41,555 bases of DNA, taken from positions 1 to 41,555 of IMG/VR virus record IMGVR_UViG_3300044712_002650. The stretch is one strand, 5' to 3'. The notes beneath the pieces were generated by a model. It ran no database searches. It was not told where the DNA came from and saw only the letters and a program-made list of their open reading frames with translations. This document shows, piece by piece, positions 1-41,555 of the stretch. Positions within the stretch are counted from its first letter, which is position 1, and the number at the start of each line of letters is the position of its first letter. The stretch comes from a virus. Position numbers and translations under genes: made by a program.

Positions 1-51
1 ATATTGCCGTTTGACGACGAGGCGGTCGATCCCTATAATCCGCGCCTCTGA
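1..51 (+). CDS. Host gene, C-terminal 16 codons (partial)
   Basis: An open frame enters from outside the window and ends at TGA 49-51, reading ...DEAVDPYNPRL. It lies just upstream of two tRNA-Lys genes and outside the prophage. Too little is visible to name the product. It is called coding only because the frame is open and closes cleanly before the tRNA cluster. Confidence 0.45.
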   Translation: MLPFDDEAVDPYNPRL

Positions 52-58
52 CCGAAGC

Positions 59-134
59 GGGTGGTTAGCTCAGTCGGTAGAGCAGCTGGCTTTTAACCAG
101 TTGGTCACAGGTTCGAATCCTGTACCACCCACCA
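59..134 (+). tRNA. tRNA-Lys (TTT anticodon)
   Basis: A 76-nt cloverleaf. The acceptor stem GGGTGGT pairs with ACCACCC, the D-arm begins TTAGCTCAG, the anticodon loop CTTTTAA carries TTT, the T-arm contains GGTTCGAATCC, and CCA is encoded. It is the first of two tandem lysine tRNAs in host DNA flanking the prophage. Confidence 0.97.
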
Positions 135-152
135 GCTGCTTGCAGTGTTCGG

Positions 153-228
153 GGGTCGTTAGCTCAGTTGGTAGAGCAGCGGACTCTTAATCCGTAGGTC
201 GAGTGTTCGAGCCACTCACGACCCACCA
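153..228 (+). tRNA. tRNA-Lys (CTT anticodon)
   Basis: A second 76-nt cloverleaf, 18 nt after the first. The acceptor GGGTCGT pairs with ACGACCC, the loop CTCTTAA carries anticodon CTT (reads AAG), and CCA is encoded. It differs from its neighbour in the acceptor and anticodon stems, so it is a paralogue with wobble-independent AAG decoding rather than a fresh duplicate. Both are probably co-transcribed and end at the terminator at 238-270. Confidence 0.96.
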
Positions 229-237
229 CCGAATCCA

Positions 238-270
238 GGGGCCCAGTCGAAAGACCGGGCCCCTTTCCTT
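238..270 (+). terminator. Intrinsic terminator of the tRNA-Lys cluster
   Basis: GGGGCCC (238-244) pairs with GGGCCCC (257-263). An inner GTC/GAC pair closes a GAAA loop, and a T-rich tail (TTTCCTTTT) follows. It sits 10 nt after the second tRNA, so it ends the host tRNA transcript immediately before the prophage. Confidence 0.85.
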
Positions 271-294
271 TTCCGGCGCCGGAATGTAACGCGC

Positions 295-332
295 CGCGCG
301 TTTTGGCACAGTTTTGCGCACCTTTTGGCACA
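295..332. repeat. Two 22-bp-spaced direct repeats, candidate transposase end-binding sites R1/R2
   Basis: CGCGCG-TTTTGGCACA (295-310) and CGCACC-TTTTGGCACA (317-332) are spaced exactly 22 bp. Mu R1 and R2 are contiguous 22-bp MuA sites at the right end, so spacing and position fit. No third copy is visible in the next 22 bp. The stretch 333-436 holds no gene. Confidence 0.5.
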
Positions 333-383
333 GCGCATGCGGCCCATTCTAACCACCAATTGACCTACAATCGCGCCACCTAG

Positions 384-450
384 ACGCTGCGGCGCGAACG
401 GTCACCGTAGGGTGTGCCTGGCTGGTGTTCTCCAGCCTAGCCCGCAGCGT
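384..450. repeat. Inverted repeat bracketing the methyltransferase stop
   Basis: ACGCTGCGG (384-392) is matched by CCGCAGCGT (442-450), a perfect 9-bp inverted repeat 49 bp apart. Nested in it, GGCTGG (420-425) and CCAGCC (432-437) form a small hairpin overlapping the methyltransferase stop codon. No T-run follows on the minus strand, so it is not a classical terminator; it may protect the 3' end of the last late transcript. Function is inferred. Confidence 0.45.
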
Positions 451-1189
451 CGAATCCCTCTCCCCGGAGCCGCTCGACCGCCACGTTAAAGTAGTGCGGG
501 CTGGCCTCGATTCCAACGAAGGTTTTGCCCTGCTTTAACGCAGCCAGGCCGGTGGTCGCGGACCCCATGAACGGGTCCAGAATCCGGGCGCCACAGCCAG
601 CAACCAGCTCCTCCATCAGGGGCAGCGGCTTGCCTACCTGGTGGAGCTTGCCGCCTGCCTGCGGATTGACCCGGAAAACCCCAGCCGAGTAGCGCTCGCC
701 GCGCAGGCTTCCCTTGCTGCCCCACACGACGTATTCGGCCTGGCTGCGGAAGCCGCCTTTGCGTGGCCGGGCCCCACCAGTTTTGTCCCACACGGCGATG
801 CCTTGCCAGGTGATGCCGGCAGCCTGCATGGCGTCGGTAGTGATCGGGAGCTGACGCCAGTCGCTGAACACAAGCATCAGGCCACCTTCGGCTAGGCGTT
901 CCTGGCACATGCCCATCCACAGGGCCGACCAGTGAAGGTAGGAGCGCTGATCTTTGGTGTCGCCCAGGAAGTCGGGGAACCTGGCGTGGCCGGTGTTGAG
1001 GTACTTGTCGCCCGTGGATCTGGCGCGGTCGCCTTTGGACTGCCCGCCGGAGCTGTAGGGCGGGTCGGTCACTACGGCGTCGAACTGGCCCGCCAGGTGC
1101 GGCAGGACCGCAAGGCAGTCGCCCTGGTAGAGGTCTGCGCCCTTGAGGGCTATAAGGTTGTTAAAGAGCGGGGTCTTGCTGGGTGCCAT
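437..1189 (-). CDS. DNA methyltransferase (N4/N6 amino-MTase) in the mom position
   Basis: A 250-residue site-specific DNA methyltransferase using S-adenosylmethionine. Catalytic motif DPPY is at residues 42-45. The SAM-binding motif LDPFMGSATTG lies near the C-terminus, followed by GIEASPHYF. This order (catalytic first, SAM second) is the beta class of exocyclic-amino methyltransferases; N4-cytosine versus N6-adenine cannot be decided by eye. There is no target-recognition domain of a restriction partner and no nuclease nearby, so it is an orphan phage enzyme. ATG at 1187-1189 has an AAGGA Shine-Dalgarno. The start lies inside the com-like gene (29-nt overlap), the same arrangement as Mu com-mom. 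It probably protects phage DNA from host restriction. It is last in the late operon. Confidence 0.92.
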   Translation of the reverse strand: MAPSKTPLFNNLIALKGADLYQGDCLAVLPHLAGQFDAVVTDPPYSSGGQSKGDRARSTGDKYLNTGHARFPDFLGDTKDQRSYLHWSALWMGMCQERLAEGGLMLVFSDWRQLPITTDAMQAAGITWQGIAVWDKTGGARPRKGGFRSQAEYVVWGSKGSLRGERYSAGVFRVNPQAGGKLHQVGKPLPLMEELVAGCGARILDPFMGSATTGLAALKQGKTFVGIEASPHYFNVAVERLRGEGFDAAG

Positions 1190-1349
1190 CGGTCTTTTCC
1201 TTGCGGATCGACGCTCGATGGCGTTCTGGTTCGGGACTCGTGGCCCTCAGCAGATTCAGTGTCCCGCAGCGCGGGCACTTGATGGCGATGCGGAGGTAAT
1301 CCGCCTCGGCCAGTTTTCGGTTGCATTTACCGCATCGGAGGATTTCCAA
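1161..1349 (-). CDS. com: Com-like zinc-finger translational regulator
   Basis: A 62-residue protein with two CxxC pairs (C6/C9 and C25/C28) and a basic, charged tail. Length and spacing match Mu Com, the zinc finger that binds mom mRNA and opens its translation start. The start is TTG at 1347-1349, because an in-frame TGA lies just upstream and no ATG is available. Its last 29 nt overlap the methyltransferase start. No good Shine-Dalgarno precedes it, so translation may be coupled to the small ORF that ends at 1327 across this start. Family assignment is strong; control of the downstream methyltransferase is inferred from Mu. Confidence 0.85.
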   Translation of the reverse strand: MEILRCGKCNRKLAEADYLRIAIKCPRCGTLNLLRATSPEPERHRASIRKEKTDGTQQDPAL

Positions 1350-1503
1350 GATTCATGCCGTTTGCGTGGTAGCCTTCGGCCCGCTGTGTACACAGCACGG
1401 TGCCTTGGCCAAACGCAGGCTGCTTCTGCGGGAGGTGGCCGGCCGGGTGTTCCACCACCCGCGCCGGTCGCACCGTCTTATCGTTGTTATGCGTCCCAGT
1501 CAT
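1327..1503 (-). CDS. Possible small ORF overlapping com (58 aa)
   Basis: A 58-codon frame starting at ATG 1501-1503 and ending at TAA 1327-1329. It overlaps the end of the preceding gene (stop at 1487) and the TTG start of com. No recognised domain; the product is basic with GTHNND and PARVVEHP segments. The ribosome site is weak (GGGCGG). Its main support is position: without it there would be a gap of about 140 nt in an otherwise gapless operon, and com would lack an upstream ribosome. It could also be a non-coding leader of com. Confidence 0.35.
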   Translation of the reverse strand: MTGTHNNDKTVRPARVVEHPAGHLPQKQPAFGQGTVLCTQRAEGYHANGMNLGNPPMR

Positions 1504-1774
1504 CACCGCCCGGAATCGCAAAGCGCGTCATGTGGCGGTTGCCGTCCTCGTCCTCTTCGCAGCTCGGAGGCAACACCGTGTCCCACCATTCGCGCTTCGT
1601 CATCAGCCGGAACCCTTTCGGCATGCTCTCGCGCTCGAACTTCGCGACCGCGTCGCGCATCTCCTGTTCGGTCGGGTACCAGCCTTTCCCGAGGCCAATC
1701 GTTGCTACGCCCGTCCGTTTTCCGTCGGTGATGCAGACCTCGATGTTCACTTCAATCGGTGCCTGAATTTTCAT
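1487..1774 (-). CDS. Conserved-type phage hypothetical protein (95 aa)
   Basis: Starts at ATG 1772-1774, which overlaps the upstream stop as ATGA; this chain decides the start over a longer in-frame option. The product is acidic at its C-terminus (CEEDEDGN...GGDDWDA) and has a central segment KGFRLMTKREWWDTVLPP. No signal peptide or membrane span. No family is recognised. It lies between a membrane protein and the com/methyltransferase module, at the very end of the late region where Mu-like phages carry variable genes. Confidence 0.7.
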   Translation of the reverse strand: MKIQAPIEVNIEVCITDGKRTGVATIGLGKGWYPTEQEMRDAVAKFERESMPKGFRLMTKREWWDTVLPPSCEEDEDGNRHMTRFAIPGGDDWDA

Positions 1775-2250
1775 GCCAGCCTCGCGAACGGCCGAATCGT
1801 CCAGCACATGGCCAGGCTGCCGGGGTAGATTTCAGCCGGATCGCACAGCCACTTTCCGTAAATCGGGTAGTCGACGCCATACACTTTGAAGCCGGCGTAG
1901 CCGCCATGTTTGTCCGCCCGCCAGGAAATCATCTTGCCGGGAGTTAGCAGCCAGATCAGGAAACTTAACGGCAGCCATGCCGCCCAGCCGAGGCCCAATT
2001 CGACGACGGCAATGATGTTGGCCGCCAGTAGCCAGCTGGTGAGGCCGAACAGCACGTAGGACAGCCAAAGCGGCCACCAAACGTGCAGGATGCGCGCCGG
2101 GAATGGAGGCTTGAACCAGTTAGTGCCGGCGCCGATCGGGTCCAGCCAGTCGCCGCCGTAGAAGCGCAGCACCACGGACCATTTCTGTTCGGGCAACGGG
2201 TCGGTCAGTTTGCGCTCGGGGTCGGAGCGCCAGCCCTGGATGATCTTCAT
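1771..2250 (-). CDS. Small membrane protein downstream of the tail-fibre genes
   Basis: 159 residues. A polar N-terminus (MKIIQGWRSDPERKLTDPLP) is followed by two hydrophobic segments, about residues 57-80 and 85-105, then a polar C-terminal half. No known family is recognised. ATG 2248-2250 overlaps the upstream stop as ATGA. Its first 22 residues are encoded in copy 1 of the 203-bp tandem duplication and are repeated as the N-terminus of the chimeric ORF upstream. The duplication left this gene intact. Possible roles include superinfection exclusion or membrane modification, but nothing in the sequence decides. Confidence 0.7.
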   Translation of the reverse strand: MKIIQGWRSDPERKLTDPLPEQKWSVVLRFYGGDWLDPIGAGTNWFKPPFPARILHVWWPLWLSYVLFGLTSWLLAANIIAVVELGLGWAAWLPLSFLIWLLTPGKMISWRADKHGGYAGFKVYGVDYPIYGKWLCDPAEIYPGSLAMCWTIRPFARLA

Positions 2251-2589
2251 GCCTGGGCCTCGAACATGGCTGGCCAGCCGGCGCTGAAGTCATAGGCGGC
2301 GGGATTTGCGCTGGCTTCCATCGCGGCCTTGTGCGCCTCGGCGGCGGAGAAGATCGCGATGTCGTTGGCGGCTGCAGCCGCGAAAATCTGTTCGGGCAAC
2401 GGGTCGGTCAGTTTGCGCTCGGGGTCGGAGCGCCAGCCCTGGATGATCTTCATGCCTGGGCCTCGAACATGGCTGGCCAGCCGGCGCTGAAGTCATAGGC
2501 GGCGGGATTTGCGCTGGCTTCCATCGCGGCCTTGTGCGCCTCGGCGGCGGAGAAGATCGCGATGTCGTTGGCGGCTGCAGCCGCGAAAA
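2184..2589. repeat. Perfect 203-bp tandem duplication
   Basis: Bases 2184-2386 are repeated without mismatch at 2387-2589, and the shared TCTG continues to 2593. The unit spans the 3' end of the DUF4376 chaperone gene and the 5' end of the membrane-protein gene. TCTG occurs at both ancestral edges, a 4-bp microhomology that fits slippage or microhomology-mediated duplication. Perfect identity indicates a recent event. Assembly error is an alternative. Confidence 0.95.
2247..2453 (-). CDS. Chimeric ORF created by the duplication (68 aa)
   Basis: The first 22 residues equal the N-terminus of the membrane protein; the remaining 46 equal the C-terminus of the DUF4376 tail-fibre chaperone (from IFAAAAAND to AMFEAQA). 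It starts at ATG 2451-2453 overlapping the chaperone stop, and ends overlapping the membrane-protein start, both as ATGA. It is therefore translatable by coupling and keeps both neighbours in the same reading chain. It has no membrane span. It is a by-product of the duplication, and no function is proposed. Confidence 0.55.
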   Translation of the reverse strand: MKIIQGWRSDPERKLTDPLPEQIFAAAAANDIAIFSAAEAHKAAMEASANPAAYDFSAGWPAMFEAQA

Positions 2590-2998
2590 TCTGGCTGGCC
2601 AGCGCCGGCGTCATGTCGACGAAGCTGCCGTCCATCGTCTTCCACCGCGTGCCGGCGGGGATGTTGGCGCCGAGGAGCACCAGCCCCATTTGCTGGGCGC
2701 GGCTGAAGGTGTCGGAGTGATACCACTTGCCCGCCACCTGGTAGCCGCCCGCCTGCGTGCGGCGATCGCGTTCGGCCTTGATGCGGTCCCATGCCCCGGC
2801 CTTGATCTCCGACAACGCGGGACCAGGAAGCGGCTGCGGAACGCCAGCGACGACGGTGCTGCCGATTCCGACTTCCGGGCCGACCTCAACCCACATCTTC
2901 TCGTCGAGGATGAGCGTGATTTCTTCGTCCGGCGCGCCGACCGGGAAGACACAAACATTGGTGACCACGCCGTTTTCGATGATGGCGATTCGTTTCAT
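2450..2998 (-). CDS. Tail-fibre assembly protein, DUF4376-type
   Basis: A 182-residue chaperone-like protein that follows the tail-fibre gene, as tail-fibre assembly proteins do. The N-terminal part (MKRIAIIENGVVTNV) is a beta-rich segment typical of these proteins. From about residue 75 the segment DRIKAERDRRTQAGGY through MTPALASQIFAAA matches the DUF4376 pattern. The start is ATG 2996-2998 with a GGGAGG ribosome site; a much longer in-frame extension lies in the fibre gene and is rejected. Its final 46 codons lie in the duplicated unit and are repeated downstream. It probably helps fold or trimerise the fibre and ends up on the baseplate or is released. Confidence 0.8.
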   Translation of the reverse strand: MKRIAIIENGVVTNVCVFPVGAPDEEITLILDEKMWVEVGPEVGIGSTVVAGVPQPLPGPALSEIKAGAWDRIKAERDRRTQAGGYQVAGKWYHSDTFSRAQQMGLVLLGANIPAGTRWKTMDGSFVDMTPALASQIFAAAAANDIAIFSAAEAHKAAMEASANPAAYDFSAGWPAMFEAQA

Positions 2999-3008
2999 GA
3001 CCCCTCCC

Positions 3009-4043
3009 TTACCAGCGAACGATGCAGAGACCACCAGTGGCTCCGGCAACGGCCGCCGCGATGGTGATTGAGTAAGACGTGCCAGGGGTGACATTGACCG
3101 GCTCGTCGACATACCAGCCGCCACCGCCGTAACCCTGGCCCGTGCCGTTGTAAGCGCCCGCGCCATAACCGGCGGCCGCCGATGTCCCGCCAACGATGGT
3201 ATTGACGCCGCCTTGCCCGAACGGTGATCCGCCGCCCATCGACAGGCCGTAGTAGCCGCCATTGACGCCGCCGCTGCCGGCGAAGCCATTGGGCGTACCG
3301 CCATTCACGCCGGAGCCGCCGGTCGCGGTGAGCAGCGCACCGAACGACGATGAGTTGCCGTTACCGCTGCCGGATGCACCGCCACCAATCAGGGTCACGA
3401 ACACCTGGCCAACGGGAGCAACGAAGCTACCGGAGGCCGTGAAGCGCTGGACACGCGCCAGGGCCGTCGTCGAGGCGTCCTGATCGATGTCGATGAACGC
3501 CTCGGTGGCCGTGCGGGCGATACCGATGCCGACGGTCTTTCCCATACCTGGCGCGACGAGCGTCAGGCCGCCTGCGACCGTTCCGCTCAAGTAGTAGCGG
3601 GCGCCCGGCGTGAGGCCGGCAAACAGCGTCGCATCGCCGAAGGCAGCGACGCTGGTGTTGGCCAGGTCGGCGACGCCGACAGCGTTCTGCTTGTTGGTGC
3701 CGTCGGCGATCGCCAGGTCGAAGCGGGCGTTGCCGTTGTCCCAGTAGACCACCTGGCCAGAGGTCGTTACGGCGGGGGCGAAGGTAACGCCATCGATGAC
3801 GACGGTCCGGTTGCCGGACTGGATCATCTTGGTGATGGCCTGCCTCAATTGCGTGCGGTCGCCAAGCGCGAGAGCGATGCCTTGCCCCTCGATGACGTTG
3901 GCGATCTCCTCCTGTACGGAGTTGCACCAGTCATTCGAGAACGCGGTGGCCTCGATGCCCGCCCCGAGATTCCCGGCGCGGAAGCCATCCTTCCCGGCGC
4001 CGAACAGATCGACGGAACGATTGGTCGTTGCGATTCTTTGCAT
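3009..4043 (-). CDS. Tail fibre protein with glycine-rich tip
   Basis: 344 residues. The N-terminus (MQRIATTNRSVDLFGAGKDGF) resembles the baseplate-attachment end of short Mu-like fibres. The middle is a beta-rich shaft. From about residue 215 to 315 the protein is very rich in Gly, Ser and Asn (GGGASGSGNGNSSS, YGGGGWY), as in polyglycine receptor-binding tips. It lies directly after gp48 and before the assembly protein, so it is the receptor-binding fibre. The promoter-like features seen at other late blocks are absent here; it is read through from the gp43 unit. Confidence 0.82.
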   Translation of the reverse strand: MQRIATTNRSVDLFGAGKDGFRAGNLGAGIEATAFSNDWCNSVQEEIANVIEGQGIALALGDRTQLRQAITKMIQSGNRTVVIDGVTFAPAVTTSGQVVYWDNGNARFDLAIADGTNKQNAVGVADLANTSVAAFGDATLFAGLTPGARYYLSGTVAGGLTLVAPGMGKTVGIGIARTATEAFIDIDQDASTTALARVQRFTASGSFVAPVGQVFVTLIGGGASGSGNGNSSSFGALLTATGGSGVNGGTPNGFAGSGGVNGGYYGLSMGGGSPFGQGGVNTIVGGTSAAAGYGAGAYNGTGQGYGGGGWYVDEPVNVTPGTSYSITIAAAVAGATGGLCIVRW

Positions 4044-4055
4044 GGTCTCTACCCC

Positions 4056-4628
4056 CTACTGGTAAGCAATGAGCACAGCGGTATCCGCCGGCTTGAATCG
4101 GTTGATGCGACACTCGACAGCGGCATTGCCCCAGGACGAAAGCGGGCTGTCACAGGCACTCTCGCAGGTTGCGACAAAGACGCCGCCAATCGCCGGCAGC
4201 GTGATTCTCCAAACGGAGCGATCGTCCTCGGAATAGACGATGCTTTCGCAGTTGGAATCGCACGATGCGGGCACGAACTCGGTGATGGTCGCCCCTGGGA
4301 AGCCGAGCTGCGCCGCAATGTTCAAGAAGAAGGGCCGGGATTGCTCCCCGACCATCGTGGCCAGCGACACCAGTGCTGCGCGCCGCTGATCCCAGGATTG
4401 CTCCGTCGTCACACAGCGATCCGGAAGGCCATAGACCCGCTCCCAATCGCCCATCATCGCGGTGGTGGTGCGCGGGTCGGCTTCCTGCAAGAGCGCGTCG
4501 GCCGAGGCCTCCGCGGCGTCGAGGGCGTTGGCCAGTGCTGCCAGCTCGTTGTGCAGGTTCGGCTCGTTCGGATCGACCGAGACCGGCGGCAGCGAGAGCT
4601 TCAGCAGATCGAGATGACTCAGGCCCAA
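4056..4628 (-). CDS. Mu gp48-like baseplate protein (DUF2313/YmfQ)
   Basis: 190 residues with the family signature of an N-terminal LLKLSLPP segment, a leucine/alanine-rich helix (ANALDAAEASADALLQEADPR) and a WERVYGLPD motif. The C-terminal half has paired cysteines (CDSNCESIV, CESACDS, VECRIN). In Mu, gp48 joins gp47 in the outer baseplate where fibres attach. The start overlaps the gp47-like gene by 10 nt and the tail fibre follows at once. Confidence 0.88.
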   Translation of the reverse strand: MGLSHLDLLKLSLPPVSVDPNEPNLHNELAALANALDAAEASADALLQEADPRTTTAMMGDWERVYGLPDRCVTTEQSWDQRRAALVSLATMVGEQSRPFFLNIAAQLGFPGATITEFVPASCDSNCESIVYSEDDRSVWRITLPAIGGVFVATCESACDSPLSSWGNAAVECRINRFKPADTAVLIAYQ

Positions 4629-5674
4629 ACCGACCCCCCGTAGGTGCAGCGCTGCACATGGCCGGAATCGACCAGGGCGACCGTGTTGGCCAGGGGCGCA
4701 TCGAGGGTGAAATCGACGACGCCGGAAATCAAGGCGATCTGCCGGCGAGCCGTATTCAGGATGGCGGTATCACCGACGCCCAACGACTCGAAGTAGGCGG
4801 CCAGTGCAGTGTCGATCGCCGCGCTGGCGATCGCCTTGGTGGTACCGGAAAGCACCAGGGCCCCGGAGAACGCAACCGGGACTGACTGCGGGGCGAAGAC
4901 CATGAGGCTGCCGCAAGGCGGGCGCTTGGCGTCGATGTGGGCATAGACCTGGTCGATTAAGGCCTGGCTCGGCGCGCCGCCCTCGGCCCAGATCGCGACG
5001 TCGACGCTGCGCGTGTTGCGTCGCTGTACGATCGGCCACGCCTTCGCCACGCCCGGGATCTCTATCGCCCAGGTGAAATAGTCATGGGTAGCGCCGCCGC
5101 AGGGCGGATTGCGCAGTACGAACAGCAGCCGCGCCAGAAGCTCTGCCGCTGTTTCGATGTCCGAACCGCCGGACATCGCAGCGACGGTCGCCGCGGACTG
5201 GATGCCGTCAGGTGGGGAACTCAGCGTCAAGGCCGTCCCCGCGGCGAGATTCGATGCCACGCCTGGCTCACTTGCCTGGGCAGCGACGGTGGCAGTGCCG
5301 CCGACGCCGATGACGGCGGCGGCCGTGGTGAGGAAGGCGAGTCCTCCGGCAGACTTGGCTTCAGTTCCCAGCGGGATCGCCATTCCGACCGTGCCGGAAA
5401 AGTTGATCGTTCCCGTGGCGGCCGCGGCCGCCTTGAGCATGAGGCCCCTCTGGCTGGCGTGCCTCAGAAGCCAGTCGAGGTCGGCGGTATCCGGCAGGAT
5501 CTGCTTCGCGATCCACTTCTGGTGCGCATAGAGACCCTCGATGGCGTTAGCCTCAGCATTGGCCCGAATGTAAAAGTCCGTGTCTGACGACACATCGGCC
5601 TCGGCATTCAGGCTCTGGATGTCGCGCAGAATGCTGGCGCGAATTGAATTGAAGTCCTGGGTTGGGTAGGCCAT
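4619..5674 (-). CDS. Baseplate J-like protein (Mu gp47)
   Basis: 351 residues, the usual length for GpJ/gp47 wedge proteins of contractile tails. The N-terminus MAYPTQDFNSIRASILRDIQ and the following DTDFYIRANAEANAIEGLYAHQKW match the family's helical start; GGSDIETAAELLARLLFVLRNPPCGGATHDYFTWAIEIPGV is the typical core. It forms the wedge that links the baseplate hub to the fibres. It abuts gp46 (next start at 5674, next stop at 5675). Confidence 0.93.
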   Translation of the reverse strand: MAYPTQDFNSIRASILRDIQSLNAEADVSSDTDFYIRANAEANAIEGLYAHQKWIAKQILPDTADLDWLLRHASQRGLMLKAAAAATGTINFSGTVGMAIPLGTEAKSAGGLAFLTTAAAVIGVGGTATVAAQASEPGVASNLAAGTALTLSSPPDGIQSAATVAAMSGGSDIETAAELLARLLFVLRNPPCGGATHDYFTWAIEIPGVAKAWPIVQRRNTRSVDVAIWAEGGAPSQALIDQVYAHIDAKRPPCGSLMVFAPQSVPVAFSGALVLSGTTKAIASAAIDTALAAYFESLGVGDTAILNTARRQIALISGVVDFTLDAPLANTVALVDSGHVQRCTYGGSVWA

Positions 5675-6043
5675 CTAACTCACCTTGACGGGATGCTTGA
5701 AGACGAGGCGATCGCCGCCTGCGGAAATCACTTCGATCAGGAGGTCCAGGCGTCCCGGCTCGCGCTGGGTCGTTACAGAAACCGAGGACGCGCGCCCGTC
5801 CTGCACGATCGGCGCCAGCGCCTGCTCGGCGTACTGCCTGGCCAGCAACTCGACGCGAGCGAGATCCTTCTCCCGGGCGATCTCATGCAGCCGGGAACCC
5901 AGCTTCGTGTCGGCCCAGTAGGAGCCGAGCGGCGTCATCAGGCGCAGGTAGACCGCGTTGCCCAATCCGCCAGCCGGGTCGCGCTCGATGGCGCCCGCCG
6001 AGAAGACGTAACCGCGGGTCGTCGGGTCGATACGAGCATCCAT
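5675..6043 (-). CDS. Baseplate protein, Mu gp46 (GP46 family)
   Basis: A 122-residue GpW/gp25-like wedge protein. It carries the family pattern LGNAVYLRLMTPLGSYWADTKLGSRLHE and ends in beta strands. Its start overlaps the gp45-like stop by one base. It is a small structural component that nucleates sheath attachment to the baseplate in contractile tails. Confidence 0.92.
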   Translation of the reverse strand: MDARIDPTTRGYVFSAGAIERDPAGGLGNAVYLRLMTPLGSYWADTKLGSRLHEIAREKDLARVELLARQYAEQALAPIVQDGRASSVSVTTQREPGRLDLLIEVISAGGDRLVFKHPVKVS

Positions 6044-6723
6044 CAGGTAACACTCCCCGAGGTGCCAAGGCCGGACTGCACGTTGCTGTGCGTATGCGTC
6101 GAGCCGATTTCCTTGCCTTTGTTCTTGATCGACGCAGTGGTATCGAGGTCGCCTTCAATCTTGGCCGCGCCGCCGCCCGGCAGGGTGCCACTGATCGACA
6201 TTCCTCCGGTGCCGACGATCTGGGACGCGACGTGCGCCTCGCCAGAGGCATTGACCGTCGGCGTATTGAGTTGGACCTTGCCGGTGGCGTTCCCGGTGAT
6301 GGTGGGTGAGTTCAGCTCGATCGCCTCAGAGGCATTGACGCGATAGGTCGCGGTCGTTACTTCGACGATCCGGCCGCGCTTCATAACGATGGAGTCGCCC
6401 TCGTCGGTATAGAGCGCCACTTCCCCGCGCTTGAGGCTCTTCAGGCGATAGGTGCCATGCTCGGTGGCGATGACCACGCAGTGCGCCGTCTTGCCGCCAA
6501 GCGGCGCGACGATGGCCTGGGTGCCGTCTGGCGGGTTGGTGGTCAGGCCATAGTGCTGGAACAGCTCGTGGTCGGCTAAACCCTCGCCGGCCAGGCCACC
6601 GAGCTGGACGAGTTGCACAGCCACGTCGGCGCGCACCTGCCCGATCTTGGCACGGAAGTGCGGTCGCCGCTTCGCCAGGGCGCGCTCGATGCGGGCGTCG
6701 ATCAGTTCGGTGATGCCGCTCAC
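6043..6723 (-). CDS. Baseplate spike protein (Mu gp45-type)
   Basis: 226 residues starting at GTG 6721-6723, which overlaps the upstream TGA as GTGA; a longer in-frame option lies wholly inside the previous gene. The N-terminus begins SGITELIDARIERALAKRR. An OB-like region follows, with GLTTNPPDGTQAIV and GGKTAHCVVIATEHGTYR. The C-terminal half is a repetitive beta-helix (ELNSPTITGNATGKVQLN), and the last residues contain HTH (GSTHTHSNVQ), as in metal-binding membrane-piercing spikes. It caps the tail and punctures the cell envelope. Confidence 0.93.
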   Translation of the reverse strand: MSGITELIDARIERALAKRRPHFRAKIGQVRADVAVQLVQLGGLAGEGLADHELFQHYGLTTNPPDGTQAIVAPLGGKTAHCVVIATEHGTYRLKSLKRGEVALYTDEGDSIVMKRGRIVEVTTATYRVNASEAIELNSPTITGNATGKVQLNTPTVNASGEAHVASQIVGTGGMSISGTLPGGGAAKIEGDLDTTASIKNKGKEIGSTHTHSNVQSGLGTSGSVT

Positions 6724-7862
6724 TGATTGGCCCCCTTGGTGGCATCGATGATCTGAGCGTGCACATCGTTCTTGCCGCGGCGATGGCGTCGCTTGTGCGG
6801 GTGGGCATCGAGCACCCAGGCGCCGTCTTCCTTGAACACCAGGTGGGTCTGGGGGCCGCCCCGCTTGCCGCCGGTGAAACGCCGCCCCATGAGGAAGTAG
6901 GTGCCGTCGATGTTGTGCGGCTCGGACTTGATATGGACACGCTGGCCAGGCTGCCATAGCTGGCCATCGCCTGGCATGCCGGGCGCGACAATGCGGTGGC
7001 CCTTGACCACGCCGACCAGGGTGAGGGCCTTCAGGCGGGAATCTGACAGCAGCTTGCGGGCGCGCTCGGTAGCGATCGCCGGGGTGTCGCACTCGTGGTC
7101 GACGATGATGCGGGGCCGGTAGGACGTCACGGCCTCGTCGCGCGCATCGCCGCGCGTGGCATTCTCGCCCGGCTTGCTGGCGGTGCCGTGCGTCTGGCCC
7201 AGCACCGTCATGTGGGAGTAGCGGCCGTGGATCGCCCGCCGGCGCGAGAGCGACTGCAGATTGTTGCCGCGGCCGTTGCGGTTCATCACCAGGCTGGCCA
7301 CCACGGGCGCCGTGTAGTCCGGGCCGCCAATCACCAGCGTGCCGTCCGGGTCGAACCACGGCCACAGGCCGACGGCTTCGGCCGCATGCGACAGAACGCT
7401 CCAGGCGGAATCGCCCGGCTCGACGCTGATCTTTTCACGTCGCACGGCCTTGTTTGCGCTACCGGCCCTTACTTCGATCTGCTTGATCCCCAATTCCCTG
7501 ACCACATCAGCAGCGATTTCGTCGATAGTCGCCATGCGATCTGTGAAGATCGGCGCGCTGCAGTCGACCATGATCGCCGCGCGATCGCGCCCGGAAATAT
7601 GAAAATCGACTCCGCGCTTGCTCGTCGTTTCCTCGACGATGTCGATGCGCCCGACGAGAACCGGATCGCCGCCGATGAGCAGCTTGACCTCGGCATCCTC
7701 CCGGACCTCGTCGGGAAGAAAGCCGCCGCCGGCCAGCGTCAGCCGCCAGGCATCCGCCGGGATCAACAGGTCGGAATCGATGTCGTAGCTTTCCCAGTCG
7801 TCGTGGGCCAGCCCACCGACCACCAGCTGCACGCGCTCGGAACGATCAGGCAGCGTAGCCAT
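6720..7862 (-). CDS. Baseplate hub protein (Mu gp44, GpD-like)
   Basis: 380 residues. The N-terminus contains VQLVVGGLAHDDWESYDIDSD and the GRDRAA motif usual in Mu gp44/late control D-like hub proteins. It forms the trimeric hub that holds the gp45 spike. Its start lies 17 nt inside the preceding gp43 gene. The C-terminus is strongly basic (HPHKRRHRRGKND). Confidence 0.92.
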   Translation of the reverse strand: MATLPDRSERVQLVVGGLAHDDWESYDIDSDLLIPADAWRLTLAGGGFLPDEVREDAEVKLLIGGDPVLVGRIDIVEETTSKRGVDFHISGRDRAAIMVDCSAPIFTDRMATIDEIAADVVRELGIKQIEVRAGSANKAVRREKISVEPGDSAWSVLSHAAEAVGLWPWFDPDGTLVIGGPDYTAPVVASLVMNRNGRGNNLQSLSRRRAIHGRYSHMTVLGQTHGTASKPGENATRGDARDEAVTSYRPRIIVDHECDTPAIATERARKLLSDSRLKALTLVGVVKGHRIVAPGMPGDGQLWQPGQRVHIKSEPHNIDGTYFLMGRRFTGGKRGGPQTHLVFKEDGAWVLDAHPHKRRHRRGKNDVHAQIIDATKGANQ

Positions 7863-9066
7863 TCAGCACGTCGCCGGTGTCGAGATGGTTGGGGGAGGCC
7901 AGCGCCGGGTTCAACCTGGCCAGCTCGACGGCCCGTTCATGGTCGCCGTACCAGCGGTGCGCCACCAGGCGCAGGTTGCCTGGCGCATCCAGGCGGCGAG
8001 CCACGAGGGGCGGCCGCGTTTCGATCACCGCCCTGGCGGCATCCTGCACCGCCTGCGCCATGTCGCGCAGCGGTTCAACAATCGTTTCCGCGTCGTCCTG
8101 GTCGTAGGTCGCCCAAACGTCGTCGATCACCGCCTGGATCTCGGTTCTCGCTTCGCTGGCGATCGCCTCGACCTCGACCGGCGTCATGGTTGGCGCCTGA
8201 ACCTGGTCACCCAGTATGGTGGCGGCCGCGGCGCCGCGGCTCGATGCCGCCTGCACCGACAAATAGACAGCCACCGAGTTGCCGGCTTGCGTCTCGGTTG
8301 GAACGGCGCCAGCGGACATCGGTTTCGCCCCGGTATCCACCTTGCGCCGAATCACGTCCAGGTTGCCGTTCAGGCTGTGCCAATCGAAAACCGCCGTGTC
8401 GGCAAAACTCTGCAGGCCGAGAATCGAATCGACCACCGCGCCGATGTCCGACACCCAGGAGCGGGGGGAATCGAGGACATCGAGGCCCGAGGCGACGACG
8501 CCATTGACCTTGGCCAGCCCCCCCAGTAGCGGCGTCATCATCGCGGCCCGCAGATCCTCCAGGGGCGCAAGCGGATTGCCCAGGCGGATCCGCCCGACGG
8601 TCGCAACAGCCAGCTCACCGGCCGCCGCTTCCGCTTCATCGCCGGCATCGACGATGGCGCTCGCCTGCAGCGATGGAATTTTGGCACTGAAGAAGCTGGC
8701 GCTCGCCGAATCCTCGACGAAAGTAACGGCCACCGTTGCCTGGTCAGGCTCGTTCGCGTTATGGCGAACGCTGCGCCGTTCCGCCACCGCCTGGATGCTG
8801 CCGAACACCGGGTGAACAAGCTCCCCGGTGCCGCCTTCGGTCAGCGCATCGAGGAAGGCCTGCAGCCGGTCCTCATAGTCGTCGCCGAAGAATATCGCCC
8901 GCACCTGGATGACGCGAGCCGAGGTGCCAAGGTCGAGAACGGACGCGCCGTCCTGATAGGGGTAGGAACTCTTGTCGAGCGCGCTGTCGACATCGTCGCT
9001 CGTGTCGATGCAGTCGAAATAAACGCCCTTGAACGAGGCGTCTTGTAGGCGATCTTTCCAGGACAT
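7846..9066 (-). CDS. DNA circularisation protein N family (Mu gp43)
   Basis: 406 residues. MSWKDRLQDASFKGVYFDC at the N-terminus and the FFGDDYEDRLQAFLDALTEGGTGELVHPVFG segment are hallmarks of this family. Despite the family name, in Mu-like tails it is a baseplate/tail protein. ATG 9064-9066 has no Shine-Dalgarno; the bases before it are TGACCCCACC. A promoter-like -10 lies 9 nt upstream, so the mRNA should be leaderless or nearly so. Confidence 0.92.
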   Translation of the reverse strand: MSWKDRLQDASFKGVYFDCIDTSDDVDSALDKSSYPYQDGASVLDLGTSARVIQVRAIFFGDDYEDRLQAFLDALTEGGTGELVHPVFGSIQAVAERRSVRHNANEPDQATVAVTFVEDSASASFFSAKIPSLQASAIVDAGDEAEAAAGELAVATVGRIRLGNPLAPLEDLRAAMMTPLLGGLAKVNGVVASGLDVLDSPRSWVSDIGAVVDSILGLQSFADTAVFDWHSLNGNLDVIRRKVDTGAKPMSAGAVPTETQAGNSVAVYLSVQAASSRGAAAATILGDQVQAPTMTPVEVEAIASEARTEIQAVIDDVWATYDQDDAETIVEPLRDMAQAVQDAARAVIETRPPLVARRLDAPGNLRLVAHRWYGDHERAVELARLNPALASPNHLDTGDVLNGYAA

Positions 9067-9075
9067 GGTGGGGTC

Positions 9076-9119
9076 AGGCTACGCGCGCGCGAGATGGGTT
9101 CCTGGCATGAAGCGCTTCA
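9076..9119 (-). promoter_or_regulatory. Putative activator-dependent late promoter before gp43
   Basis: On the minus strand: dyad TGAAGCGCTTCA (9108-9119), TGCC, a 22-bp spacer with CGCGCGCG, then TAGCCT (9076-9081) as -10. It shares layout with three other sites in this prophage. The dyad overlaps the tape-measure stop codon. No -35 consensus is present, as expected for a Mor/C-dependent promoter. It corresponds in position to Mu P-P. Confidence 0.75.
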
Positions 9120-11033
9120 GTGCCGGGAAGCCTCCTGGGCGTTGTTTCGATTCACTTCGGCGACGATGTTGCCGTTCTTCACGTCGATCTCGATCTGCAG
9201 CGCGTCCTTCGCCTCCTTCGATCCCAGGCCCGCCATCACGAACGCGACCAGGCGGCCGATGTCGTTGCCGATCTCGGTGCCGAAGGCGGCGTCGGCCTTG
9301 TTGATCCCGCCATTGATCATGCTGCCGGCCGCGTAGCCACCCGCACCAGCCGTGGCCACGCCGAAGGCGGCGCCACTCAGCAGCGCCCCGCCGGCGGCGG
9401 AACCGGCGCCCGCCAGCATTCTGCCGGCGCCACCGAGAATCGCGCCCCCCTTGCCCCCGGAAAGAACCGAAGCGAGACCCGCAGCTGCCGCCGCTGCAGC
9501 CAGGGCGGTGAGCGCCGTCGTCGAGGCGACGATCGCGGCCGAGAATCCTGGCCATTCACGCATGACGCCCGTCAGGCCTTCCGCCATAGAACCGAGTCCT
9601 GGATTCACCTTGTCGAGCGCGGTCTGCATGGCGATCGCCTTCTCCGCGGCCAGCTGCTCGGCCTGGTAGGACGGCGTGCCGGAGATCAGGGCGAAGGCAT
9701 CGTCTGTCGTTCCCTTGGCCGAGTCGAGCTGGCCCCGGATGTCGTTCATGTAGCCGCGGTTGTTCATGATGCCCAGCAGCCCCATGAGCGCCTGGCGGTC
9801 CTGGACGATCTTGCCGATCGCGGACCCCTGGACGATGTCGCCCATCGACTCGTAGGCGGCACGGCGCTCGTCGCCGGTGGCGTTACGAGCTTGCTCCCGC
9901 AGCAGGCCGAACCGCTTGTCGCGCCCGACGATCTGTTCCGTCATGTTGACGAAGGCATCGAGGGAATTAACGCCCTTGGCGCGCGCCGCCGCCAGCGTCC
10001 CGGGCAGATCGATGCCCAGCTTCTTGGCGTCGTTGGCCGTGTCCTGGCTGTTGATCTTCTGCAGCAGATTGACCAGGTTGTTGCCGGCCTCATCCTTGCT
10101 GCCGGCGGTGATGGCGGCCGCCTGGTTGGCGGCCAACAGCACCTTGAATCCTTCCTCGCCGCGCAGGCCGCTTTGCCTGGCCATCGCCATCTGCGACGGC
10201 AGCCACTTGGCCATATCCTTCAGCTCAAAGCCGCCAAGCTGACCGGCCTTCATTGCCTGGTCGATGGCCCGCGCGGGGTCGTTCAGGGAAAAGGTCTGCC
10301 GGCCGCGAATGGCGATATCGGCCAGCATGGTCGGATCCGCGTGAGCAGCCGTGCCCGCCTTGGCCAATACCGGCAGCACGCGCAGCGCCGCAGCCGGATC
10401 GTCGGAATAGGCTCCAGATGCATACAGCTTGTCGAGCGCGCCCAGGGCGCCCTCTCGCGTGCCGCCGCCCTGGCGAACAGCCTGCACGATCGCCGCATCG
10501 AGACTGCGCATGCCGGTTCGCCTGGCGTCGATGCTTTGGCCGGCGAAGGCGGTATTGGAAAGGTGCGCGAGCTGTCGGTCGTAGGCCATCGTCTGCGCGA
10601 TCGGCTGGCCGATAATCATCTTGCCGGCCTGGTAGGCGCCGACTACCCCCATCACCCTGCCCAGCGCGGCTTGGGCCGTACCGGAAGAGTTGCGCACGCC
10701 GTCCAGTTCGCGGCGCAGCTCGGCCACCTTCTGGCGCATCGCATCCTGGGCGCGCGCCATCTCGCGGGTCGAAGCCTCGCCGCTTTGCGCCAGTCGCTGG
10801 TAGGCAGCCTCGGTCTGGCGGATCTCGTTCTGGATCGCTTTCTCGGCCCGAATGCCCAACACCTCGCGGGCGCTGGCCAGTTTCTGGAAAGCGGAGATCG
10901 CGTTGCTCGAGGTGCTCTTGGCGGCGCCCTCGGTTTCCTTGAGCGCCCGGGTCAGGGCCGCAAGGGCGCGAGTCGCCGGGCCGCTGCCCTGGTCGTTGAG
11001 CTTGAGGGTGAAGGAAAACGCCAGTTCGCTCAT
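9117..11033 (-). CDS. Tail tape measure protein (Mu gp42)
   Basis: 638 residues. The N-terminal half is long alpha-helix with coiled-coil character (ALKETEGAAKSTSSNAISAFQ, AEKAIQNEIRQTEAAYQRL). Hydrophobic Ala/Gly-rich segments follow at about residues 500-580, as in tape measure proteins that insert into the membrane. Length sets tail length; at ~0.15 nm per residue a tail of roughly 95 nm would be expected. The start ATG overlaps the stop of the frameshifted gp41 product (ATGA), the conserved position for a tape measure gene. Confidence 0.93.
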   Translation of the reverse strand: MSELAFSFTLKLNDQGSGPATRALAALTRALKETEGAAKSTSSNAISAFQKLASAREVLGIRAEKAIQNEIRQTEAAYQRLAQSGEASTREMARAQDAMRQKVAELRRELDGVRNSSGTAQAALGRVMGVVGAYQAGKMIIGQPIAQTMAYDRQLAHLSNTAFAGQSIDARRTGMRSLDAAIVQAVRQGGGTREGALGALDKLYASGAYSDDPAAALRVLPVLAKAGTAAHADPTMLADIAIRGRQTFSLNDPARAIDQAMKAGQLGGFELKDMAKWLPSQMAMARQSGLRGEEGFKVLLAANQAAAITAGSKDEAGNNLVNLLQKINSQDTANDAKKLGIDLPGTLAAARAKGVNSLDAFVNMTEQIVGRDKRFGLLREQARNATGDERRAAYESMGDIVQGSAIGKIVQDRQALMGLLGIMNNRGYMNDIRGQLDSAKGTTDDAFALISGTPSYQAEQLAAEKAIAMQTALDKVNPGLGSMAEGLTGVMREWPGFSAAIVASTTALTALAAAAAAAGLASVLSGGKGGAILGGAGRMLAGAGSAAGGALLSGAAFGVATAGAGGYAAGSMINGGINKADAAFGTEIGNDIGRLVAFVMAGLGSKEAKDALQIEIDVKNGNIVAEVNRNNAQEASRH

Positions 11034-11610
11034 TGTTTCTTACCCTGTTTGGCCAGGAAGGACTTGGAGCGGCGCTTGCCGGTCGAGGGTGCGGGTGGCG
11101 CGGAAGGAACGGCCCCCGACATCATCCGGATGAGCGCCTCGACTTCCGTCACAGGCGCGCTCCGGACGTAACTCAGGTCGTAGCCGGCTCGGACGAGGAG
11201 GAACTCGGCGCGCCGGACGAACTCGCTGCGCCGCTCCTCGAATTGCCGAGACTTTTTTTTACCTCTTCGGCAGCCTTGCGCAGGGTGGCCATGTCATCCG
11301 GCTCCAACTCCTGCATCAGAGCAGCGGGTCCGGGCACGGGGTCAAGCGTTCCCAAGCGAACGAGCTGGCAAAGAATGGTCGCATCGTCGATCGCCATACG
11401 GTAGGCGACGCCGCCAGGGCTTGCCACCATCTGCTCGACAGTGGCTCCGGGTTGGGCCTCGATCACCGGCAGCGGCACCGCTTCCGTTGCCCGGTAAGAA
11501 TCGTTCAATGTTGCCGGCCGCAGCGTGAAATCCTTGTGCACCTGACCTTCGACCAGGATGCCGAACTGGAGCGTGCCGCTGACGACGATGAGGTTTTGCG
11601 TGCCGCTCAC
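11030..11610 (-). CDS. Tail assembly chaperone, -1 frameshift product (gp41-fs)
   Basis: Reading from GTG 11610, ribosomes that slip -1 at the A7 run (11254-11260) leave the 145-codon frame. They then read 74 more residues, beginning KSRQFEERR and including FLLVRAGYDLSYV and GKRRSKSF. The new stop TGA 11030-11032 overlaps the tape measure ATG. The fused protein is 193 residues. Tail phages conserve such a G/G-T type frameshift just upstream of the tape measure gene; the long product chaperones tape measure during tail assembly. The slip itself is inferred. Confidence 0.75.
11173..11610 (-). CDS. Tail assembly chaperone, unshifted form (Mu gp41)
   Basis: A 145-residue acidic protein matching Mu gp41 in position and size, with segments TLQFGILVEGQVHKDFTLRPATLNDSYRATEA and QLVRLGTLDPVP. 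Its low-complexity Ser-rich tail (SSSGAPSSSSSEP) lies after the A7 slippery site and is probably just the terminated form. The start is GTG 11608-11610, one base after the tail-tube stop; the ribosome site is weak, so it is probably coupled. Confidence 0.85.
   Translation of the reverse strand: MSGTQNLIVVSGTLQFGILVEGQVHKDFTLRPATLNDSYRATEAVPLPVIEAQPGATVEQMVASPGGVAYRMAIDDATILCQLVRLGTLDPVPGPAALMQELEPDDMATLRKAAEEVKKSLGNSRSGAASSSGAPSSSSSEPATT
11254..11260 (-). promoter_or_regulatory. Slippery heptamer A AAA AAA for -1 frameshift
   Basis: On the minus strand the zero-frame codons GTA-AAA-AAA-AGT contain an eight-A run, whose first seven form X XXY YYZ in the correct phase. It is the longest A run in the late region, in GC-rich DNA. 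Downstream GC-rich sequence (CGAGGAGCGGCGCAGCGAG) could form a stimulatory structure. Confidence 0.75.
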
Positions 11611-11611
11611 G

Positions 11612-11998
11612 TCACTGCACCTTGCGATCGAGCGCGGTCAGGGAGAGCGAGCGCATCGCGGCGCCCTCCACCTGGTACTTGGTCGACATGGTCTCGACCG
11701 AGCAGCCGGTGAACACCTCCCGCTTGCCGATGCCGTCGACCGGAACGATGGTCACCTTGCCGCCGGTCATGGCCATCCAGTCCGGCTCGGAGCCATCGGT
11801 CGGGATGGGCACTTCCACCGCCACCTTGTAGTCGGGGATACCCTTGGCGTGGCCGGCGGAGCGGCCACGACGGTTCATGGTTTTCACCAGCCGGCGGCCG
11901 GTCGAAAGATCGGTGCTCACGGAAGCGCACTCGATTTCCTTGCCGTCCCATTCCAGGACGACGGCGCCTACGAATTCGTCGTTCACTTCATCAGCCAT
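11612..11998 (-). CDS. Tail tube protein (Mu gp40)
   Basis: 128 residues with beta-rich pattern (VVLEWDGKEIECASVST, YKVAVEVPIPTDG, KVTIVPVDGIGK). Position directly after the sheath gene identifies it as the tube protomer. It stacks as hexamers inside the sheath and contacts the tape measure. SD is weak; one base separates its stop from the gp41 start. Confidence 0.9.
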   Translation of the reverse strand: MADEVNDEFVGAVVLEWDGKEIECASVSTDLSTGRRLVKTMNRRGRSAGHAKGIPDYKVAVEVPIPTDGSEPDWMAMTGGKVTIVPVDGIGKREVFTGCSVETMSTKYQVEGAAMRSLSLTALDRKVQ

Positions 11999-12010
11999 GT
12001 CGGGCTCCTA

Positions 12011-13435
12011 TCAGAGAATCAGGTCGATGCGAATGCCGACCACATGCAGGCCATTGACGACGTCGGCGGGGATGCGGATGTTGACCCGGTTCTGATCCTG
12101 GGAATCGTCCTCGACGAGCACGCCATCCTCGTTTTCCTTGACGTTCTCCCATATCTCCAGATCTTCGAGCTTGTACATCACGTCGAGCACTTCCTCGCGC
12201 ATCTGCGCCTTGACGCGCTTGGTCCTCTTCGAGCGCGGAAAACGAAGCGACAGGCGATCAACGATCGCCTTGCGGCCGTAGTCCAGCGAGCGGATCGTTG
12301 TCAGGTCGAGCAGCGAGATGTCGGCAACGCCCTGGGGATCCTTAGTGTAGGTGGTGATCGCGCGCACGATCTGCACCACCTCGCCGGGGCCGACCTCGGT
12401 CGGAGTCGTGCCGTTGTAGAGGGCGTTTTCCTGCTCGGTGCGGCTGAGGCGATTGGCCAGGGGGGGCGCCAGCAGGCCGCCAAGCGGCAAGCCATTCAGG
12501 GGCCGGGCGGGATCTTCCTCGCTGGCGATGACCGCAGCGTACTTCGCGCCGACCTCGTAGGCCGGGGCGTAGGCACCCGGCACCAGCGAGTAGGTGAGGC
12601 GCTTGCCGTTCAGGGCATTGGCCAGGGTGGTGCCCGTCGCCAGGGTGCCGGTCCAGCCGTAGGTACCGATGGCGCCCCGCTTTTCCAGCGGCCCGCCGAC
12701 CGAATCCAGGTGGTCGCGCAAGGCCGCCAGGTTGGTCTGGTCGATCCAGGGGCAGACGATGATGTCGTGACCGGCCGCAAACACGGCAGCCAGCAGCGTT
12801 GCCGCGACCGGATCGGTAGCGCCGTTGGTGGGCTGCGTGACGGCGATGGCGACGCCGGAATTGGCGGTCACCTTGGCGGCGAACTTCAGATGGTTGCCGA
12901 CGGTGCCCTTGTTCTTGGCCGTCAGCGTTACTACGCCCAGCGCCACCGTGGCCGTAACGCCCAGGTCTGGCTGGTTGTCGAACTGGGCCTTCAGTGCGGC
13001 CGCGATCACGTTCGCGGTATCGGCGACGGCATAGGCCACCTCGACGAGATCCTCGCCGACCGATATGGAAGCGACGCCGGCGACGGTGGCCGGCCCGGTA
13101 ACGGTCAAGGTGTTGGTCGCGGCGACGGAGGCGCCGGCATCGTCGGCGGCGATGACCTGCAGTGCCATGTAGGGATTGGCCCGAAGCGCAGCACGCACCA
13201 TCCGGTGCGCTATGGAGCCGCGCCCGAAATAGGTGGCGGCTTCCGCGTCGGAAAAGACGTCGACCACCTGGCCGGCGACGACGGTGCCGGCGGCAAGACG
13301 CTGGCCGAGGCACAGCACCTTCTGCCGGTTGCCAGGCAGCGTCCGGACGGCGAGCGCCGTATTGAACTCGGCATACTTGCCCGGCTTGCGGATCGACGAG
13401 GGGATGCTATCGAAGGAAATGTTCGGGGAGGCCAT
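12011..13435 (-). CDS. Tail sheath protein (Mu gp39, gpL)
   Basis: A 474-residue contractile sheath subunit. The N-terminus carries FDSIPSSIRKPGKYAEFN; GSIAHRMVRAALRANPYM and the C-terminal FPRSKRTKRVKAQMREEVLDVMYKLEDL match sheath proteins of Mu-like phages. Between about residues 120 and 230 lies a beta-rich insertion. It polymerises around the tube and contracts on infection, so the virion is a myovirus. Confidence 0.94.
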   Translation of the reverse strand: MASPNISFDSIPSSIRKPGKYAEFNTALAVRTLPGNRQKVLCLGQRLAAGTVVAGQVVDVFSDAEAATYFGRGSIAHRMVRAALRANPYMALQVIAADDAGASVAATNTLTVTGPATVAGVASISVGEDLVEVAYAVADTANVIAAALKAQFDNQPDLGVTATVALGVVTLTAKNKGTVGNHLKFAAKVTANSGVAIAVTQPTNGATDPVAATLLAAVFAAGHDIIVCPWIDQTNLAALRDHLDSVGGPLEKRGAIGTYGWTGTLATGTTLANALNGKRLTYSLVPGAYAPAYEVGAKYAAVIASEEDPARPLNGLPLGGLLAPPLANRLSRTEQENALYNGTTPTEVGPGEVVQIVRAITTYTKDPQGVADISLLDLTTIRSLDYGRKAIVDRLSLRFPRSKRTKRVKAQMREEVLDVMYKLEDLEIWENVKENEDGVLVEDDSQDQNRVNIRIPADVVNGLHVVGIRIDLIL

Positions 13436-13438
13436 AGG

Positions 13439-13669
13439 TCAGTCCTTTTTCTTGGAAGCCGTCTTGATGGCTTGGTCGACGAGGACCGGGTTGATCAGCA
13501 CTTCCGCGACAGCAGGCGGAACGTGCACGGAGACCAACAAGTCACCGTCCATGAGGCGGCGCATGTAGTACGCGGTTTCGGGCACCTCAGCTTCGTCGGC
13601 GTCCGTGATGTAGTCGCGCGGGTTTCCTTCTTTCGGAACCTGCACGCCAGGGGCAGCTTTGACCAGCAT
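13439..13669 (-). CDS. DUF2635 protein (Mu gp38)
   Basis: A 76-residue protein, VKAAPGVQVPKEGNPRDYI near the N-terminus and a lysine-rich end. Small size and place before the sheath gene match Mu gp38, whose job in the tail is unknown. It has a clear ribosome site (AGGAG, 8 nt before ATG). It is the first gene of a late transcription unit with a promoter at 13697-13740, and the only one of the four with a leader long enough for a ribosome site. Confidence 0.88.
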   Translation of the reverse strand: MLVKAAPGVQVPKEGNPRDYITDADEAEVPETAYYMRRLMDGDLLVSVHVPPAVAEVLINPVLVDQAIKTASKKKD

Positions 13670-13696
13670 GGAAATCTCCTATGTCCGTTCGGTGCG

Positions 13697-13740
13697 ATTG
13701 TTTCGCGCGCGCGTGGCAGCCTCGGGCATGAACGCCTTCA
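13697..13740 (-). promoter_or_regulatory. Putative activator-dependent late promoter before gp38
   Basis: Dyad TGAAGGCGTTCA (13729-13740), TGCC, a 22-bp spacer with CGCGCGCG, then AACAAT (13697-13702) as -10. The dyad overlaps the stop codon of gp37, as at gp43. The predicted leader is about 20 nt and holds AGGAG. Confidence 0.7.
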
Positions 13741-14325
13741 TGCTCCCGCCGTGAGGGAAATCACGTCGGTGGCATCCGGCTGCTCGTCGCCCGGTTTCAG
13801 GTAGTGCGAAAGGCCGATGGTTTCGATGACCGGATCTCCGGCGCTCGGATCCGGGTTGGTGTAGAAGAACTCGGCGGCGAACTCGACGGCCAGGACGCTG
13901 CGCGCCTCGTTGCCCATGCGCGTGTTGTAGAGCGTGCGGGTACGGCCGGGACGCAGCGGCGTGATGGCCAGCCCGAGGCGCGCGCCGGAGACCAGGTCAA
14001 TCACGTCCTGCAGCATCTGGTAGGTGCCGACATCGCCGACGGCACCGTGTCGCGCCTGGCGCTCGCCGCGGACGTTGCGCGCCCCAACCATGACGGCGAT
14101 CTGCAGCGTGCATTGCGTCTTCCTGGGCGACAGCGCCTTGTGGTTATGTCCGCCACAGGTGATCCAGACGGCCGGCAGGCGCCGCACATTGGTCCAGAAG
14201 GCATCGTCGTCGAACTGGCCACCGTAGCTGGTGACTTCCGCCAGCCGGTAACCGAGCTTCCCCGAGTCGCTGGCTTCCTGCACCCGCTTGATGAAGGCGT
14301 CCTCGACCGAGGCGTAGATGAGCAC
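13738..14325 (-). CDS. DUF1834 protein (Mu gp37)
   Basis: 195 residues. IYASVEDAFIKRVQEASDSG at the N-terminus, WTNVRRLPAVWITCGG and the C-terminal EFAAEFFYTNPDPS match Mu gp37, a head-tail junction or neck protein. The start is GTG 14323-14325, two bases after the upstream TGA; no ATG lies near. It ends exactly at the next late promoter. Confidence 0.85.
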   Translation of the reverse strand: MLIYASVEDAFIKRVQEASDSGKLGYRLAEVTSYGGQFDDDAFWTNVRRLPAVWITCGGHNHKALSPRKTQCTLQIAVMVGARNVRGERQARHGAVGDVGTYQMLQDVIDLVSGARLGLAITPLRPGRTRTLYNTRMGNEARSVLAVEFAAEFFYTNPDPSAGDPVIETIGLSHYLKPGDEQPDATDVISLTAGA

Positions 14326-14327
14326 GA

Positions 14328-14753
14328 TCAGCCGCCCGTGAAGTCGGCCAGGGTGTCGTCGGTGAAGATCCGACTGCTGCCTACCACCGTCACCACGCCG
14401 CCGGGCGCCGTCGTACTGCCGCCCAGCTTCAGACGGCCGTCGCGCACGGATTCCAGGAACTTCATGGCATCCTTGTAGCGGTTGCGGGCCGTTTCGGTTT
14501 CCACCGCCGCGGCACCGACCAGGCGGTAGCGCGCGATGTCGCAACAGTAGATGGCCAGGATGCTGGGCGGGCTGGCCAGGGGCACTTCGTAGCCGCCCGC
14601 GGCCAGGTAGCCGTCGATCTCCGCGCTGGCTTTGTCGAGCGCAGCCGCCAGCACCGTCTCATCGACGACGCCCAGGTTGTCCCGGTCGGTGAGCGCGATG
14701 ACTTCGCGCTCGCCGAGCTGGGCCACCATGTCGGCTGCGGTCGCGTAGGCCAT
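14328..14753 (-). CDS. DUF1320 head-tail connector (Mu gp36)
   Basis: A 141-residue protein with the usual YATAADMVAQLGEREVIALTDRDN start and helices AALDKASAEIDGYLAAGGY. DUF1320 proteins are head-completion/adaptor proteins of Mu-like phages. ATG 14751-14753 is three bases past the gp35-like stop. Confidence 0.9.
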   Translation of the reverse strand: MAYATAADMVAQLGEREVIALTDRDNLGVVDETVLAAALDKASAEIDGYLAAGGYEVPLASPPSILAIYCCDIARYRLVGAAAVETETARNRYKDAMKFLESVRDGRLKLGGSTTAPGGVVTVVGSSRIFTDDTLADFTGG

Positions 14754-14756
14754 GAT

Positions 14757-14936
14757 TTACTTCTTGGCCTTGGCGGTGACAGCGGCGGCAGTTTCGGCCG
14801 GCTCGACGGCGCCGAGGGACAGCAGCTGCTCGGCCTGGCGGTCGGTCAATTCGACCGTCTCGCCGACCGGAGTGTCTTCGCCATCGAGGCGAAGTTCGGT
14901 CAGCGTAATGTAGGGTTTCGTGCTCTTGGTTGCCAT
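14757..14936 (-). CDS. Mu gp35-like (HI1506-type) small protein
   Basis: A 59-residue protein, MATKSTKPYITLTELRLDGE at the N-terminus, an LTDRQAEQLLSLGAVEP motif, then an Ala/Lys-rich tail. The LTDxQAxxLLxxGAV motif is shared by small Mu-like head proteins next to the capsid gene. ATG 14934-14936 has an AGGAGG ribosome site. It follows the capsid gene across a strong stem-loop. Confidence 0.85.
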   Translation of the reverse strand: MATKSTKPYITLTELRLDGEDTPVGETVELTDRQAEQLLSLGAVEPAETAAAVTAKAKK

Positions 14937-14955
14937 GTGACCTCCTGATTGGAAA

Positions 14956-14981
14956 CCCCCGGCCGGCGATCCGGCCGGGGG
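14956..14981 (-). terminator. Strong stem-loop after the capsid gene (partial terminator)
   Basis: CCCCCGGCCGG and CCGGCCGGGGG form a perfect 11-bp stem with a 4-base loop, followed on the minus strand by only TTTCC. The T-tract is too short for full termination, so read-through to gp35 is expected. A stem like this can lower distal expression or stabilise the abundant capsid mRNA. Confidence 0.7.
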
Positions 14982-15031
14982 CCAACGGGCTTGCGCCCTG
15001 CGTAGTGCGCCTATCCGGCGCGGGAATTGTC

Positions 15032-16087
15032 TTAGGCGACGGCCGCCGAGATCAGGTAACCCGCAGTCGAGCCGGCGATCACCGGCGACACCTCATCGGT
15101 GACCGGGTAGATCCACGACTTGGCGTTGCGGTCCTGGTACGGCTGCTCGACGATCGGGTAGCCGCCCAGGCGGTAGGTGTAGCCGAAGCTCGGCGTACCC
15201 ATTTCCGCGGCGCTGGCGACTTCCGTGTAGGCCACCACCACGAACTTGCCCCAGACGTCGGCGAAGGTACCGGCGTTGTCATACACGGCATCGCCGACCA
15301 GCACGCGCTGGACGCCAAACAGGCTGGCCAGCAGTTCCGGCGTGGCCGAGTCGCGGCCCGTGTACTTGATGCGATCGATGATCGCCGGGTGCAGCCGCAG
15401 CTTGGCGAACACCGCGGCGCCCATGACCACCGTGTTGGGGCGCTTGCCGACCTTGGCGCGGATGGCTTCCTTGGCCGTCTCGATGTCGTTGGCCGGATTC
15501 GAGGTGCCGGTGTAGTCGCTCCACTGGCTGACGCCTGCCAGGGTCACCTTGTTGCCCGCGGGATAGTTGCCGGCGGTGGTGGCGAGCTGGGCCTGGGCAT
15601 ACTCGGTACGCAGGCCGATGATGTTCTGCGTCTTCTGCACGGCGCCGCGGCCGAGGTCGATGCCGGGAACAGCCTCGGCCTCCTGCATGATCTCGAACGG
15701 GACCAGGCCTTCGAGCGAATGGGACTCCAGCGCGTAGGCGCTACCGGCATAGCCGTATTGGACGCGCTTGGTGTTGCTGCCAGGAGCACGGGCGGTGGCG
15801 TAGAGCGCGAAGTCTTCCTTGCCGAAGGTGATGATCTTGCCGCCGCGCTGGCCGACCGGCACATACGGGAAGAGATTCATGCCGACGAAGTCGGCGTTCT
15901 TGTAGCCCTGGGCGACGGTGCTCAGGATCGGATCGACGACGCGGGCGCCGGAGGTATTCATGGTGATGCCCAGCAGGCCGATCATCGATGCGTGGTTGGC
16001 GTCGACGTAGCCGAAGTGGACGCCCACCACCGCCATGAGGGCGGCGCAGATCATCATCAGGTTTTGGCGGGAAAGCGAGAGTCGCAT
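15032..16087 (-). CDS. Major capsid protein
   Basis: 351 residues. A hydrophobic segment at about residues 11-26 (MMICAALMAVVGVHFG) precedes the capsid body. Motifs such as FVGMNLFPYVPVGQRGGKIITFGKEDF, TEYAQAQLATTAGNYP and GKFVVVAYTEVASAAEMG look like HK97-fold capsids of the E-like/GPO family rather than Mu gpT. It follows the decoration gene and protease, and precedes the head-tail genes, as expected. The hydrophobic N-terminus may be part of a delta-like domain removed on maturation. Identity as capsid is firm from context; the family subtype is less so. Confidence 0.88.
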   Translation of the reverse strand: MRLSLSRQNLMMICAALMAVVGVHFGYVDANHASMIGLLGITMNTSGARVVDPILSTVAQGYKNADFVGMNLFPYVPVGQRGGKIITFGKEDFALYATARAPGSNTKRVQYGYAGSAYALESHSLEGLVPFEIMQEAEAVPGIDLGRGAVQKTQNIIGLRTEYAQAQLATTAGNYPAGNKVTLAGVSQWSDYTGTSNPANDIETAKEAIRAKVGKRPNTVVMGAAVFAKLRLHPAIIDRIKYTGRDSATPELLASLFGVQRVLVGDAVYDNAGTFADVWGKFVVVAYTEVASAAEMGTPSFGYTYRLGGYPIVEQPYQDRNAKSWIYPVTDEVSPVIAGSTAGYLISAAVA

Positions 16088-16139
16088 TTGTGTGGCTCCT
16101 ATTGGATGCGGGATTTGCTGTGTCCGGTTGCGCGCTTGC

Positions 16140-16487
16140 TTACGCGACGTTCGGGATCAGCAGGACTTCGATGAATTCGCCGGCTGCGCCAGCGGCCTGC
16201 AGCGCCAGACCAACCTTGGCGCCGGCGGCGTAGGTGACGGCGCGGCCGTTGGCGTCGACGCCGATCGTGGCATTGGCGGCGATGGCCCCGCCAGCCTCGA
16301 CCACGGCGGTGCCGAGCGCATCGACGGCGATCTTCTCGCCGGCGGCGCCGGCCGCATAACGGGACACGCCGAGGGTGTTGGCGCCGGCGCCGGCCTGGGC
16401 GCCGGCGGGCGTGACGAAGCGGGCGGCGGCGATCGCGCCGGCGGCGGCGATCGTCAGGGACAGCAAAGCGGTGTTCTGGGCACTCAT
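16140..16487 (-). CDS. Capsid decoration protein (DUF2190-like)
   Basis: A 115-residue small, Ala/Gly-rich, mostly beta protein with GVSRYAAGAAGEKIAVDALG, VEAGGAIAANATIGVDANGR and LQAAGAAGEFIEVLL; these match DUF2190 cement proteins that trimerise on HK97-fold capsids. It sits between the protease/scaffold and the capsid gene. The hydrophobic N-terminal LSLTIAAAGAIAAARF is typical of this group and need not be a membrane span. Confidence 0.85.
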   Translation of the reverse strand: MSAQNTALLSLTIAAAGAIAAARFVTPAGAQAGAGANTLGVSRYAAGAAGEKIAVDALGTAVVEAGGAIAANATIGVDANGRAVTYAAGAKVGLALQAAGAAGEFIEVLLIPNVA

Positions 16488-16511
16488 TGTTGGAGGCTCC
16501 TATTCAGGTGG

Positions 16512-17633
16512 TCAGGACACCGCCTTGACGGCGGTGATGTAGTCGGTGCCGGGATGGCTGGCCTGGTATTCCAGGGCCTTGGTGTGCACGTCCAGGCGTT
16601 CGGCGTCGATGCCGTGGCCGGCCGGGGCGGCGAACTCGACGGCCTTGGCGGCGCCGGCGGGCTTGGCCACCTCGGAGAATTCGACGCGCTTGGGCAGAGC
16701 CTTCAGGAAGGCCTGCAGGTGCTGCAGCGGTTCGACGGACACCGTCTTGTCGCCTTCGGCAAACTCGACGGGTTGGGCTTCGCCGGCCAGCTCCAGGACG
16801 GCGACGATGCCGGCCTTTTCGGCGGGGAGCACCTTGCCTTCCGCAACCAGGCCTTCGGCGAACTGCACCGCCGTGGCGCGGCGGGCGGCAACCCCGGCTG
16901 CCTTGTCGGCGGCCTCACGGTCGGCGAGCTGCTTCTTGAGGGTGGCGTTTTCGGCCTCCAGCGCGGCCTTTTGTTCGGGAGTCACTTCATGGGTCTCCTT
17001 GCGAGTGGAACCCTCGGCGAACGCCGGGGCGGGAAAATCGGTGGCGGAGTCGCGGCCAGCTTCGACCATGAGCGCATCGACGTCGAAGCCGTCGATGGCC
17101 TTGTCGGCCTCTTCCTGGCCGTACTTGCCAATGAAGAATTCGCGCAGGCGACGGAAGATGCGGGCGACGGTCCGGTCTTCCCATTCGCCGAACTCGACCT
17201 CGACCAGGGCGCCGGAGTCGGCGAACTGGACTTCCTTGAGGCCCTTGATGGCCGGCGCGGCAGCGCCGAGGAAGCCGATGTGCTGCGGATACCAGACGCC
17301 GGGCTTGGGGTTGGCAGGATCGTCCGGCCGGTAGAGCTTGAGGGAGCGCTTCTTGAATGCCCCCGCCTTCACCATTTCGGCGAATTCTGGATTCACCTGG
17401 TGCGGAACCACGAACAGGTCGCCGCCCTCGGCGGCGAACTTCAGGCCCCAGCCATAGGCCGGCGCGTCGAGCTTCGGGTGGCCGACCACCAGGGGCGCCT
17501 CGTGCAGGGCCGGGTTGTACGCGGCCGCGATCGCGCCGATGTCAGCCTGGGTGAACTCGATGGTCTCGCCGGCATTGGTGACATGCTTGCCGGCGCGCAG
17601 GACGTGGATCGGTTGGGTGGTTTCGGTAGCCAT
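16512..17633 (-). CDS. Head maturation protease with C-terminal scaffold (Mu gpI-type)
   Basis: A 373-residue protein starting at ATG 17631-17633; a 17-residue upstream extension is in frame but would translate the promoter. The N-terminal ~170 residues match phage Mu protease I (PIHVLRAGKHVTNAGETIEF, APLVVGHPKLDAPAYGWG, GAFKKRSLKLYRP). From about residue 210 a coiled-coil scaffold begins (VTPEQKAALEAENATLKKQL). In Mu the scaffold Z is also made from an internal start of I. A ribosome site is absent; the promoter -10 is 6 nt upstream, so the mRNA should be leaderless. Confidence 0.93.
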   Translation of the reverse strand: MATETTQPIHVLRAGKHVTNAGETIEFTQADIGAIAAAYNPALHEAPLVVGHPKLDAPAYGWGLKFAAEGGDLFVVPHQVNPEFAEMVKAGAFKKRSLKLYRPDDPANPKPGVWYPQHIGFLGAAAPAIKGLKEVQFADSGALVEVEFGEWEDRTVARIFRRLREFFIGKYGQEEADKAIDGFDVDALMVEAGRDSATDFPAPAFAEGSTRKETHEVTPEQKAALEAENATLKKQLADREAADKAAGVAARRATAVQFAEGLVAEGKVLPAEKAGIVAVLELAGEAQPVEFAEGDKTVSVEPLQHLQAFLKALPKRVEFSEVAKPAGAAKAVEFAAPAGHGIDAERLDVHTKALEYQASHPGTDYITAVKAVS

Positions 17634-17639
17634 GCGCGC

Positions 17640-17683
17640 ATGATCGCGATGGCTTTGCGGCGGTTTGGGCATGAAGCGCTTCA
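17640..17683 (-). promoter_or_regulatory. Putative activator-dependent late promoter before protease I
   Basis: Dyad TGAAGCGCTTCA (17672-17683), TGCC, 22-bp spacer, then GATCAT (17640-17645) as -10, only 6 bp before ATG. The CGCGCGCG tract is reduced here to separated GCG steps. It corresponds to Mu P-I. Confidence 0.75.
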
Positions 17684-17775
17684 CGCCCCACGGGTGCCGA
17701 TAGCGTTACACCCGCGTTACTCGCCCCGGGAACGCTTCAAAATGCCCCGGGAGCTACCAGCATACCACCCGACCC

Positions 17776-17803
17776 GAAAAAATCGCTTAAACGCGGTTTT
17801 TTC
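17776..17803 (-). terminator. Terminator after gene G (gp31)
   Basis: GAAAAAA-T-CGC (17776-17786) pairs with GCG-G-TTTTTTC (17793-17803) around a TTAAAC loop. A-T pairs flank a GC core, so it works in both directions. It overlaps the stop codon of gp31 and ends the lysis-to-G transcript before the protease promoter. Between it and the promoter (17684-17775) are a CGGGTG/CACCCG inverted repeat and two direct GCCCCGGGA copies, of unknown role. Confidence 0.8.
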
Positions 17804-18419
17804 ACTTCCGGGGTCCGATCAGCGATGCCAGGTAATCGTTGGTCAGGCTCAACACCCCCGTCCGCGTCGTCGGCTGCAGGTTGCCATCCTTGTCGATCGG
17901 CAGGTACGGCCGGGGCGGAATCACGATCTGGTGCGCGGCCACAGTGTACCGGATGGCCTTCACGCGCTTGTGGCTGCCCTTGGCGAAGACGGCCAGGTTC
18001 CGGGAGCGCCCGTCCGTTCCCTGGCGCAGCAGGTTGCCCTGGCGGTCGGTGCGCAGCGCGCCCCAGCTGCTGAAGGCGGCGCGGTCGATGGTGCCGCCCA
18101 GGTGCTGGATGGCGGCATAGACGGCGTTGCTGCCTATCCGGGAATAGTCGCGGCCGTAGTCGGTGGCCACCGACGCCGCCAGCCGCCCGCGCTCCTGCAG
18201 GATCTTGCCTGGCCAGGTGCCGGCCTTGGATCTCCGCTTGATCGTGGCCGGCGCCAGGCCGAGCCATGCCGGCCGTCCCTGGGCGGCGAAGTTGGCCTCG
18301 GTCTCGGTCTCGAACAGGCCGGCGATCGCGCGCATCAGCGGTCGCGGGTTGGCCAGGCCGCCGGCCACGTTGGCCAGCGCCGGCAGCACTCCCTCGTCCT
18401 TGATCGATGCGTCGAACAT
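17802..18419 (-). CDS. Virion morphogenesis protein (Mu gpG, gp31)
   Basis: 205 residues. It carries the gpG family pattern LMRAIAGLFETETEANFAAQG, TIKRRSKAGTWPGKILQERGRLAAS, and VYAAIQHLGG. This tail-completion protein terminates or joins the tail. ATG 18417-18419 has an AAGGA ribosome site. A longer in-frame extension runs back through the tRNA-like element and gene F and is rejected. Confidence 0.93.
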   Translation of the reverse strand: MFDASIKDEGVLPALANVAGGLANPRPLMRAIAGLFETETEANFAAQGRPAWLGLAPATIKRRSKAGTWPGKILQERGRLAASVATDYGRDYSRIGSNAVYAAIQHLGGTIDRAAFSSWGALRTDRQGNLLRQGTDGRSRNLAVFAKGSHKRVKAIRYTVAAHQIVIPPRPYLPIDKDGNLQPTTRTGVLSLTNDYLASLIGPRK

Positions 18420-18436
18420 GGCTATCCTTGGAACGG

Positions 18437-18509
18437 GCCGGTTGTCCGCCGATGGGTAAGGGCTAGGCAATCGCCGAAGTATGCGGGTTCGAGTCCCGTC
18501 ACCGGCTCC
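18437..18509 (+). other. tRNA-like element (T-arm and acceptor stem; degenerate anticodon arm)
   Basis: On the plus strand, GCCGGTT (18437-18443) pairs 6 of 7 with CACCGGC near the end. GCGGG-TTCGAGT-CCCGT is a canonical T-arm, GCC-GATGGGTAAG-GGC a plausible D-arm, and the length is 73 nt. The anticodon region cannot form a 5-bp stem with a 7-nt loop, so it should not decode. It occupies the whole gap between genes G and F and overlaps the last codons of F. It is a tRNA remnant or mimic, not a normal tRNA. Confidence 0.6.
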
Positions 18510-19821
18510 CCTCCTTTTCCATCCGCACGTAGCGTTTCGTCGCCAGGCGCCCCGCGCCCTCCCGTCCGGGCGCAAGCCGGTAGGCATTGACGAGTACGTC
18601 GATCTCTCCAGCTCCTTTAACGCGCGCTGCAGTATCCAGCGCGGCGTAGATAACGCCGCCGTCGGCCAGATCCCGCGTATAGACGAAGTTGCCGTGGGCG
18701 GTATCGAAATACACGGCGTCCGGCGTGGCAATCGTTCCTGGCAATGCCTGGTATTGCTCCCGGGTCAGGGCGATGCCGCCCTCCTGGTGCTTGGCCGAGT
18801 CGGCATGCACCAGGCGCTTCTCGTTGATGGCAACGACCCGGACCGGCTCGACGTCGGGCTGCTGGTGGCGCATGAAGGCCGCCACCTGGTCATCGACGAA
18901 GCCCAGCACCTGGGCGGTGTTTCCCGGCCGCCCTGTGGCCAGCGTGTGTTCCATCCAGTCCAGGCAGCTCTTCAGCCGCGCCGGAGAATTGTTGAGCGCC
19001 TGCCACACCTGGCCGCGAATCTCCCGGTTCTTAAGCGCCTGCGTCTTCCTGGCCAGCTCGACATCGATGCCGAAGGCCCCCTGTCCCGGGTTGTGGCCGA
19101 AGCCGGGGTCGGGCGCGAACAGTTCGCCCGTGCCCGGATCCCGGTAGCCGGTGACGGGCACCTTGCCGCGTTTGCCGAGATCCACGACATTGGATTCCAT
19201 ACGCCCGTCGCCGCTCGACAGCGCGCCGCCTTCGGCCTTGAACTCGGCGGCCGACAGCGCCTTGACGCGGCAGCGGCAGTTGTAGCCGTTGGGCGGATAC
19301 ACCACCGACCAGGCGGGATCGTCGTAGCGAAAGATGCGGCCGGCCAGCGCCCGGTGGCGGGGCCGGGTCCGATTGTCCAGGATGGCCACGTATTGCCAGT
19401 AGGGCCGCTGGTCGGCGTTTTCGAGCTGGGCTTTGTAACGCCCCGCCATGTAGGCGGACTGCAGGTTGGTCTGGAACACCGTCTTGAGCCGGCGCGGCGT
19501 CATGCCGCGGCCCGATACGATCTCGCCCGTCTCCGGATCGTGGGGCTTGCCGCCCCACCAGCCCTGGGCCTGCAGCTTCGGCTTCAGGCGCTGCACGAAC
19601 TGCTCGAAGGTGCTGCCGTCCAGGATGGCACCGTCGATCGCGTCGCGAATGTCCTGCAGCGCCTGGCCTTTCATAACGCCCGCCACGGTGAAAGCCGACG
19701 CGTGCGCCGCAGCGGTCATGTCCAGGGCGGACGACGAGATCCGCAGCCCCTTGGCCTTGAAGTACTCGACCGCCCGCTCCGGGGGCAGGTTGAACGCCAG
19801 GCCGAGGTTGACGTCGCTCAC
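18499..19821 (-). CDS. Head morphogenesis protein (Mu gpF, gp30; SPP1 gp7-like)
   Basis: A 440-residue minor head protein injected or bound at the portal in Mu-like and SPP1-like phages. The gp7 region includes RRLKTVFQTNLQSAYMAGRYK, YVAILDNRTRPRHRALAGRIF, VYPPNGYNCRCRVKAL, the conserved Cys/Arg motif of this family. The start is GTG 19819-19821, overlapping the upstream stop as GTGA; an upstream ATG option is out of the operon chain. The C-terminal ~200 residues contain YVYTRDLADGG-like beta segments not diagnosed here. Confidence 0.92.
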   Translation of the reverse strand: MSDVNLGLAFNLPPERAVEYFKAKGLRISSSALDMTAAAHASAFTVAGVMKGQALQDIRDAIDGAILDGSTFEQFVQRLKPKLQAQGWWGGKPHDPETGEIVSGRGMTPRRLKTVFQTNLQSAYMAGRYKAQLENADQRPYWQYVAILDNRTRPRHRALAGRIFRYDDPAWSVVYPPNGYNCRCRVKALSAAEFKAEGGALSSGDGRMESNVVDLGKRGKVPVTGYRDPGTGELFAPDPGFGHNPGQGAFGIDVELARKTQALKNREIRGQVWQALNNSPARLKSCLDWMEHTLATGRPGNTAQVLGFVDDQVAAFMRHQQPDVEPVRVVAINEKRLVHADSAKHQEGGIALTREQYQALPGTIATPDAVYFDTAHGNFVYTRDLADGGVIYAALDTAARVKGAGEIDVLVNAYRLAPGREGAGRLATKRYVRMEKEGSR

Positions 19822-20030
19822 AGGCGCCCCCGGGCGGCCATCGCCTGCCGCACCTGGTGCGGCGGATGACCCACGTGGAAGGCGCCGCAGTAACGGCACC
19901 GATAGGGAACCAGCATGCCCAGCGAGCCTTGCTCATGCATGCGACGAATGGCGGACTTCGCCTCCGCCTCGGTGGCATGCTTGACCTTGTGACCGCAGGC
20001 GCGGCGCCGCTGTGCCCGCTTGCTGGCCAT
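19818..20030 (-). CDS. Small zinc-ribbon protein between portal and gpF
   Basis: A 70-residue basic protein beginning MASKRAQRRRACGHKVKH. C12, H14, then CRYCGAFHVGHPPH near the end gives a likely zinc site (C-H and CxxC-H). Its ATG overlaps the portal stop as ATGA; its stop overlaps the gpF GTG. It has no Mu counterpart that I recognise. Small zinc ribbons are frequent phage nucleic-acid binders; its role here is unknown. Confidence 0.8.
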   Translation of the reverse strand: MASKRAQRRRACGHKVKHATEAEAKSAIRRMHEQGSLGMLVPYRCRYCGAFHVGHPPHQVRQAMAARGRL

Positions 20031-21490
20031 CAGTTCGCCTCGCTGGCCTGGCCCCACTGGCCGGCGGCGAACATCGCTTGCGCCAGCAGCGCTTCCAGCT
20101 TCTGCGTGGGCAACGTCGGGTAGCGGGATTCGACCAGGCGGATGGCCGCCTCGTAGGAGCCAGCGCCCTGGATGTCGTTGAGCAGCTGCCCCAGCGCCTG
20201 GTCCATGATCGCCTGCAGCGCCTCGGGCGGGATCGCCTCGATGGCGGCATCCAGTGCCGCCTGGTCCGGCACCAGCGGCGCGCTGGCTTCGGAGAATTCC
20301 GGCGCTGGCGCCGTCTTGCCGGGAACGGGCGGAACGACCGGAGTTGTCGCCGGTTCCTTGAACTCCCATTCACCTCCGTAGGTTTCCTTGACGTAGTCGA
20401 GCGTCGGGCGGAAGCCCATGTCGAACAGCGTCTTGTCGCGCTCGGCGCGTGCCTTGAGGTCTTCTTCCTGTTTGACCTGGCGCCAGACATGCGGCGGCTT
20501 GGCGCCGGGCATGTTGAGTTCGACATCCCAGGCGATCAGCGTGCGCCGCAGCGTTGCCGACAGCAGGTCGGCATCGGCATCGACCAGCTCCAGGCGCAGT
20601 TCGTTGCGCAGCAGGGCAGCGCTGGCCAGCTCGCCGCCGCTGCCCTTCTGCCCACCGTCGCCCAGGATGGCGGCGGCGATCTGCTCGTCCATGTAACGCA
20701 CCAGACCTTCGTGCGTGCCCTGTCCGGAGCGCGTTGCTTCGAGCAGCTCGACAGCCGCGCCTTCGGGCAGCGCCACGCCGGCATCGTGCGCGATGCGGCG
20801 CAGCGCATCCTCCAGCGAGGCGACGTCGACGCCCGCCTGGTACTTGCCAACCGCCGTCGGCGCGCCGAACTTGTCCAGGAACTGCAGCCAGAAGGCCAGG
20901 CCCTGGCGCTTGAAGTAGACCGGCCACCAGAGCTTCTGGCCCAGGCCCAGGCCGTGCGGGTTGCCATCCTTGGCGCCCACGGAATGGACGACGAACTTCT
21001 TGTCCGGTACCGGCTCGCCATAGAGCGGCTGGGAAATGGTCAGCAGCCGAAGGCTGAGGTCATCGGCGAAGGTGAAGCGCAGGCCATTGCGTGGCCGAAC
21101 CTCTGCCGGCAAGAGCTGGGCCCCATCGATCCGCCACATGATCTCGCCCGCGCTGCGCCCCTTCAGGATCGCGTCCAGCAGGTGGTAGCAGATCGGGTCG
21201 AAGTCCATCTGGGCCAGGTGCTCGCGCACCATGTCGGCCGCGGCCTTGTCCTTGGCCGAGGTCGTGGCGGGCTCGACGATCCAGTCGCGCCCGACGACGG
21301 CCATCTTGCGCTTGTGCATGCAGGCATACACCCACGGGTCGCGCTCCAGGTCATCGTAGATCGCCAGGCCCTTGCTGCCGCCCTTGAGCGCCAGCACGTC
21401 ATCGCTGGGCCGCATGATGCCGCCGAACGCCGGGAAGGTGATGTCCTTGGCGACGGTGGCGACTTCCTGGAGGAGTTCTTTCTTGGACAT
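20030..21490 (-). CDS. Portal protein (Mu gp29, DUF935)
   Basis: A 486-residue portal. Family segments include DDVLALKGGSKGLAIYDDLERDPWVYACMHKRKMAVVGRDW, YHLLDAILKGRSAGEIMWR and LLNDIQGAGSYEAAIRLVE. It forms the dodecameric ring at the head vertex through which the terminase loads DNA. The start ATG 21488-21490 is close to the terminase stop with a GGAG ribosome site. Confidence 0.94.
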   Translation of the reverse strand: MSKKELLQEVATVAKDITFPAFGGIMRPSDDVLALKGGSKGLAIYDDLERDPWVYACMHKRKMAVVGRDWIVEPATTSAKDKAAADMVREHLAQMDFDPICYHLLDAILKGRSAGEIMWRIDGAQLLPAEVRPRNGLRFTFADDLSLRLLTISQPLYGEPVPDKKFVVHSVGAKDGNPHGLGLGQKLWWPVYFKRQGLAFWLQFLDKFGAPTAVGKYQAGVDVASLEDALRRIAHDAGVALPEGAAVELLEATRSGQGTHEGLVRYMDEQIAAAILGDGGQKGSGGELASAALLRNELRLELVDADADLLSATLRRTLIAWDVELNMPGAKPPHVWRQVKQEEDLKARAERDKTLFDMGFRPTLDYVKETYGGEWEFKEPATTPVVPPVPGKTAPAPEFSEASAPLVPDQAALDAAIEAIPPEALQAIMDQALGQLLNDIQGAGSYEAAIRLVESRYPTLPTQKLEALLAQAMFAAGQWGQASEAN

Positions 21491-21493
21491 GGC

Positions 21494-23125
21494 TTACCCC
21501 ATGAAGCCGGCGAGGCCGCCGGCGGATGAAGATCTCGGAATGTGACGGATGTCGCTCACCGCCGCGAAGCCGGTGGTGGCGATCATCCAGAGCATGTGCA
21601 GCGCATCCGGGCCGTCGTCGTGGTCGGCCTTGGGAAAGTGGCGCAGCTGGTCGATCAGCGTTGCCAGGCTCGGGTGCAGCCGGATCAGGCCATTGACCAT
21701 ATGCGGCTGCAGGCTCTCGATGCGCAGCACCTTGTCGGCGTGCGGCTGGATGCCGCGCGCCGGTACCGGGATGCCCCGCGCGGCCGATCGCTTGACCAGC
21801 TCCGTCTTCAGGAACTCCTGGAATTGCACGGTCTCGACGCCCCACAGCAGGCAACGGTACTGGCTCTGTAGGCTGATGATGTCCTCGATGATGCGGTCCG
21901 GCAGGCGCTTCTTGATCGCAGCCTCGACCACGTCGAGGATGCCGGTCTCGCGGTTGAAGCCGCCAACCAGCAGCGCCGAGGGGTCGCGGCTGGCGCCGGC
22001 CTTGCCCAGCGACGGGTCGCAGGCGCCGTAGAAGATCCACTCGGCCAGGCGATTGACCCAGAACTGAATCGCCTTGGCGAAGGGGGCGTCGTCGTCGGAG
22101 AGCGGGTCGTTCTGCAGTTCGGAGTCGAACGAGGCGTGGCCGTCGCGCGCGCGGATCCGCATCAGGTCCACCAGCGGCCGGCCGGCGGGCCAGCTCACTT
22201 CGGCGCCGGCATCCATCTCCAGCTTATGGCATTCATAGAAGGCGTTGGCGAGTTCGTCGCCCTGGGACATCAGGGTATTTTCCCAAACGTCCCACAGCGC
22301 CATGTTGTCCGGCCAGCGGATAATGGCCTTGAACTTGACCGAGCGCCACAGCGGGTTCTTCTGCAGCCGAGCCAGCACGGAATCGTAGTGCAGGATGGTG
22401 CCGATGATGATCACGTCGAACTTGTCGCCCGCGCCGCCCAGCTTCAGCACCGCCTTGGTGATCCACGCCTGCAGCTTGTCGCGCTGCTCGGGCGTGCGCA
22501 CGTTCTCGTCGTTTTCGAGATCGTCGCCGATGAACAAGTCGGGCCGGTGCGGTCCGTGGCGTCGGCCGCGGATCCGCTTGCCGCTGCCGACCGCTTCGAT
22601 CTTGCGGTCGTTGCGCGTGACGATTACGCCGGCCTGCCAGACGCGGCCGCCGCCGCCGCAGGCTTCCGGAAAGTCCATCGCCAGGCGCGGGTTGCCTTCC
22701 AGCTCGGCCTTGATGGCTTCGAGCATGATCGCCGCCTGGTCGAAGGCATCCATGCCGATCATGGCGTACCACTTGCGCTCGGTGATCACGCACCAGAGGA
22801 CGAAGATCTGGCTGGTGATGGTCGACTTGGCCTCGCCCCGCGGCGCGGCGATGTCGTCGGTCTCGCTCTTTTCGCTGTCGGCGATCTCGGGCAGGCGCTG
22901 GTACAGGTAGTCGTGGAGCCGGCTGTTGGCCTTCTTCACGTAGTGCGGGAAGTAGGTCCGCGCGAAGTACTCGAAGCTGTCCCAGGCTTGCTTCCGGCGC
23001 TCGGCCGATGCAGCCGGATCCGGATCGAAGCCGTCGACCTCCGCCTCGATGATCTGGCGGAACTCGGCCGCAAAGCGGCCGATGTCGTCGAGGAAGGTCC
23101 GGCGGGAGGTCTGCGTCTTAGCCAT
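21494..23125 (-). CDS. Terminase large subunit (Mu gp28)
   Basis: A 543-residue packaging ATPase and nuclease. Start is ATG 23123-23125 (MAKTQTSRRT); an upstream in-frame start is rejected because it lies in the small-terminase gene. The Walker A-like motif is GEAKST (about 98-103), and RPDLFIGDDLENDEN is the Walker B region. The nuclease has DPSLGKAG and DHDDGPDALH, the acidic residues expected of RNase H-fold terminases. It packages Mu-type DNA by headful from the phage end into flanking host DNA. Confidence 0.95.
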   Translation of the reverse strand: MAKTQTSRRTFLDDIGRFAAEFRQIIEAEVDGFDPDPAASAERRKQAWDSFEYFARTYFPHYVKKANSRLHDYLYQRLPEIADSEKSETDDIAAPRGEAKSTITSQIFVLWCVITERKWYAMIGMDAFDQAAIMLEAIKAELEGNPRLAMDFPEACGGGGRVWQAGVIVTRNDRKIEAVGSGKRIRGRRHGPHRPDLFIGDDLENDENVRTPEQRDKLQAWITKAVLKLGGAGDKFDVIIIGTILHYDSVLARLQKNPLWRSVKFKAIIRWPDNMALWDVWENTLMSQGDELANAFYECHKLEMDAGAEVSWPAGRPLVDLMRIRARDGHASFDSELQNDPLSDDDAPFAKAIQFWVNRLAEWIFYGACDPSLGKAGASRDPSALLVGGFNRETGILDVVEAAIKKRLPDRIIEDIISLQSQYRCLLWGVETVQFQEFLKTELVKRSAARGIPVPARGIQPHADKVLRIESLQPHMVNGLIRLHPSLATLIDQLRHFPKADHDDGPDALHMLWMIATTGFAAVSDIRHIPRSSSAGGLAGFMG

Positions 23126-23618
23126 AGGCCTTGGCGATCTCGTCCGCGAACGGTTCCAGGATCTCGGCAAAGGCACCGACGTGCCGCGGCTGCCGGGCCC
23201 GCACGAACTCGCCCAGGCGCTTGACCACGTCCATTGCCGTGGCCAGTTTGTCGGTCTCCGGCATCAGGCGCCGGCTGGCGGCCATCAGCTTGTTGTAGGC
23301 GTCGGCCAGGCTGGCCAGCATCTGCACCTTGGTGGCGGGATCCATCTCGCCGTCCTGCTGGATGGCTTCGACGGTGGCCTGCACTTGCTGCACCACGACG
23401 GCGAGCGTCTGGCGCACCACGTCCTCGATGCCGCCGCCCGCGATCAGCTGCGCGCTGCGCGCCTTGTCCCAGTCGTCGCCGGCTTTGAGCGCCTCGCGCT
23501 TCCAGCGGCGCAGCGTGTCTTCCGGCAGGCCGCGCTTGCCGGCGATCGCCGGCAGCTGCAGCTGCCCGAAAACGTAATCGCCGCGCACGGCGCGGCGGGC
23601 TTCCTCACCGTGCGCCAT
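23118..23618 (-). CDS. Small terminase subunit (Mu gp27, DUF1804)
   Basis: A 166-residue protein. The N-terminal VFGQLQLPAIAGKRGLPEDTLRRWKREALKAGDDWDKAR forms the DNA-binding helix-turn-helix typical of DUF1804. The C-terminal ~100 residues are helical and probably oligomerise. It recognises the phage end for packaging and stimulates the large subunit. It overlaps the terminase start by 8 nt. Confidence 0.93.
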   Translation of the reverse strand: MAHGEEARRAVRGDYVFGQLQLPAIAGKRGLPEDTLRRWKREALKAGDDWDKARSAQLIAGGGIEDVVRQTLAVVVQQVQATVEAIQQDGEMDPATKVQMLASLADAYNKLMAASRRLMPETDKLATAMDVVKRLGEFVRARQPRHVGAFAEILEPFADEIAKAYG

Positions 23619-23919
23619 GCGGAATCTCCCCAGGGCCGGGCCGCGTTACACCAGGCACGGTGGCGCGGCCGATAACGACGTCGGCGCCACGCTCGGTCAG
23701 GCGCACGGCATCCAGTTCGAGCGGCTCGACCAGGCCGGCGGTTTCGTCAAGCCAGGCGATGTCGATGGCCAGCGCGTCTCCTGACACGTAGTAGCCGACG
23801 GCTTCCAGGCGGCGCTGCAGCGTGGTGCGGGCCATTGTGTAGCCGGGCGCTACCAGCAGCGCGGCCAGGATGGCCAGCCGGCGGTCCCGTTCGATCATGC
23901 GAGCTGCGACGGCGCTCAT
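23605..23919 (-). CDS. Mu gp26-like winged-helix protein
   Basis: 104 residues. RRLAILAALLVAPGYTMARTTLQRRLEAVGYYVSGDALAIDIAWLDETAGLVEPLEL is a wHTH fold with the VxLTERGxDV wing. It matches Mu gp26 in position next to terminase. The start ATG overlaps the gp25 stop. It may help the terminase bind DNA, or be a late regulator. Confidence 0.85.
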   Translation of the reverse strand: MSAVAARMIERDRRLAILAALLVAPGYTMARTTLQRRLEAVGYYVSGDALAIDIAWLDETAGLVEPLELDAVRLTERGADVVIGRATVPGVTRPGPGEIPHGAR

Positions 23920-24263
23920 GACATTCCCCTTTCCGTTATCCGCGACAGGATCATGCGGACGTTGGTGTCGATGCCTTCGAGCCGTCCGCCCAGGCGGGAG
24001 AGGTCAGTGCTAACGGCGTTGATCTTCTCGTGCATGGTGCCGAGGTCGCGGTGCGTCGGCACGCCATCCACTGCCGTTTCCAGGCTGGCGATGCGCTCGG
24101 CGTGCCCGTCGAGCTTGGTGTCGATGTCCTCTTGCAAGGTCGATATCCTCTCGTTGGTGACCCGGTTCTTCGCGGTCAGATAGACGTAGATTCCGATCCC
24201 GCCCGTCAGGAGGAACTGCAGGATCTGGAACATGAATTTGGCGGTCTCGATGTCCATCTTCAC
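23916..24263 (-). CDS. DUF2730 protein (Mu gp25)
   Basis: A 115-residue protein with one N-terminal membrane helix (FMFQILQFLLTGGIGIYVYL) followed by a long coiled coil (RISTLQEDIDTKLDGHAERIASLETAV). DUF2730 proteins share that design. The likely start is GTG 24261-24263, overlapping the zinc-finger gene stop (GTGA); ATG 24255-24257 is an alternative. It is probably membrane-anchored, with the coiled coil in the cytoplasm or periplasm; its role in Mu-like phages is not known to me. Confidence 0.88.
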   Translation of the reverse strand: MKMDIETAKFMFQILQFLLTGGIGIYVYLTAKNRVTNERISTLQEDIDTKLDGHAERIASLETAVDGVPTHRDLGTMHEKINAVSTDLSRLGGRLEGIDTNVRMILSRITERGMS

Positions 24264-24484
24264 GGATTCGCTTTCTCAAGGTCGGTTTGGCAGTGGATGC
24301 AGGTTTGCACGCCAGGCAGCGCTTCTCGCCTGGCTTGCGGGATGTCTTCGTCGCAGAGGACGCAATGGGTGGCCGAGTCGCTCACCGTCTTGCCGCGCAG
24401 GCCGGCACGCGCATCCTGGGCAGCCAGCGCCAGGGCGCGTTCGGCTTCCTCGCGTTCGGTTGCGCGGTCATAAAGGTCGGTCAT
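24260..24484 (-). CDS. TraR/DksA-type zinc-finger protein (Mu gp24-like)
   Basis: A 74-residue protein with CVLC (41-44) and CIHC (62-65), the four-cysteine zinc finger of the DksA/TraR family, after an acidic helix. Proteins of this family bind the secondary channel of RNA polymerase and alter promoter choice. In Mu-like phages the gene sits immediately upstream of gp25. It may tune host transcription during the lytic cycle; that part is inference. Confidence 0.85.
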   Translation of the reverse strand: MTDLYDRATEREEAERALALAAQDARAGLRGKTVSDSATHCVLCDEDIPQARREALPGVQTCIHCQTDLEKANP

Positions 24485-24777
24485 ATCACCCTGCTCTTGC
24501 CTACGTTGATGGCGCCTTCCACGGCGCCAGGGTTGGGGGCATCGGCTTCCCAGCGGTAGTACCAGGTGCCCACAGCCGGCAGCGCCACGTCCGCGTGATA
24601 GGCGCCGACGGCATCCTTGACGATCCCGGCGCCGACGGTCAGCGTCGAGACTACGGCGGCCGGCGTTTTCACCTTCAGCCGCAGCGTGCCGGGATCGACG
24701 GCGATACCGGCGGAATCGGCGATCGCCACCGAAATCCGCGCCGACTCGCCGACGAGGTAATTGAACTCAGTGGACAC
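24481..24777 (-). CDS. Hypothetical Ig-like small protein
   Basis: A 98-residue protein with beta-strand pattern (RISVAIADSAGIAVDPGTLRLKVKTP, GTWYYRWEADAP). The start is GTG 24775-24777, 11 nt inside the repeat-protein gene. It has no signal peptide. The compact beta design resembles capsid- or tail-fibre accessory domains, and the position after a repeat protein supports a structural role. No family is recognised. Confidence 0.7.
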   Translation of the reverse strand: MSTEFNYLVGESARISVAIADSAGIAVDPGTLRLKVKTPAAVVSTLTVGAGIVKDAVGAYHADVALPAVGTWYYRWEADAPNPGAVEGAINVGKSRVI

Positions 24778-26758
24778 GCTGTACCTCCGAACGGAACGTG
24801 GCGATCCGGCCCTGGGCGGCTTTGAGGGTGGTGGCCCTGCCGGGCATGGCGGCGAACCGCGCCAGGCGCCGCACGGTGGCGGTCATCCAGATCGGCCCGT
24901 CGATGTTGAGATTGAGGATCGCCGCGCTCGCCGATCCCGCCGTTTGCCCCGCGCCGAACGCGGAAGCCGGTACCGACACCTCGAAGTAGCCGACGCCGGC
25001 CGCCTGCGCGAATCCCGCCGCGGTGACTGCGACGTTGATCGACAGCGTGGCCGATCCTGCCGTCTGGTCGGCGCCCTGGGCGGCTGCGGCGCGCCCGGTC
25101 CCGGCCGTGGCGCTGCCGCCGGTGACGTCGGTGCCGGTGGCCTGCAGCTGGATGCTGACCGTCATCACGGCGGAGCCGCTGGTGGTGTCGGCACCCGAGG
25201 CGGATCCGGGAAGCTGAGAAGCGCCCGTCACCGAGCCGTTGGCGCTGCCGCCGGTCTGGTCCGTTCCCGAGGCAATGGCAGCGATCTGCGCGGCGAGCGT
25301 CGCGTTTCCGGCAGCTTGCGCGGCACCGGCCGCGGCGGCCATCACCCGGGCGGATACGCCGGCCTGGCCGGCAGCCTGGGCAAGCCCGAGCGCGGAGACC
25401 GTGACGGTGACCTGGCGGTTGGCTGCGCCGCCCGTGACATCGACGCCGACAGCCGACGTCGAGACGGCGACCGTGGGGCCGGCGCTGCCGCCGCTGGTCG
25501 AAACGCCGACGGCGGAAACGGAAATGCCGGCCTTGGCCTGCGCGGATCCGGCCGTGGTGTCGGCTCCGGATGCCGCGGCATTGGTCACCTGGCCGACGCC
25601 GCCCGTCGCCGAGCCGCCGGTCTGGTCGGCGCCACTGGCCCCGCCAGCGACCGTTACACCCGCCCCGGCCGTGCCGCCCGTAACGTCTGCCCCGGTTGCG
25701 CCGGCACCGACTGCCACGGTTGGCGTGGCCTGGCCGGCAGTGGTATCCGCCCCAGCCGCAGCAGCATTGACGGTGCCGCCGCCGATCTGGGTCGTGTCGA
25801 ACAACACCGGATCGAACAGCACCGGATCGAAAAGGGCGTCGTAGACGTCCAGGAGTGCCGAGGCAGACCGCGTAGATCCTGCTGAGTCGGTGGCCAGGAA
25901 GCTGACCGCCGCACCATCCATGCCGATGGTGACAGGGAAAGTCGCGCCCGGCAGATCCGTCCATCCGCTGCCTGTATCGATCTGCCAGGTCAGCGTCAGG
26001 CCGGTACCACCATTGCTATGCGCGGCGCCGGTGAAGGTGGCGTCAGAGCCGACGGCAACGACTTGCTTGGTCGGGTCTGTGTCGATCGTCGGCAGGGGAA
26101 CCGCAACCGGCTCGGTCGTGAGCAGCGCAATGACCGACCCGTTGGTGGTCTGGGTCGTCGCCGTTTCTGTGCCGTTGGCGGTGATGGCCTTGGTGCGCAG
26201 TCGCGCCGTCAGGTAGTAGCCGAACTGGCTGCCCGGGCCGACCTGACCCGTGCCCTGACTCGTCCAACCGACTTCATTCGCCGGGAAGTTTCCCGCTGCC
26301 GCATCGAGGCGGGCATCGAACGCGATGCTCGTCCCTCCGTTGACACCCGCCGCGCTGCCGGTTGCCGCCGTTTGGCCGGCTCCTGTCGCCTGCGCCACGG
26401 CCGCCAGTACAGCCCCGGCATTCTTGAAGAACATCACGCAGCCGATGGCCCGCGCAACGGTGTTGGTCGCCGTGAAGGTTGGCGTCCATGTCTTGCCGGC
26501 CCCGGTTGAAGTTACGGCAGCCCAGGCGGCCGCGCCCGCAACACCTACCGCGGTGGCCACCTTGTGCTCGACCAACCAGGCCCCGGTGAAGTCCGCCGCC
26601 ATCGCCGTGAGGTCTGCGTTCGCGGTGTAGTAGTCGTCTGACTGGGCAATGAAGATTGCCACCAGCGTGGCATCAGCCGGTACGTCGACCGATTGCGCTC
26701 CTGGAGCCGCCGATTCGCCGAGGTCGTAGAAGAGCGGAACGCCGATAGGGTCGGCCAT
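24767..26758 (-). CDS. Repeat-rich structural protein with ~14 twenty-residue repeats
   Basis: 663 residues. About residues 1-220 form a beta-rich head (DLGESAAPGAQSVDVPADATLVAIFI). Residues ~225-310 resemble an Ig-like module (LTWQIDTGSGWTDLPG). From ~330 to ~610 there are about 14 repeats of roughly 20 residues with consensus AxGxDxTxGSAxxxVxVxV, and a hydrophobic/basic tail follows. Regular Gly/Ala/Thr repeats with alternate valines suggest a beta-helical or stacked fibre. A short DPVLFDPVLFD repeat precedes them. It lies between holin-region genes and packaging genes, which is unusual for a fibre. Candidate head fibre or adhesive decoration; no family is recognised. Confidence 0.78.
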   Translation of the reverse strand: MADPIGVPLFYDLGESAAPGAQSVDVPADATLVAIFIAQSDDYYTANADLTAMAADFTGAWLVEHKVATAVGVAGAAAWAAVTSTGAGKTWTPTFTATNTVARAIGCVMFFKNAGAVLAAVAQATGAGQTAATGSAAGVNGGTSIAFDARLDAAAGNFPANEVGWTSQGTGQVGPGSQFGYYLTARLRTKAITANGTETATTQTTNGSVIALLTTEPVAVPLPTIDTDPTKQVVAVGSDATFTGAAHSNGGTGLTLTWQIDTGSGWTDLPGATFPVTIGMDGAAVSFLATDSAGSTRSASALLDVYDALFDPVLFDPVLFDTTQIGGGTVNAAAAGADTTAGQATPTVAVGAGATGADVTGGTAGAGVTVAGGASGADQTGGSATGGVGQVTNAAASGADTTAGSAQAKAGISVSAVGVSTSGGSAGPTVAVSTSAVGVDVTGGAANRQVTVTVSALGLAQAAGQAGVSARVMAAAAGAAQAAGNATLAAQIAAIASGTDQTGGSANGSVTGASQLPGSASGADTTSGSAVMTVSIQLQATGTDVTGGSATAGTGRAAAAQGADQTAGSATLSINVAVTAAGFAQAAGVGYFEVSVPASAFGAGQTAGSASAAILNLNIDGPIWMTATVRRLARFAAMPGRATTLKAAQGRIATFRSEVQRVH

Positions 26759-26767
26759 AACCTAGCC

Positions 26768-27175
26768 CTACAGGGTGCCCGCGAGAATGAACAGTGCGTC
26801 CACGTCCGCTTCGGTCAGGGCGACGATGGCAGCAAACTGCGCGATGAACAGGTTGCCGCGCTCGAAGTCGTTCGACTCATGCCACGCGATCTGGGCAAGT
26901 CGTGGAAGCGTGGGCACCAAGGCTTCCACGCGGGCCAGGAGCGTCCTTGCATCGTCGGGCCGCACGGTCATTTCAAGCGCTGTCAGCATCTGCCGCCGGC
27001 TGACAACTGGAGGAACGAAAGGCGGCATGGTGTTATCGACCTTCGGGTGATTCAGCGGCGACAGCCACGCCATATAGGCCAGGTAGTCCGGGTTGTTCAA
27101 GTCGCTGGTCGGCGCCACCACGACACCATCGGAGTCGCGGATTACGTCGCCGTAATAGGTGCGCGAGGTGTACAT
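26768..27175 (-). CDS. Hypothetical protein in accessory block (135 aa)
   Basis: 135 residues, starting MYTSRTYYGDVIRDSDGVVVAP. The N-terminal part is beta-rich and the C-terminal half is helical (RRQMLTALEMTVRPDDARTLLARVEAL), ending LTEADVDALFILAGTL. The layout is like proteins that help fibres fold. It sits 9 nt upstream of the repeat protein in the same operon. No named family. Confidence 0.72.
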   Translation of the reverse strand: MYTSRTYYGDVIRDSDGVVVAPTSDLNNPDYLAYMAWLSPLNHPKVDNTMPPFVPPVVSRRQMLTALEMTVRPDDARTLLARVEALVPTLPRLAQIAWHESNDFERGNLFIAQFAAIVALTEADVDALFILAGTL

Positions 27176-27176
27176 G

Positions 27177-28112
27177 TCAGTTCATCGTCCAGACGTAGGC
27201 GTCGAAGAAGGTAAAGCCGATCACGCTGCTGGTGCCGCCCGCCGAGCAGTAGCCGCGCGGGTTTAGCAGGGTCGTGGCTGCGGGGAGGTTCGCCGAAACA
27301 GAGCCGATCGCCACGGCGCCCGAGACCAGTTCGCGAACTTCGTAGTACACGGTTCCGCCGTTCGCCGGACAGAAGAGGGACAGTTCGTAGACGTTGGTGT
27401 AGTTCGCGGTCGGCACCGGGAAGCTGGCGCCCAGGTCGATCTTTGTCGCCGTGCCGGTGCCGTTGACCATCAACTGCACATTGGCGTCGGCGGCATCCCA
27501 GCCCATGCCGATGATGTTCGTCTGGCTGGACGGCTCGACGTCGGTCGGCGCCGCCGTGCTGCTGCCCAGGCCATCGAAAGCGCGATGCGAGGCGGTTGCC
27601 ACGCCGGTGGCCGGCGCCCAGCGGTTGATGTAGAAGAACCCGCCCAAGCCGGCGGCGTTGCCGCGCCAGAACTGGTTGGCGGCGCCACGGAAGCCAGCCA
27701 CCGCCGTGGTGGCGGCCGTGGTTACCAGGTAGTCGAGGCCGCGCATCGAGGCGTTGAGGCCCGTAGTGGCGACGTTCTTGGCGGTGGCCGTACCTGTGCC
27801 CGTGATGGCCAGGCCGAAGGCGCTCAGCGTGGTGCTGTTGCCGTTGGCGCTGGCGAAGCTCGTCTTGTTGCGGCCGAGGAAGGTCTGCAGCGCCGTCTTC
27901 TGGCCGTAGCTGTCCAGGTAGGCCAGGAACTCGACGCTGGCGATGTCCTGGGCGAACAGATTGGCGACGTTGGCGCCAGGCGTCGCCGGTGCGGCGACGA
28001 CGGGAATGCCGATCTCGGAATCGATCGCGTGATCGTCGTTCCAGGCCGTCTTGGATGCCTGCTTGGCGGGATCGTTGGTCCCAGCCATGACGACGTTGTG
28101 CTTGATCCCCAC
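27177..28112 (-). CDS. Putative fibre or capsid-accessory structural protein (311 aa)
   Basis: 311 residues. The start GIKHNVVMAGTNDPAKQASKTAWNDDHAI and following segment GANVANLFAQDIASVEFLAYLDSYGQKTALQTFLGRNKTS resemble the N-termini of phage fibre/adhesin proteins that attach to virions. The rest is beta-rich with many Thr/Ala/Gly residues. Start GTG 28110-28112. It is adjacent to the small fibre-like and repeat-protein genes, so it probably belongs to the same surface structure. Family unknown. Confidence 0.7.
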   Translation of the reverse strand: MGIKHNVVMAGTNDPAKQASKTAWNDDHAIDSEIGIPVVAAPATPGANVANLFAQDIASVEFLAYLDSYGQKTALQTFLGRNKTSFASANGNSTTLSAFGLAITGTGTATAKNVATTGLNASMRGLDYLVTTAATTAVAGFRGAANQFWRGNAAGLGGFFYINRWAPATGVATASHRAFDGLGSSTAAPTDVEPSSQTNIIGMGWDAADANVQLMVNGTGTATKIDLGASFPVPTANYTNVYELSLFCPANGGTVYYEVRELVSGAVAIGSVSANLPAATTLLNPRGYCSAGGTSSVIGFTFFDAYVWTMN

Positions 28113-28115
28113 GGC

Positions 28116-28448
28116 CTACCCCCTGCAGTAGACGCGCTGCTCCCAGCGGTCCTTGCACTTCGTGCCGGCGCACGACTTGATGTCGAGCGGCAGCCATTGC
28201 ATGTTCCATTCGGCGTCCTGGCCGCCGCAGACGAGCGGCACGACGTGGTCGATTGCCCAACCCGGGCAGGCGCCCGTCGTCTTGCCCGTGGCCGGGCAGG
28301 CGTGATCGCGGCGGAACTCGGCCAGCCGTGCGGCGCTGCGCTTGATCGTGCCGTCGGCCGCGCGCTGCACCGGACCCTCGATGTAGCGAGGGTCGGTGGC
28401 GAGCGCTGGCAACGCCAGGGCGCAGAGGAGGATCAGCAGGCCGCGCAT
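28116..28448 (-). CDS. Exported HNH endonuclease
   Basis: A 110-residue protein. Residues 1-17 are a Sec signal peptide (MRGLLILLCALALPALA). The remainder contains IDHVVPLVCGG (H68), NMQWL (N82) and AGTKCKDRWE with K91 at the usual third-His position, the DHV..NMQW..KDxxE variant of HNH. Cysteines C51, C61, C74, C93 and others may form disulfides or bind zinc. It is expected in the periplasm after Sec export. A secreted HNH nuclease could degrade DNA released or entering at the envelope. Placement in a late accessory block is seen; the role is inferred. Confidence 0.85.
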   Translation of the reverse strand: MRGLLILLCALALPALATDPRYIEGPVQRAADGTIKRSAARLAEFRRDHACPATGKTTGACPGWAIDHVVPLVCGGQDAEWNMQWLPLDIKSCAGTKCKDRWEQRVYCRG

Positions 28449-28451
28449 GGA

Positions 28452-28985
28452 TCAGTTGTCGATCTGGAACTGCAGCTGGCCAGCAGTGAAGGTGATCGTG
28501 TAGCCGGAGGCGCTCACCGGGATGCTGGCCGAGAGGTTGATGCAGATCCACCGATTGCCGGCGCTGGCGGCATCGTTGAAGGTGATCGACTGGATGGTTC
28601 CCCAGGCAGCCGTCGATGGACCGAAGCTGATCGTGGCGTTGTTCGACGTGCTGCCGCCGGTGCCGGTGCTGGCCACCGTGGTCCCGGCGCCCTGCGTACC
28701 CGCCCAGGCTGCGAGGGATGCCGCGACGGCCTGGCGCGCGTAGCCGGTGCTGCTGGTCGAGACCTCGGTACCGGCCGCGCCTTCGGTGCAGGTGTCGGTA
28801 TTGAGGCCGAGATACCAGTTGGCCGGCGTGCCGATGGCCTGGCCGCGCATGAGCGCGTCGAGTACCTTGTTCTCGCCGTAGTTGTCCAGCGGGCCGGCGT
28901 GGGAGATCGACGACGCGCCGAGGAACAGGATGGCGAGCGCAGCGATCACCAGGTCGAGCGCCTTGATGCGGCGGGTGAGGTTCAT
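28452..28985 (-). CDS. Phage fibre-like protein with N-terminal signal or anchor
   Basis: A 177-residue protein. Residues ~10-30 form a hydrophobic segment (DLVIAALAILFLGASSISHA), with a cleavage-like SHA/GP. The following GPLDNYGENKVLDALMRGQ, ANWYLGLNTDTCTEGAAGTEVSTSSTGYARQAV match a small family of phage fibre proteins. Such fibres usually lack a signal peptide, so the fusion is unusual. It could be displayed on the host envelope, or the segment may be a spurious helix. Fibre family by motif; location inferred. Confidence 0.72.
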   Translation of the reverse strand: MNLTRRIKALDLVIAALAILFLGASSISHAGPLDNYGENKVLDALMRGQAIGTPANWYLGLNTDTCTEGAAGTEVSTSSTGYARQAVAASLAAWAGTQGAGTTVASTGTGGSTSNNATISFGPSTAAWGTIQSITFNDAASAGNRWICINLSASIPVSASGYTITFTAGQLQFQIDN

Positions 28986-28987
28986 GG

Positions 28988-29509
28988 TCAGTCCTTTCTC
29001 AGGGTCAGAACGGGGGGCTTGCCCAGCGCGTCGACGACATCGACGGGCGCGGGAATCGAGGGCAGGAAGGCCGGCTGCCAGCCGGCCAGGCGGTAGATGG
29101 ACGCGGAAGCCGCCGAGCAGATCAGTTCCTCGTCGTCGCGCTTGGGCAGCGGCACGCCAAGCAGGCGGTTGGCGGCGATCGCCAGCAGATCGATGATGTC
29201 GTAGCCGCGGTGCAGGCCGAGGTACGACCAGGCTTGCGCTTCAGCCTTGGCGCAATCGACCGGGCACGGGAACACGTCGAAGTCGGTACCGGCGTACTGC
29301 GAGAGCGGCACCAGCATGTTGCCGGAGGCCTTGGCCTCGGCCACCAGCAGGCGCTCGTTGGCCCACAACGCCACGGCGGTGTGGGTATAGGGCGACTGGG
29401 TCACCAGGCGCGTTACCCACGCGAACAGGCCGCGCCGGGAACGCAGGGCGATCAGGTCGCCGGTGCGGATCTTGTCGCGGGCTTCGAAGTAGCTGGTCTC
29501 GGCTACCAT
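28988..29509 (-). CDS. Permuted papain-fold (YiiX/NlpC-P60-like) hydrolase
   Basis: A 173-residue protein. RTGDLIALRSRRGLFAWVTRL, TQSPYTHTAVALW and LICSAASASIYRLAGWQPAFLPSIPAP match permuted NlpC/P60 YiiX-like proteins, with His in YTHTAV and Cys in LICSAA as the likely catalytic residues. It acts on amide bonds of peptidoglycan or lipids. ATG 29507-29509 has AAGGA almost touching the codon; GGGG further upstream may also serve as ribosome site. It sits in the lysis region, so it may be a second endolysin or a cell-entry hydrolase. Confidence 0.82.
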   Translation of the reverse strand: MVAETSYFEARDKIRTGDLIALRSRRGLFAWVTRLVTQSPYTHTAVALWANERLLVAEAKASGNMLVPLSQYAGTDFDVFPCPVDCAKAEAQAWSYLGLHRGYDIIDLLAIAANRLLGVPLPKRDDEELICSAASASIYRLAGWQPAFLPSIPAPVDVVDALGKPPVLTLRKD

Positions 29510-30069
29510 TCCTTGAAGCCCCCGATGCCGATCAGGCCGCTGCTCTTGAAGCCGATGGCGCCGCCTCCGACCGGGAAGTCGTAGCTGGCCTGGAAGCCGA
29601 TCTGGAAATCCTTGACGGTGGCCACCGATTGCTCGACGAACAGCCTCGCCTTGCGATTGAATGGGTCGTAGAAGCCACCAGCGCGGCCGCGCCGGGTAAC
29701 GCCCAGCCAGGGCGCCTCCTGGCGGGTATCGTAGGTATCGACCTCGCCGGTTTTGGTGTCGAGTACGTCGGCGATGACGTGCGGCCGGATGTCGGCCTTG
29801 ACCTCGGTGGCGGCCAGCACGACCTTGGACGAATCTTCCTGTACGGCCTTGGATAGCTTGAGCTTGGCCTTGGCGGGTGCCTTGTAGGCCTGCACAGGCG
29901 CGCAGTCGATGCGATCTTTCTCGACCTTGGCGACGGGTGCGGCCGCCGCAGCCTCGGTGGGCACGCCGGTGGGCGCCGTTTCGGTAGCCTTGAAATAGAC
30001 GACGGCCAGGGCGGCGCCGATCAGCACCGCAACGAGCAGCCGGACGAGCTGGGCGACCAGGCCGTTCAT
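29503..30069 (-). CDS. Membrane-anchored protein of the lysis cassette
   Basis: 188 residues with one N-terminal membrane helix (VAQLVRLLVAVLIGAALAVVYF), followed by a Pro/Ala/Lys-rich stretch and a C-terminal beta region (SVATVKDFQIGFQASYDFPVGGG). The start is ATG 30067-30069, overlapping the holin-like stop as ATGA; a longer frame upstream is out of the chain. Mu-like phages carry spanin-type genes at this place, but neither a lipobox nor a typical coiled coil is seen. The periplasmic C-terminal domain is of unknown function. Confidence 0.75.
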   Translation of the reverse strand: MNGLVAQLVRLLVAVLIGAALAVVYFKATETAPTGVPTEAAAAAPVAKVEKDRIDCAPVQAYKAPAKAKLKLSKAVQEDSSKVVLAATEVKADIRPHVIADVLDTKTGEVDTYDTRQEAPWLGVTRRGRAGGFYDPFNRKARLFVEQSVATVKDFQIGFQASYDFPVGGGAIGFKSSGLIGIGGFKEW

Positions 30070-30263
30070 AGCGTGATGCCCGCCTTGCTGACGACGCGCA
30101 GGACCGCGTTGCCGACCACCAGCGCCAGCATGCCCCAGGCGTAGATGTTGCCAGGCACGTAGGGCTGGATGATGGCCGCGCTGGCCTCGGCCGCAGCCAG
30201 GGCGCCGACGGCGGCGTTGAACCAGAGCGTCTTGCTCTGCCACCAGGGCTTAGTGTTTTCCAT
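30066..30263 (-). CDS. Putative holin (65 aa)
   Basis: A 65-residue protein with two hydrophobic segments (LWFNAAVGALAAAEASAAII and IYAWGMLALVVGNAVLRVV) separated by PYVPGN, and a charged N-terminus. Size and place beside the lysozyme fit a class II-like phage holin that permits endolysin release. ATG 30261-30263 overlaps the lysozyme 3' end. Confidence 0.8.
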   Translation of the reverse strand: MENTKPWWQSKTLWFNAAVGALAAAEASAAIIQPYVPGNIYAWGMLALVVGNAVLRVVSKAGITL

Positions 30264-30705
30264 CGACTTCCTCCAGGAACAGGGCGCGCTCTTCGGCGCG
30301 CCGGGCAACCAGGCCGCGCAGAACGACCTTGTTGGCGTAGATCCACTTGCCGAACTCGTTGGCCGCGCCCATGACGTCGCCGGCCTGCAGATGGCGCTTG
30401 AGCGTCGAGCGGTCCAGGGCGCCGAGGCCGACGTTGTAGGCGAAGCTGGCCAGGGCATCGAACTGGCCCTGGGTGACCTTCGGGAATACGGCCGTGAGGT
30501 AGATCTCGATCGGGGCGAGATCGTCGGCCAGGAGGTCGGTGGCCTCCTGTTCCGTCATAGGCTCCGGGAACTCTTCGTGCGGCTTGATGGCGTGGCCATA
30601 GCCGATGGACAGCACGCCGGCCGGGCAGTAATAGCGACGAGGCCGGAAGGATTCCCGGCCTTTGATGAGCGCGTGGCCGCGCGAAGAGACGCGTCGTATG
30701 GTCAT
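30250..30705 (-). CDS. Endolysin, GH24 muramidase with Cys/Ser catalytic variant
   Basis: A 151-residue T4-type lysozyme that hydrolyses peptidoglycan. The catalytic site reads E18-x8-C27-x5-S33 (KGRESF...YYCPAGVLSIGYGH), where the usual triad is E-x8-D/C-x5-T. Cys in place of Asp is known in some phage lysozymes; Ser for Thr is a mild change. FDALASFAYNVG is the conserved substrate-cleft motif. No signal peptide, so it is holin-dependent. ATG 30703-30705 lacks a Shine-Dalgarno; the late promoter -10 is 7 nt upstream, so a leaderless mRNA is predicted. Confidence 0.93.
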   Translation of the reverse strand: MTIRRVSSRGHALIKGRESFRPRRYYCPAGVLSIGYGHAIKPHEEFPEPMTEQEATDLLADDLAPIEIYLTAVFPKVTQGQFDALASFAYNVGLGALDRSTLKRHLQAGDVMGAANEFGKWIYANKVVLRGLVARRAEERALFLEEVDGKH

Positions 30706-30712
30706 GCGCGCC

Positions 30713-30756
30713 AGACTACGGGCGCGCGCGAAGGGCCTATGGCATGAAGTGGATCA
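30713..30756 (-). promoter_or_regulatory. Putative activator-dependent late promoter before the lysozyme
   Basis: Imperfect dyad TGATCCACTTCA (30745-30756), TGCC, 22-bp spacer with CGCGCGCG, then TAGTCT (30713-30718) as -10, 7 bp before ATG. It lies just after the early terminator and corresponds to Mu P-lys, the first late promoter. Confidence 0.75.
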
Positions 30757-30766
30757 GTCCCCATGC

Positions 30767-30790
30767 AAAGGGGCGCCGAAGCGCCCCTTT
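30767..30790 (-). terminator. Early-operon terminator with UUCG tetraloop
   Basis: AAAGGGGCGC pairs with GCGCCCCTTT; on the minus strand the loop is C-UUCG-G, an exceptionally stable tetraloop. T-tracts follow on both sides (TTT on minus, six T on plus), so it is bidirectional. It ends the early transcript after gene 30821-31279 and insulates the lysozyme promoter. Confidence 0.85.
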
Positions 30791-30820
30791 TTTCAGCCTA
30801 ACCCGCCGATGGTGGCGGGG

Positions 30821-31279
30821 TCAATACGTCTTGCCGGATGGAGCCTTGCCGCCCGCGTTGATGATGGATACCTGCAGGGCGACCACGGCTCTCACTGCCT
30901 CGTGGTGGCTAAACCCAGACGCGCGTGACGCCGCATAGCTCGACAGGTAGGTGCGCAGCTCAAGCTTCCACTGGCTGTCGTCGGCAGCCCCATAGATCAT
31001 TGCCCCATCGAGCACCTCGGTCGGATTTACTTTGACGCCGCTCTTTGCGAGTTCTCGTTGCACGACAGCGGTCATATCCGCCGCTTGCTCCTGAGTGACG
31101 TGATACCGCTTTGCCACGCTGTTCAGGAGGTCTCTGGCTCTTGCGACGGAAGTATCGTTCTGCGGAACGTAGCGGCCGGCGGAGATCACCGCCACCTTGT
31201 ATTCGAGCGATTCCCCGGCGGAAAGCGCCTGGCCGGCAGTTGCCGCCAGACACAGGAAGGCAATGACGAGTTTGCGCAT
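30821..31279 (-). CDS. Secreted protein at the end of the early operon
   Basis: A 152-residue protein with an N-terminal signal peptide (MRKLVIAFLCLAATAGQALSA, cleaved near ALSA/GE). The rest is helical and basic, with no cysteine-rich or enzymatic motif (YVPQNDTSVARARDLLNSVAK). ATG 31277-31279 has a GGAGG ribosome site; the TTG upstream is not used. No family is recognised. Its early expression and periplasmic site would suit a superinfection-exclusion or envelope-stress function, but this is only inference. Confidence 0.75.
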   Translation of the reverse strand: MRKLVIAFLCLAATAGQALSAGESLEYKVAVISAGRYVPQNDTSVARARDLLNSVAKRYHVTQEQAADMTAVVQRELAKSGVKVNPTEVLDGAMIYGAADDSQWKLELRTYLSSYAASRASGFSHHEAVRAVVALQVSIINAGGKAPSGKTY

Positions 31280-31302
31280 GGAAGCCTCCAAAAGTGCGTA
31301 GC

Positions 31303-31722
31303 CTAAAACAACGGCATCTGGTTGTCATCAACCGGCGGGGATCCGACACCCACCGGACCGCCTGGAACCCGCTTGAGAATCTCGCGCACGGCGCGTTCGG
31401 TCATCTGTTCGCGCAATGCCAGGTCGGCCACGCTGGTGCCGGCCGTGTAGTCTTCGATGATCTTGCGGTCGCGCTCATCGCGCAGCGCCTGGGCGCACCT
31501 GGCGATCGGCAGGCGCTCCCCGGCATAGTGGGCAATGAAGCGGTCAGCCGCCTGGCCGCCCATGATCTCGATCAGACGCTGGCGGGCGATGCCATCTTCC
31601 TTCTTGCCCATCGGCACCTTGATGACGATGCCCCCCTGGGCCTTGACCAGCGCCAGCGCCGCCGTGACTCCGATGACGTCGATCATGTCGCGGATAGAGC
31701 GGGGAAGATTGCCCTGGCTCAC
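31303..31722 (-). CDS. Mor/C-family late transcription activator
   Basis: A 139-residue protein. The N-terminal dimerisation part contains LPRSIRDMIDVIGVTAALALVKAQGGIVIKVP; the C-terminal helix-turn-helix has TSVADLALREQMTERAVREILKR. Both are hallmarks of Mor/C proteins, which bind dyads beside non-consensus promoters and recruit RNA polymerase. It is the only such gene in the window, whereas Mu has both Mor and C. The four dyads before lysozyme, protease, gp38 and gp43 are its likely targets. It is followed by one gene and a terminator. Confidence 0.93.
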   Translation of the reverse strand: MSQGNLPRSIRDMIDVIGVTAALALVKAQGGIVIKVPMGKKEDGIARQRLIEIMGGQAADRFIAHYAGERLPIARCAQALRDERDRKIIEDYTAGTSVADLALREQMTERAVREILKRVPGGPVGVGSPPVDDNQMPLF

Positions 31723-32210
31723 GCCGCCGCCCTTTCCTTGCGCTCCACGGCCTTGAGCAGCGCGTTAATGATCATCCCCAACTCGCCCCAGTCGCACAGC
31801 TTTAACGGCTTGCGGACGTTCCGGTATTCCGTGTAGTCGCCGGTCGACTTAATGTGCCGAATCTCGGCGTTCATGTTCTCGGCGATGCCCTCGACGTAGC
31901 GGACCTGCTTGCCTGCTTCGATGCCGAGCTTCTTGCACAGCACGACGATGTAGCGCAGCCGCGGCTTGTTGTTTCCGGGCGCGGTGTCGATCCAAGACCA
32001 TTCGTTCTGAGGCCGCTCGGGGCGCTTGAACTGCCCGCCGATCGCGCGCAGATGGTTGATCACCTGCATGCGGCCGGCGAAGTCGAGATCCTTGGCAGAG
32101 CGCACGCGCGCCACCGTCCACAGCATATCGCGGTAGGTGTCGACGTCCATGCCGAGCTGCTTGACCGTGGCGTGGATAGTGGCGAGATCGCGGGCGCGGG
32201 GGGATTTCAT
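31719..32210 (-). CDS. gemA: GemA/gp16-like DUF1018 protein
   Basis: A 163-residue protein. ATG 32208-32210 overlaps the upstream stop (ATGA). The segment LATIHATVKQLGMDVDTYRDMLWTVARV and RPQNEWSWIDTAPGNNKPRLRYIVVLCKKLG match the DUF1018 domain (Mu gp16, GemA), which in Mu modulates host gene expression. It overlaps the Mor/C start by 4 nt. Confidence 0.88.
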   Translation of the reverse strand: MKSPRARDLATIHATVKQLGMDVDTYRDMLWTVARVRSAKDLDFAGRMQVINHLRAIGGQFKRPERPQNEWSWIDTAPGNNKPRLRYIVVLCKKLGIEAGKQVRYVEGIAENMNAEIRHIKSTGDYTEYRNVRKPLKLCDWGELGMIINALLKAVERKERAAA

Positions 32211-32629
32211 GGTTCGAGCAGCTCCACGTCCTGGCACACCTTCGCCAGGTGGCGGCATACGGCCTTCGGGCTGGGGAAGTATGGCGTCCAGAGTTTGACC
32301 TTCGAGGCAAGCGCGTTCTCGTACCAGGCCTTCGCGTCCGGCATCTGGTTCATGATGCGCTTGCGGAGCGCCTTCTGAAGCTCCTCGCGCTTCTTTCCCA
32401 GGTAGAGGAACCGGACTTGGTGGTTCCAGAACTTCTTGGCGTCGTCGCTCGGATTGATGATGTTCTCGCCCTTGATCCAGCCATCGATAAACACCGCGAC
32501 CACCAGGCGGCGGCGAACGTGCTCCACCTGCAGCGATATCTCGTGGCCGTCACACTTCAGCCTCACGTGACCAAACACGCCGCCCAGGCGTGCTTCGATT
32601 TCGGCCCACTGGGTTTTACTCAGGTTCAT
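32207..32629 (-). CDS. Hypothetical early protein (140 aa)
   Basis: A 140-residue protein starting MNLSKTQWAEIEARLGGVF (ATG 32627-32629, overlapping the upstream stop as ATGA). It has beta-rich N-terminal half and a basic helical C-terminal half (KKREELQKALRKRIMNQMPD). Cysteines are few. No family is recognised. A nucleic-acid role is possible given the basic helix and neighbours. Confidence 0.72.
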   Translation of the reverse strand: MNLSKTQWAEIEARLGGVFGHVRLKCDGHEISLQVEHVRRRLVVAVFIDGWIKGENIINPSDDAKKFWNHQVRFLYLGKKREELQKALRKRIMNQMPDAKAWYENALASKVKLWTPYFPSPKAVCRHLAKVCQDVELLEP

Positions 32630-32964
32630 TGCAACCCCAGCGCCGTCTTCCAGTCGGCGCCGTTTTGGAGAGCGGAAGCGACCTTGAGGCGCATTGCAAA
32701 GTCGAGATCGACCGCCAGGCAGCAATCAACCGCCTGGAAGTGTGACTCGTGCGCCAATCCGCAGACCGGACAGTTGGTATCCGCCTTGGCCTTGAGTTCG
32801 GCGCAGCATTCTTCCGCGTCGCTACGCCACTCATGGAGGTCACCACAGCGCGGGCACTGGTAGGCCTCTACACGCTTGACTTCGTCTCCGTCGTCTTCGT
32901 ACAGCGGCTTGGGCGGCATCAGGTGATGCTGAAGGCCGATTAGGTTCCCAGGGGAGAGTTTCAT
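32626..32964 (-). CDS. Early zinc-ribbon protein (112 aa)
   Basis: A 112-residue protein with YQCPRCGDLHEWRSDAEECC and TNCPVCGLAHESHF, two CxxC pairs consistent with one or two zinc ribbons. It is acidic in the middle. It may bind nucleic acid or mediate protein contacts; no family match by eye. It abuts the lipoprotein gene and the next gene. Confidence 0.75.
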   Translation of the reverse strand: MKLSPGNLIGLQHHLMPPKPLYEDDGDEVKRVEAYQCPRCGDLHEWRSDAEECCAELKAKADTNCPVCGLAHESHFQAVDCCLAVDLDFAMRLKVASALQNGADWKTALGLQ

Positions 32965-32977
32965 GTTCCCTCCAAAG

Positions 32978-33187
32978 TCAGCCGTGACGGGACGTCTTGT
33001 CGATTACACAACGCACGCCGTAGATCTTGGTCGGATCTTCCTTGTCGTAGTCAGGCCTCGCGGATCCACCAAGCACCCGACACTCCTCGATGAGCCGCAG
33101 GAACGTTCCAGGCGACATCGCTTCCGGCTGCTTGGTGCAGCCGGCCAACGCCACGACGGCGACGATAAGGGCGATCACTCGTTTCAT
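32978..33187 (-). CDS. Small lipoprotein (69 aa)
   Basis: A 69-residue protein with a lipoprotein signal MKRVIALIVAVVALAGC: basic start, hydrophobic core, lipobox LAGC with Cys17 as the lipid site. ATG 33185-33187 overlaps the upstream stop as ATGA. The mature part is ~53 residues with two further cysteines (EECRVLGG, VRCVID), possibly disulfide-linked. It lies in the early operon beside another membrane protein. Superinfection exclusion is the most common role for such genes; here it is a guess. Confidence 0.78.
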   Translation of the reverse strand: MKRVIALIVAVVALAGCTKQPEAMSPGTFLRLIEECRVLGGSARPDYDKEDPTKIYGVRCVIDKTSRHG

Positions 33188-33357
33188 GGCTTGTCCTGTT
33201 GCTGGGGCTGGTTGATGACGGTCGTTCCCTGCTGGCCACTGCTTTGTCCCGAGCCGCCGCAGCCGAACAGCACCCATGTGAGCGCGATGACCATGCCGAC
33301 GACGACGATCGTCTGCAGGACGTTGCGCTTGGCGTTCTCGATGATGGTTTTCCGCAT
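33184..33357 (-). CDS. Small membrane/lipoprotein-like protein (57 aa)
   Basis: A 57-residue protein with a membrane segment IVVVGMVIALTWVLFGC and a following GGSGQSSGQQG, a Gly/Ser/Gln-rich tail. VLFGC resembles a lipobox. Too short for standard gene-length cut-offs. ATG 33355-33357; the stop overlaps the lipoprotein start (ATGA), so the two are translated as a coupled pair. Confidence 0.72.
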   Translation of the reverse strand: MRKTIIENAKRNVLQTIVVVGMVIALTWVLFGCGGSGQSSGQQGTTVINQPQQQDKP

Positions 33358-33358
33358 G

Positions 33359-33664
33359 TCAGTGCACCTTCGGTTGTTCGGCGCCAGGCCGCAGGTCGCG
33401 GACCACGACGTGGCGCTTGCAGAAGTCGCCGAGCAGCTCGTCGACGCGTTCCTTGTTGCCGGTCACGTGCGCTGCGGCAAGGCCGCCGAGCTGGCGCACC
33501 AGGTCGCCCATGATCGGCTCGATGGAGGCGGAAGACGCCATGAACCCCTTGAGGTAGAGCTGCTCCAGGCGCTTGAACAGTTCCGGCTCTTCCAGGCTCT
33601 TGATGCCGCAGGCGGCGTCGATGACGGCCAGCTTCATGGCCACCGTGTCTTTGTCTTCGCTCAT
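33359..33664 (-). CDS. Hypothetical early protein (101 aa)
   Basis: A 101-residue, mostly helical protein (KSLEEPELFKRLEQLYLKGFMASSAS, MGDLVRQLGGLAAAHV). No recognised domain. Its start overlaps the gam-like stop (ATGA), and its stop lies two bases before the next start. Confidence 0.68.
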   Translation of the reverse strand: MSEDKDTVAMKLAVIDAACGIKSLEEPELFKRLEQLYLKGFMASSASIEPIMGDLVRQLGGLAAAHVTGNKERVDELLGDFCKRHVVVRDLRPGAEQPKVH

Positions 33665-34179
33665 GACTGCTCCAGGGAGCCAGCCTTCAGGTAGAGGTCG
33701 GCCAGCTTGTCGTGGTCGGTATCGACGGCCTTGATGACGATCTGGTCGCCGGAGTCGATGACGCTGGCGCCGAGCCGGCGCAGCAGGTCGGCCGGCAGCT
33801 TGGCCAGTTCGGTCTTCGATACCGACTCGCTGGCGACGATCAGCGTCGAGGCCATGTCGGGACAGACCTTGCGGATCCGCTCGATCAGCTTTTCCTCGTC
33901 TCCGAATACCAGCTTGCCCTTGCCCTTCTGGAAGCCGAGCTTGATGCCGTGCAGCGTCACGGTCCTGGGCGAGGCGAACAGTTCCGGCGACGCCTGGATC
34001 ATGGCCTTGAGGGCTTCGTGCTGCTCGGTGAGCTTGGCCATCGCCTTGCGGAACTTGGGCATTTCGGACGCCTCGATGGCGGCGATGGCCTTTTCCATCT
34101 GGTCGATGATGTCGTTGCGCAGGGCGTAGGCCTGGGAGAGCTTCTCGGCGGCGCGTTCAATGGTTTGCATGGTGGTCAT
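33661..34179 (-). CDS. gam: Gam-like host-nuclease inhibitor
   Basis: A 172-residue protein. The N-terminal half is a long helix (AAEKLSQAYALRNDIIDQMEKAIAAIEASEMPKFRKAMAK). The rest has SPRTVTLHGIKLGFQKGKGKLVF, then LIVASESVSKTELAKLPADLLRRLGASVIDSGDQIVIK. This two-part design and the early position match Mu Gam, which binds DNA ends and protects them from RecBCD. MTTM offers two possible starts, 34179 or 34170. Match by pattern, not by alignment. Confidence 0.6.
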   Translation of the reverse strand: MTTMQTIERAAEKLSQAYALRNDIIDQMEKAIAAIEASEMPKFRKAMAKLTEQHEALKAMIQASPELFASPRTVTLHGIKLGFQKGKGKLVFGDEEKLIERIRKVCPDMASTLIVASESVSKTELAKLPADLLRRLGASVIDSGDQIVIKAVDTDHDKLADLYLKAGSLEQS

Positions 34180-34188
34180 GGGATGTCC

Positions 34189-34506
34189 TTACGTGGGTAG
34201 CTTGAGCTGGCCGATGAGATCGGGCAGCGGGATGCGGGAGAGCCGCGACGCCAGGTGTAGGCTGCACATGGCGCGATCCTTGAGGAAGTCGATGGTCTCG
34301 GTGAGCTCCTCCTCGTTGGCGGCGATGTAGTAGCCGTCGCGCGGGGTGCCGCAGACGGCCTCGCCTTCTTCGCGCGCCTCGGTGACCAGCTGGCGCACGA
34401 CGCGGACAGAAATGTCGAGCCGGCCGGCGAGGCCCTCGGCACTGATGCCGCGCTCGCGCCCGATGTGGCCGGTCATGGCCTGCAGGAGTTGATGGACGGT
34501 GGCCAT
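34189..34506 (-). CDS. Helix-turn-helix early protein (105 aa)
   Basis: A 105-residue protein starting MATVHQLLQAMTGHIGRERG. The segment GLAGRLDISVRVVRQLVTEAREEGEAVCGTPRDGYYIA is a winged-helix of replication/regulatory type. The start ATG 34504-34506 follows the upstream stop by one base. Possibly a regulator of host or phage genes. No family symbol is assigned. Confidence 0.75.
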   Translation of the reverse strand: MATVHQLLQAMTGHIGRERGISAEGLAGRLDISVRVVRQLVTEAREEGEAVCGTPRDGYYIAANEEELTETIDFLKDRAMCSLHLASRLSRIPLPDLIGQLKLPT

Positions 34507-34507
34507 G

Positions 34508-34753
34508 TCAGCAACTCTTGATAAGCGATTGCGGAATCGGGTAAGCCTTGACTCGATAGCAGCGACGTCCGGCATCGTCGTAGCAGGGCTGAAGCATTCC
34601 CGCCTTGACCGCCTTCTTTAGCGCGCCAGCGACATGATCCGGCTTGAGGCCTGCCGCGTTCTCGATTTCGTGGCAAGTGACAGGGCGACTGCTCTTCATG
34701 ACGAACTCGATTGCAATCGCCGACTTGCTCCCTGGTGTTGGGGTGTAGGCCAT
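34508..34753 (-). CDS. Winged-helix early protein (81 aa)
   Basis: An 81-residue protein. AIAIEFVMKSSRPVTCHEIENAAGLKPDHVAGALKKAVKAGML forms a wHTH; a wing follows (AGRRCYRVKAYP). It is the second of four adjacent DNA-binding small proteins in this early segment. ATG 34751-34753 has AGGAG nearby. Confidence 0.75.
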   Translation of the reverse strand: MAYTPTPGSKSAIAIEFVMKSSRPVTCHEIENAAGLKPDHVAGALKKAVKAGMLQPCYDDAGRRCYRVKAYPIPQSLIKSC

Positions 34754-34762
34754 ATCGATCTC

Positions 34763-35179
34763 CTAGTAGTGGCGGACGTGCGAGGTCTCGAAGACCCCAG
34801 CCGGCGTGATTTGAGAGGGCTTGCACTTCGGGCAGATACGGTTCTCGGCACTGAGTGAGGCGAACGGGTTGCCGCAGCACAGGCACTTGCGTTTCCCGGG
34901 CTGGCGGGGATCGAGCGCCGCTCTCTGATGCGAGTCGCTCTCTTCACCGATCCAGGAATAGACCGTCTTGGGACGGCCGAATCCGCTGCGGTCGACATCG
35001 CACCGAATGACGCCTCGTGCCAGAGCCCGCTCCAGGCGCTCGGGGATGTTGTTCTGCTTTATCCCGCTCCGCTCTGAGAGTTCAGCCGACGAGGCCCTGC
35101 CCATTTCCTTGATGGTGCCGAGGAGCTTGGCTTCAGCCGGACGCTTGTGCCCTTCCACCTGGTGGCGAGCGCTGCTCAT
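34763..35179 (-). CDS. Winged-helix plus zinc-ribbon early protein (138 aa)
   Basis: A 138-residue protein with wHTH (SSAELSERSGIKQNNIPERLERALARGVIRCD) and a C-terminal zinc ribbon CLCC...CPKC (KCLCCGNPFASLSAENRICPKCKP). The architecture resembles small phage transcription regulators. Its start overlaps the HExxH gene stop (ATGA). Confidence 0.78.
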   Translation of the reverse strand: MSSARHQVEGHKRPAEAKLLGTIKEMGRASSAELSERSGIKQNNIPERLERALARGVIRCDVDRSGFGRPKTVYSWIGEESDSHQRAALDPRQPGKRKCLCCGNPFASLSAENRICPKCKPSQITPAGVFETSHVRHY

Positions 35180-35532
35180 GACCGCAGCCCCTGCTTGCGG
35201 ATCCGCGCGTGGATCCGCGTCGTGAGGAGGCCAACCGCCGTGGCGGCGCGTTCGTCGTCGTCGGTGTGGACGCCCTTTAACGCGGTGACCACGGCGTGCG
35301 TGACTTCGTGCGGCACCAGCTCCTCAAGCTTGGCGTCGGCGGCGAGGACGATGGTGCCAGCCGTGGCGCCACGCGTGGCCGGATGGAAGAACGCGGGAAC
35401 GACCTTGCCATCGCGGCGTGGCCGGCTGGCGCCGCGGAAGGCGGCATCCACCTCGTGCATGGTGGCCAGCAGCCGGACGCGCAGACGGATACCCTCGGCG
35501 GCGACGGTGAAGGAAGCGACGGCCCGGCTCAC
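35176..35532 (-). CDS. Small protein with HExxH metalloprotease motif
   Basis: A 118-residue protein with VPHEVTHAVV, a zinc-metallopeptidase HExxH motif (HEVTH). The region before it (PAFFHPATRGATAGTIVLAAD) could form a beta edge, and an acidic residue downstream (DDDER) could be the third ligand. Start GTG 35530-35532 overlaps the upstream stop (GTGA). No signal peptide, so it would be cytoplasmic. Such a gene in the early operon may act on a host or phage regulator; unproven. HExxH alone can occur by chance. Confidence 0.65.
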   Translation of the reverse strand: MSRAVASFTVAAEGIRLRVRLLATMHEVDAAFRGASRPRRDGKVVPAFFHPATRGATAGTIVLAADAKLEELVPHEVTHAVVTALKGVHTDDDERAATAVGLLTTRIHARIRKQGLRS

Positions 35533-35873
35533 CGCTTCACCTCGCTGAAGATGACGCGCACGCCGTGCGGTTTCTCGTTGAGCTGTCCCCACTGGTCGGC
35601 CAGGTCTTCACGCTGCCCCTTCCGGTAGTAGGTTGCCTTGCCGCTGGCCAGCGCGCGATCGGTGAGTTCGCCCGGCTCGACCTCGATGGTCGGCAGGGTG
35701 CTGCCGGTGGCCAGCGCCAGGACGGTGTAGCCCTGCTTGGCGAGGTCGATGGCGGCCTGGCGCAGGGCCGTGGCCTGGTCGAGAACGACGGTGTTGATGG
35801 GCCGCGGCTGCCCGGCGCGCGGTCCGGCAACGATCTTGCGCTCTTGGCCGGGATGGAGATTCCAGAGGATCAT
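35529..35873 (-). CDS. Hypothetical early protein (114 aa)
   Basis: A 114-residue protein starting MILWNLHPGQERKIVAGPRAGQP (ATG 35871-35873, overlapping the upstream stop as ATGA; a GGAGG site precedes it). It has a helix ATALRQAAIDLAKQGYTVLALATGS and a final KPHGVRVIFSEVKR. No recognised family. Confidence 0.7.
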   Translation of the reverse strand: MILWNLHPGQERKIVAGPRAGQPRPINTVVLDQATALRQAAIDLAKQGYTVLALATGSTLPTIEVEPGELTDRALASGKATYYRKGQREDLADQWGQLNEKPHGVRVIFSEVKR

Positions 35874-36205
35874 CGTGCTACCTCCTTCGGTTTCTTTGGG
35901 CACGCCTGGCAGGCGCGCCAGTGGCGAGCCTCCCGGGCGCTGCTGGTGGGGGCCTGACGCAGCGCGTACTGGCTGCAGGCGGCGCCGGTAACTCGACTGC
36001 CCAGGTGCGGGCAGTCGAAGGCGTCGTAGACCTCGATGACGCGCTTGGCGAAGTTGTCGAGGCGGCCCGGGTACTTGTTGTTGGCCACCAGGGACACCGT
36101 GGTCCGAGACAAGTCGAGTTCCTTGGCCACTTCGGCGAGGACGCCGCCCTTCTCTTCGATGGCGCGGTCGAACAGCGCGCGCCAGTCGGGCTTTACTTCG
36201 CTCAT
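35870..36205 (-). CDS. Phage DNA-binding protein with XRE-like helix-turn-helix
   Basis: A 111-residue protein. VLAEVAKELDLSRTTVSLVANNKYPG is an HTH close to those of XRE regulators and Mu-like early proteins, followed by a Cys-containing tail (FDCPHLGSRVTGAACSQY, CQACPKK). The cysteines could bind zinc. ATG 36203-36205 overlaps the next upstream stop. Confidence 0.78.
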   Translation of the reverse strand: MSEVKPDWRALFDRAIEEKGGVLAEVAKELDLSRTTVSLVANNKYPGRLDNFAKRVIEVYDAFDCPHLGSRVTGAACSQYALRQAPTSSAREARHWRACQACPKKPKEVAR

Positions 36206-36789
36206 GCGGCCTCCTGGAAGGCGACTTCGCCGTCGAAGTTGGGGTCGTAGAGCGTGCCGCGGCTGACGCGCCAGACGGGCGCCAGCGGGCCGGTGTCATT
36301 GACCAGGAGGTAGCGCAGGCAGCCGTTGCTGGTGTTGTTGAGCGGCGCTTCGCGCTGCTGCATCACCGTGACGTAGCGGCCGCGCACCAGGGCCTGCAGG
36401 TACTTGCGCACGTTGGAGCGAGCGTCGCGCTCGCCGCCTTCGATGACGAGCATGAGGATGTCGTCGACGGTGCGCTTGCCGCCCATGCGAAGGACATTCC
36501 AGACGCGCTGGCGCATGCCGTGGCTGCAGTTGCGCTGGCCGGTGTGGCGGCCTTTGGGGCCGCTGCGCAGGCTGCCGCCCCCCATCACCGCATCCTTGCC
36601 GGCCTGGGTGATCTTGTGGCAGCCGCGGCCCGTCTTGTTGAGGAAGCCGTGCTTGCGCAGCTTGAGCGTCGATTGCTCGACCTGCTTGGCGGTGAGGCCG
36701 GTCAGCTCGGCAATGCGCGCTTCGGTAACGCACTCTTCACCGGGTGCCAGGGCGACAGCCTTGAGGATGGTTTCAGTTGTCCAGGGCAT
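36202..36789 (-). CDS. Winged-helix early protein (195 aa)
   Basis: A 195-residue protein with two wHTH segments: CVTEARIAELTGLTAKQVEQSTLKLRKHGFLNKT (about 20-55) and GKRTVDDILMLVIEGGERDARSNVRKYLQALVRGRYV. The C-terminus reads LAPVWRVSRGTLYDPNFDGEV. A longer upstream in-frame start is rejected, because ATG 36787-36789 is within the upstream gene overlap. Function not recognised. Confidence 0.75.
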   Translation of the reverse strand: MPWTTETILKAVALAPGEECVTEARIAELTGLTAKQVEQSTLKLRKHGFLNKTGRGCHKITQAGKDAVMGGGSLRSGPKGRHTGQRNCSHGMRQRVWNVLRMGGKRTVDDILMLVIEGGERDARSNVRKYLQALVRGRYVTVMQQREAPLNNTSNGCLRYLLVNDTGPLAPVWRVSRGTLYDPNFDGEVAFQEAA

Positions 36790-37018
36790 ACTGCCTCCCG
36801 TCAGCCGCATTGGCACAGCGCATCAGTTGTTCTGAAAATTCTCTCGCCTCCGTTGGTTCCATCGACAACACCGCCTGATCTAGGCCCGAGTCCTTCGAGG
36901 CGAATTCGATGGTGGCCTTTCCCGACTTTGCGAAGGCGCAAATTTCAATGTGGTTGAGGAACACCAGGTTCGGCTGATCTACGTGCCCCATGTAATCCAT
37001 CGTCTTGAGCAGAGCCAT
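36773..37018 (-). CDS. Hypothetical early protein after MuB (81 aa)
   Basis: An 81-residue protein beginning MALLKTMDYMGHVDQPNLVFLNH. It overlaps the MuB stop at its ATG (TAA/ATG) and ends 17 nt into the next gene. No cysteine-rich or membrane features. Small genes downstream of B are variable in Mu-like phages. No function is proposed. Confidence 0.7.
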   Translation of the reverse strand: MALLKTMDYMGHVDQPNLVFLNHIEICAFAKSGKATIEFASKDSGLDQAVLSMEPTEAREFSEQLMRCANAADGRQYALDN

Positions 37019-37761
37019 TACCGTGCCCCGACCTTGACCACTTGCTGGCGGACGGCCTGCCAGTCATGCACCAGCTCGTGGCCGGCCATGTTGGCCAGGC
37101 TGACGCTCTTCACGCGGTTGCGCTTGCCGTGGCCTTCGACGGCGGCGATGGCATTGACGATCAGGCGCGTGCTGCCCTTGCTTTGGCGGTGGATCTCGGC
37201 GACCAGGTCCGGCTCGACCTCCAGCTCGCAGATCTCGCGGCAGAGCAGCGCGGTGTCTTCCAGCGTGGCCGGGCCGAATTCGACGGTCTCGCAGATGCGG
37301 CTGGAGAGCTGCGGGAAGCGGGCGATGCGGCGCAGCACCTTTTCCTCGCCGGCCACCAGGATGGCGACGGTCTCGGTGATGTCGGTGATGTCGCGCAGCG
37401 CTTCCAGCACCGAGGCGTTATTTGGCAGGCAGTGCTGCACTTCGTCGAGGACGATCGGGATCTGGGTGTTGAGCAGCTTGGCGGTGATGCGCTGGAAGCG
37501 CTCGCGGCGCGTGCCGATACCCTCGATGCGCAGCTTGTCGGCGAGTTCGGCCATCAGGAAGCTGGCCGAGTAGTTCTCTTTGGCGCGGATGTAGATGGCG
37601 CCGTTCTTGGCCACCCACTCTTCGACGGTGTCGGTCTTACCGAAGCCCGGTGTGCCTTCGACGAGGAGCCAGGAGGCCTCCAGGGCGCCCCGGCCACCGA
37701 CGAAGCGGATGGCCTGCTGGAACTTCTCGTAGTTGCTGGTTTTGACGAATGTCTTTTTCAC
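37018..37761 (-). CDS. Transposition ATPase MuB-like
   Basis: A 247-residue AAA+ ATPase that selects target DNA and activates the transposase. The Walker A motif GTPGFGKT lies at residues 36-43, Walker B is IPIVLDEVQHCLP near 108, and ILVAGEEKVLRR follows. The start is GTG 37759-37761 with a GGGAG ribosome site. It lies directly downstream of the transposase across a terminator-like hairpin, so expression may be lower than A. Confidence 0.93.
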   Translation of the reverse strand: MKKTFVKTSNYEKFQQAIRFVGGRGALEASWLLVEGTPGFGKTDTVEEWVAKNGAIYIRAKENYSASFLMAELADKLRIEGIGTRRERFQRITAKLLNTQIPIVLDEVQHCLPNNASVLEALRDITDITETVAILVAGEEKVLRRIARFPQLSSRICETVEFGPATLEDTALLCREICELEVEPDLVAEIHRQSKGSTRLIVNAIAAVEGHGKRNRVKSVSLANMAGHELVHDWQAVRQQVVKVGAR

Positions 37762-37790
37762 GCGTTAAACTCCCATGTGCATACAGCAGT

Positions 37791-37828
37791 AAAAACGGCC
37801 GTCCGGTGACTGCAATCACCGGGCGGCC
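37791..37828 (-). terminator. Terminator-like hairpin between transposase and MuB
   Basis: On the minus strand GGCCG-C-CCGGTGA pairs with TCACCGG-A-CGGCC around a 6-base loop, followed by GTTTTTAC. One C-A mismatch lies in the stem. The transposase stop TGA is inside the 5' arm, so a terminating ribosome may prevent folding. It should attenuate MuB and the rest of the early operon. Confidence 0.75.
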
Positions 37829-40011
37829 ACCTCAGAATCAATCAGGCTCTTCGCCCTTTCCTCGTCGTCGTTACCCCAGGCCACGCCCTGGAACTCGTAA
37901 CGCTCCTGCAGATCCAGGTAGTCATCGCTGACGACGTAGTCGAGCAGCCAGAGCGCGTCCAGCTGGTCCCACTGGGCCGGGTTGCGCATCAGCCAGCGGT
38001 ATTGCTCGGGGTCGGCGCGGAACATCGGCCGCGCCTCGACGCCGGGCAGCGTGAGGACGTTGGCGACGTGTTCGATTTCCTGCGGTTCGACGACACGTTC
38101 CGCCAACATGTCGCTGCCGGGCACATGTGTCGGGATGGTGATGGCCGGCTGGTGTTCCAGCAGCGCCGGGGCGGAGAGTTCCAGCCGGGCTTCCTCGGCG
38201 TGCAGCTCCAGGCGCTCCAGGCGCTTCTCTGTACGCTTGCGCTGGGCCTGTTCCAGAACGCTCTCGGGGAAGTAGGCGCGCTTGTTGGCCTCGAAGCCGG
38301 CGATGGCGATCAGGCGGCCGTCCATGTCGCGCACCCAGACGCGGCTGGCGTCGTGGATGTCGTAGCCGACGCGGACCTTCTCGCCGGTGAATTCGGCCAG
38401 GTCTCGGCTGAAGTACAGGTGGTTGTTGAGCCGCACTTCGCCGCGCGTGGTGGTGCAGATCTGTTCCGGGCGGAACAGGTCGGCCATTTCGCTGGCCTCG
38501 GGCATGGTCGGTTGCCAGCCATCGGCTACAGCCTTGGCCCAGGCTTCATTCGGAGTCATGTGACGCGGCTTGCCGGTCTCGGGGTCGCGCGTCTTGGGCA
38601 GGCTGCGGTGCGGCCGGTTGTTGTAGGCGTCGATCTCGGCCTGGCAGAACTCCATGAACCGTTCCCAGGCCATCAGCAGCTGCGAGGTGCCGCTGGTGCG
38701 GAGGTCGGCCCGGGTGAGCTTGAAGACCTTCTGGCGCGCCTGGCGGTCCATGTCGGCGCCCATGTAGGTCGGCAGCTTCTTGGCCGCGCGGACCCAGATG
38801 CTCTTGTGCGATCGCTCTTCGACGCCGCGCGCCTGGCTGTTGTAAGGAAGGCTGTTTTCGATGCGGGCGCCGAGCTTGCCCTCGACGAAGCCGGTGACTT
38901 CATTGGTCATGGCGGCGTTCTTGAAGCCGCAGCCGTTATCGACGTACCAGATCAGCGGTATGCCGCCGGTTTCGACGGCGTTGCGCAGTGCGTCCATGAC
39001 GGCCCAGGTGCCCTCGGCGAGGCCGGCTGACCAGCCGACACAGCGACGGGTCGGAACCGACACGACGGTGGTGATTTCCGGCCGGAACGCGCGGCCGTGA
39101 CGGGGATGGGCGACTTCGGCGTCGAAGGTGTGGCCGTCGGCGGTGTAGATGGCGTCCGGCGTCATTTCCGAGGCGTCGCGCCGGACGAACGGCATCAGCG
39201 TCTTGATCTCGCGGGACATCATGCGGCCGCGGTTGCGCTCGACGTTGCCCATTTTGTCCAGGAAGCGCCGGGCGGCGTGGTAACTGGGGACTTCGACCCC
39301 GGCAGGAAGCTCGGCCGGAAGGTCATCCATGCAGGCAGACAGGCTGGGCTTCTGCGGCCGCGCGTAGAGCTTCATGAGGGCCGGCGCCCAGGGCGGTACG
39401 GTCATGTCCTTTTGGGTGGTGCGCGGGGCGAGATCGGGGGCCGACAGCCAGCGCTTGAGGGTGCGGATCGAGGGGTAGCCATCCCCTGCCCGGCCACGGG
39501 GGTCGCGCGCCATGCGCAGCATGGCGTCCAGGGCAGGCTCCAGGCGGCCGGCGCGGGCGGTGGTGAGCAGCGTGGTCATGGCCGGCTCGCGGCCGCAGCC
39601 TGCAGTGGCCTGCAGGCGCTCTATGGCCGCCAGGACGGCCTTGCGGGCATCGCGGCCCTCGCGTTGCTTGTCGGTGAGCGAGGCGGATGGCTGGACCTTG
39701 GGAAGAAGAAGGCCGGCGAGCGTCGGAGAAGTCGGCGCTGCCGGCGAAGCCGCCACCAGGGAGGTAGTAGCGGAGGAGACAACGGGGGTGGCGATCTGGC
39801 GCTCCATGAGCGCCTGGCGGGCTTCTGCTGGGAGCGCCGAGACGGCGTATTCCTTGCGGGTGCCGGTGCGGCCGCCGCGCGCCTTTACTTCCTGGAAGCT
39901 CCATGACGATCTGGCCGACGCCAACTCGATGCCACGCTTAGTGGTCGGGAGACCTGGCAGGTTCATCCTTGCCAGTTCGCCTGCAGAATAGTGAGACTTG
40001 GCCGTGTTCAA
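37816..40011 (-). CDS. Mu-type transposase (MuA-like)
   Basis: A 731-residue DDE transposase. The N-terminus (ELARMNLPGLPTTKRGIELA...WSFQEVKARGGRTGTRKEY) is the Mu-type DNA-binding domain. The catalytic core has D292 (ADGHTF), D358 (YVDNGCGF) and E398 (ARGVEER) as DDE candidates. The C-terminal region is helical and likely binds MuB. Start TTG 40009-40011 overlaps the upstream stop and has a GGGAGAGG ribosome site; ATG at 39964-39966 is an alternative but would cut into the conserved domain. It cuts and joins the phage ends. Confidence 0.94.
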   Translation of the reverse strand: MNTAKSHYSAGELARMNLPGLPTTKRGIELASARSSWSFQEVKARGGRTGTRKEYAVSALPAEARQALMERQIATPVVSSATTSLVAASPAAPTSPTLAGLLLPKVQPSASLTDKQREGRDARKAVLAAIERLQATAGCGREPAMTTLLTTARAGRLEPALDAMLRMARDPRGRAGDGYPSIRTLKRWLSAPDLAPRTTQKDMTVPPWAPALMKLYARPQKPSLSACMDDLPAELPAGVEVPSYHAARRFLDKMGNVERNRGRMMSREIKTLMPFVRRDASEMTPDAIYTADGHTFDAEVAHPRHGRAFRPEITTVVSVPTRRCVGWSAGLAEGTWAVMDALRNAVETGGIPLIWYVDNGCGFKNAAMTNEVTGFVEGKLGARIENSLPYNSQARGVEERSHKSIWVRAAKKLPTYMGADMDRQARQKVFKLTRADLRTSGTSQLLMAWERFMEFCQAEIDAYNNRPHRSLPKTRDPETGKPRHMTPNEAWAKAVADGWQPTMPEASEMADLFRPEQICTTTRGEVRLNNHLYFSRDLAEFTGEKVRVGYDIHDASRVWVRDMDGRLIAIAGFEANKRAYFPESVLEQAQRKRTEKRLERLELHAEEARLELSAPALLEHQPAITIPTHVPGSDMLAERVVEPQEIEHVANVLTLPGVEARPMFRADPEQYRWLMRNPAQWDQLDALWLLDYVVSDDYLDLQERYEFQGVAWGNDDEERAKSLIDSEVAAR

Positions 40012-40442
40012 TTGGCCTCTCCCATCACAGTCTTGAGTTGCTTGATCTTCTTGGCCGCCTCGTCGCGCATGCGCTCCAGGCGACCGAGTTCGGCATTCAG
40101 GGCGTCACGCCCGACCAGGAGGCGACCGCCGCGCGTGTCGGCAAGCCAGGCGGTGATCGCGTGAGTTTCTGCGGCGGCCTCGAAGGCCGGCAGGTATTCC
40201 AGGGGGAAGCGCCAGCCCTCTCGGCTGGGAGCCGTCCAGGCGTGGAGCTGGTGCTCGGTGATTTGGGCGCCGATCAGGTCGGTCATCCTGACAGCGATCT
40301 GGCTGGCGTTGTACGGGCTTGCCTTGACCGCATCGGAGAGCAGTCGGCGGACTGCCAGGCCGAAATCCAGAGCGCCCGGGAGCGGGGATGCCGGGACCGG
40401 AACGGCGAACATATCAGCGGTGGCTTGGTCTCGGCGAGCCAT
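40008..40442 (-). CDS. Hypothetical early protein between Ner and transposase (144 aa)
   Basis: A 144-residue protein. SPYNASQIAVRMTDLIGAQITEHQLHAWTAPSREGWRF could form a helix-turn-helix; the C-terminus is a charged helix (ELGRLERMRDEAAKKIKQLK). It overlaps the transposase start (TTGA). Mu-like phages often carry one small gene here. Possibly DNA-binding; no confident family. Confidence 0.75.
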   Translation of the reverse strand: MARRDQATADMFAVPVPASPLPGALDFGLAVRRLLSDAVKASPYNASQIAVRMTDLIGAQITEHQLHAWTAPSREGWRFPLEYLPAFEAAAETHAITAWLADTRGGRLLVGRDALNAELGRLERMRDEAAKKIKQLKTVMGEAN

Positions 40443-40444
40443 GT

Positions 40445-40798
40445 CTAGGAACGCCCCCGCACGTTGCCATTGCGGCCGGTTCTGGCGCTGCCTACACTAC
40501 GGGCAAGGTAGTCGCGCCCGTTCTCCCGGGAGCCCTTGTACAAGCCACGCTTTGGCTGTCCGCCGTCGTCGTATCGCGACGGCCAGATGGCCTGCGGCTT
40601 GCGGCCTATGATCGCAGCCATGATGGCTTGGGCGCGGGGGTTGGGCCGGGAGAGCGTGTCGGAGAAGTAGCTGTGGCATTTCCCGTGCTCGCGGGCGAGC
40701 GCTCGACACGTCCAGCCAGCCAGCTCAAGCGCGGCCTTTACCTCGGCTTTGTGCCAGTCCTTTCGGGCTGGTTTTTTTGTGGTTTGTAACGACGACAT
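40445..40798 (-). CDS. ner: Ner-like transcription regulator
   Basis: A 117-residue protein; residues ~14-80 (DWHKAEVKAALELAGWTCRALAREHGKCHSYFSDTLSRP...AIWPSRYD) match the Ner/Nlp winged-helix family. Mu Ner negatively controls the early and repressor promoters. It has an extra C-terminal ~35 residues rich in Arg/Gly. ATG 40796-40798 has no ribosome site; the early promoter -10 is 7 bp upstream. Confidence 0.9.
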   Translation of the reverse strand: MSSLQTTKKPARKDWHKAEVKAALELAGWTCRALAREHGKCHSYFSDTLSRPNPRAQAIMAAIIGRKPQAIWPSRYDDGGQPKRGLYKGSRENGRDYLARSVGSARTGRNGNVRGRS

Positions 40799-40805
40799 GA
40801 CGGAA

Positions 40806-40834
40806 ATAATCTACTCAAAAGCAACCGATGTCAA
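40806..40834 (-). promoter_or_regulatory. Early promoter Pe
   Basis: On the minus strand, TTGACA (40829-40834, consensus -35), a 17-bp spacer and GATTAT (40806-40811, -10). It reads into ner, whose ATG is 7 nt past the -10, predicting a leaderless transcript. It overlaps a GCAACCG/CGGTTGC inverted repeat that is probably operator DNA. Confidence 0.75.
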
Positions 40835-40967
40835 CCGTTCGCAACTCGGTTGCCATGCGTCAGCCCGTCAAACTTATAAAACACACGTTAAATCATGGAG
40901 ATGCGATGAGTAGAGAAAATCTGTCACTTCGCAACTCACTTTCGCAACTTCCGCCAGGAGTTGCGAA
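40821..40967. promoter_or_regulatory. Operator array of GCAAC-containing repeats
   Basis: TTCGCAACT occurs at 40838-40846, 40928-40936 and 40941-40949 and inverted at 40959-40967; the last two form a perfect 9-bp inverted repeat spaced 9 bp. GCAACCG (40821-40827) is inverted at 40847-40853. Positions cover Pe, Pc and the repressor start, as expected for repressor/Ner operators. Confidence 0.7.
40850..40879 (+). promoter_or_regulatory. Repressor promoter Pc
   Basis: TTGCCA (40850-40855) and TTATAA (40874-40879), 18 bp apart, read toward the repressor. The -35 lies within the GCAACCG/CGGTTGC inverted repeat shared with Pe, so the two divergent promoters can be controlled together. Confidence 0.6.
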
Positions 40968-40971
40968 ATGA
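40906..40971 (+). CDS. Putative leader peptide overlapping the repressor start
   Basis: A 21-codon ORF starting at ATG 40906-40908 with a GGAG site 6 nt upstream. It ends at TGA 40969-40971, which overlaps the repressor ATG (ATGA). The translated sequence is Leu/Ser-rich and begins MSREN. It spans operator repeats, so its sequence is partly constrained by them. Translation could couple to repressor synthesis. Confidence 0.45.
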   Translation: MSRENLSLRNSLSQLPPGVAK

Positions 40972-41555
40972 ACTTCAAAGAGCGACTCAAGCTGGTGGCG
41001 GGTGATCGGCCCTACGAGTGGGCGGAAAAGCCCAACGGGATCGGAAAGCCTCTAATGACGAGCCTTATGCGTCTCAAAGGCCGTCCTCAAACGAAGAGCA
41101 TCGACAAGTTGGTAGCTGCGACCGGGATACCTGCCGAATGGTGGTTGCATGGCGAGGGGCCTCCACCAGGAGCCGGTGCAGTACAGGAAGAACGGGCAAG
41201 TGCATTTCGAGTTCCTGCAGGTGAACGCAGGATGATGGGCGTGAGTTCCGCTGAACTCGCCTACACCGCCGACTCCAGGGAAGTTGATACCGGGCTTTGG
41301 GACAACTGCTTCCGCGCCTGCCAGCAGGTTCATGGCGCCGAGTTCTCGGCGCTTCCTGCCAGTCAGCAGAGTGCCTACGCCAACGACCTGTACAACCTGG
41401 TCGTTAAGATGGCCGCCCAGACCGGCCGCTCAGTCAAGGATGCGCACAGGCTCGAAGTCGTCGGAATGGCTGATCTACTGCGGGTTTTTGGGAGGATGGG
41501 GTGGGCCCGCCGATTTCCAGACAGGCGCTGTGATCTACCTGGCGTGGTGTTCTGA
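40968..41555 (+). CDS. Prophage repressor (CI/Mu-c-type)
   Basis: A 195-residue regulator, divergent from the early genes. N-terminal helix-turn-helix: LMTSLMRLKGRPQTKSIDKLVAATGIPAEWWLHGEG, the WWLxGEG signature of CI-like phage repressors. The C-terminal half has no Ser/Lys LexA-type peptidase pattern. ATG 40968-40970 has GGAG 7 nt upstream. The stop is the last codon of the window. It should hold Pe off through the GCAAC operators. Confidence 0.88.
   Translation: MNFKERLKLVAGDRPYEWAEKPNGIGKPLMTSLMRLKGRPQTKSIDKLVAATGIPAEWWLHGEGPPPGAGAVQEERASAFRVPAGERRMMGVSSAELAYTADSREVDTGLWDNCFRACQQVHGAEFSALPASQQSAYANDLYNLVVKMAAQTGRSVKDAHRLEVVGMADLLRVFGRMGWARRFPDRRCDLPGVVF

Follow-up and report, generated by a model that had tools for sequence, protein, structure and literature searches.

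Twin Com-type hairpins before a phage DNA methyltransferase gene point to a translational switch shared with Mu com-mom

By comparing com genes and their neighbors across phages, we found that RNA hairpins of the kind known as the target of the zinc-finger protein Com stand before DNA methyltransferase genes as well as before mom. In the phage studied here, com and the methyltransferase gene that follows it likely form a translationally controlled pair, in which Com would hold two hairpins at the end of its own gene and so free the methyltransferase AUG; that Com controls the methyltransferase is argued from comparative evidence and the Mu precedent. The stretch of DNA analyzed in full, referred to as the window, comprises 41,555 nucleotides (positions 1 to 41,555 of IMG/VR virus record IMGVR_UViG_3300044712_002650) and contains the following features of the pair.

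1161–1349, minus strand: com, a 62-aa CCCC zinc-ribbon protein with a TTG start
437–1189, minus strand: beta-class N6/N4 DNA methyltransferase, 250 aa, ATG start
1234–1246, minus strand: H1, the first Com-type hairpin, GGGC-CACGA-GUCC, inside com
1211–1224, minus strand: H2, the second Com-type hairpin, ACGC-CAUCGA-GCGU, inside com
1210–1222, minus strand: predicted start-hiding stem, 5' arm GCCAUCGAGCGUC, overlapping H2
1185–1194, minus strand: predicted start-hiding stem, 3' arm GACCGAUGGC, containing the methyltransferase AUG (1187–1189)
1194–1202, minus strand: methyltransferase ribosome site AAGGAAAAG, in the loop region between the stem arms

The com product matches Pfam PF10122 (Zn_ribbon_Com; E 8.5e-18, 64 bits against a cut-off of 22.9) and PHROG 6417 ‘translational regulator’ (E 2e-20), and its four zinc cysteines (C6, C9, C25 and C28, in the pattern CxxC...CPRC) are invariant across the alignment. 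With an in-frame TGA two codons upstream and the finger running from codon 6, com cannot start at any codon but TTG, and a purine-rich ribosome site is not seen ahead of it in the window, just as the first-pass annotation had stated; a TTG start also occurs in several Com relatives. Because of this start and the lack of an evident ribosome site, com is probably weakly translated. Where Mom (PF25680) was looked for as the next gene, we found instead an N6/N4 methyltransferase (PF01555 N6_N4_Mtase, E 1.3e-23), which is also identified by a PHROGs search; the nearest NCBIfam models are DNA methyltransferases, all below their cut-offs, and DPPY precedes DPFMGSATTG (a DPFxGS motif of the SAM-binding FxGxG type), which is the beta order. 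These matches confirm that a Com homologue overlaps the start of a beta-class methyltransferase by 29 nt (shared bases 1161–1189). Such overlaps are the rule among the 87 Com loci compared, where com runs into the next gene in 97% of cases, with a median overlap of 32 nt.

The genes in the remainder of the window (transposase, portal, terminase, sheath, major head and baseplate) are those of a Mu-like transposable phage; two tRNA-Lys genes, presumably the host's, lie directly outside the phage region. An exact 203 bp tandem duplication at 2184–2589 (copies 2184–2386 and 2387–2589), in which the last part of one tail gene and the first part of the following one are present twice, reflects either a recent event or an assembly artefact.

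The presence of a methyltransferase instead of Mom had been singled out at first pass; the pairing itself is real, but it is not unusual. We gathered 186 Com loci in collections of phages, viruses and genomes and assigned the class of the next gene by sequence comparison with references, since choosing the longest open reading frame had mislabeled a few loci, and partner families were checked by Pfam on representatives. The next gene was an alpha-class (D12) adenine methyltransferase in 76 loci, a beta N6/N4 methyltransferase in 74, an ABC-ATPase/GNAT protein in 10, Mom in 6 and a C5 cytosine methyltransferase in 5, leaving 15 without class; the three DNA methyltransferase classes thus outnumber Mom by about 150 to 6, in counts that lean to Coms resembling the query. 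For that reason, a second sample was picked by Pfam profile alone, from 200 genomes of the order to which one Burkholderia belongs. Its 17 com genes were followed by alpha (11), beta (2, one of which, L218, carries a weak label), C5 (1) and ABC/GNAT (3) partners, and by Mom in none. A methyltransferase in Mom's place is therefore a common arrangement, and one already annotated for phage Smp131 and, in GenBank, for phages B3, KS5, AP3 and Chuche.

Two further kinds of partner deserve mention. The ABC/GNAT loci (L038, L067, L153, L081, L062, L069, L094, L105, L020 and L076, and also L214, L216 and L219) are ordered com, then an ORF of about 50 aa (...GKNGYKYREQYGVIILC...LRVVTV), then a fusion of an ABC-type ATPase and GNAT of about 375 aa; most of them keep Com-type hairpins, and the small ORF and the fusion may be a candidate DNA-modification pair of a new type. 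In L104 (2652–4133), com is followed by a 493-aa protein with a PF01555-like methyltransferase part and, judged by eye, an apparently ParB-like N-terminus, which represents another partner type.

What Com recognizes is known from a selection (SELEX) of artificial RNA with the Com protein of Haemophilus sputorum, which yielded CC(N)2-3GAG in a hairpin loop closed by C-G and favored a bipartite arrangement, with the motif often present twice (PMC6483171, Nowacka et al. 2019). The site in Mu, GAAUGCCUGCGAGCAUCCC, is built alike and adjoins a stem containing the mom GUG (PMC6483171); methyltransferases are not mentioned in the text of that paper. In the window, the 3' end of com encodes two tandem 4-bp hairpins with loops C-N2-3-GA, and both H1 and H2 match the selected motif in loop and closing pair, so that the known target of a Com protein, besides Com itself, precedes unrelated methyltransferases. 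From this likeness, we infer that the window's Com binds H1 and H2. The gene pairing was already known, and the RNA element before methyltransferases appears to be new: a literature search, thin on subscription journals and hence compatible with an earlier description, found neither a Com site before methyltransferases nor an experiment on any Com–methyltransferase pair.

The hairpins are widespread and conserved as structure. At least one Com-type hairpin is present in 179 of the 186 Com loci, and a regular-expression count found 324 of them against 33 in an equally long upstream stretch. In alignment A3 (91 sequences), 98.8% of the cells at hairpin pairs are paired, a figure that holds for regularly spaced sites because the alignment leaves out 25 of 116 non-redundant loci, most for insertions or atypical spacing; slid controls gave 10–57%. 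All eight hairpin pairs (8/8) show compensatory changes in this alignment, with 81 double-change cells against 13.3 ± 5.9 after shuffling, and RNAalifold recovered the identical eight pairs with no structure given. When the same proteins were recoded synonymously, 6.6 ± 2.8 hairpins (maximum 16) were left, compared with 167 observed; since recoding destroys nearly all of them, coding does not explain the hairpins, and both this test and the regular-expression count are independent of the selection made for A3. A covariance model of the element recovered its own position in the window at 60 bits, with no score above 12 bits in the rest of it, and in the 200 genomes all 12 of its matches fell inside com genes, covering 12 of the 17. 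Rfam 15 has no family at the hairpin element and gave one sub-threshold match elsewhere in the stretch.

Folding of 1140–1260, which the first-pass annotation had proposed as a check, predicts a stem that takes in the methyltransferase AUG, at a z-score of -1.8 that is by itself no proof of a start-hiding stem. As H2 overlaps the 5' arm, H2 and this stem would be mutually exclusive. For most methyltransferases, the switch region also contains a ribosome site of the enzyme's own. Across 87 loci, with start codons picked by rule and some possibly wrong, H2 paired with its own start region at -11.9 kcal/mol versus -10.16 ± 0.25 kcal/mol when the regions were swapped between loci (z -6.7), and a downstream control stretch in these loci showed no own-versus-swapped effect with H2. 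The effect is present within the window's beta group, the alpha group and Mom, and persists under 65% identity (57 loci, p < 1e-4); for the AP3-like loci (p 0.055) and the C5 loci (p 0.47), the start-pairing test alone was not significant. In the close set, 73% of the cells of the start-hiding stem are paired versus 23–43% in slid controls, and its double changes fall mostly in one column pair (G-C to C-G), a much weaker signal than that of H1 and H2. In the model, the start codon becomes more open when the hairpins are imposed, going from 0.30 in the free fold to 0.57 (0.49 and 0.55 in shuffled sequences); for the window's AUG, the predicted openness goes from 0.16 to 0.71 with the hairpins forced. 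The forced-hairpin state is 7–10 kcal/mol less stable than the free fold, and Com must accordingly bind tightly or act during RNA synthesis. In Mu, the start stem is a separate neighboring hairpin, which makes the overlapping form a variant, and forcing H2 has no effect in the model.

The following course of events is the likely reading of these observations. When Com is lacking, the start region of the methyltransferase would pair back onto H2 within com and bury the AUG. Late in phage growth, with enough Com present, the zinc finger would bind the CC(N)2-3GAG loops of H1 and H2, which would then stay formed and release the AUG and ribosome site. Com binding would thereby raise translation of the methyltransferase, which could then mark the phage DNA. 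Transcription yields H1 and H2 ahead of the start region, which could let Com act on the message during its synthesis. A plausible role, suggested at first pass, is the prevention of premature modification; the pair would serve to postpone modification and to shield the phage DNA from restriction. Smith and Jeddeloh (2005), cited in PMC4553209, reportedly described induction-dependent phage DNA methylation.

Some of these observations would also suit a Com that binds the hairpins chiefly as an autoregulator, shutting down or stabilizing its own message, with the methyltransferase translated by simple coupling: the sites lie inside com, nearly all of the 87 loci have overlapping genes, and the window's com, with its TTG and no evident ribosome site, is probably weakly translated. 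We consider this unlikely, as the complementarity of H2 and the start evolves as a unit within loci, most methyltransferases carry a ribosome site of their own in the switch region, and what Com does in Mu, the precedent, is to activate the gene that follows (PMC6483171).

Some annotation names suggest that Com is a DNA-binding transcription regulator of the methyltransferase, and a variable perfect palindrome upstream of com might be taken as its site.

1383–1396, no strand assigned (.): perfect palindrome GCTGTGTACACAGC, upstream of com

Loopless palindromes that differ in sequence lie about 40–60 nt upstream of com in most loci, reaching at least 10 bp in 61% of loci versus 13% after shuffling. 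They vary widely and are self-complementary to the center (GTAC, CGCG, GATC, TGCA, TCGA and others), and loops of 3 or 5–9 are not enriched, so that the feature seems to belong to the DNA and not to the RNA. However, the palindrome differs between loci with identical Com (L005 and L007), a Com protein whose specificity has been measured recognizes RNA hairpin loops (PMC6483171), and the covarying structure is strand-specific RNA located at the start codon; Com as a DNA-binding regulator is thus very improbable. That the palindrome is the methyltransferase's own target was also tested and not supported, given identical Coms with 94.7% identical methyltransferases and centers of GTAC versus GATC. 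The flanks of the palindrome (GGCCAAGGC ... AGGCTAYCACG; window 1360–1412, minus strand) are conserved upstream of com across loci, and in differing reading frames, which marks the stretch as probably regulatory for com rather than a gene.

Finally, with the hairpins falling in a coding region and many loci having similar Com tails, the repeated motif might be taken to reflect conserved amino acids of that tail (LRAxSPxPExxxAS). This idea can practically be dismissed, because recoding keeps the protein and loses the hairpins (6.6 versus 167), all eight pairs change on both sides, and in a Com relative the zinc finger alone binds RNA, with the tail dispensable for binding (PMC6483171).

Returning to Com as the switch of the downstream gene, the proposal at first pass that this switch is a transferable module gains strong support at the RNA level from hairpins conserved ahead of methyltransferases of the alpha, beta and C5 classes and ahead of Mom. 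By the favored reading, the same switch is common to these four and probably to the ABC-ATPase/GNAT protein, and hairpins standing before several unrelated enzymes suggest that phages swap the enzyme and keep the safety catch. Of the Coms in the tree set, the one closest in sequence to the window's (L003; 82% over 44 columns) stands before a C5 methyltransferase. Moreover, a leader ending in LFNN follows the switch in beta (MAPSKTPLFNN in the window) and alpha enzymes (MFKRTPLFNN in L013 and MTRKTTLFNN in L042) whose catalytic domains belong to different families, as expected if enzymes were exchanged behind a kept switch and leader. The Com tree (45 columns, two starred branches) has 32 partner changes versus 44 when shuffled, and is too short and poorly resolved for us to claim a count of partner swaps. 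More tentatively, the 3' end of com could be a self-contained protein-sensing switch, twin hairpins against start-hiding stem, that is traded as a cassette among unrelated modifiers, the ABC-ATPase/GNAT protein and its small partner included.

Experimental work on Com has so far treated it as the regulator of one odd enzyme, Mom. By the data presented here, Com would act in many temperate phages as the gatekeeper that controls, at translation, DNA modification in general. The site is precise enough for base-by-base mutation, making a phage's delay of its own DNA modification testable in many systems, and genes adjoining com, such as the ABC-ATPase/GNAT pair, become candidate DNA modifiers. The Com zinc finger is already in use as an RNA tag, and the loci supply a large natural set of Com–RNA pairs for a hairpin-binding zinc finger.

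Among phages with annotated pairs, Pseudomonas phage B3 (L021) has an overlapping pair as in the window (ORF47, Com translational regulator, and ORF48, Dam modification methylase), and both hairpin regions can be aligned with the window's, whereas its methyltransferase is of the alpha-class D12 adenine type; its record carries no description of an RNA site. In Burkholderia phages KS5 (gp21/gp20) and AP3 (gp28/gp29), Com precedes an N6/N4 methyltransferase of the PF01555 type with a 23 nt overlap, a pairing published as annotation only (PMC3091744). Both hairpins are present in AP3 (L022), as in the window; KS5 and AP3 are P2-like phages, in contrast to the Mu-like window, and the methyltransferase is about 42% identical.

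Mu com-mom and the window share a CCCC zinc-finger gene that, at the right end of the phage, precedes a DNA-modification gene and runs into it, a CC(N)3GAG hairpin before the start, and a start codon within a stem, which in the window is predicted. The first-pass annotation had put the pair in the exact place of com-mom, which is right as to its position beyond the tail-fibre genes of a Mu-like phage and less so as to the overlap, 29 nt in the window versus 80 nt in the Mu record as annotated. The partner is a beta-class DNA methyltransferase instead of Mom, the Com-type hairpins are two in tandem instead of one, and the start-hiding stem overlaps H2, whereas in Mu it stands beside the hairpin. 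In anatomy, the window's system is of the same kind as Mu com-mom, from which it departs in its enzyme, in having twin hairpins and in the overlap of the start stem.
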